Virus record (IMG/VR): IMGVR_UViG_3300024517_000076
Location: 1-30,624 of that record
Reading direction: 5' to 3' (one strand)
DNA length: 30,624 nt
DNA from: a virus
Both the position numbers and the translations under genes were made by a program. This document shows, piece after piece, positions 1-30,624 of this stretch. The notes under the pieces were generated by a model. The model was not told the DNA's origin. It did no database searches and worked only from the letters and a program-made list of their open reading frames with translations. Positions within the stretch are counted from its first letter, which is position 1, and every line of letters begins with the position of its first letter.

Positions 1-89
1 GACGCGATACGACTCTGGATACCAGGCGTCGGAGCCGTATCCGGAGCACGGTACAGGCTTCCACCGAGAGATGAACTGAATCTGCTCAT
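1..89 (-). CDS. Partial low-complexity phage protein, N-terminus only (runs off left edge)
   Basis: The first 29 codons of a gene are visible. It starts at an ATG (89-87) that overlaps the TGA of the upstream gene as ATGA, with GAGG about 9 bases upstream. The protein begins MSRFSSSLGGSLYRAP. This matches the N-termini of the proteins at 686-1381 (MSRLSGQLGGALPS) and 1390-3192 (MSRISSLSGSLTPP), so it is probably a third member of a set sharing an N-terminal tag. It lies at the downstream end of the virion operon. The function is unknown and the rest is outside the window. Confidence 0.6.
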   Translation of the reverse strand, partial: MSRFSSSLGGSLYRAPDTAPTPGIQSRIA

Positions 90-661
90 GACAGGAACCT
101 CGATCCGATAGGCAGAAACGGAACTGTTCGCGTCTCAGGGGTCTGTGTGTACGTCCTGAACCCGTTCCGAGGATTAACCGACTGAGTGATCCGACTGTCC
201 TGATACGTGGAGATCGGAGATGCCGCAATCGCCGCCGCACGCTTCGCATTCATGTCGCCGATCCCAAAGTTCAGGCGGCTCTGAATCGGCTCCAGAAACG
301 TACCTGACATCTGCTGCATCACCTGAGGCACACCAGCATAGTCCGGATTGATGGTCTGTGAGATGTACTCGCCCGTCTCCGGGTCACGCACAGTATCGAA
401 CGACATATTCGTGGTCGGCAACGGAGTCCACCCGGCACCAGCATCGTTCCGATTCGCAATGAAGTCCGTGAAGTCCTCAAACACTCGCCGGTCAGTGTTC
501 GCACCCGGAGTATCAATCAGATTCGGATACGCACCAGACGCCGGAGACGGAAACTGCGCCTGCACAGTCGAGTCCACCGGCGCATCAGGCACCGCCAGAC
601 GCACCTGACGCATCCGTGGGTCTTCCATACGCGACTGTGGTGGTACGAAGTTGAACGCCAT
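86..661 (-). CDS. Hypothetical phage protein, Pro/Thr-rich (191 aa)
   Basis: This 191-residue protein belongs to no family I recognise. It is rich in Pro, Thr, Asn and Gln, with an N-terminal half (residues 1-60) that looks disordered. There is no signal peptide, membrane segment or Cys/His metal motif. The ATG at 661 is preceded by GGAG with 7-base spacing, and the gene sits 24 bases after the preceding stop. The stop overlaps the next start as ATGA. Its place at the end of the structural operon, beside three tagged low-complexity proteins, suggests a minor virion, tail or ejected component. That is inference from position only. Confidence 0.7.
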   Translation of the reverse strand: MAFNFVPPQSRMEDPRMRQVRLAVPDAPVDSTVQAQFPSPASGAYPNLIDTPGANTDRRVFEDFTDFIANRNDAGAGWTPLPTTNMSFDTVRDPETGEYISQTINPDYAGVPQVMQQMSGTFLEPIQSRLNFGIGDMNAKRAAAIAASPISTYQDSRITQSVNPRNGFRTYTQTPETRTVPFLPIGSRFLS

Positions 662-685
662 AACATGACTCCGCCAGGACTCTGA

Positions 686-1381
686 TTACCTCGAAAACGC
701 ACCCGGAATCGAATACCTTCTGTTTGCTGGCAGCATGGAATTCCTGCCCCTGCCCATGCGGACGTTCGACGTGTTTTGTCCGTACTGGCCGTAGTTAGAC
801 ATGATGGCGTCGCGCGACACGCCTGCCTTGACCGCAGCACCAATTTCTGCCCAGTTTGAATCATTGGACGGGATGTACGGATACGGCTGCAGTGGTTGCC
901 AGCCAGTTGGCCTTCCCGAGCCTCCATAATTTATCTGTTGCTGTGTTCCTCCGCTCATCGCTTGCTGATTCATCTGCCTCGCCCGTTCTGGATCACCAAC
1001 CCCCCGAACCGCCTGCACGATCCCATTGTTGACCACGTACGCCGCGCCCGGAGGAGCACCGTTGCCCGCCGTCTGGTACGGAGTGCGATAACCACCCGGA
1101 ACACCCTGCAACCGAGCGGCCTGTTGCGGCTGCTGCGCCTGTTGTTGCGCCAACTGCTGCTGACGCGCCGCCTGTTGCTGCTGGTAGAAATCGATCGCCT
1201 GCTGACCAAGACCCGACAGATGCTGCTGCTGCGACACCGCAGGACGTGCAATCTGAATCGAGTCACCAGAGATACGCGACAGTGGACCTGACTGCGCTTC
1301 CGGCTGCTTACGCACAGCTCCACGCGCCTGATATCCGACGCTGGGAAGTGCGCCACCGAGTTGTCCTGATAGTCTGCTCAT
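686..1381 (-). CDS. Hypothetical Gln-rich phage protein with MSR N-terminal tag (231 aa)
   Basis: This 231-residue protein has a Gln/Ala-rich centre (about residues 60-95: long QQQ and QAQQ runs) followed by Gly/Tyr/Asn-rich sequence. It begins MSRLSGQLGGALPS, the tag also found at the start of the genes at 1-89 and 1390-3192. No catalytic motif or membrane helix is visible. Upstream of the ATG (1381) only a weak GAG-type ribosome site is present, 8 bases after the preceding TGA, so translation is probably coupled to the upstream gene. A minor virion or ejection-type protein is possible; low complexity prevents a family call. Confidence 0.7.
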   Translation of the reverse strand: MSRLSGQLGGALPSVGYQARGAVRKQPEAQSGPLSRISGDSIQIARPAVSQQQHLSGLGQQAIDFYQQQQAARQQQLAQQQAQQPQQAARLQGVPGGYRTPYQTAGNGAPPGAAYVVNNGIVQAVRGVGDPERARQMNQQAMSGGTQQQINYGGSGRPTGWQPLQPYPYIPSNDSNWAEIGAAVKAGVSRDAIMSNYGQYGQNTSNVRMGRGRNSMLPANRRYSIPGAFSR

Positions 1382-1389
1382 GGATTATC

Positions 1390-3192
1390 TCACAGGTAGT
1401 TGTAGCGGTATTCGTTCGGGCTCTCGTAGAACGCATCTTCATACGGGTACGACTGACCGAAAGCTGGATACACAAACACATTGCCAGACTCGTCGTAAAC
1501 AAACTGCCTGCCATCAGAATGCGAGAAATTACCTGCTGTGCCCCAAGGACGCTGCTGGTTATCAGCGTACAGGACAGTATCCCCTCTCTGTCCCGGAACG
1601 GTACCTGGAATAAGCTGCGACACCCTTTCGAAGTCTGAACGCCCAGCAATATCGCCGTACTCAAACAGACGCCCTCCGTTTGGATCAGGCGTCGGTGCTG
1701 CTGGAGTCACTTCGGGCGTCGTTGGCAATACTTGAGAGCCACTTGACGGGAGTGAGCTGTAAATGCCTGGTACGGCAGGGGCGCCCGCCGTCGCAGGAGT
1801 GCCTGGTGCTGTGTACGTGTAGTTGCCGGGCCTGAAATATGGCTGCGAACGCTGTGGCGCGCTGTTCGCAAACAGAGTTACAGCATCATGCAGTCCGCCA
1901 TCGGGACGGTAGACGAACATTGTTGTCCGCCCCTGAATGTTGCGAATGTCGCGGCGATAATTAGTCGGATAATCCCTGTACCCGTTGGTTGTATTCACTC
2001 GCGAATACTGTGTCTGCGCTCCCGGGATCGCTGGCGTCCCAGCAGTAGCCGCCTGCGAAGCCACCTCAGTAAACGGCGTCCCCGCATCTGGAGCCATCTG
2101 CTGCTGCCACCGCAACGGAGTGTAGCCCTCACCCACATTCCCGAAGTTAAACTGTGCAGCTGGCGTGAAGTTTCCACCGCCAATCGGGACATACTCACCA
2201 GCATCACGACTCTCGAACGATTCCCGCTGTCCAGGTTGCAACTGACGCTCTACCCCCGGGACATACTGGAACTCGCTCGGGCCAACATCCCGTGACGCAT
2301 CGACCGTGTATTCCTGACTAACCGGGGTCGTGAACCGGTCACCGTACCCGCCATACGGTAGAGGCGCATCTGGAGTCCAGAACGGTCGTTCCTGCTCGTT
2401 GTTCCAAAGTATATTGACAGGTGAGTTCGTCCACGGGCTGTAAAACGGCTGCGAGGTCGTCGCGTGATCCCCAGTGACCATCCCAGGCAAAGAACCGCTG
2501 AGCCCGTTAAAGCTGTAGGGGTTCGTCCCGGAGCCTCCTATCCCATAGGTCTCTAAACCATCACCTATGATCTGGCGACCCTCAGGAGTCACCCCGTTCT
2601 GCCGTAGGTCACGCGCATAGTCGTGACCCTGATCCGCGCTCCAGCCTGCCGGATTCCCATACTGTCCCAGACGTGCCGAAAATGCCTGCCAGGCAGGAGA
2701 GGCGTCGTCGAACGAACTGCTCGCCACCAGGTCTGTGAGTGTATCACCGGCCGCCTGGACTGGAGATACGTCGCCGGGGATCGGAACAAAACCAGAACCC
2801 GAAGTATTACTGAACCCGGTCCCGGCCCGATATGTGCCCAGCGCATCATTATACGACTGAATCGCATCAATCAGCGGACTCGACGTGCCAGCATTCAGAT
2901 TCATCGAAGACAGCGTCTGCTGATGCGCCTGAGTACCCCTGTCCCCAAAACTCGCCTGCTGATCGCCAACACTCCCGCCAATCCCCTGCTGAGACTCCAC
3001 CCGCCCGAACGTCCCCTGTGAGGTCGTGCGCGGACGGGTCGCCAGAACGCTCCCAGACAGTGATGCACCCGTCCTGCTTGCGTATGAGGGACGTGCACCG
3101 ATCTGGAACACATTCTGCTCTGGAGCGGCTTCCTGCCGTTGACGAGGACGTGGGGGCGTCAGGGAGCCAGACAATGAGGAGATTCGGCTCAC
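1390..3192 (-). CDS. Hypothetical Pro/Gly/Tyr-rich phage protein with MSR tag (600 aa)
   Basis: This 600-residue protein starts with GTG (3192-3190), which overlaps the TGA of the upstream gene as GTGA; GGGGCGG lies just upstream. The N-terminus MSRISSLSGSLTPP carries the tag shared with the next genes. The rest is rich in Gly, Pro, Ser, Thr, Tyr and Asn. It has a duplicated Ala/Pro linker (AATAGTPAIPGA and PATAGAPAVPGI) in the second half and an acidic, Tyr-rich C-terminus ending NEYRYNYL. No known domain is recognised. Position after the nozzle-like gene suggests a virion component, such as a minor tail or internal protein, but nothing in the residues proves it. Confidence 0.7.
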   Translation of the reverse strand: MSRISSLSGSLTPPRPRQRQEAAPEQNVFQIGARPSYASRTGASLSGSVLATRPRTTSQGTFGRVESQQGIGGSVGDQQASFGDRGTQAHQQTLSSMNLNAGTSSPLIDAIQSYNDALGTYRAGTGFSNTSGSGFVPIPGDVSPVQAAGDTLTDLVASSSFDDASPAWQAFSARLGQYGNPAGWSADQGHDYARDLRQNGVTPEGRQIIGDGLETYGIGGSGTNPYSFNGLSGSLPGMVTGDHATTSQPFYSPWTNSPVNILWNNEQERPFWTPDAPLPYGGYGDRFTTPVSQEYTVDASRDVGPSEFQYVPGVERQLQPGQRESFESRDAGEYVPIGGGNFTPAAQFNFGNVGEGYTPLRWQQQMAPDAGTPFTEVASQAATAGTPAIPGAQTQYSRVNTTNGYRDYPTNYRRDIRNIQGRTTMFVYRPDGGLHDAVTLFANSAPQRSQPYFRPGNYTYTAPGTPATAGAPAVPGIYSSLPSSGSQVLPTTPEVTPAAPTPDPNGGRLFEYGDIAGRSDFERVSQLIPGTVPGQRGDTVLYADNQQRPWGTAGNFSHSDGRQFVYDESGNVFVYPAFGQSYPYEDAFYESPNEYRYNYL

Positions 3193-3413
3193 GTTTCCGC
3201 CCCTTCCTCACCAGGAACAGGAGGCGGGTCGCTGTAGCTCGGCCCAAACCGCCGCAACCGGTGTGTCTGGGGGAATTCGAAGTTCGCCACGACAACCTTA
3301 CCCTGCTTGAAGTCAGGCCTGGCGTGCGTACTGGGGCTGAATGCAGACGCCGCTGCTGTCAGCGGTGCGATCGAGGTCGCCTTCTGGGCAAATCTGGTAT
3401 CACCGACCGCCAT
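3189..3413 (-). CDS. Hypothetical small phage protein (74 aa)
   Basis: This 74-residue protein starts at ATG 3413 (MAVGDTRFAQKATS) with AAAGG about 7 bases upstream. It overlaps the end of the zinc-ribbon gene by 14 bases, and its own TGA overlaps the GTG start of the next gene. The middle (residues 33-60) contains KVVVANFEFPQTHRLRRFG, possibly two beta strands, and the end is Pro/Glu-rich. No family is recognised. The tight two-sided overlaps support a real, translationally coupled gene of the structural operon. Confidence 0.6.
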   Translation of the reverse strand: MAVGDTRFAQKATSIAPLTAAASAFSPSTHARPDFKQGKVVVANFEFPQTHRLRRFGPSYSDPPPVPGEEGAET

Positions 3414-3570
3414 TGTCTGCCTTTCGTGGGAACCGCTCTGAATAGTTCGCCTTGAACCGGCATTTTCGGTTTCTACAGCGATGAATCAAGAGCGTCTCGA
3501 AGTTCATGCCAGTGTACTTCATGTCCGCCTCACCACAGCGGGGACATTTTTTCGTGACATTCTCGCTCAT
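3400..3570 (-). CDS. Zinc-ribbon miniprotein (56 aa)
   Basis: This is a small basic protein with four cysteines arranged CPRC (C9, C12) and C32-x4-C37, the layout of a zinc ribbon or zinc knuckle. The start chosen is the ATG at 3570, whose A is shared with the TGA of the upstream 887-residue gene (TGATG). An in-frame ATG at 3645 would add 25 residues lying inside that gene and is less likely. The C-terminus is Lys/Arg-rich. Such ribbons bind nucleic acid or protein partners in other families. Here, sandwiched among virion genes, the role is unknown. Confidence 0.65.
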   Translation of the reverse strand: MSENVTKKCPRCGEADMKYTGMNFETLLIHRCRNRKCRFKANYSERFPRKADNGGR

Positions 3571-6233
3571 CACAGGCTCCGAATTGGTTCCAGTGTCGCT
3601 GTCATGCTCTCGAATTCCACATCCCGATTCGACGCTGTCCGACACCGCACAGCCAGCGCTTTACCGCTCACATACGGATGCGTCACGTTCAAATGCTGCT
3701 CGGTAATCTCCTTCCGGTACCGGCACTTCCCATCCCGAATCACGGTCTCTGCGTCCGGACCACCCTGCACCTCGACCACCATATCGACCCCGTTCCCAAC
3801 CACGACGTCCATGTGGGTCATCAGCAACGACTGGTGCGGCGCATCCTGTGAGACAAACGGCCCCAGAGTGAAGTACCGATCAAACAGAGTCCCGTCGTCG
3901 TCCGTGGCTGTCGCGAGCAGATACCGGATGTACCCGTCCCCGCCACCGAACAGAATCTTCCGGTCCTGAGGTGCGTCCTGATCGAACACCGCAACCGCGT
4001 TGGGATTCTGGTCCAGTTCCCCAAACGTCCACGGAAACCAGCCCTCGGTCCGGAAGTCGTAGAAGTAATGAGTCGTCGCTGTCGTCCCATCATTGTTCCG
4101 GATGGAGATCACAATCCCCTGATCCCTCGCATCCCACGCCAGGTAGATCGTGGAGTTCGCGACGTCCACATCCACGAACCGGTCATCGATCGCTCGGTTA
4201 CTGATCCGCTCCGGAGGCGCATCCAACCCTAGTCGATACAGACCACCGTCGTTCCCGAAGAAGTAGAGGTTGTAGTACGAGTCCACGCACCACGCCCGAC
4301 CCGGCGCCATCCCAACGGAACTCGTAATCAAATCCTGCTCAGCATTCACTGCGGGATCGAGAGTCATCTGCCACAGGGAATGACTACCACCCAGAATCAA
4401 CAAGTCGTCGTTGTAAGGAATGGCCGCCAGCAGCCTGTCTGTGCCCTTCGCGAACAACCCGGCAGAACTCAGACGTCCAGAGATAGCCCCGCCCGTCACC
4501 CCCGTCTGGAGCTTCATATCGAACGGGTCACCCTGCGCGAGGAAGTAGTAGTTCGAGGGGTCATCATCCAGATCGAACAGCAGCAGTTGATTGTTCCAGA
4601 TCTCGATATTGTTGAACCCGGACGGCAGGGTTCCGTACCGCATGTTCGCCTGCCAGTCCTTCACCGCGTCATCGACCGGGTCGTAATACTTCGCATTCGT
4701 CCCGTCCGCGAAGAACGTGAACACCCCGAGATTCGCCGCGTAGATGACCTGCTGGCTCGTACTGAAGGCATTCAAACCATCTGTGGGAGTTGCCTTGCTC
4801 GACGTCGTCACAGTCGCCACATCGCCGTCACTGATCGCCAGAACGTGCTGATACCGGGTCGACCCCTGCTCGTCATGACCGGGGTTCCAGAAGGTGTTGA
4901 TCGAGCCACGATCCAGAGCAGTCGAGATCAGGTCAGTCTTCGTCCACGTCTCCGCGAATGTCGCTGACGCCTTCGTAATCTGCGGCGTGGAATTGTCCCA
5001 CAGATAGTAATTTCCCGCTTTGTCGCACCGCACCATGTCCCATGTTGTCGGACTACCGGGACCGGCATAGTCAACAATTCCCTTTGAGTCTGGATCGAGC
5101 AGGACGAGAGGCTCTCCTGTCCCCAGGACGCTGCTGCCACACAGAGCCAGAAGGGAGCGGTCTGCGTTCCAGCTGATCGACTCAACAGCATTCGTGGTCC
5201 CCAGTTCCAGTTCCCAGATCCCATTCCCGGACGTGTCGATCTTCCGCAGGTAATGGTCGTCATCGCCTCCGCCGGTCTCATTGTCCATCGTCAGGACGTA
5301 GATGAACCCATCCAGCCCGAACTCCAGATCCTTGAACAGCCCGTGATCAGCCGACCCACTGTTTCCGTCCAGCCCAAGGTCGTGAACCGCGTCAATGATC
5401 CCTGTCTTCGAGTTGATGATATAGAGAACAAGCTCATGGTCTGTCGCGCCACCACCGTCTTCCAACGGAGCCGAAACGCAGGCGATCTTCCCTGCGAAGG
5501 CTTTCATCATCGTATGTGTTGTGGTCAGGATCGTATCCCAGCCCGCATTACTCACTCCGCCAAACACCAGCTCGATGTGAGTGGCGTCCGTTTCCGCTCG
5601 AATCCAGACCCCGTCAGTCGTGCTGTCCCGGTTCAACCCATCCGCAACATCCAGTCGCATAATCCCTTCACCGATGTTGTTGATGTCCTCATACCAGACG
5701 TAGACCGTGTCCTCGTCGACCGTCATCCCATAGACGTGATCCACAGCCGGCGCAGAGCCCGCAGTGAAGATCGTTACCGAGTAATCCGCAGAGGTGGGAG
5801 TGGCCTGGTCACGACGTTCCAGCTTGACGGTGGTTGAATTGTGGAGCAGGACGAAGCATTTATCGTCAGCCCCCCAGATGCTCGCCAGGTATGTGTCGGA
5901 AGAGGCAGCATCCGTCGCTGTTCCATCAGCAGGTGCCCGAAATTGAAAGTCAGGTGAGGCTGCACCGCTATCCCCCGCATGAACCATCGTGCCATCACCC
6001 AGTGCCGGCTCAACATACGTCGCGGACACTGTGTGCAGACACTGGATTCGATTGGCGCCGCTGATCTGCTGGTCGCTCCACTTCGTCAACCCGTACCGGT
6101 TAGCTCCCCGCAGCCGGCCGTCCCGATCGAACGGCACCACATTCAGCATGTCGGCAGACGTACCGGTCTCTGTGTCACTGTACGGAGTCACCTCCGCCAA
6201 TCCATTCACAGGAAACCCGGCTTTGACGTTCAT
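3570..6233 (-). CDS. Tail hub/nozzle-like beta-propeller protein (887 aa)
   Basis: This is a large beta-rich protein. The N-terminus (residues 1-50) has the Gly/Pro and ADMLNVVPFDRDGRLRGA pattern seen at the start of many podovirus nozzle or stabilisation proteins (T7 gp12 and P22 gp10 type). Residues about 110-470 contain repeated W/Y-x-D/N-G blades typical of a propeller. Residues about 540-670 carry the hub-like block NNQLLLF, DPFDM, LLILGGSHSLWQM, GMAPGRAWC and LYFFGNDGGLYRL. In the T7/P22 families this class plugs the tail channel below the adaptor ring. Assignment rests on pattern memory and context, not on an alignment. The start overlaps the upstream TGA as ATGA, and the stop couples to the zinc-ribbon gene. 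Confidence 0.6.
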   Translation of the reverse strand: MNVKAGFPVNGLAEVTPYSDTETGTSADMLNVVPFDRDGRLRGANRYGLTKWSDQQISGANRIQCLHTVSATYVEPALGDGTMVHAGDSGAASPDFQFRAPADGTATDAASSDTYLASIWGADDKCFVLLHNSTTVKLERRDQATPTSADYSVTIFTAGSAPAVDHVYGMTVDEDTVYVWYEDINNIGEGIMRLDVADGLNRDSTTDGVWIRAETDATHIELVFGGVSNAGWDTILTTTHTMMKAFAGKIACVSAPLEDGGGATDHELVLYIINSKTGIIDAVHDLGLDGNSGSADHGLFKDLEFGLDGFIYVLTMDNETGGGDDDHYLRKIDTSGNGIWELELGTTNAVESISWNADRSLLALCGSSVLGTGEPLVLLDPDSKGIVDYAGPGSPTTWDMVRCDKAGNYYLWDNSTPQITKASATFAETWTKTDLISTALDRGSINTFWNPGHDEQGSTRYQHVLAISDGDVATVTTSSKATPTDGLNAFSTSQQVIYAANLGVFTFFADGTNAKYYDPVDDAVKDWQANMRYGTLPSGFNNIEIWNNQLLLFDLDDDPSNYYFLAQGDPFDMKLQTGVTGGAISGRLSSAGLFAKGTDRLLAAIPYNDDLLILGGSHSLWQMTLDPAVNAEQDLITSSVGMAPGRAWCVDSYYNLYFFGNDGGLYRLGLDAPPERISNRAIDDRFVDVDVANSTIYLAWDARDQGIVISIRNNDGTTATTHYFYDFRTEGWFPWTFGELDQNPNAVAVFDQDAPQDRKILFGGGDGYIRYLLATATDDDGTLFDRYFTLGPFVSQDAPHQSLLMTHMDVVVGNGVDMVVEVQGGPDAETVIRDGKCRYRKEITEQHLNVTHPYVSGKALAVRCRTASNRDVEFESMTATLEPIRSL

Positions 6234-6562
6234 ATCAGAGTGTCCGCTACGGTGAACTCTTCCTGAATCGTGTGGAACTGAGACGCCGTCAGAATCAGCT
6301 TGAACTGAAACTTCCAGGTCCCCGCCTGAGTCAGCACGCCAGTCGCCATCGTGTACTGGATCCGGCCATCAGTGCCCGTGTTCGTGTACGCCGCGTTCTT
6401 CGAGGTCGTCGTCCCGTCTGGAAGCTCAAACTGACACAGGGCGTTCGAACTGGGAAGCGCGCCGGCACTGCTGATATCGACCGTGTCGTGCCCCTGATTG
6501 ACGATCTCACGCTCCAGCACAAAGCCGTAGTCGTTCTTTGACACTGTGAAGAGTGATGCCAC
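6230..6562 (-). CDS. Small Ig-like beta-sandwich protein, BppU N-domain-like (110 aa)
   Basis: This 110-residue protein starts with GTG (6562-6560), preceded by GGAGG at 7 bases. It has alternating strands: a polar start (FTVSKNDYGFVLEREIVNQG), a middle NAAYTNTGTDGRIQYTM and a final GTWKFQFKLILTAS-QFHTIQEEFTV pattern. That layout resembles the N-terminal domain of baseplate upper protein (BppU-type) and similar phage Ig-like folds, in which the chain ends with W/Y-x-F/Y-x-V strands. It likely serves as a virion attachment or accessory protein. It is followed by the nozzle-like gene with an ATGA overlap. The family call is tentative. Confidence 0.55.
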   Translation of the reverse strand: MASLFTVSKNDYGFVLEREIVNQGHDTVDISSAGALPSSNALCQFELPDGTTTSKNAAYTNTGTDGRIQYTMATGVLTQAGTWKFQFKLILTASQFHTIQEEFTVADTLI

Positions 6563-6564
6563 GT

Positions 6565-6777
6565 TCAGCCTCCAAACTGAGTCCGCCTTGAATCCGCCTG
6601 AAGAATAACCGCCCGAATCAATGTCACCTGCCGAGGAAGCAGGTTCTCCCGATACAGAAACGTCATGTGCTGCCGAGACTCCCGAATATCCAGATTCTCA
6701 CCCGGTAAGGGGGGAGACAGGAACGGCAACCCGTACGACAACGCTGAGATTCTATTCTGAGGATCGGTTAGCGGCAC
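6565..6777 (-). CDS. Hypothetical small phage protein (70 aa)
   Basis: This 70-residue basic protein (MPLTDPQNRISALSYGLPFL...) starts with GTG (6777-6775), with AAGGGGG about 7 bases upstream. A nearer ATG at 6784 is in another frame and stops after ten codons. The gene fills the gap between the long fibre-like gene and the Ig-like gene, with short spacers on both sides, and two bases separate its stop from the next GTG. No domain is recognised. The central stretch PPLPGENLDIRESRQ is Pro-rich and polar. In-operon position and ribosome site support it being real. Confidence 0.55.
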   Translation of the reverse strand: MPLTDPQNRISALSYGLPFLSPPLPGENLDIRESRQHMTFLYRENLLPRQVTLIRAVILQADSRRTQFGG

Positions 6778-6789
6778 ACCCCATCCCCC

Positions 6790-9700
6790 TTAAACGTACT
6801 CGGCTCGTGTGAACGTCACGCCATTATCCGATGTGGCAGCAGTCGCGATATCCGCTCCGTCAGCATCATTGCGCACCGTCTGCACGGAAGCAGTCTGCAG
6901 CAGCTTGTTCCGACTCAGGATATACATCCACCCCATCATGTCCGCCACAGTAGCCGTAGCTGCCGGCACAGCAGCCAGCTCTGTCTGAGTTGTCACTGTG
7001 AGTGCCTGGATCGCGTTTCCAGCCCCCTCGACCACTTCGTACACAGAACTCGAATCCGGGTCCGTAACCCAGTCAGGCGTCACCGTGGCCGTGTCTGTCG
7101 AGCCCGTGTAGTCGGAGATCATCCGCGACTGACCGGAACCCGTTCCGCTTGTGATCTTCACCACGTTCCAGTTCAGCTCGTCATCCGCGAAGGACGAGGC
7201 TGCAGCCAGAACGATTGTGCTCGACGTGCCGCTCTGAGCAGTACCGGATGCCAACGCCGTCAGACCGCCTGCGCCACCACCCACATCGTCAGCCGTTTTC
7301 GTGGTCAGGGCATCAGCATTGTCCCAGAACGTCTCGAAGTTGGCAGCGATGTTATCCGCCGTCGTTTCCGCGATCGTGTTGTCCAGAAATCCCTGCACCA
7401 GACTGTCAACCGCACCGCCCGCCGTGATCACCAGGGAACTGAAGTTAGACGGCAGGTCAGCCGGAACCAGCGCGTCGTAGTCTGTCAACGCCGTATCAGC
7501 CTCAGCGTTCACCTCAGCCTTCATCGCTGTCGACATGCCACCCAGATCAGTTAATCCGGCACCAGCCGTTCCGATCTGCGTCTGGATGTCCTCAGTGTCC
7601 GCCTGAATGCCGTCCAACTCAGCCTGCAAGGTCGTGCCGGTGTCGACTTCGATTGCGTCGATGCTTGCTTGCGTCGCAGAAAGGAGATTCACTCCATCGG
7701 CGCCCGTGATGATATCCAGATCATTCTGAGCCGTCGTGAGCGCTGCCGCTGTCGCCAATGTCGCCAGCGTCGTCGGGTAGTCATCAGCCTGGAGTTCGTT
7801 CGTGTCGGATTCGATGGCGTCAACGCTCGCTTGTGTCGCCGCCAGCAGGTCAACACGTCCGAACGGAAGCAATTCGTATGTATTCGTTCCAACCGCCTGA
7901 GTGGTCGCTGGTTCGAATGTAAGTGTGTCAGTTGAAGCCGTGAATCCAGTAATCAGCCTGGTCTGTCCGCTGACGGTCCCGGACGTGAACTTGATTAACC
8001 CACCCTTCCAGTAATCGTCGTCAGTTTCAGTGCGAGCCGCATCAACCATTGTGGTCGTCGAACCTGAATCAGCCGTACCCGTCGTCGCGCCGTGCGCAGG
8101 TATCGCTGTCAGCCCGGCACCCGCAGTACCGATTTGAGTTTGAATGTCTTCGGTATCTGCTTGAATGCCATCCAGTTCAGCCTGGAGGGTGGTCGACGTG
8201 TCTGTCTCGATCGCGTCAATACTGGCCTGTGTCGCAGACAGAAGATTCACGCCATCAGCACCAGTTAGAATGTCCAAGTCGTTCTGGGCCGTTGTAATTG
8301 TCGCAGGAATAGTCGTGCCCGTGTCAACCAGAATCGCGTCAACCACAGTATCAATCGCAACGAATCCCGCCGCGCCATTCGCCAGCGCGAACGTGTCACC
8401 CGTCTGCACTGTGTGCCCCGTCAGTGTCGTCACCGTGTCGCACAACTGGATGTCGGTCCCGGACAGGTCCAGTGAGGTCGTCGGGTTCGCGACGTTGCCC
8501 CAGTCAATGCCGACATTGCCACCAGATGTGACGTCAACATGGAAATCCTGCTTCGTCGAGGGTTTCAGGCTCTTCTCAGCGAGGATGTAAACCTTGTCCG
8601 TTGCCTGATACGTGAAGCCGCCCGGGTCTTCCAGCAAAGTCACTGTCTTCGTAGAACCCGTGTAGTCATCAACCACTCCCACAGTTTTCTGCACGGCAGT
8701 GCTGGCATCTTCAATAACGATAGTGCAGCCGTTATAAGCGTCGTCATCGGCCGATGCGGACGTCAGTGTGAAACTTGTCTGCGACGAATAGGTGGCAATC
8801 GTCGTGTCGGCCAGTAACAGCCGGTCACTGCCGCCAGCACCTGTGATCCACGCAGCATCACCCCGATCCCGTATGGCTTCCAGTGAATCCGTCGCCGTGC
8901 TGAACGTCGCCCCTGCGATGTCCGCAAGGTTGTCTCCTACCGTAGCGCCCGCACCGAGGTCGGTCAGCGTGCCCAATTTCGGCTGCATATCGGCCGTGTC
9001 GACTAGAATGGCGTCCACGACTGTGTCGATCGCCACAAAACCTGCAGCGCCATTTGCTAATGCGAAGGTGTCGCCCGTTTGTGCCGTGTGCCCGGTCAAC
9101 GTAGTGACCGTATCGCAAAGCTGAATGTCAGTCCCTGACAGGTCCAACGCTGTCGTCGGGTTTGCAACGTTGCCCCAATCAATTCCGACATTTCCACCCG
9201 ACGAGACGTCAACGTGATAGTCCTGGACGGTCGTCGGCTTGAGCGATGACTCGGCGAGGATATAGATTTTGTCCGTGGCCGCCATCGTGAAAACGCCGGG
9301 GTCTTCAAGCAAGGTGATCGTCTTGGTCGATCCGGCGTAGTCATCAACGATTCCTCTCGCCTTTTGAGCGGCCGTAGACGCATCCTGGATCACGATTGTG
9401 CAGCCGTTGTACGCGTCGTCGTCTGTTGATCCAGCCGTCAATGTGAACGAGGTTTGGGATGCGAGGGTGGCAATTGTCGTATCTGCCATCAGAAGTCGGT
9501 CACTACCGCCAGCTCCTGTTGTCCATGCAGAATCACCTCGGTCGCGTAACGCTTCCTGCGAATCGGTGGCCGAACTGAATGTCGCACCCGCCATATCCGC
9601 CAGGTTGTCACCAACCGTGGCGCCGGCGCCCAGATCAGTGATCGTGCCCAGTTTTGGCTGCATGTCAGCAGTGTCAACGAGGATCGTATCCACAACTGTG

Positions 9701-10959
9701 TCAATCGCTGCGAATCCAGTCGCCCCGTTGGCGAGAGCAAACGTATCTCCAGTCTGCGCTGTGTGGCCGGTCAGTGTCGTAACTGTGTCACACAACTGAA
9801 TATCGGTCGCGGACAAATCGAGTGCCGTCGTCGGATTTTCGACATTGGCCCAGTCGATCCCAATGTTTCCTGATGCTGTCAGGTTGAGGGTCTGGGGGAT
9901 CTTTGTGTCGTTCAACGAGTTCGTGTCCGTCTCGATCGCATCAATCGATGCCTGGGTCGCCGTCAGCAGGTTGACCTGTCCGGCCGGATGCAACTCGTAC
10001 GTGTGGACAGTGACTGCCTGGGTCGTGGCTGGGGCGAACGTAATCGTATCCGTGCTCGCCACGAAGTCCGTGATCAGCCTGGACTGGCCATTCAGGTTGC
10101 CCGATGTGAACTTGATGATCCCGCCGTTCCAGTAGTCGTTATCCGCTTCGGTGCGGGCTGAGTCGACCATCGTCGTAGTCGTGCCGCTATCCGCCGTGCC
10201 GGTGATCAATGAACCACCGCTCTGATTATTGCGGATCGCCTCAAGAGAGTCCGTGGATGTGCTGAATGTCGCACCCGCCATATCCGCCAGGTTGTTACCA
10301 ACCGTAGCACCGGCGCCGAGGTCGGTGAACGTCCCCAGTTTGCCATCTATGTTCAGCAGGTCGGTAGCTATGTTGGTGTCATTAGGCGTACCCAGAATTG
10401 TAAATATCGAGTCCAGACTGTTTACGGTCAACACGTTAAGGTTATCGAACCACGCTTCAAAGTTGGTCGCTAAATTACCCGCCGTACTTTCAATCATTGT
10501 CGTGTTCAGGACACCCTGCACCAGACTATCAACAGCTCCGCCTCCACTGATTACCGTTGAACTGAAGTTCGCCGGCAGGTCAGCAGCAACAACAGCAGGC
10601 CCGACATCGTAAAGATATGCCGTCACATCAACGTCTGTGTCCGCCGCGTTCGGTGACTTCAGCTTGACAAGAACAACCGTGTTCGCCGGAACTATAAACG
10701 ACTGACTTTGCAGACTTACCCGGACGGCTGTCCCAACCGACTGATACTCCACACCCCCATTGATCGTGTTTCCGTCAACACTGATTTCAATCTCAAATAC
10801 ACCACCTGTGCCATCGAGGTCTTTGGTCCCGTCACCCAATTGGATTGACGCCTGACACAATCTCGCTGCCGACGCGTCCGGAGTATCAGTCAACACCGTG
10901 ACTTGAGACGTCAGATCACGATCCGCGTTCTCTGTGTCCAGTTGTTCGATGGCTGCCAT
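6790..10959 (-). CDS. Repeat-built tail fibre/appendage-like protein (1389 aa)
   Basis: This very long Thr/Ala/Asp-rich beta protein contains almost no Cys and no catalytic motif. Residues 1-125 form a distinct beta-rich head. A block beginning LPANFSSTVISGGGAVDSL (about 128-172) recurs near the C-terminus as LPSNFSSLVITAGGAVDSL. From residue 368 come two full 225-residue repeats and a 63-residue partial third, each starting IDWxNVxNPTT. A beta module of about 70 residues (TxMVDxARTExDxDYW...FTSG...GQxRLI) appears several times, and a helical spacer (QASIDAIExDTxTTLQAEL) is duplicated. Such mosaics are typical of phage fibres or appendages. The ATG at 10959 has AGAGGA 8 bases upstream. A fibre role is inferred; receptor binding is not shown. 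Confidence 0.65.
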   Translation of the reverse strand: MAAIEQLDTENADRDLTSQVTVLTDTPDASAARLCQASIQLGDGTKDLDGTGGVFEIEISVDGNTINGGVEYQSVGTAVRVSLQSQSFIVPANTVVLVKLKSPNAADTDVDVTAYLYDVGPAVVAADLPANFSSTVISGGGAVDSLVQGVLNTTMIESTAGNLATNFEAWFDNLNVLTVNSLDSIFTILGTPNDTNIATDLLNIDGKLGTFTDLGAGATVGNNLADMAGATFSTSTDSLEAIRNNQSGGSLITGTADSGTTTTMVDSARTEADNDYWNGGIIKFTSGNLNGQSRLITDFVASTDTITFAPATTQAVTVHTYELHPAGQVNLLTATQASIDAIETDTNSLNDTKIPQTLNLTASGNIGIDWANVENPTTALDLSATDIQLCDTVTTLTGHTAQTGDTFALANGATGFAAIDTVVDTILVDTADMQPKLGTITDLGAGATVGDNLADMAGATFSSATDSQEALRDRGDSAWTTGAGGSDRLLMADTTIATLASQTSFTLTAGSTDDDAYNGCTIVIQDASTAAQKARGIVDDYAGSTKTITLLEDPGVFTMAATDKIYILAESSLKPTTVQDYHVDVSSGGNVGIDWGNVANPTTALDLSGTDIQLCDTVTTLTGHTAQTGDTFALANGAAGFVAIDTVVDAILVDTADMQPKLGTLTDLGAGATVGDNLADIAGATFSTATDSLEAIRDRGDAAWITGAGGSDRLLLADTTIATYSSQTSFTLTSASADDDAYNGCTIVIEDASTAVQKTVGVVDDYTGSTKTVTLLEDPGGFTYQATDKVYILAEKSLKPSTKQDFHVDVTSGGNVGIDWGNVANPTTSLDLSGTDIQLCDTVTTLTGHTVQTGDTFALANGAAGFVAIDTVVDAILVDTGTTIPATITTAQNDLDILTGADGVNLLSATQASIDAIETDTSTTLQAELDGIQADTEDIQTQIGTAGAGLTAIPAHGATTGTADSGSTTTMVDAARTETDDDYWKGGLIKFTSGTVSGQTRLITGFTASTDTLTFEPATTQAVGTNTYELLPFGRVDLLAATQASVDAIESDTNELQADDYPTTLATLATAAALTTAQNDLDIITGADGVNLLSATQASIDAIEVDTGTTLQAELDGIQADTEDIQTQIGTAGAGLTDLGGMSTAMKAEVNAEADTALTDYDALVPADLPSNFSSLVITAGGAVDSLVQGFLDNTIAETTADNIAANFETFWDNADALTTKTADDVGGGAGGLTALASGTAQSGTSSTIVLAAASSFADDELNWNVVKITSGTGSGQSRMISDYTGSTDTATVTPDWVTDPDSSSVYEVVEGAGNAIQALTVTTQTELAAVPAATATVADMMGWMYILSRNKLLQTASVQTVRNDADGADIATAATSDNGVTFTRAEYV
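8320..9858 (-). repeat. 675-bp in-frame tandem repeats inside the fibre-like gene
   Basis: Two complete 675-bp units (9184-9858 and 8509-9183) and a 189-bp partial third (8320-8508) lie head to tail and in codon phase, so each encodes 225 residues. Matching landmarks recur exactly 675 bases apart: the GCCCCA/GGCCCA site of the IDW motif falls at about 8494, 9169 and 9844. The protein copies are nearly identical, but the DNA differs at many third positions. Confidence 0.85.
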
Positions 10960-10974
10960 CCGTGCATCCTCTTA

Positions 10975-11379
10975 TTACAGCAGCGGGTCATTGCTTTTAC
11001 GACGAAGCCTGTCGATCTCTTTCCACAGTTTCATCAGGTCGTCCGCTTCCGGTGAATCCTCAATCCCCAGGTGCGTCGCGATCATCACCAGTGCACGGGC
11101 TATGAGGTTCCGCTGTTTCCATGACGGTGCCAGTTTCTCGATATCCCTGCTGGCTTTCAGCCGCTTCCGCTCCACATTACTCAGTGTTTCCTGCGACCTC
11201 ATCCACGCTTCATGGTCATAGTCAGCCATCGCTGCGTCGAGATCGTCCTGTGACACATCCGGGCAGTACAACCTACCATTCTCCACATACGCCGTACCAT
11301 GCTCCCCAGACGATTGGTTACACTGCTCCATTATGAATACCACATCCATGTTCGGCAAAACTGGGATACTGGCTGTCAT
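10975..11379 (-). CDS. Hypothetical phage protein, helical C-terminal half (134 aa)
   Basis: This 134-residue protein has an N-terminal part (residues 1-45) with GxxGTAYVENGRLYCPDVSQ. A strongly charged helical region follows (about 50-130: DDLDAAMADYDHEAWMRSQE, then ERKRLKASRDIEKL and LMKLWKEIDRLRRKS). It begins 3 bases after the preceding TAA. It lies just upstream of the long fibre-like gene, where many phages keep a fibre chaperone or connector, but no similarity to such proteins can be claimed. It has no membrane segment or signal peptide. Confidence 0.65.
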   Translation of the reverse strand: MTASIPVLPNMDVVFIMEQCNQSSGEHGTAYVENGRLYCPDVSQDDLDAAMADYDHEAWMRSQETLSNVERKRLKASRDIEKLAPSWKQRNLIARALVMIATHLGIEDSPEADDLMKLWKEIDRLRRKSNDPLL

Positions 11380-11382
11380 TGA

Positions 11383-12129
11383 TTACTTCTCCATCACCCA
11401 GAACCTAGGCTGCAGATTGGCTGTCGTGCCAGAAATTGTCTTGTCTGATCCAGTCTCGTGGTATGTGCCAACCTGAAAATCGTCACCATCAGATACAGCC
11501 ACCTCGACACCGGCCGTTATGGAAATGTCATCGCCGCCAGTGTCAATGCGATCGCTTATCCTGACGTCAGTTGCCCCATTGATAGTAATACGACCAAGAT
11601 ATCGCTCTCCGGCTGTGTAGCTGGTGTAGAGCATGAAAAAACCCATTACCCAGATACCATCCCTTCGTGCGGTAATCTTGAATGTGGATGTGTCTCCAAG
11701 ACCTCCCTCGTCAGATTCACTGGCGTTGAACTCCACCTGATTCCAAGCACCACTCGTAATTCCTGTCTGGTCCGCAGTTCTACGCAAAAGACAGGAGTGC
11801 GAAATCCTCCCGTCATGTATCACGTGCCAGTCAGTGCCATTGTAGACCAAATCCATGCTGTCATTTGTGATGAACAGCTTGAACGATGTGGCTGATCCTT
11901 CTCTAAGGTTGATATCATTGCTTGTTCCTGTAACTGTGATCTCATAGCCGCCAGTGATACTGTCAGCAGAGACAGATACGACGTCGTTCACAGTCGGTGC
12001 GGTCGGGAGCGTCAATGTCCAGTTCGCACTCGTGGCGGTCGCGATGACATGCTCAAACGGCTTCGCGGTGTACGCCCCAGACTTTGACTGGAACACAACG
12101 GGCACATGGTTGAATCGGTCAGGAAACAT
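11383..12129 (-). CDS. Two-domain beta structural protein, C1q-like C-terminus (248 aa)
   Basis: Residues about 15-108 form a beta domain of a type common in small virion proteins. It ends in the strand-turn motif DLVYNGTDWHVIHDG and contains SANWTLTLPTAPTVNDVVSV and DINLREGS. Residues about 120-248 resemble a C1q/TNF-like jelly roll as found at phage fibre tips: NQVEFNASE...FKITARRDGIWVMGFFMLY...GERYLGRITINGA...GVEVAVSDGDDFQVGTYHE. That fold usually forms trimers and binds receptors. The start ATG (12129) has AGGAG about 8-9 bases upstream and overlaps the preceding gene by 11 bases. It is likely a minor fibre or decoration protein; the fold call is by pattern. Confidence 0.6.
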   Translation of the reverse strand: MFPDRFNHVPVVFQSKSGAYTAKPFEHVIATATSANWTLTLPTAPTVNDVVSVSADSITGGYEITVTGTSNDINLREGSATSFKLFITNDSMDLVYNGTDWHVIHDGRISHSCLLRRTADQTGITSGAWNQVEFNASESDEGGLGDTSTFKITARRDGIWVMGFFMLYTSYTAGERYLGRITINGATDVRISDRIDTGGDDISITAGVEVAVSDGDDFQVGTYHETGSDKTISGTTANLQPRFWVMEK

Positions 12130-12703
12130 CCACCTCTCCTTTCAGCCTCAATCCCCGTTCATCCAGGACTGCCCGCAACGACGCACTACGAGTAAACACG
12201 ACACCAGCGTCTGTACTGGACGCATCGACCGCCTTAGCCGCATCACCCAGCGCCTTCACCTTCCGTCTGCGGTGAGTCTCCCGCTCCGCCTCAGTCGTGG
12301 CATTCTTTTCCAGAAGCTCATGCAGCTCGACTTCCAGCTTGACCGCCTGCATGTCCTCAACACTGCGAGTCAGCCTCGGAATTCGATAAGCGTGCCTCGC
12401 CCTGAAGAACTCATGAGCCTCCTCAGCCGTCATCAGGTGGCACGTGCTCCATCGCTCATCCGCTTCCTTCGCAAACTCTTCCGGAACGAGCAGCATTCCC
12501 CACTGCATTCCGAGCTCTGAATCCTCTGTCGCCTGGCGATGACCACTGACGCTGTCGTAGATCCACGGGCTGAACTGATCGATGTACTGAGACCAGTCCA
12601 GTCCAGACTGACTCACAATGCGCAGACGATTGAACTCCGGGTACAGCGCTCCGTGCGGTCCCAGATTGATCTGCACCTTCAATGGTACGACTTCGATCGC
12701 CAT
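12119..12703 (-). CDS. Hypothetical phage protein with helical middle (194 aa)
   Basis: This 194-residue protein is unrecognised. The N-terminal 60 residues are mixed (MAIEVVPLKVQINLGPHGAL, SGLDWSQYIDQFSPWIYDS). Residues about 85-160 are long charged helices (MTAEEAHEFFRARHAYRI, VKLEVELHELLEKNATTEAE, RETHRRRKVKALGDAAKAVD). The last 30 residues return to mixed sequence. It starts one base after the preceding gene's stop and overlaps the next gene by 11 bases, so it is a coupled member of the virion operon. No catalytic residues stand out. Confidence 0.65.
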   Translation of the reverse strand: MAIEVVPLKVQINLGPHGALYPEFNRLRIVSQSGLDWSQYIDQFSPWIYDSVSGHRQATEDSELGMQWGMLLVPEEFAKEADERWSTCHLMTAEEAHEFFRARHAYRIPRLTRSVEDMQAVKLEVELHELLEKNATTEAERETHRRRKVKALGDAAKAVDASSTDAGVVFTRSASLRAVLDERGLRLKGEVDVS

Positions 12704-12704
12704 C

Positions 12705-13064
12705 TCAGTCCTCGATCAAGCACATTTCCAGATCGACCGCTGCGGTGTCGGCAATGGCGTACGGCGCTGTCGCAGTCGCTGCAAATCGAAACCTGCAATC
12801 CTCCCCAGCGTTCAGCCGGACAAGGTCAGCAACGCCAATCCCCGGTCGAATCTCAACAAAGTTCGTCGAGTCGAGATTCCGGAAATACACCATCCCGGGA
12901 GTCGTCACGTCTCCGAAGTCCAACTGTTCCTCACTGGTGGCGATATTCTGGATGATCCGAGTGAACGCAGTCCCGGAGACCGCCACCTTCACCGGAGGAG
13001 CGGAGATCGTGAACGCGACCCCACTCTTCTCGTAGTGCATGACTGTTTCAGTGGTTACCGTCAT
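12705..13064 (-). CDS. Small beta-sandwich virion protein (119 aa)
   Basis: This 119-residue, beta-strand-rich acidic protein contains the segments SGTAFTRIIQNIATSEEQLD, MVYFRNLDSTNFVEI and LNAGEDCRFRFAATATAP. The FRNLDSTNFVEI plus LxAGExxxFRF pattern is one I associate with small phage structural proteins annotated near fibres or decoration proteins. The start is the ATG at 13064, with AAGGAG about 7 bases upstream; it overlaps the glycosyltransferase gene's end by 17 bases. Its role is probably an accessory virion component, inferred from pattern and location. Confidence 0.6.
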   Translation of the reverse strand: MTVTTETVMHYEKSGVAFTISAPPVKVAVSGTAFTRIIQNIATSEEQLDFGDVTTPGMVYFRNLDSTNFVEIRPGIGVADLVRLNAGEDCRFRFAATATAPYAIADTAAVDLEMCLIED

Positions 13065-13713
13065 CGCTGGACTCCTTCAGCTGGTTTACGGCTTGAATCA
13101 ACTCGATCAGCTCGACTCCGTCCACGAAATGACGGCAGGGTCTCTCAAAATCAGCCCACACCCGAAACCCGGACTCCTTAGCCCTCTCACAGAACGCCAT
13201 ATCGTTCCCGGCCCTCACACGCCCCCTGCCATCGAGTTTACGGGTAAAAGCGCCTGACTGCATCATCGGATGCTCAAACACCCTGCGAGCCATCAGAACG
13301 CAACCAGTCCCCACAGCGTCCACTTCCTGCAATCCATCCTGCGGCTGGAACTCGTTGTAGCCCTGTTCTTCGAAGTTCCTCTTGTACGCATTCATGTACC
13401 ACGGACGTTCGCCGTTGTTCGTGTTGTGATACACGGGCGTCGGGAATCCAACAACGTCTAAATCGTCCTGCACTCGGTCCAGGGGGTTGCCTAGAGGCGG
13501 ATTATCACTGTCCATCGTCAGCCAGAAATCGTCCCCGTTGTCCATGAAATCCACGATGCAGTGATGCAGATTATTCTCGAACGGGCGGTGAGTCGGCGCA
13601 TCCATCCGGACCGTGAACCGAGAATCCTGCAACAGTGCGATCGTCGCGAACATGACGTGCTTGTGCACCCAGCCGTCACCGTTGGGGAGCGTGATGTAGA
13701 CGCGAGGCTTCAT
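13048..13713 (-). CDS. GT-A fold glycosyltransferase-like protein (221 aa)
   Basis: The protein shows the hallmarks of a family-2-like GT-A glycosyltransferase. It has an N-terminal strand/Rossmann start (residues 3-10, RVYITLPN) and an acidic metal/nucleotide-sugar motif DSD at residues 68-70 within DFWLTMDSDNPPLGNP. The acceptor-side block is GTGCVLMARRVF (135-146), followed by the late motif GNDMAFCERAKESGFRVW (169-186), where ND/E-type residues usually act as base. H195 follows. At 221 residues it is compact and lacks membrane helices, so it is probably soluble. Sitting between structural genes with ATGA coupling to a 48-codon gene, it could glycosylate a virion protein or a host surface. 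The sugar and target are unknown. Confidence 0.7.
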   Translation of the reverse strand: MKPRVYITLPNGDGWVHKHVMFATIALLQDSRFTVRMDAPTHRPFENNLHHCIVDFMDNGDDFWLTMDSDNPPLGNPLDRVQDDLDVVGFPTPVYHNTNNGERPWYMNAYKRNFEEQGYNEFQPQDGLQEVDAVGTGCVLMARRVFEHPMMQSGAFTRKLDGRGRVRAGNDMAFCERAKESGFRVWADFERPCRHFVDGVELIELIQAVNQLKESSDDGNH

Positions 13714-13856
13714 GCCGTCTCCAGATTCACGATCTGAGGCGTCCTCGCCTCTTCCTCGACGATGCTGGTCTTCTCCTCGTGCGTCACAATCACCATCGCT
13801 ACACGGGCGTCTGTGACCACCACAGGGGCTGATTCGTCAGTCATCTCGATAGACAT
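13710..13856 (-). CDS. Hidden small coupled gene (48 aa)
   Basis: A 48-codon reading frame fills the space between the propeller-like gene and the glycosyltransferase. Its ATG (13856-13854) shares a base with the upstream TGA (TGATG), and its own TGA overlaps the glycosyltransferase ATG as ATGA. The product, MSIEMTDESAPVVVTDARVA followed by a short VIVTHEEKTSIVEEEA stretch, is acidic with two likely beta strands. It has no known domain. The exact two-sided coupling, which matches the rest of the operon, is the main reason to believe it is expressed. Confidence 0.55.
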   Translation of the reverse strand: MSIEMTDESAPVVVTDARVAMVIVTHEEKTSIVEEEARTPQIVNLETA

Positions 13857-14773
13857 CACGCTGTCTCCAACGGAGCCACCTGGTACTGTCTGGAGTCTTC
13901 CTGATCGATTGAGGATGGCGCCTCGTGAGTTTCCATGACCTGCGCCAATCGGGAATCCGTCTCAGAAACAAACGCCCTGCCCCTGAATGTGTCCGGGTCA
14001 CGAGGAGCGAGCCGCCCCTCCCAGTTCAATGAACAGATACCACGGATCGTTCCGATACCCGTCGACACACTGGAAAGCACGGTAGTCGACCAGACACCTG
14101 ACACTCTCGCCATCTTCGACAATGACAGGTGACCGCCGATCAGTCCATCGGTCCCATCGAAACTGCATGACTGCGGCCTGATCAACAGCGTCACGGTACA
14201 TCGTAGACTCTGACGAACAGTGTCCGTGAAACTACCGCTCATCACATATAGGTCGGGCGCCCCACCCGTCATGGACCGAGAAATCAGAGTCGTTCGTCGC
14301 TGCTCCGCATCACGCACCGCCGAGATTCCAGACCACTGTAAACCAGACGCTGGCACGCCGGCTGACTGCCGAATGATCGAGCTGAATCGACCTGACAACT
14401 TAAATACTCGACCTCTTGCCGAGCCACGCGCCGTGATCAGGAAGGTGTCCCTCCCGTCCCAGTCGATATCACGAATCTCCTTGCGGCCCGCCCCGAATCC
14501 AGCGCCTTCGCGACCATCCAGCTGATGATTCATCACAGAGCAGTCGAGGGAGTCGCGCACAGTCGAGCTAAAGATACCGCTCGTGAAGACGATCTTCCCG
14601 TCACCGAGAGAACCAGCGTCCCCATTGCAGTACACCGTATGAACGCCGTCCGTCGAGATCCCCGACGGCTCACTCACCAGTGATGCTGCAGACGTCTTAA
14701 TGGTGGACGTGAAGTCGCCGGACTGGCGGTACAGCTTCGTAGTGCTCTGGGCACACCAAAGAACATCCGCCAT
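13856..14773 (-). CDS. Five-repeat propeller-like structural protein (305 aa)
   Basis: A short motif recurs five times, with consensus [LV]-x-x-S-G-x-[FW]-[ST]-[ST/D]-[TI]-[VI]. Its SG pair lies at residues 18-19, 65-66, 127-128, 179-180 and 225-226 (examples LYRQSGDFTSTI, KLSGRFSSII, LYVMSGSFTDTV). A spacing of about 46-62 residues fits blades of a beta-propeller. Between motifs there are WDG/FDG turns. The last 50 residues are a polar tail. The ATG at 14773 is preceded by AAGGGA at 8 bases. It is probably a minor virion or appendage protein; no enzyme motif is visible. Confidence 0.6.
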   Translation of the reverse strand: MADVLWCAQSTTKLYRQSGDFTSTIKTSAASLVSEPSGISTDGVHTVYCNGDAGSLGDGKIVFTSGIFSSTVRDSLDCSVMNHQLDGREGAGFGAGRKEIRDIDWDGRDTFLITARGSARGRVFKLSGRFSSIIRQSAGVPASGLQWSGISAVRDAEQRRTTLISRSMTGGAPDLYVMSGSFTDTVRQSLRCTVTLLIRPQSCSFDGTDGLIGGHLSLSKMARVSGVWSTTVLSSVSTGIGTIRGICSLNWEGRLAPRDPDTFRGRAFVSETDSRLAQVMETHEAPSSIDQEDSRQYQVAPLETA

Positions 14774-14784
14774 CGCTCATTCCC

Positions 14785-15150
14785 TTAGGAGAGCGTGCAT
14801 CCGTCTGCCACGATGACTCGCCATTCGAGGTTGTCATCTCCGTCTTCAACGCTTTCGAGCTTCAGCAACTCACCGATGGCAGCGAACGTACAGATCGTGT
14901 CTCCGCTGGAGTTGATCGCGCTGTCGGCGGTCACCGTCGCGTCCCCACCATCCGTCTTCATCGACAGCGTCAACTGCTGCCCAACGAATGCCGGATCAGC
15001 CAGTGCCCGAGACTCCGCTGCAGCCGTGACAATCTGGCAATGCGAGGAGAATCGGGTGTCCGTCTTGATCGTCCCAGAAGCACCGGGATCAGCGAGGATG
15101 TTTCCGGCAGCGTCCGCGAACCTGTGGTTGTACGTGTGGGGTGAACCCAT
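14785..15150 (-). CDS. Small beta-rich virion protein (121 aa)
   Basis: This 121-residue protein is strand-rich, with LTLSMKTDGGDATVTADSAI in the middle and LKLESVEDGDDNLEWRVIV near the end. The layout (a TL...G..VT strand pair, a GDTICTFAAIGELLKL strand, then a final W-x-V strand) is like that of other small phage beta proteins that coat fibres or capsids. The ATG at 15150 has AAGGA 7 bases upstream. It follows the 112-residue gene after a 9-base gap. The exact virion role is not visible in the sequence. Confidence 0.6.
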   Translation of the reverse strand: MGSPHTYNHRFADAAGNILADPGASGTIKTDTRFSSHCQIVTAAAESRALADPAFVGQQLTLSMKTDGGDATVTADSAINSSGDTICTFAAIGELLKLESVEDGDDNLEWRVIVADGCTLS

Positions 15151-15159
15151 GACGTGTCC

Positions 15160-15498
15160 TTATCGAATGTTGGCGTTAAGACTGCCGGTCGCACCTGTGA
15201 CAGCCAGGAGTGTAATCACAAGCGCCTCGTTTTTTGAACCCCCTGACAATCCACGCTTGAACGTGAACTGCCCGACATTGTTCACAGCGTCAAACTGTCG
15301 CTTCCAGATAACCGTCCCGCCAGCACTGACGATGAGGGTTCCTGCACCCTGAGTAGGGTCGTCATAGGACGCATCCATCTCATCAATCACCCACTCGTGA
15401 TCTTCATCAGCGGCAACCGTAATCACGGCAGCCGTGCTGACCGCAGGATTGTGCGTGTACGCTGTGGACTCGGCATCAAGTGATTTTTGAGTTCTCAT
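15160..15498 (-). CDS. Small beta-sandwich virion protein (112 aa)
   Basis: The ATG at 15498 shares its A with the TGA of the five-module gene (TGATG), which I prefer over an upstream in-frame start at 15564 that would lie inside that gene. The protein runs MRTQKSLDAESTAYTHNPAV, then HEWVIDEMDASYDD, GAGTLIVSAGGTVIWKRQF and NEALVITLLAVTGATGSLNA. The W-x-I...SY...G-x-L-x-V...GGTV-x-W plus NEALxITL pattern is characteristic of a recurrent small phage beta-sandwich. It probably decorates a neck or fibre structure; this is inferred. Confidence 0.6.
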   Translation of the reverse strand: MRTQKSLDAESTAYTHNPAVSTAAVITVAADEDHEWVIDEMDASYDDPTQGAGTLIVSAGGTVIWKRQFDAVNNVGQFTFKRGLSGGSKNEALVITLLAVTGATGSLNANIR

Positions 15499-18400
15499 CA
15501 GTCGTAGTACGCCCCCTCGTAAGGAGTTGCATAAACGCTCATGTCGCGACCGCGACCGTCCCATTCACCACGATCGAGGTTGTCGTGATTGATGCCCAGA
15601 GTTTCGGGCGCCTGAGCCTGTTGGTCAAGCTCGATTGATGCACCCAGTCTCTGAGCATACAGATCCCGGTACTGAGTTGGTGCTGCAATCGCCAGACAAG
15701 CCGCAAGAATCGCCTCTGCGTGCTCGCGTCCACCCAGAGGGGTTTGTGTCGTCACCAGGGTCGTCCCAGCCAGTCGAGCCCGGTAGTGAATCTCGTACAC
15801 AGCATTGGCGCGGGGGAAGAACTCAATCCGTCGCGTGGTCCCGCTCGTACCCCCCAGTGGAGAGTGCGAAGCTACCCGTGGAGTCCCTGATGAGGTCGAC
15901 GAGAATGTGTGCCGGTATCGCTGCAGATCCCGCTGCGACATGATCTCAACCTCACCCAGACCCGCACTGGACGATCGGTAGTGCATCGGCCCCTCGATCG
16001 ACTCAACGTCTGAATCCAGCGAGTAGAACTGCCGCACGATGCTGTAGGTCGTACCTGCTGCCGCTGTGGCGCTCAGGTCCGTCAGGGTGAGTTGAGTGCC
16101 GCTGTCACGGGTATCGACCGTGTAGACGGTCCCTGAGAGGTCCAGCTCGCCGTCTGCGGCCCATGTCGGCCACGTCCCACTCGCCAGAGTCACCACACCA
16201 GCGGCAATCGTGACTGTCCCGGTAGAATAGGCTGCTGAGGTCGTGAAGGTCTTCTGTTCCAGCAGGAACGACCAGCGATGGTGCCGGTGCTGCGAGTTCC
16301 CGGTCAGGGACGGCTTGAGGAACTCCTGATAGCCCCGATTGAGCCATGACTTCACCCGCTGCAGGTCATCATTCGACCATGCCCCCGGATTCGGACCCAT
16401 CTTCATCGCAGCGCCGATCTCCTGCTGCAGCCAGTCAACCGTTCCGAACGTAGGCTCAGTCGCCAGCCAGGTCGACGCCTCAGTCGCTTCAGCCCGCTTG
16501 TCAACCGCGCGAGAAGCCGCAAGCCGTTGCAGGAACACCTGATACGCCTGTCCGTATTTATCTGAACCCTCAGCCAGAATCGCCCGACAGCTCGACAGGA
16601 GAGTGTCCGCGTGCGCTCTTCCCCCATAAGGGTAGTTTGCGGTGGGAGTCAGCGACTTGGGCACAACTGTGTACCGGTACGTCACGGTCCCCGCTGCATC
16701 TGCGTCAGGAGTCGGATAGACCACCATCTCATGCTGCTGCTCTGCCGCCCCTGTCGTCGCCTTAGCCCGGATACAGTACACGAACGGGTCGTCAGTCGTG
16801 TCTTTGGTCGACTGCAGGGAGCGAATCTCAGCGTCGGTAATCTTCGTGAGTGACCGCCGAGTATCCGCCGTCGCGAACGAGACAATCCCCTCTAAATCAC
16901 CAAAGTCGTTCGGCAACGTGTAGGTGTGAGTCGACGCCACCAGAGTCAGGGTTGAGGTCGGGCACAGAAAGCTCCACTTGTTCGGCGGCTTCTCTGCAGC
17001 ACCGTCCGCAATCGGCATTGGAGGCGGCGAATAGAACTGCTGACACCCCCTCTGAATGACATCATCGACTCGGCGCTCGGCTGGACGGGACCATGAGTCG
17101 TAGTCTGCACCAAACCCCAGTTCATCCCCTAGAACCCGCTGCAACCACTGGTACGTTCCATAGGTCGGCTCGGTCGCCGGCCACGACTGGTCTTCCGGTT
17201 CCTCAACCCGCTCATCGACCGACCGTGATGCAGCCAGTCGCTGGAGAAACACATCGTACGCCCGAGAGAACGCTTCCTGGCCTTCAGCCATGATGGCCCG
17301 ACACGAAGCCATGATCGTCTCTGCGTGGGCACGCCCTCCGTAGGGGTACTCAGCAGCAGTCGTCAGAACCGCCGGCACAATGGTGTACCGGTAAGTGACC
17401 GTTCCCGCCGACTGCGCATCCGGGGTCGGGTAGACAATGATTTCCTTCGTCTGCTCAGCCGTCGAGTCGGTCGTCTTCGCCCGAACGCAGTAGACCGAAG
17501 GATCACCCGACTTACTGTTGGTCGACTGCTTGCTTCGAATCTCGCCTTCAGTCACTTTTGCCAGTGATCGCCGAGTATCTCCCACCGCGAACGACACTGG
17601 CCCACTCATATCGCTGAAGTCTGCCGGAAGCGTGTACGTCGTCGTCCCATCCACCAGGGTGACAGTGGCTGTCGGGCACAGGAACGACCACTTGATCGGC
17701 GGAGAGAACCCTTCCTTTGTTGGCATCGGAGGCGGGAAATAGAACGCCTGCAATCCACGCTGGATTGCGTAGTCAATATGCCGTTCTTCCTCGTGAGACC
17801 AGGTTGCCGAGTCCCACCCGTACCCCGCTCTGTTTCCCAGACCTCGCTGGAGCCATTGATAGGTTCCGTACGTTGGAGTCGTGTCTGGTGACGCAGCAGA
17901 ATCCGCCTTGTCGACTTCCCGGTCCACCTCGACTGATGCGGCCAGTCGTTGCATGAAGACCCCGAACGACTGCTGGTACTGCTGGTCGTCTTCGTGGAGC
18001 TTCGCCAGGCAACTCGCCAGAATCGTGTCAGCGTGAGTAATCCCACCGTACGGATAGTTCGCAACCGTCGTCAGAAGCCGAGGCTCGACGCTGTACCGAT
18101 ACGTCACCTCAAACGCTGCGTTCGGGACCGGGTAGACCACCATCTCCCTCTGTTGAGTCGCGGTCGACTCAGTCTTCCTTGCCCTCACCGCATAGTTCCG
18201 AGGCGCCGCTGTCGTCGTGCCATCCACAGACAACTGAGACCGGATACTGTCCTCAGTCACCTTAGTCAGCGACCGCTTCCCACTGGATTCGACGTACGAC
18301 ACCTCACCGCTCATCGCCCGGAAGTCGGACGGCAATGTGTACTCGAATTCCGAAGCAATGAAGTTCAGTTTCGCCGTCGGGCGCAGGAAGGACCATTTGT

Positions 18401-19310
18401 GACCGGCAGCCTGCTGTCCCTCACCACCCGGTAGCGGCGGAGGCGTGTAGAACTGCTGAAGACCGCGTTGAATCACATCGTCAACGTGCCGCTCCTCTGC
18501 GTGGTCCCAGGTGTTGAAGTCGGCTCCGTACCCTGCCGCTTTTCCAATCCCTCGCTGAAGCCATTGGTACGTTCCGTAGGTCGGATCGGTGACCGGGAAG
18601 GACATTGCCTGTTCCCGATCCCGAATCCCTTTGTCGATTGCGATGGAAGCCGCCAGCCGCTCCTGATAGGCGTTCTCCCACTTCGTCTCCGCTGGCCCAT
18701 CGACCCCGATCTTGCTGTACCGCTCTGCCTCCGCCATACACGCGGCAACGATAGTCTCTGAGTGGTGCTGTCCTCCGAACAGGAATGTGTTACTGGCCGC
18801 AGCATCGACCTGGACGTTGTACGAGTAGGTCAGAACGTAAGAGGCGTCCGGGATCGGGTAGAACAGGATTTCGGTTCGCTGACCTGCTGACGTCGTCGGA
18901 ACCGTGTCCTTCACCCGGGTCGCGGCGTAATCCGGGCGTCCGTTCGCCGTACCTTCACTTGCTTTCTTCTGCAACAACTGCTGCATCGAGATCAGGACAA
19001 TCTTCGTCCCGGCTCCCTCGGATGAGATCACCAGGTCGTTGTTCAGATACCCCATGCACGTATCGGGCAGATTGTACTCCTGAGTCCCCGACGCCATCGT
19101 GATGGTCGCTGTGGGATGCAGGAACGTCCAATCGTAGGCGCCCTCCTCTGTCACCGGGTTCAGGAATCTCCTCAACCCGGCATTAAGGAACAGGTCGACC
19201 CGTTCCAGTTCCTCGCTGTCCGCGTCATTGATGCCGAACCCATACCCGAGCATCATCGATACTCGTGCGCGAACGTCATCCCGCGTCAGTGACAGAGTGG
19301 ACTCAGCCAT
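15498..19310 (-). CDS. Five-module neck adaptor-like fusion protein (1270 aa)
   Basis: The protein is five consecutive copies of one domain: residues 1-250, 251-486, 487-722, 723-960 and 961-1270. Each module has an N-terminal helix pair (ERxVDDVIQRGLQQFYxPPP), a strand block (KWSFLxPTATxTL...YTLPxDF), a central VVYPxPDA...TYRYxxxP block and a C-terminal helix (GGRAHADTxLASCxA...FLQRLAAS). Linkers end in PTYGTYQW. This layout resembles the head-to-tail adaptor/gatekeeper class (T7 gp11 and P22 gp4 type), normally one domain of 160-200 residues, though I could not align it. Module 5 is most divergent and carries an extra beta insertion of about 70 residues (around VTIAAGVVTLASGTWPTW) and a Tyr-rich tail. 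The start lies one base after the preceding TGA. Confidence 0.65.
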   Translation of the reverse strand: MAESTLSLTRDDVRARVSMMLGYGFGINDADSEELERVDLFLNAGLRRFLNPVTEEGAYDWTFLHPTATITMASGTQEYNLPDTCMGYLNNDLVISSEGAGTKIVLISMQQLLQKKASEGTANGRPDYAATRVKDTVPTTSAGQRTEILFYPIPDASYVLTYSYNVQVDAAASNTFLFGGQHHSETIVAACMAEAERYSKIGVDGPAETKWENAYQERLAASIAIDKGIRDREQAMSFPVTDPTYGTYQWLQRGIGKAAGYGADFNTWDHAEERHVDDVIQRGLQQFYTPPPLPGGEGQQAAGHKWSFLRPTAKLNFIASEFEYTLPSDFRAMSGEVSYVESSGKRSLTKVTEDSIRSQLSVDGTTTAAPRNYAVRARKTESTATQQREMVVYPVPNAAFEVTYRYSVEPRLLTTVANYPYGGITHADTILASCLAKLHEDDQQYQQSFGVFMQRLAASVEVDREVDKADSAASPDTTPTYGTYQWLQRGLGNRAGYGWDSATWSHEEERHIDYAIQRGLQAFYFPPPMPTKEGFSPPIKWSFLCPTATVTLVDGTTTYTLPADFSDMSGPVSFAVGDTRRSLAKVTEGEIRSKQSTNSKSGDPSVYCVRAKTTDSTAEQTKEIIVYPTPDAQSAGTVTYRYTIVPAVLTTAAEYPYGGRAHAETIMASCRAIMAEGQEAFSRAYDVFLQRLAASRSVDERVEEPEDQSWPATEPTYGTYQWLQRVLGDELGFGADYDSWSRPAERRVDDVIQRGCQQFYSPPPMPIADGAAEKPPNKWSFLCPTSTLTLVASTHTYTLPNDFGDLEGIVSFATADTRRSLTKITDAEIRSLQSTKDTTDDPFVYCIRAKATTGAAEQQHEMVVYPTPDADAAGTVTYRYTVVPKSLTPTANYPYGGRAHADTLLSSCRAILAEGSDKYGQAYQVFLQRLAASRAVDKRAEATEASTWLATEPTFGTVDWLQQEIGAAMKMGPNPGAWSNDDLQRVKSWLNRGYQEFLKPSLTGNSQHRHHRWSFLLEQKTFTTSAAYSTGTVTIAAGVVTLASGTWPTWAADGELDLSGTVYTVDTRDSGTQLTLTDLSATAAAGTTYSIVRQFYSLDSDVESIEGPMHYRSSSAGLGEVEIMSQRDLQRYRHTFSSTSSGTPRVASHSPLGGTSGTTRRIEFFPRANAVYEIHYRARLAGTTLVTTQTPLGGREHAEAILAACLAIAAPTQYRDLYAQRLGASIELDQQAQAPETLGINHDNLDRGEWDGRGRDMSVYATPYEGAYYD
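15501..19310 (-). repeat. Five tandem in-frame adaptor-like modules
   Basis: Module borders on the DNA are 18561-19310, 17853-18560, 17145-17852, 16431-17144 and 15501-16430. Modules 2, 3 and 4 are nearly the same length (236, 236 and 238 residues) and are most alike. Modules 1-3 end with the linker TYGTYQW and module 4 with TFGTVDW. The copies are diverged in DNA, so this is an old or selected duplication and not a recent one. Confidence 0.8.
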
Positions 19311-19311
19311 T

Positions 19312-20049
19312 TCATGCCCTCATAACATCGACAGGAGAGACTTTTCGGATCTCCCCGGCGATTGAGACTTCGAGAGAGTCATCTTCCAGTAGCTTCAGAA
19401 ACGTCGCATCCATCACTGGAGCATTCGGCTCAGCAACGTGCAGCTTAGTCCCCCTTTTGGTTCCCGCCCACTCCTGTCGTAATCGGGCATCCACGGGATC
19501 CTCTGCCGGCGGCTCATCTTCTTCCGGCTCAGCTTCGGGAGCAACATCTGCTACAGCCTCCGGAGCAGTCTCCTCAGGCTCAGCGGCGGGTTCTTCCACA
19601 ACAGCCTGCGTTTCCGGCTGCTCCTCAGGAGTATCAGCGTCGATCGCAGCCTGCTCAGTGCGAGCAGTCATTTCAGACTCCGTCTCGACCTCAACTGCTC
19701 TAACCTGCCGCGCCAGTTCCGGGTCTCCGAAACAGTGCACAACCACGTCGTCCTCGAATGGCTCCTGACAGCAATGAGAGAACGTCCCGTGGTAGCGAGT
19801 ATCCCCGCTCGCCCAGTACACAGCCGTGCCTTTCGCCACTGCCTGAAACCGGTTCGGAATAATCTCCGGCACATGAATCGCATCACACTGCAACACGATC
19901 ATCAGCAGCGTATCGGACGGCATTGGACCGCCCTGAATCCGCTCCCACCCGACACGAGCCTTCTCGTACAGATGCACCACTTCCTGCGGTAACTGCTGTG
20001 AATGGCACAGCTTCTCCAACACAACCCGATCAGCCCCTTGCATTTCCAT
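19312..20049 (-). CDS. Hypothetical phage protein with acidic Glu/Ala/Pro linker (245 aa)
   Basis: Residues 1-125 look folded, with a helical start (ADRVVLEKLCHSQQLPQEVV) and a middle containing GTFSHCCQEPFEDDVVVHCF, where paired Cys and His might bind metal. Residues about 135-192 are a highly acidic, Glu/Ala/Pro-rich linker that is probably disordered. The last 45 residues form a small separate piece (KLLEDDSLEVSIAGEIRKVS). It is the first gene after the internal terminator, and its ATG (20049) is only 23 bases from the end of that terminator, with AGGAG 6-7 bases upstream. Neck or tail accessory function is possible; the family is not recognised. Confidence 0.65.
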   Translation of the reverse strand: MEMQGADRVVLEKLCHSQQLPQEVVHLYEKARVGWERIQGGPMPSDTLLMIVLQCDAIHVPEIIPNRFQAVAKGTAVYWASGDTRYHGTFSHCCQEPFEDDVVVHCFGDPELARQVRAVEVETESEMTARTEQAAIDADTPEEQPETQAVVEEPAAEPEETAPEAVADVAPEAEPEEDEPPAEDPVDARLRQEWAGTKRGTKLHVAEPNAPVMDATFLKLLEDDSLEVSIAGEIRKVSPVDVMRA

Positions 20050-20072
20050 TTTGCTCTCCTGACAGACTTACG

Positions 20073-20108
20073 AAAAAAGACGTCCACGGCAGAGCATAGC
20101 CGTGGACG
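20073..20108 (-). terminator. Rho-independent terminator between head and tail modules
   Basis: On the minus strand a perfect 10-bp stem (CGTCCACGGC / GCCGTGGACG; arms 20099-20108 and 20081-20090) encloses an 8-base loop and is followed at once by TCTTTTTT (20080-20073). It lies 41 bases after the stop of the LamG-like gene and 23 bases before the next ATG. Confidence 0.85.
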
Positions 20109-20149
20109 CCTTAGAACTCGAAAGAAAAGAGGATCACCCCCTCTCCGGG

Positions 20150-20899
20150 TTACTCAGCACGCAGTTGAACTGCCGCAGCCCACCAGTCGATGTGCACGAT
20201 CGGATCGGTCGTGCCGTTCGACTGACACACCAGGCTCGGCGCCATCTCCACCAGCGGGAAACCTGCCGTCAGTTGCGTCGCGTTCTTCACGCCATCGACC
20301 CAGATTTCAATCCTGGATCGATTAACGACCTTGAATCCCAACTTGACCCACGTGTCGTCCGCAAACGTATGCACGCTGGTCTGCGACGTTCGCGTGCCAG
20401 CCACTTCAGCGTGGAAATCAATAACCGTCGCGGAGTCCGAGGTGATCTCGAACCCAAGATGGTTGGCAGACGAATTGGCGCCACTGGCAATGAGCGTAGT
20501 GTCGATCTCAGACAACCCGAGAAAGAACTCCGGAGGCGTCGCCACATCAGCCAGCTTGACCCTCGCTTCGAACGCCAGGATCTGAGCCGTCCCCGTCAGG
20601 AACGCCTCGCCAGCCGACCCGCCAGTCTGGACGGTGATGCCCTGCGTGTCGGTCGTGGAATTTGAATCCGCCAGCGCCACGCCGCCCTCAGCATCATCCA
20701 GGGCGAATGTACCCGCCGTGGCCTGAGTTGCGGTGTACCGTCCGGTCAGCAGGTCCATGAAGTCATCATAGAACCCGTATCCCCGCGAGAAGCCTGCCGG
20801 GCCTCCCGTGAAGATTTCGCGGACATCAATCTTCTCCCACATCTTGCTGGACAGGCCACGCCCGTCCTGCTCTCCGTGGTACTGGGTAACAATACTCAT
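20150..20899 (-). CDS. LamG/concanavalin-like capsid decoration or surface protein (249 aa)
   Basis: The ATG at 20899 (MSIVTQYHGEQDGRGLSSKM) has GGAG 8 bases upstream and is preferred over an in-frame ATG at 20938 without such a site. After about 40 residues comes FYDDFMDL, then long alternating strands: AFEARVKLADVATPPEFFLG, LGFEITSDSATVIDFHAEVA, TWVKLGFKVVNRSRIEIWVD and a final HIDWWAAAVQLRAE. This is the pattern of a LamG/concanavalin jelly roll as found in phage surface proteins. As the gene immediately after the capsid gene and before a strong terminator, it is likely made in quantity, fitting a decoration protein. That role is inferred. Confidence 0.6.
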   Translation of the reverse strand: MSIVTQYHGEQDGRGLSSKMWEKIDVREIFTGGPAGFSRGYGFYDDFMDLLTGRYTATQATAGTFALDDAEGGVALADSNSTTDTQGITVQTGGSAGEAFLTGTAQILAFEARVKLADVATPPEFFLGLSEIDTTLIASGANSSANHLGFEITSDSATVIDFHAEVAGTRTSQTSVHTFADDTWVKLGFKVVNRSRIEIWVDGVKNATQLTAGFPLVEMAPSLVCQSNGTTDPIVHIDWWAAAVQLRAE

Positions 20900-20920
20900 G
20901 ATTGTTGCTCCGAAAAGGAG
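20888..20920 (-). promoter_or_regulatory. Candidate start-site hairpins of the LamG-like gene
   Basis: On the minus strand the ribosome site GGAG (20911-20908) can pair with CTCC (20920-20917) across a 5-base loop. The start codon lies in the 7-base loop of a 6-bp hairpin, AACAAT/ATTGTT (20906-20901 and 20893-20888). Both stems are short, and the second is AT-rich, so any effect on translation would be mild. Confidence 0.3.
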
Positions 20921-20960
20921 TGAATTGTCAGGAAACAAACAGCCGTGGTCTCAGGACAAC

Positions 20961-22028
20961 TCAGACCAGGTAGGCGCGGAAATTCGCTCGACGGTTCTGG
21001 AAGTACAGGTTGCACTCCCCGTCGATGTGCATGTCGCGGGTGTTGTGTGCCAGCGGGTTCGGCTTCGCCTTGTGACGACGCATCTCCCGGCCACGCTTGA
21101 AGAAGAACTTCGCCGTGTTCCAGTTGATCCCGTACAGGGGACTCGTGGAGTCGTAGGCGTCGTTCCCTGAGTGCGTCAGGACTGGAACCCAATCCACGGG
21201 AACGCCCTGGAACATCGGACGTCCGCTCGGACTCTTTTCCAGCCCGGCGAGGTCCGTCAGGTTGTCATTGCGGCTGTTGAGGAACCGACCAAGCTGTTCC
21301 ACAACATTGTAGACCGTGTAGAAGCCCCACTGCGGTTGTCCGCCACCCAGTTCCGGGAACTTATGAGGCGGGGTGAAGTTGCAGAACGAGGTCGCTTTTC
21401 GCCACTTGGCAAACAGGTCGTCGTCCGTGTACTTGCTCCACGTGAAGGTGTAGTTCTTCCACCGCGCATAGGTGGCACCGAGAAGGTTTCCGGCGCCCGA
21501 AGAGAAGCCCGACGGGTCGCCGCCGTTGAAGCCTTCGGTCGCGTTCGACTGCAACCAGAGCGGAACTCCAGAGATGGGCATCGGGTCCTGGCTGTCACTC
21601 GAAGGCGCAGTCCAGAAGTGATTCTCCATCTGGTCGAACATCTCATTGAAACAGGAGTGCTCGCGAGCCAGCACCAGTTCAATGATCTGGGTCGTGTCGT
21701 CGCCCTGAAACTCATCCTCGTTGATGTCATACGACCAGTTGGTCGTCCACATCGCCCAATCCTGCTGGGCTGTCTTCATGATGTTGGTCACACCGGTCTG
21801 GTCTCGACTGAAGAGACCCGTGAACCGGAAGTTCCCCTGGTTGTCGACCTGGACGCGCCATTTCTGACGCAGTCCGCCGGCCACCGGGGTCTTCTTCTGC
21901 CGCATGAACCGCTCAGCAACGATGTGATGCTGATTGTCCAGCGAGATGTCGACCCACTTTTTCTTCTGATTCCGATCGATGGTGGTTTCAACCAGGTCAT
22001 CGATCTCCTGTGGAAGCAAAGTCGCCAT
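20961..22028 (-). CDS. Major capsid protein, HK97-fold type (355 aa)
   Basis: Length, position after a scaffold-like gene and residue pattern all fit a phage major capsid protein. The N-terminal arm is helical (LLPQEIDDLVETTIDRNQKK). The middle holds aromatic and Gly-rich segments (QQDWAMWTTNWSYDINEDEF, EMFDQMENHFWTAP). The C-terminal part, MFQGVPVDWVPVL...LYGINWNTAKFFFKRGREM, reads like the P-domain and late strand regions of capsid proteins in this class. I chose the ATG at 22028 because AAGGGA lies 9 bases upstream. An ATG at 22037 (three residues longer) abuts that site with almost no spacing. Both starts lie in a strong RNA hairpin. Subunits would assemble on the scaffold and portal into the head. 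Confidence 0.8.
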   Translation of the reverse strand: MATLLPQEIDDLVETTIDRNQKKKWVDISLDNQHHIVAERFMRQKKTPVAGGLRQKWRVQVDNQGNFRFTGLFSRDQTGVTNIMKTAQQDWAMWTTNWSYDINEDEFQGDDTTQIIELVLAREHSCFNEMFDQMENHFWTAPSSDSQDPMPISGVPLWLQSNATEGFNGGDPSGFSSGAGNLLGATYARWKNYTFTWSKYTDDDLFAKWRKATSFCNFTPPHKFPELGGGQPQWGFYTVYNVVEQLGRFLNSRNDNLTDLAGLEKSPSGRPMFQGVPVDWVPVLTHSGNDAYDSTSPLYGINWNTAKFFFKRGREMRRHKAKPNPLAHNTRDMHIDGECNLYFQNRRANFRAYLV

Positions 22029-22084
22029 GTCTGGCATTCCCTTGTTCTGGGGCCAGACATGACGTCAAAGAATCAGGTCTGGCC
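22023..22084 (-). promoter_or_regulatory. Candidate RNA switch over the capsid gene start
   Basis: On the minus-strand transcript, CGUCAUGUCUGGC (22064-22052) pairs with GCCAGACAUGGCG (22035-22023). That is 13 consecutive pairs including one G-U. The 16-base loop holds the AAGGGA ribosome site, and both possible capsid AUGs lie at or in the 3' arm. CCC and GGG within the loop could close it further. An upstream element GGCCAGAC (22084-22077), just before the scaffold stop codon, can instead pair with GUCUGGCC (22058-22051), which would free the start. The two folds exclude each other. Confidence 0.6.
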
Positions 22085-23176
22085 GTGCTCGTTTCTCATT
22101 TGCCTGTGCATCTTGTGGATGACAGGATCGTCCAGCGGGTCTCCGGTCCATTTCTCGTCCGGGCCTGCCTGTTTCTGGGTCGCAGGTCGATGCGACACCT
22201 TCCTGGACTGTGCCTGGACCGCTCGTGTCTTCGCCTGGGTCGCCTGTTCCATCTCCTGCTGCCCGAACAGATCGAACTCAGCCTGCCGCACAAGTTCCTT
22301 CAGGGGCACGTCTCTCAATCCGGAAGCCTGCATCTCTTCCACTCGAAACAGCACCCACTCAAAGTTCTTGTTCTGTTCTCCTGTATTGAGGTTTAAGTCG
22401 ACGCCTCCGAACCTGTCCGTGTGACCGAGGTCGTCGACCTGGGACTCGATCAGCTTCTGGTTCTCCACCCGTGCAGCTTCCTGCCGCTGCTGACCTTCCT
22501 GGTGCTGCTGCTGGAGATACCACTGCATGCCATGAATTTGCTCATCACGACGCGCGAGTTCCGCCGCATGAGCAGCTTCCCCCTTGTTCAGCGCTTCGAT
22601 CAGCTCAGGTTCGTAACCATGCTCAGCGAGGTGGTCGAAAGTCTTCGGGACTTCAGCGCTCGGATCAGGTTCCGGTGCAGGCTGCTGCTGTTGTTGAGGC
22701 GCAGGCTGCTGGTCTGGCTGAGGCTGGTTCCGGGGATCACTCGTGTGCGGAAACTTGGAGCGACCGATAGCGGACAGCGTCTGCGACAAGGATCTTGCCG
22801 ACTGTCCCTCTATCTCTCCGTCACGCACTCCGTAGTGTTTTGCCAGGCGGATTAGCTCATCGCTCGGCTTATCATCGGCGACCTGGGCGGTTTCTTCCTC
22901 ACCCGGCTCGTCAGCTGGTTCGTCGCTTTTCGCCTCCTCGGCAACCGGTTCTGGCTCTGGTTCGGGCTCAGGTTCCGGTGCCGGAGTTGGTTCCGGCTCT
23001 TTCGCAGCTGGCTCAGAATCTACGTCTCCCACTCCCATTGAGTCAAGAGTAGCTACGAACTCGTCATGCCGACTGCTCGGGCCTGAGTCGATTGTCGTCG
23101 CCTCTGCCCCCCCTCCCTCTCCAGCATCTGGTGCCCGGAACACGTAGTCCGCTAATCGCATCTTCCTGAACAACAT
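22073..23176 (-). CDS. Scaffolding-like protein (367 aa)
   Basis: This acidic, mostly disordered and helical protein lies directly upstream of the capsid gene, where phage scaffolds are found. Residues about 55-95 are a Pro/Glu repeat (PEPEPEPEPEP). Residues about 148-172 are Gln/Pro-rich. Residues about 175-255 are charged helices (HLAEHGYEPELIEALNKGEA, QHQEGQQRQEAARVENQKLI). The C-terminus (about 315-367) is basic and polar, as in scaffolds whose C-terminal helix binds coat protein. The first ATG (23176) has AGGAGG 6 bases upstream. I do not see a protease motif. The gene lies between the 158-residue hypothetical gene and the capsid gene. Confidence 0.65.
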   Translation of the reverse strand: MLFRKMRLADYVFRAPDAGEGGGAEATTIDSGPSSRHDEFVATLDSMGVGDVDSEPAAKEPEPTPAPEPEPEPEPEPVAEEAKSDEPADEPGEEETAQVADDKPSDELIRLAKHYGVRDGEIEGQSARSLSQTLSAIGRSKFPHTSDPRNQPQPDQQPAPQQQQQPAPEPDPSAEVPKTFDHLAEHGYEPELIEALNKGEAAHAAELARRDEQIHGMQWYLQQQHQEGQQRQEAARVENQKLIESQVDDLGHTDRFGGVDLNLNTGEQNKNFEWVLFRVEEMQASGLRDVPLKELVRQAEFDLFGQQEMEQATQAKTRAVQAQSRKVSHRPATQKQAGPDEKWTGDPLDDPVIHKMHRQMRNEHGQT

Positions 23177-23185
23177 CGCGTCCTC

Positions 23186-23662
23186 CTATCTCGTTTTCTT
23201 TCGGTCCAGTATCTCCTTGACCGCCGGATCCCGGGCGATCACTTCAGCCTGCGCACGAATCATCTTCTTCGTCTCTTTCTCCGACCGTGGATTCTTCGCT
23301 CGCGCCGCTGCCTGCTCAGTCTGGCCCTTGTACTCACCAGCCCCCGCGTTGCTCATGTCCGCCAGCCCGCGAGCTTTGAGGTAATCCTGCTTGTTCGCCT
23401 CACTGAAGGTCTTGATTGACCCATCAGGCTGAACCTCGACCCCCACGAGCCCCTGTTCCTGAATCCACTGGGCGTGCTCTTTGGCCTGCGCCGGACTCAC
23501 AGCCGCTGCCATCGAGGTGTGCCCGGTGGCGTTGTATGGCGCATGCCCACCAGGAGCCTGTCGACCGTCAATCACCCCCTGAATCCCCCGACCTCGACTG
23601 GCATACGCCATTCTGTCCGCCTCGGTCGCCTTCTCACCCCTGATAATCAGCGTGTACGCCAT
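23186..23662 (-). CDS. Hypothetical head-module protein (158 aa)
   Basis: This 158-residue protein starts at ATG 23662, overlapping the portal stop as TAATG. The N-terminus (AYTLIIRGEKATEADRMAYA) may form a strand and helix. The middle is Gly/Ala-rich with QAKEHAQWIQEQGLVGVEVQ followed by PDGSIKTFSEANK. The C-terminal 60 residues are basic helices (KNPRSEKETKKMIRAQAEVI). It sits between portal and scaffold, a slot often used for head assembly factors or minor capsid proteins, but no family is recognised. No active-site motif is visible. Confidence 0.65.
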   Translation of the reverse strand: MAYTLIIRGEKATEADRMAYASRGRGIQGVIDGRQAPGGHAPYNATGHTSMAAAVSPAQAKEHAQWIQEQGLVGVEVQPDGSIKTFSEANKQDYLKARGLADMSNAGAGEYKGQTEQAAARAKNPRSEKETKKMIRAQAEVIARDPAVKEILDRKKTR

Positions 23663-25500
23663 TACTGCGCTCCCTGAGGTTGTCCTGCCTGCAGTGCCTG
23701 GACGGTCTGGACTCGCTGTGCGGCCGGTCCGCCCATTGTGGAGATATTCTCCCTGATTGAATGGTTTGGACCGCTGGAGCCGCCTCCGGGAGCCGGAGGT
23801 CCACCCTGCTGCATTGCGGGATCGGGGATATTCACCTCGATCAGCTCGGCAATACGGGGCTGATTGCTCAAATCTGCCAGTTCCTGAGCAAATAGCGGCA
23901 CATTTATCTGAATTCCCTGCGGAGCGAGGATTGCGTTCGCGTTCGCCACGTTCGCAATCATCTCAATCGCGCTGGTCATCTCCTGAGCGACCGTTGCTGG
24001 AGATTTGTACTGCATCGAGTACGGAGCGACCGTCAGGTGGTACTGGAGCAGATCGCCCTCGCGCTGATCCGCCGTCCAGTGCACCTCGACCGGATCCTGG
24101 AGCCCCGTCACCGTGAACTGCGAGTTGACTTCCCTCTCCTCGTCGACCCACACGAAGTGACCCAGACTCCGCACATCCCGCTCTACGAACTGTACAACCT
24201 TATGCCTCATCCCCTCTTCCATCCCACTGAGCTGCTCCTGAATAATCCCTTCCTGAGTCGCCGTCTTTGCCTGAGGCCCCAATCCTGCCTTACCTTCCAG
24301 ATTTCCCGCAGACCGGTTGTGGATCCCTTCCAGAATCTGAGTGAACGCCAGATTCACCTGATTCGGGCCGTCCAGCTCGACCGAGTTGAAGTTGTCAGTG
24401 TTGTTGACCTTGATCCATTCCCCGTCCTGGGCGTCTCTCAGGGCGATCGCGTCTTTCCCGTCCCCTGAGAACATATGTGCTCTCTTCTGGCCCCGTGCCT
24501 GCCTCGCCAGCTTCCTCAAAAGCGAGTTGTAGAGCTTGTGCATCGCTTCCAGGTCTTCTGCCGGTGATTTACCCCGCACGTTGTCTGGGACGGCTCCAAA
24601 CTGCAGTTTGTTGTACGGACCACTCTCTGGACCGTCGTACTCGTCCTGCCACAGCACTTTGTGACCTGAGGTGATCAGCATCGCCCGATTTTCGAACGGG
24701 AGCCACACGTCAGCCACTCGGACCATCGGCTCTACGTTGTCATCGCCGATCCCGGAATCCTGAGCAGACAGCTCGCTGGTTCTCGACTCGCCGCCCTCAA
24801 ACAGGGTATTCGTCCAGCGTGAGGTGTTCTGGAGGGCATCCTTGTCCGCTTTGGACAATCGGTCGTCTTTCTCAAGAACGCTCCGTGGAACGCTGTACTC
24901 GTCCCAGAAGTACCGACATCTCTGCCAGGCACTCGCCGTGTGATCGAAACCGAAGTCGTCCGGGCTGATCCGCATCGTCATCGGTTCGCCGGGATCCAGC
25001 CAGATTGTCTGAGCCATCCCCTGCTGCTGCTGGCGGTACTCTTCCCAGGCCGAGTCATCAGCGAACGGACCAGGCTCGGTCGGGAGTTCCGGGTTGTCGT
25101 ACTCCCGCTCACCAGCTGGAGAAATGAACGTCTTGGAAATCCCCATCCCGAAGAACGCATCCAGAACGATCGACGACAGCGTGTGCGTGTAGTTGATTTC
25201 CAGAAGCAGCTGATTCAGGGTTGCCTGAAACTTCTTTGAGAACGGCTTCAGTTCCCGCATCGAGGTTGAGATCAGCACCTGCGGGTCGTTGGCAACCAGA
25301 CTGGTCAGGTACGCATCGACCGTCAGTGCCATGAGGTTCGACATTGTGGTGTTTCGAACCGTCCCCTCACCCCACCCGGATCCGCAATACTGCTTGATCA
25401 GGTCGTGCCGGCGATCCCGGAACCCCCGGTGGTTGCGCCACGAACTCTCCATCGCGTTAAACAATCGCGACGAACCCTTTTTGGTCGAGAGAGAGATCAT
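23662..25500 (-). CDS. Portal protein (612 aa)
   Basis: This is the portal, the dodecameric ring at one head vertex through which DNA enters and leaves. Its length (612), its place directly after the large terminase (ATGA overlap, 25500/25497) and its pattern match podovirus-type portals. It has an N-terminal helical region (FNAMESSWRNHRGFRDRRHD), a wing region with MTMRISPDDFGFDHTASAWQ and RCRYFWDEYSVPR, then GPYNKLQFGAVPDNVRGKSP-AEDLEAMHKLYNSLLRKLAR. That last segment is the conserved helix-rich clip/stem part. The C-terminus (from about 555) is a flexible Gly/Pro/Gln-rich tail ending in AGQPQGAQ. Confidence 0.85.
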   Translation of the reverse strand: MISLSTKKGSSRLFNAMESSWRNHRGFRDRRHDLIKQYCGSGWGEGTVRNTTMSNLMALTVDAYLTSLVANDPQVLISTSMRELKPFSKKFQATLNQLLLEINYTHTLSSIVLDAFFGMGISKTFISPAGEREYDNPELPTEPGPFADDSAWEEYRQQQQGMAQTIWLDPGEPMTMRISPDDFGFDHTASAWQRCRYFWDEYSVPRSVLEKDDRLSKADKDALQNTSRWTNTLFEGGESRTSELSAQDSGIGDDNVEPMVRVADVWLPFENRAMLITSGHKVLWQDEYDGPESGPYNKLQFGAVPDNVRGKSPAEDLEAMHKLYNSLLRKLARQARGQKRAHMFSGDGKDAIALRDAQDGEWIKVNNTDNFNSVELDGPNQVNLAFTQILEGIHNRSAGNLEGKAGLGPQAKTATQEGIIQEQLSGMEEGMRHKVVQFVERDVRSLGHFVWVDEEREVNSQFTVTGLQDPVEVHWTADQREGDLLQYHLTVAPYSMQYKSPATVAQEMTSAIEMIANVANANAILAPQGIQINVPLFAQELADLSNQPRIAELIEVNIPDPAMQQGGPPAPGGGSSGPNHSIRENISTMGGPAAQRVQTVQALQAGQPQGAQ

Positions 25501-27383
25501 GTGAACTCCAGGTCATCGATTGCGGCGGCCAGTTCTCTATCCTGCTGTTTCAGCCTGTACCCCACCGTCCCATAACCCGGCTCCTGCTTCGGTGCCGACT
25601 CGGGAACGTGAGGCTGTTCTCGCATTCCAAGATAGCAGCAACCAAACGCGATGGCGACATCTCCATGCAGCAACCCCTTGTCTGACCCAAACTCCGAAGT
25701 GTTGCTCCGGACATGCTTTACCTTCCCGTTGGAGGTCCATTCGTACTCCATCAACTCGGAGATGATCCGCTCCGACCGGATGAAGACCTGCCTCTGCTTC
25801 GAAGCCGACAGAGCCACACTGAGAATGTTGACCGGACCTGCAGAGGGCATCACGTAACCCAGTTTATCCGTCCGTCTGTCGTACCCGATCGCATCGACCG
25901 TTCGCCGGTAGATGTTCGAATACCCAATCTCGGCGTGTCGCTTGAGCCACTGCTGACCGGGGCCTCCATTCACTTCAGGAACGATCATCGCATTCCCGAA
26001 CAGGATGCACACCGCGATACACAGGTCGCACCAGTCGTCCGGGAGAATGTCCCCGGTCGCGTATTCGAAGACCTGCCCGCCGGTTCGCTTATTCAATCCC
26101 ACAAGCGCCGAATCGCTCGACATTACCCCTGCTGAGATATCCGTCCCAAACACGTAGTCGTCAATCGGCGGCTCACCATCCACGAGCGGACACCACAGTT
26201 TCACCGGGCCTTTAGGAACGTGCATCCACGAGATTGTGCGATCTTCCGGATCAACCGCGATCCGACCTTCCCACCACGGCTCCCGCAGTTGCTCCTCCCG
26301 GATAATCTTGATCGCCGTCTCATCACAGAACCGCTCACCACTCCCCAGGAAGTCCAGATTCAGTTCCTGGGCAATCTCCAGCGGCGACTCCGACCGTTCC
26401 ACCTGTCGGTCGTACCACGGACTTCGCGCTAGTGGTCCGGTGAAGCACAGCTGATCGAAGTCGTAATCTTCCTTCCAGTCGTAGGTCTCGGGATCCAGAT
26501 CGACCCTTTGGTCCCCGATCATCTTGTAAAGGCCCGCGCTCTTATCCGGATGCTCCGTCCAGTGAATCCAGATAGTGTGAGTCGCAGGGTTTCTCACCTT
26601 CCGGAAGAACGCCTCTCCCGTCCCATGCCTTCCGAACGGGGTTGAGTTGAAGAATCGGCTGTTCGAGACGTCCCGGGTGGACGCGAGAATCTTGGACATC
26701 CCCTGCATCTTCGCGGCTTCGTCCAGCAGGATCGCGGTACGGCGGTCACCGGTCGCCATATTGTCGACGGTCGCCTCACCATCGAACTTGCTTTCCGTAT
26801 CCAGGTTCTCGCAGTGCTTCCTGGACGCCACCCGGTTCATTCTGGGAGTCAGCCACCACGGGAGAGTCTTCCACCAGGAGTCCAGCTTCTTGAACAGGGC
26901 TTTCTCAGAATCACCCTCGACCAGCTCCGCTTTCTCAGACGCGAGCAGGAACTGCTGCTGGTTCCGGAAATGCCAGCGGTGTTCAAGCGCCATCAGGCAC
27001 ATCCACGAGGCACCCATGTCCCGGGATTTGACGATGCACACGTCCCGCTTACCGATGGACTCAGACAGGTCTACGAGCGCTCTGTCCTGGAACGGATACG
27101 TGATGAATGGGCGCATCGGCTCATCAGGAAATTCCTTGGGATTGAGCGCAAATCCCATGCAGTTGATGTAGAACAGAATGTCCCGGCTGCACATAGTCCA
27201 GAGATCCTGGCGCAGCTCAGCCGAGGAATCCGCCAGCTCCAGAACCTGACGCCGGAACTTCAGATTCCCAATGAGATCCTTGGGCACCAGATGCTCATAG
27301 AACCACGACGTCAGCCCTGTCGGGATCTCCGACTCTCGGTTCGCCGCGAGAGCTTCCTCAATCAGTATCCGGCTTTCTGGCAT
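25497..27383 (-). CDS. terL: Terminase large subunit (628 aa)
   Basis: This is the ATP-driven packaging motor and nuclease. The ATPase part has the lysine/arginine-type P-loop KSRDMGAS (residues 119-126) that terminases use in place of a classical Walker A, and a Walker B ILLDE (218-222). The C-terminal RNase H-like nuclease shows its acidic set: D415 in FGTDISAG, E470 in IVPEVNGGPG and D575 in HGDVAIAFG. I chose the ATG at 27383 (MPESRILIEEALAAN), which overlaps the upstream gene by 26 bases. A start at 27476 would add 31 residues that are only a second frame of the upstream gene. The stop couples to the portal start as ATGA. Confidence 0.92.
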   Translation of the reverse strand: MPESRILIEEALAANRESEIPTGLTSWFYEHLVPKDLIGNLKFRRQVLELADSSAELRQDLWTMCSRDILFYINCMGFALNPKEFPDEPMRPFITYPFQDRALVDLSESIGKRDVCIVKSRDMGASWMCLMALEHRWHFRNQQQFLLASEKAELVEGDSEKALFKKLDSWWKTLPWWLTPRMNRVASRKHCENLDTESKFDGEATVDNMATGDRRTAILLDEAAKMQGMSKILASTRDVSNSRFFNSTPFGRHGTGEAFFRKVRNPATHTIWIHWTEHPDKSAGLYKMIGDQRVDLDPETYDWKEDYDFDQLCFTGPLARSPWYDRQVERSESPLEIAQELNLDFLGSGERFCDETAIKIIREEQLREPWWEGRIAVDPEDRTISWMHVPKGPVKLWCPLVDGEPPIDDYVFGTDISAGVMSSDSALVGLNKRTGGQVFEYATGDILPDDWCDLCIAVCILFGNAMIVPEVNGGPGQQWLKRHAEIGYSNIYRRTVDAIGYDRRTDKLGYVMPSAGPVNILSVALSASKQRQVFIRSERIISELMEYEWTSNGKVKHVRSNTSEFGSDKGLLHGDVAIAFGCCYLGMREQPHVPESAPKQEPGYGTVGYRLKQQDRELAAAIDDLEFT

Positions 27384-28260
27384 ACCACCCCAGCTCCAGA
27401 AGAGTTGTGAGCACGGCGGCCGAATCAGCCGCCACCAATCGCTTGATCTCGCCCTTGATATCAGCCTCAGCGCCACGCACCAGGCGATCGATTACGGCGA
27501 ACTTCTGCCGCAGGTCGTCAGTCCGGATGGCGTCGTCTTCTGAATCATCCTTGGATTTCTTGTCGAAATACTTCAGCGCGGCGTCCATAAACTTCGCGCG
27601 GTTACCCCGACAGAACTGAAGCATCCCCCACGCACCCACACTTGGCGCGTCAGCCGGCTCAATCTTCTTGTTCTCGAACTGGTTGTACGCCCACTCAAAA
27701 TCCCGAGAGAAGTCCGCCTCACCCACTTCCTGACCCAGTTCCTCAATCTGAGCGGCAATTCGAGCCTCTTCCTTCGACTCCTTCTCGTTCTCAGCCTCCG
27801 CCTCGGCCCGCGCCTTTCTTTCCGCCTCCGCCTCGGCTTCTTCCTGTTCCCGCCTGGCCGCTTCCTGAGCCGCCTTAGCTGCTTCTCGCTCCTCTTTGGC
27901 TTTCTCCCGGTCCTCTGCGATTTTCTCCTTCGCTGCCAGCTTCTTATTCTTCTCCGCCTGCTCTTTTTCCTGCTTCTCCTTGAACTCGTCCCGTAACTCC
28001 TCCACAGCTTTCACCAGCATGTCCGATAACTCTTTCGCTTCCGGGTCGCCAGGTGGCGGATAGAACCGCAGCGCCAATCGGAATGCGTCGTCGATCAGAT
28101 AGCGGCGGCCGTCGTACTGGCCCCGCCTGAACGTCTTCTGCAGGTGTCGGAATTGTTCCAGCTCGCCGGACTTTTCCAGGCGATTACAGGCGTCGACTTT
28201 TCTCTCGATTTCCGGATCCCACGGTCCCTTCTGTTTGGGTGCCGCCTTTTTCTTTGCCAT
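27358..28260 (-). CDS. Coiled-coil protein in the small-terminase position (300 aa)
   Basis: This is the first gene of the leftward operon, directly before the large terminase. The N-terminus is Lys-rich, followed by a helical block (residues about 15-75) with FRHLQKTFRRGQYDGRRYLI. Residues about 95-175 are an almost uninterrupted Glu/Lys/Ala coiled coil. The C-terminal domain (about 185-300) contains FEWAYNQFENKKIEPADAPS-VGAWGMLQFCRGNRAKF and more helices. A small terminase is plausible from position and from a DNA-binding-plus-oligomerisation layout, but the length and long coil are unusual and no direct match is claimed. The ATG at 28260 has GGGGGAG 9 bases upstream; an ATG at 28269 directly abuts that site. 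Confidence 0.6.
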   Translation of the reverse strand: MAKKKAAPKQKGPWDPEIERKVDACNRLEKSGELEQFRHLQKTFRRGQYDGRRYLIDDAFRLALRFYPPPGDPEAKELSDMLVKAVEELRDEFKEKQEKEQAEKNKKLAAKEKIAEDREKAKEEREAAKAAQEAARREQEEAEAEAERKARAEAEAENEKESKEEARIAAQIEELGQEVGEADFSRDFEWAYNQFENKKIEPADAPSVGAWGMLQFCRGNRAKFMDAALKYFDKKSKDDSEDDAIRTDDLRQKFAVIDRLVRGAEADIKGEIKRLVAADSAAVLTTLLELGWYARKPDTD

Positions 28261-28269
28261 TCCTTTCAT

Positions 28270-28407
28270 CTCCCCCTGATGAGTCGTTGACTTCCGAATT
28301 GTTCAATGTAACAGTTTCCAACTGGCAGGGGGCGGCTGATCCCCGGCAGCGTCTCCAAATGGCACCACGCTGCTTCCCCCTGCCCTTTTTGGTGCTCACT
28401 CTGGTGC
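28270..28407 (+). other. Divergent intergenic region between operon and recombinase
   Basis: The leftward operon and the rightward recombinase start back to back here, so promoters for both directions should lie in this stretch of about 140 bases. I could not find a convincing -35/-10 pair for either. A TTGGAA at about 28323-28318 on the minus strand is the best -35-like hexamer, but no good -10 follows it. No operator-like long palindrome is visible. Confidence 0.35.
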
Positions 28408-28419
28408 GAGGAAAACAGA

Positions 28420-29127
28420 ATGCCTGAATCAGCCCTTGTGTATGCGCGCTATTCCCCACGTCCCAAACAGAAGCGTTTGAAGATGGAAGACGGGGAGACG
28501 ATCGAACATCAGTTCTCTGTCTGCAAAAAATACTGCGAGATGAGGAATCTGACTGTCTATGGATTCCTGTCCGATGAAGGCGAGAGTGCTCGGAAGACCC
28601 CGTTGTTCGACAGACCCAACGGCAGCAAGCTCCAGCACCCGCCATCCGAAGTAAAGCACATCATCGCTGCCAAGCTCGACCGGTTCTTCAGGGATACCGT
28701 CAATGGGATCCAGATGCTGAAGTTCTGGTCCGACAAAGGCATCACCGTCCACTTCGCGGATCAGGGCGGCTGCTCATTCAATGTCGAGACTGCCACTGGA
28801 CGGCTCCTGATGCGAACCCTGCTGTCGTTCGGGGAATTCGAGGCAGATAACTCGTCCGAGCGCACGTCGGCCGTCATGAAGCATCGTCAGGCGAATGGCG
28901 AGGTCATGTCCAAGCGATTGCCGTTTGGGAGAATGCTCGACCCTAACGACCCACAGAGGACCGTCTGCTGTGACCGTGAGGTAAACATCATCCGCGAGGT
29001 CAGGAAGCTCAGAGATGAAGGACTGACCCTGCGAAAAATCGTCGACATTATGGGACACATCCCCCTGCGGGACGCTGGCTGGTCCCCGGAACGAGTCAAC
29101 ATTCTCATCAAGTCAGAATGCGTGTAG
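28420..29127 (+). CDS. Serine recombinase, resolvase-type catalytic domain (235 aa)
   Basis: The N-terminal domain (about residues 5-160) is a serine recombinase. It has R10 and catalytic S12 in YARYS, FDRPNG (63-68), KLDRFFRD (85-92, with R88 and R91) and FGEFEADNSSERTS (137-150) at the start of the long E-helix. From about residue 165 (SKRLPFGRMLDPNDPQR) the sequence follows the opening of the 'recombinase' domain of large serine recombinases, then a helix-turn-helix-like stretch (LRDEGLTLRKIVDIM). It ends at 235 residues, without the zinc ribbon and coiled coil of large integrases. It could be a compact integrase, a resolvase or a DNA invertase. GAGG lies 8 bases before the ATG. Confidence 0.8.
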   Translation: MPESALVYARYSPRPKQKRLKMEDGETIEHQFSVCKKYCEMRNLTVYGFLSDEGESARKTPLFDRPNGSKLQHPPSEVKHIIAAKLDRFFRDTVNGIQMLKFWSDKGITVHFADQGGCSFNVETATGRLLMRTLLSFGEFEADNSSERTSAVMKHRQANGEVMSKRLPFGRMLDPNDPQRTVCCDREVNIIREVRKLRDEGLTLRKIVDIMGHIPLRDAGWSPERVNILIKSECV

Positions 29128-29318
29128 CCTCTCAGGGTGGCGTGGTGAGGCGATGGCAGTGAGTTAGAGCAATAGCTCGATTCAGTCCGCCGGTCAGGTC
29201 TGGCAACTCCCCTTTTACTTTCCAGGGATACGAGTCGCTTCCATTCGAGACTGACAATCACGATCGGCAATGTCGGTTCCCTCGACAGCTGAGCGCCACA
29301 TTTTCACAGGAGCTTCTC
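29128..29318 (+). other. Intergenic region after the recombinase
   Basis: This stretch of about 190 bases has no convincing reading frame. It holds only a weak 4-bp hairpin (GAGC/GCTC near 29167-29178) without a T-run, so no terminator is called. If the recombinase is an integrase, its attachment site could lie here or in the divergent region, but no recognisable core is visible. Confidence 0.3.
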
Positions 29319-29531
29319 ATGGGACGCATCGAAGACCCGAAAGAGAAGAAGGACGCTGATTCACGGAACGCCTTCTGCCGGTCATACACCCTTATGCACC
29401 ACGTTCAGGAGCAGTGGGATGACGAACGACTGGCGCAGGCACTGAAGCTGATGAAGGAAGTATTCGACGAGATTGTCCCAGACCCGCACGTTGCCAACCC
29501 AAAGGGTCGCTGGACAGCACCATCACGCTGA
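29319..29531 (+). CDS. Hypothetical small protein (70 aa)
   Basis: This 70-residue charged protein (MGRIEDPKEKKDADSRNAFC...) has a helical centre, HHVQEQWDDERLAQALKLMK, and a Pro/Trp-containing end. AGGAG lies 7 bases before the ATG. It precedes the HTH-like gene by 11 bases and so probably shares its transcript. No known domain is recognised. Its place after the recombinase suggests an early or regulatory phage gene; that is inference from position only. Confidence 0.6.
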   Translation: MGRIEDPKEKKDADSRNAFCRSYTLMHHVQEQWDDERLAQALKLMKEVFDEIVPDPHVANPKGRWTAPSR

Positions 29532-29542
29532 AAGGGCGAATC

Positions 29543-29761
29543 ATGGCAGGGAGAGAAAATTCACCGATTGACCCGGAAGTCGTGCTGAGGCTTCTGAAGT
29601 ATCCAGTCACTGCGGATCAAGTCGCACAACGCCTGGGACGGTCCAACAGTTCAATCGGTCATATTATCCGGACACACCTGTCTGACCAGGTTGAGTCGGA
29701 GAAGCGGGTCGGAAAAGGCAACCGGTTGCCCGTGATGCACTACTGGCGAAAGGAGTCGTGA
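29543..29761 (+). CDS. Small winged-helix/HTH-like DNA-binding protein (72 aa)
   Basis: Residues about 10-45 read as a helix-turn-helix: PEVVLRLLKYPVTADQVAQR followed by LGRSNSSIGHIIRTHL, with the typical 'xTxxQVAxxLGxSxSSIxxII' spacing. A short basic wing-like strand follows (RVGKGNRLPVMHYWRK). At 72 residues it has no ligand-binding domain and likely acts as a simple DNA-binding regulator. AAGGG lies about 7 bases upstream of the ATG, and the stop overlaps the next ATG as TGATG. The target is unknown; nearby promoters, including that of the recombinase, are obvious candidates. Confidence 0.6.
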   Translation: MAGRENSPIDPEVVLRLLKYPVTADQVAQRLGRSNSSIGHIIRTHLSDQVESEKRVGKGNRLPVMHYWRKES

Positions 29762-30060
29762 TGAATCGACGTGAGATGCTGAAGACGATGGCTGCTGCTG
29801 GTCTGGCGGCAGTGACTGGTGTGCCGAGTGCTGGTCCAGCGACTACGACTGTTCTGGGCGACCTTAGCCGAGAAGAAGCGGGCGACTTTGTGTTTCTCAA
29901 GGCGAACACGCACTGCGCACTGAACGCTACGGGGAATGTGGCGACACTGGGAGGTGAGCCGATCGTCCTTGTGCCCGGCGATCTGGTAATGATGTTCTTC
30001 GACGGTAACCAGTGGATGGCGTCTGGGTTGACCGTTGGGGAGGCGGAGAAAGTGACCTGA
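29761..30060 (+). CDS. Small protein with Tat-like leader and beta domain (99 aa)
   Basis: The N-terminus MNRREMLKTMAAAGLAAVTG has a twin arginine (R3, R4) in the NRREMLK context, followed by an Ala-rich hydrophobic stretch and VPSAGPA. Together these look like a Tat export signal. The remaining 65 residues resemble a small phage beta domain (TLGGEPIVLVPGDLVMMFFD, GNQWMASG). The start is the ATG at 29761, with AGGAG 5 bases upstream; a GTG one codon earlier also exists. If exported, the product would act in the cell envelope. If the leader is not used, it may be a small virion protein. It is coupled to the HTH gene. Confidence 0.55.
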   Translation: MNRREMLKTMAAAGLAAVTGVPSAGPATTTVLGDLSREEAGDFVFLKANTHCALNATGNVATLGGEPIVLVPGDLVMMFFDGNQWMASGLTVGEAEKVT

Positions 30061-30102
30061 CAGCGCATCGGGTGTCGGGTCCGGTCGGCTGAGGAGGTCG
30101 AC

Positions 30103-30156
30103 TTGCCAGGACGTTTCGAACCACACCCGTGCGCTGGCTTTTACGAGGGGGAGTGA
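30103..30156 (+). CDS. Possible 17-codon ORF with TTG start
   Basis: A strong GAGGAGG (30091-30097) lies 5-6 bases before a TTG that opens 17 codons (MPGRFEPHPCAGFYEGE) ending in TGA, two bases before the next ATG. The ribosome site is the main evidence. It may be a tiny gene or a leader that couples translation to the next gene. Coding status is uncertain. Confidence 0.25.
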   Translation: MPGRFEPHPCAGFYEGE

Positions 30157-30158
30157 CG

Positions 30159-30281
30159 ATGGACGACTCACAGGAGCACAACGATTTCATTCAGGGCCTG
30201 CAGGATGACGTGGAGTTTCAGCCACTGAAGGACTTCCTTGAGCAGCTGAAAGAAGGGGAGAATGACGATGCCAACAGGTGA
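30159..30281 (+). CDS. Very small acidic protein (40 aa)
   Basis: The 40-residue product, MDDSQEHNDFIQGLQDDVEF followed by a short helical QPLKDFLEQLKEGE segment, is acidic and probably helical. GGGGGAG lies about 5 bases before the ATG. Its end overlaps the next gene's start region. Small acidic proteins of this size are common in phage early regions, where some bind host factors, but no specific role can be read here. Confidence 0.5.
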   Translation: MDDSQEHNDFIQGLQDDVEFQPLKDFLEQLKEGENDDANR

Positions 30282-30525
30282 ATACACAGCGGTGCGTCAT
30301 TTACTGAGCGCAGGCTGGCAGGTGTATTCGATGGAGCATGAGGGCGGCACCATCTGCTCTCTGGTGAAGTCGGTGCGGCAGGGGCACTACGTTCGAGTCA
30401 AGCAGGAGGCACTGGCGGTAGAGGACTTCGACGAACTGCATTCCACGGGACTCATCGAGCACACATCGACGATTGGTCCGGACGACGCACAGGTGATGGT
30501 GTGGTCTGCCACAGAGCCCGATTGA
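30268..30525 (+). CDS. Hypothetical small protein (85 aa)
   Basis: This 85-residue protein starts at ATG 30268 (MPTGEYTAVRHLLSAGWQVY), with AAGGGGAG about 8 bases upstream. An in-frame ATG at 30262 nearly abuts that site and is less likely. The N-terminal helix is followed by strands (GTICSLVKSVRQGHYVRVKQ) and an acidic C-terminal half with DAQVMVWSA. It overlaps the preceding 40-codon gene by 14 bases. No family is recognised. Confidence 0.55.
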   Translation: MPTGEYTAVRHLLSAGWQVYSMEHEGGTICSLVKSVRQGHYVRVKQEALAVEDFDELHSTGLIEHTSTIGPDDAQVMVWSATEPD

Positions 30526-30552
30526 CCGGGTAGAAATGAGGGGGAGATGAAG

Positions 30553-30624
30553 ATGCTACTAGACGATTTGCGGAAAGCGTACCGTGCCTGCGACGATCCA
30601 TTGTTTGACAAGTGTGAGGCGAGA
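30553..30624 (+). CDS. Partial hypothetical small protein (cut by right edge)
   Basis: Twenty-four codons are visible (MLLDDLRKAYRACDDPLFDK...), which look helical. GGGGGAG lies about 6 bases before the ATG at 30553; an in-frame ATG at 30547 abuts the same site. The rest is outside the window, so no function can be given. Confidence 0.45.
   Translation, partial: MLLDDLRKAYRACDDPLFDKCEAR

Follow-up and report, generated by a model that had tools for sequence, protein, structure and literature searches.

At the left end of the record of an uncultured, short-tailed phage, three of the four final late genes encode proteins that begin with a common tag, with a core, [LIVFM]-x-G-[SA]-L, located within the first 12 residues. 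Because this core is kept while the protein bodies diverge, its serine is written in switching codons, and other N-termini are nearly devoid of it, a functional tag acting at the protein level, as proposed in the initial annotation, is supported by the sequence comparisons. Tentatively, and with close to even confidence, we read the tag as an N-terminal sorting signal that may direct SU10/T7-type ejection-slot proteins to the head or ejectosome.

The Tag and the Genes Behind the Nozzle

The window analyzed here is the whole stretch of 30,624 nucleotides of the IMG/VR record IMGVR_UViG_3300024517_000076. Its left end interrupts a late-gene block, the last four genes of which are all encoded on the minus strand. 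The relevant features are as follows:

2..89, minus strand: P0001, with its tag at 54..89 (minus strand, 12 codons), MSRFSSSLGGSL, placed by translation, motif positions, and start context; core LGGSL at residues 8-12, second SRIA at residue 26
86..661, minus strand: P0004, 191 aa, untagged; orthologous to a 194-aa protein of the relative G004 (E 6e-22)
686..1381, minus strand: P0002, 231 aa, Gln-rich, with its tag at 1346..1381 (minus strand, 12 codons), MSRLSGQLGGAL; core LGGAL at residues 8-12, second SRIS at residue 35
1390..3192, minus strand: P0003, 600 aa, Gly/Ser/Pro-rich, with its tag at 3160..3192 (minus strand, 11 codons), MSRISSLSGSL; core LSGSL at residues 7-11, additional LSGSL at residue 231
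3189..3413, minus strand: P0005, 74 aa, conserved (51-57% identity in three relatives), preceding the tagged P0003
3570..6233, minus strand: nozzle-like protein (887 aa) with a weak beta-propeller profile match; identity to three relatives is 50-55%
20961..22037, minus strand: major capsid protein, 358 aa, with a predicted HK97 fold; candidate docking partner

The three N-termini are as first annotated, and their similarity exceeds chance: Local BLOSUM62 scores over residues 2-13 were 34 for P0001-P0002, 27 for P0001-P0003, and 22 for P0002-P0003, reached by fractions of 0.0001, 0.0004, and 0.0034, respectively, of 9696 background pairs formed within loci from predicted N-termini. Among 121 other loci, some of which overlap, there was no equally similar trio. 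The core motif, defined post hoc after viewing the sequences, occurs four times in the 9936 residues of the 32 window genes, three times at the N-termini of P0001, P0002, and P0003; composition shuffles give an expectation of 0.0025-0.0029 per window protein. Seven of 1085 distinct predicted ORFs carry it within their first 14 residues, and five of these belong to the slot behind the nozzle. The initial annotation had considered that the motif might turn up at random in unrelated N-termini of the same genome; it is nearly absent outside the tagged ones. The 191-residue P0004 lacks the tag, as had been noted, and so does its 194-aa orthologue.

Other parts of the first description need qualification. 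The tags were said to be written in different codons, which applies to P0003 and to the relatives, where more codon differences are seen, but not to P0001 and P0002, which share 5 of 12 codons (ATG AGC AGA, CTC GGT). Likewise, the core does lie within the 12 or so residues to which conservation was said to be limited, but a second element, S(G)R[LIF][SA], a pattern picked after inspecting the sequences, recurs at residues 23-40 in five of the six tagged proteins from the window and its relatives (26 in P0001, 35 in P0002, and 23, 39, and 40 in the relatives' orthologues; P0003 has no second copy). The statement that the proteins then diverge completely is too strong for P0002 and P0003, which retain slight similarity past residue 15 (z 2.2, P 0.028), and for P0001 there are just 29 residues to judge by, as the record end cuts the gene. 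The bodies of P0002 and P0003 are of low complexity and contain no strong hydrophobic stretch. The predicted structure of P0003 is poor (mean pLDDT 38.5 from 4 sequences), with no confident fold, and in this poor model the N-terminal arm (residues 1-100) scores 28-38 per ten residues.

Conservation of the Core in Related Phages

Four phages with P0005 were found, the window included, and in all of them P0003 or its positional orthologue immediately follows P0005, with the nozzle in front. In the three relatives that keep these neighboring genes (G004, G002, and L123), the orthologue starts with the core in every case (IRGSL, FNGSL, and IAGSL), so that homologues lacking conservation at the N-terminus, which the initial annotation had envisaged, were not encountered here. 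These orthologues are not independent samples. Their four-row alignment with P0003 has 14 invariant columns, with G9-S10-L11 as the sole invariant run; the rest has mostly diverged. Across the six tagged N-termini, the core is located within residues 4-12, and GSL is present in five, P0002 having GAL. The core serine is encoded by TCC, AGC, TCA, and TCC in the four P0003 orthologues and by AGC in P0001; as both AGY and TCN codons are used, selection seems to act on the protein. Compared over their full 12 residues, the tags of the window and the relatives are loosely alike (background-pair fractions 0.006-0.33), the likeness residing in the five-residue core. Past the tag, P0003 shows no significant similarity to the G002 orthologue (z 0.7), so position is the basis for this orthology. 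When only these two proteins were aligned globally, their tags were left unpaired.

The tag does not mark the slot behind the nozzle in general. Of the five genes found behind the P0005 homologue in G004, a closed relative, one is tagged, and P0004 and its orthologue are untagged, so most slot proteins would have to reach their place without it. The search for the motif beside the nozzle genes of other phages, suggested in the initial annotation, found it in the P0003 orthologues of the three relatives. The seven ORFs with the motif in their first 14 residues include none from the distant nozzle-bearing contigs L108-L119. The G004 232-aa gene resembles P0002 in length and composition, but orthology of the two is unsupported (z 0.9, P 0.19).

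Wider searches returned little. P0003 had no match in 50,697 phage records, nor had the portal, nozzle, capsid, or the G004 giant protein (see below), and the terminase had distant matches only (105 records, below 60% identity). Single-protein pattern scans of IMG/VR for the nozzle and P0003 gave no locus; such scans detect exact peptide patterns only, and further relatives may exist. Terminase and nozzle alignments gave no relative in the genome collection, which thus pointed to no related prophage and no host. Among the papers listed by our literature searches, none described such a tag.

A Probable SU10-Like Ejection Slot

The tagged genes occupy the same slot as the ejection genes of phage SU10, behind adaptor, fibers, and nozzle, and the SU10 adaptor domain is also found in the window. 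In SU10, gp20-24, encoded behind the nozzle gp17, are reported to be ejection proteins, present in the virion and missing from emptied particles (PMC9509320). The SU10 gene table and the G004 gene order both show a block behind the nozzle ending in a giant protein, which in G004 exceeds 2684 aa and has a counterpart in the corresponding block of L108, likewise giant (E 4e-19); the window ends before any giant gene. The cluster proteins have no match to SU10 gp18-24 at E 0.05 save one, between the G004 839-aa protein and gp24 (E 0.013), and none of the N-termini of SU10 gp16-24 starts with [LIVFM]-x-G-[SA]-L. SU10 gp21 and gp22 both begin M[SG]LFG, but this is no parallel to a tag held in common by different proteins, since their similarity extends through most of the two sequences (32%, E 8e-13). 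Judging from the genomic slot, the tagged genes probably encode internal virion (ejection) proteins.

Packaging into the head is the best fit to the slot among the roles first offered for the tag. The tag would be carried on an N-terminal arm, probably disordered, and would bind one common partner in head assembly, putatively the capsid interior, the scaffold, or the portal. Through this common partner, proteins with different bodies would be packed into the same particle, from which they would later exit with the DNA.

Comparison with Known Targeting Signals

A close analogy is the capsid targeting sequence (CTS) of phage T4, described as a short N-terminal sequence common to internal proteins with highly diverse bodies (PMC3012670). 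Both are short and located at the very N-terminus of several proteins; the comparison is one of logic, not of sequence. Targeting has been shown for the T4 CTS, whereas here it is our proposal, with the internal location of the bearers read from their slot. The CTS is also cut off by the prohead protease (PMC5694885), whereas no such protease was recognized in the 21 of 32 window genes scanned.

For DarB of phage P1, a reporter carrying the first 30 residues is reported to enter heads, these residues being sufficient, and the targeting core has been suggested to span residues 6-10 (PMC9024508), at about the same place as the core here (4-12). DarB begins MNKLSMGVFRCSS, without the [LIVFM]-x-G-[SA]-L motif, and the P1 study reports no consensus among the N-termini of the Dar proteins (PMC9024508), whereas here one is common to several genes.

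A more speculative resemblance is to the encapsulin cargo-loading peptide, in which GSL is described as widely conserved with a hydrophobic residue before it, and which recruits cargo inside an HK97-fold shell (PMC7925596). The GSL of five of the six tags and the hydrophobic residue before it recall this peptide, and the capsid here has an HK97 fold by model; comparison of this predicted structure gave Z 19.6 for the best phage capsid and 13.1-15.7 for encapsulin chains. However, the encapsulin hydrophobic residue adjoins GSL, whereas here it lies two residues before the glycine; the encapsulin peptides are described as C-terminal, whereas all six tags here are N-terminal; and the likeness is a three-residue match, with GAL in P0002. 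The resemblance is only a lead, and we consider it a long shot that the tag does in phages what this peptide does in encapsulins, docking in a pocket inside the HK97-fold shell through descent of the docking site or convergence.

Alternative Explanations

The tag might instead be a docking peptide of tail-tip, plug, or channel proteins, binding the nozzle, the portal, or P0005 from outside. The constant position of P0003 immediately after the nozzle and P0005, seen in four phages, would suit this, as would SU10, where the gene table places the needle gp18 first behind the nozzle (PMC9509320). Still, the tag is found on three different proteins, the bodies of P0002 and P0003 are of low complexity without strong hydrophobic stretches, and P0003 has no confident fold; we regard tail docking as unlikely.

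Somewhat less probable again is that common descent explains the tags, through an old duplication or recombination of an exon-like 5' piece with no targeting role beyond that of the parent protein. P0001 and P0002 share not only five codons but 45% identity over the 29 known residues, the residual similarity of P0002 and P0003 points the same way, and they also have S(G)R[LIF][SA] in common as a second element. Against this, the core has been kept in three relatives with greatly changed bodies, which needs selection whatever the origin.

Processing, a role also offered initially, in which assembly would involve cleavage of the N-terminus at Gly-Ser/Gly-Ala or at a double glycine, much like that of the propeptides of T4 and giant-phage head proteins, found no support, and we consider it very improbable. 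A double-glycine leader peptide ends in Gly-Gly, and GG is present in only two of the six tagged N-termini. The removal of short shared N-terminal sequences from T4 internal proteins by the prohead protease is a precedent (PMC5694885), but the 21 window genes (of 32) scanned against Pfam yielded no protease family, a prohead protease included, which is weak evidence, and the tag lacks the acidic residue described for T4 and giant-phage cleavage sites (PMC5694885).

P0001 starts within P0004 as ATGA, and the GTG start of P0003 overlaps the stop codon before it (GTGA); such overlaps recur in the orthologues of the three relatives and fix A as the first base of codon 2, which explains part of the shared MS. 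That Gly/Ser-rich sequence and this start context produced similar starts without function, as the internal LSGSL of P0003 and the post hoc choice of motif might suggest, is just as improbable as processing, since the overlap cannot account for G-[SA]-L, the codons vary, shuffles and the ORF set show the motif to be rare, and relatives carry it in the same position.

Implications

How short-tailed phages select proteins for loading into the head is, to our knowledge, largely open. A compact signal on several presumed cargo proteins, kept across relatives, would make this question directly testable, and the tag could provide a small handle for loading proteins into phage particles. If the encapsulin lead were to prove true, one address code would fill both virus heads and bacterial nanocompartments.

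Late Genes of the Window

The late genes of the window, a complete virus record of 30,624 bases with a gene cut at its left end, lie on the minus strand in the order large terminase, portal, scaffold-like protein, capsid, adaptor, fibres, a nozzle-like protein of 887 aa, and finally proteins of 74, 600, 231, and 191 aa and the cut gene, of which 29 residues remain. Structural names are based on profile hits, position, and relatives (for the capsid also on a structure model), and those of the scaffold and fibres on position and composition alone. The terminase and capsid of a second record, L002 (IMGVR_UViG_3300024520_000485), are 100% identical to those of the window, which means at least two assemblies of this phage; judged by its coordinates, the second record stops short of the window's left end. 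The plus strand carries:

28420-29127 (+), serine recombinase (Resolvase PF00239, E 3e-20), opposite in strand to the packaging genes that it adjoins
29758-30060 (+), small protein whose start, MMNRREMLKTMAAAGLAAVTG, resembles a twin-arginine signal

The recombinase hints at integration or at a neighbouring mobile gene; starts like that of the small protein occur in Planctomycetota, so it may hint at the phage's host. The adaptor is of the SU10 type (PF24175, profile match, E 1e-47) and is a tandem fusion, whereas gp11, in the same place in SU10, is a single protein of ~250 aa. The number of copies differs between relatives, an unexpected feature in the subunit of a ring with 12-fold symmetry.

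Adaptors of the window and its relatives, with stretches matching PF24175
Window 15498-19310 (-): 1270 aa, 5 stretches
L122:2904-6839: 1311 aa, 4 stretches
L003:15570-17948: 792 aa, 2 stretches
L127:12344-15818: two adjoining ORFs, 482 aa (2 stretches) and 252 aa (1)
L123:21-2285: 754 aa (5' cut), 2 stretches

A Shared N-Terminal Tag

The last four genes begin as follows:

P0001, starting at 89 (-): MSRFSSSLGGSL
P0004, 191 aa (-): MAFNFVPPQSRM
P0002, starting at 1381 (-): MSRLSGQLGGAL
P0003, starting at 3192 (-): MSRISSLSGSL

The similarity that the initial annotation saw in three of them is borne out: over residues 2-13 the pairs score 34, 27, and 22. Among 9696 pairs of predicted N-termini taken within loci, the fractions scoring at least as high are 0.0001, 0.0004, and 0.0034, respectively, and the 121 other loci, partly overlapping one another, contain no trio as similar. 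P0004 indeed lacks the tag, its pairs with the tagged genes scoring at background level over the same residues. The common core, [LIVFM]-x-G-[SA]-L, occurs four times in 32 selected window genes (9936 residues), at the three tagged N-termini and once inside P0003; its chance of falling within the first 14 residues is 0.0025-0.0029 (random residue draws from each protein, with pooled composition for P0001). As the motif was defined after inspecting these three sequences, the relatives are the fair test.

The Tag in Related Phages

Terminase alignment gave at least 80 loci in IMG/VR, and the closest relatives came from alignments of the nozzle and of P0005, the 74-aa protein in front of P0003. 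Both are common to four phages, the window, G002 (L003/L004), G004 (L008/L107/L120), and L123, with 50-55% identity to the window for the nozzle and 51-57% identity for P0005. The 63-kb G004 record is taken as closed because its ends repeat 127 bases. In each of the three relatives, P0005 is joined by an ATGA overlap to the next gene, which has the core near its start: MRNLIRGSLYPG in G004 (707 aa), MRGFNGSLAQPG in G002, and MRGIAGSLSRG in L123, the latter two genes being incomplete at contig ends. We regard these as P0003 orthologues from their position and, for G004, from similarity (z 7.3 beyond residue 15); the G002 and L123 proteins share 36% identity (E 6e-35), and P0003 and the G002 protein show no significant similarity beyond the tag (z 0.7). 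The four-row alignment has 14 invariant columns, with G9-S10-L11 as the sole run longer than one; a two-row global alignment of P0003 and G002 does not pair the tags. Full 12-residue tags of the window and relatives are only loosely alike (background fractions 0.006-0.33), and their likeness resides in the core. A 91-aa gene of G002 between the nozzle and P0005 homologues, L004:8869-9144 (+), contains VMRGGLLPGKKPNRLRR, which resembles the G004 tag IRGSLYPG at a position that is not N-terminal.

The core Ser codons of these four orthologues are TCC, AGC, TCA, and TCC; P0001 uses AGC, and P0002 has Ala at this site. The different codons claimed earlier are in part borne out. The variation points to selection acting on the peptide, not the RNA.

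The motif was counted in 1085 distinct predicted ORFs, drawn from the window and related loci by longest-first calling with a minimum of 60 aa; eight loci were excluded, as were ORFs duplicating the first 40 residues of another, and P0001 falls below the length limit. Seven ORFs carry it within the first 14 residues, the same seven as in a first count of 1059. Five are post-nozzle genes of this phage group, the others being a TTG-started ORF in G004 (L008, 1495) and one ORF in L021; outside the slot the motif is nearly absent from N-termini. The enrichment (5 of 10 post-nozzle against 2 of 1075 elsewhere) has a Fisher P of 4e-10, the 10 being our own tally and orthologues not being independent, and grouping the post-nozzle genes into families (2 of 6, against the 2 of 1075) gives P 1.5e-4. 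The tag is not universal in this slot: the N-terminal core is absent from P0004 and from the 194-, 232-, 839-, and >2684-aa proteins of G004.

Conservation is not quite confined to the ~12 residues first proposed. All six tagged proteins have, among their first 45 residues, a second element, S(G)R[LIF][SA]; in five a copy stands at residues 23-40, and in P0003 the only copy is the one within the tag. Neither P0004 nor the four untagged G004 proteins have this element, and the other 29 window genes (9076 residues) contain it in three places. Part of the P0003 tag recurs inside the same protein at about residues 43-54 (P 0.01); for P0002 such an echo is not significant (P 0.27). These observations, made post hoc, suggest a multi-part arm rather than a strict 12-residue tag.

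Possible Function of the Tagged Proteins

The SU10 gene table lists needle gp18, gp19, and gp20-24 behind nozzle gp17, and gp20-24 are described as present in virions and absent from the genome-release intermediate (PMC9509320). Like that of SU10, the post-nozzle block of G004 (nozzle-70-707-194-232-839->2684 aa) ends with a giant protein, which matches the cut last protein of the block in L108 (E 4e-19); the blocks of four distantly related contigs with a nozzle gene (L113, L114, L116, L118) also include giants, 1478 to 2776 aa long. In the largest, L118:7190-15520 (+), 2776 aa, there is a PBECR3 nuclease-like domain (PF18812, E 5e-18). The tagged proteins are rich in Gly, Ser, and Ala, P0002 also in Gln, and have no strong hydrophobic stretch; the N-terminal arm of P0003 has very low confidence in a poor structure model, as with disordered chains. 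Slot, composition, and arm fit ejection proteins, the main alternative being a tail-tip role of P0003.

A precedent in logic is P1 DarB, for which the first 30 residues are reported to bring a reporter into the head, nine being insufficient, and truncations to suggest residues 6-10; the Dar proteins are described as having no consensus (PMC9024508). The tag here is likewise short and N-terminal, and its bearers otherwise differ in sequence. The motif is not in DarB, so the likeness is one of analogy, not homology. In encapsulin targeting peptides, GSL is reported as widely conserved (PMC7925596). A structure model of the window capsid (pLDDT 77.6) shows the HK97 fold, with a cyanophage capsid as its best match (Z 19.6) and encapsulin chains at Z 13.1-15.7. 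A phage counterpart of the encapsulin cargo-loading peptide, docking inside the HK97-fold shell, is nevertheless very improbable, since a likeness to encapsulins is common to HK97-fold capsids, the encapsulin peptides are C-terminal and the tag N-terminal, and a likeness of three residues is little.

The functional tag originally proposed is very probably real and selected at the protein level. Its bearers are probably internal virion proteins. The packaging role is close to an even call, perhaps just short of one; the tag would then be a sorting signal that brings its bearers into the particle.
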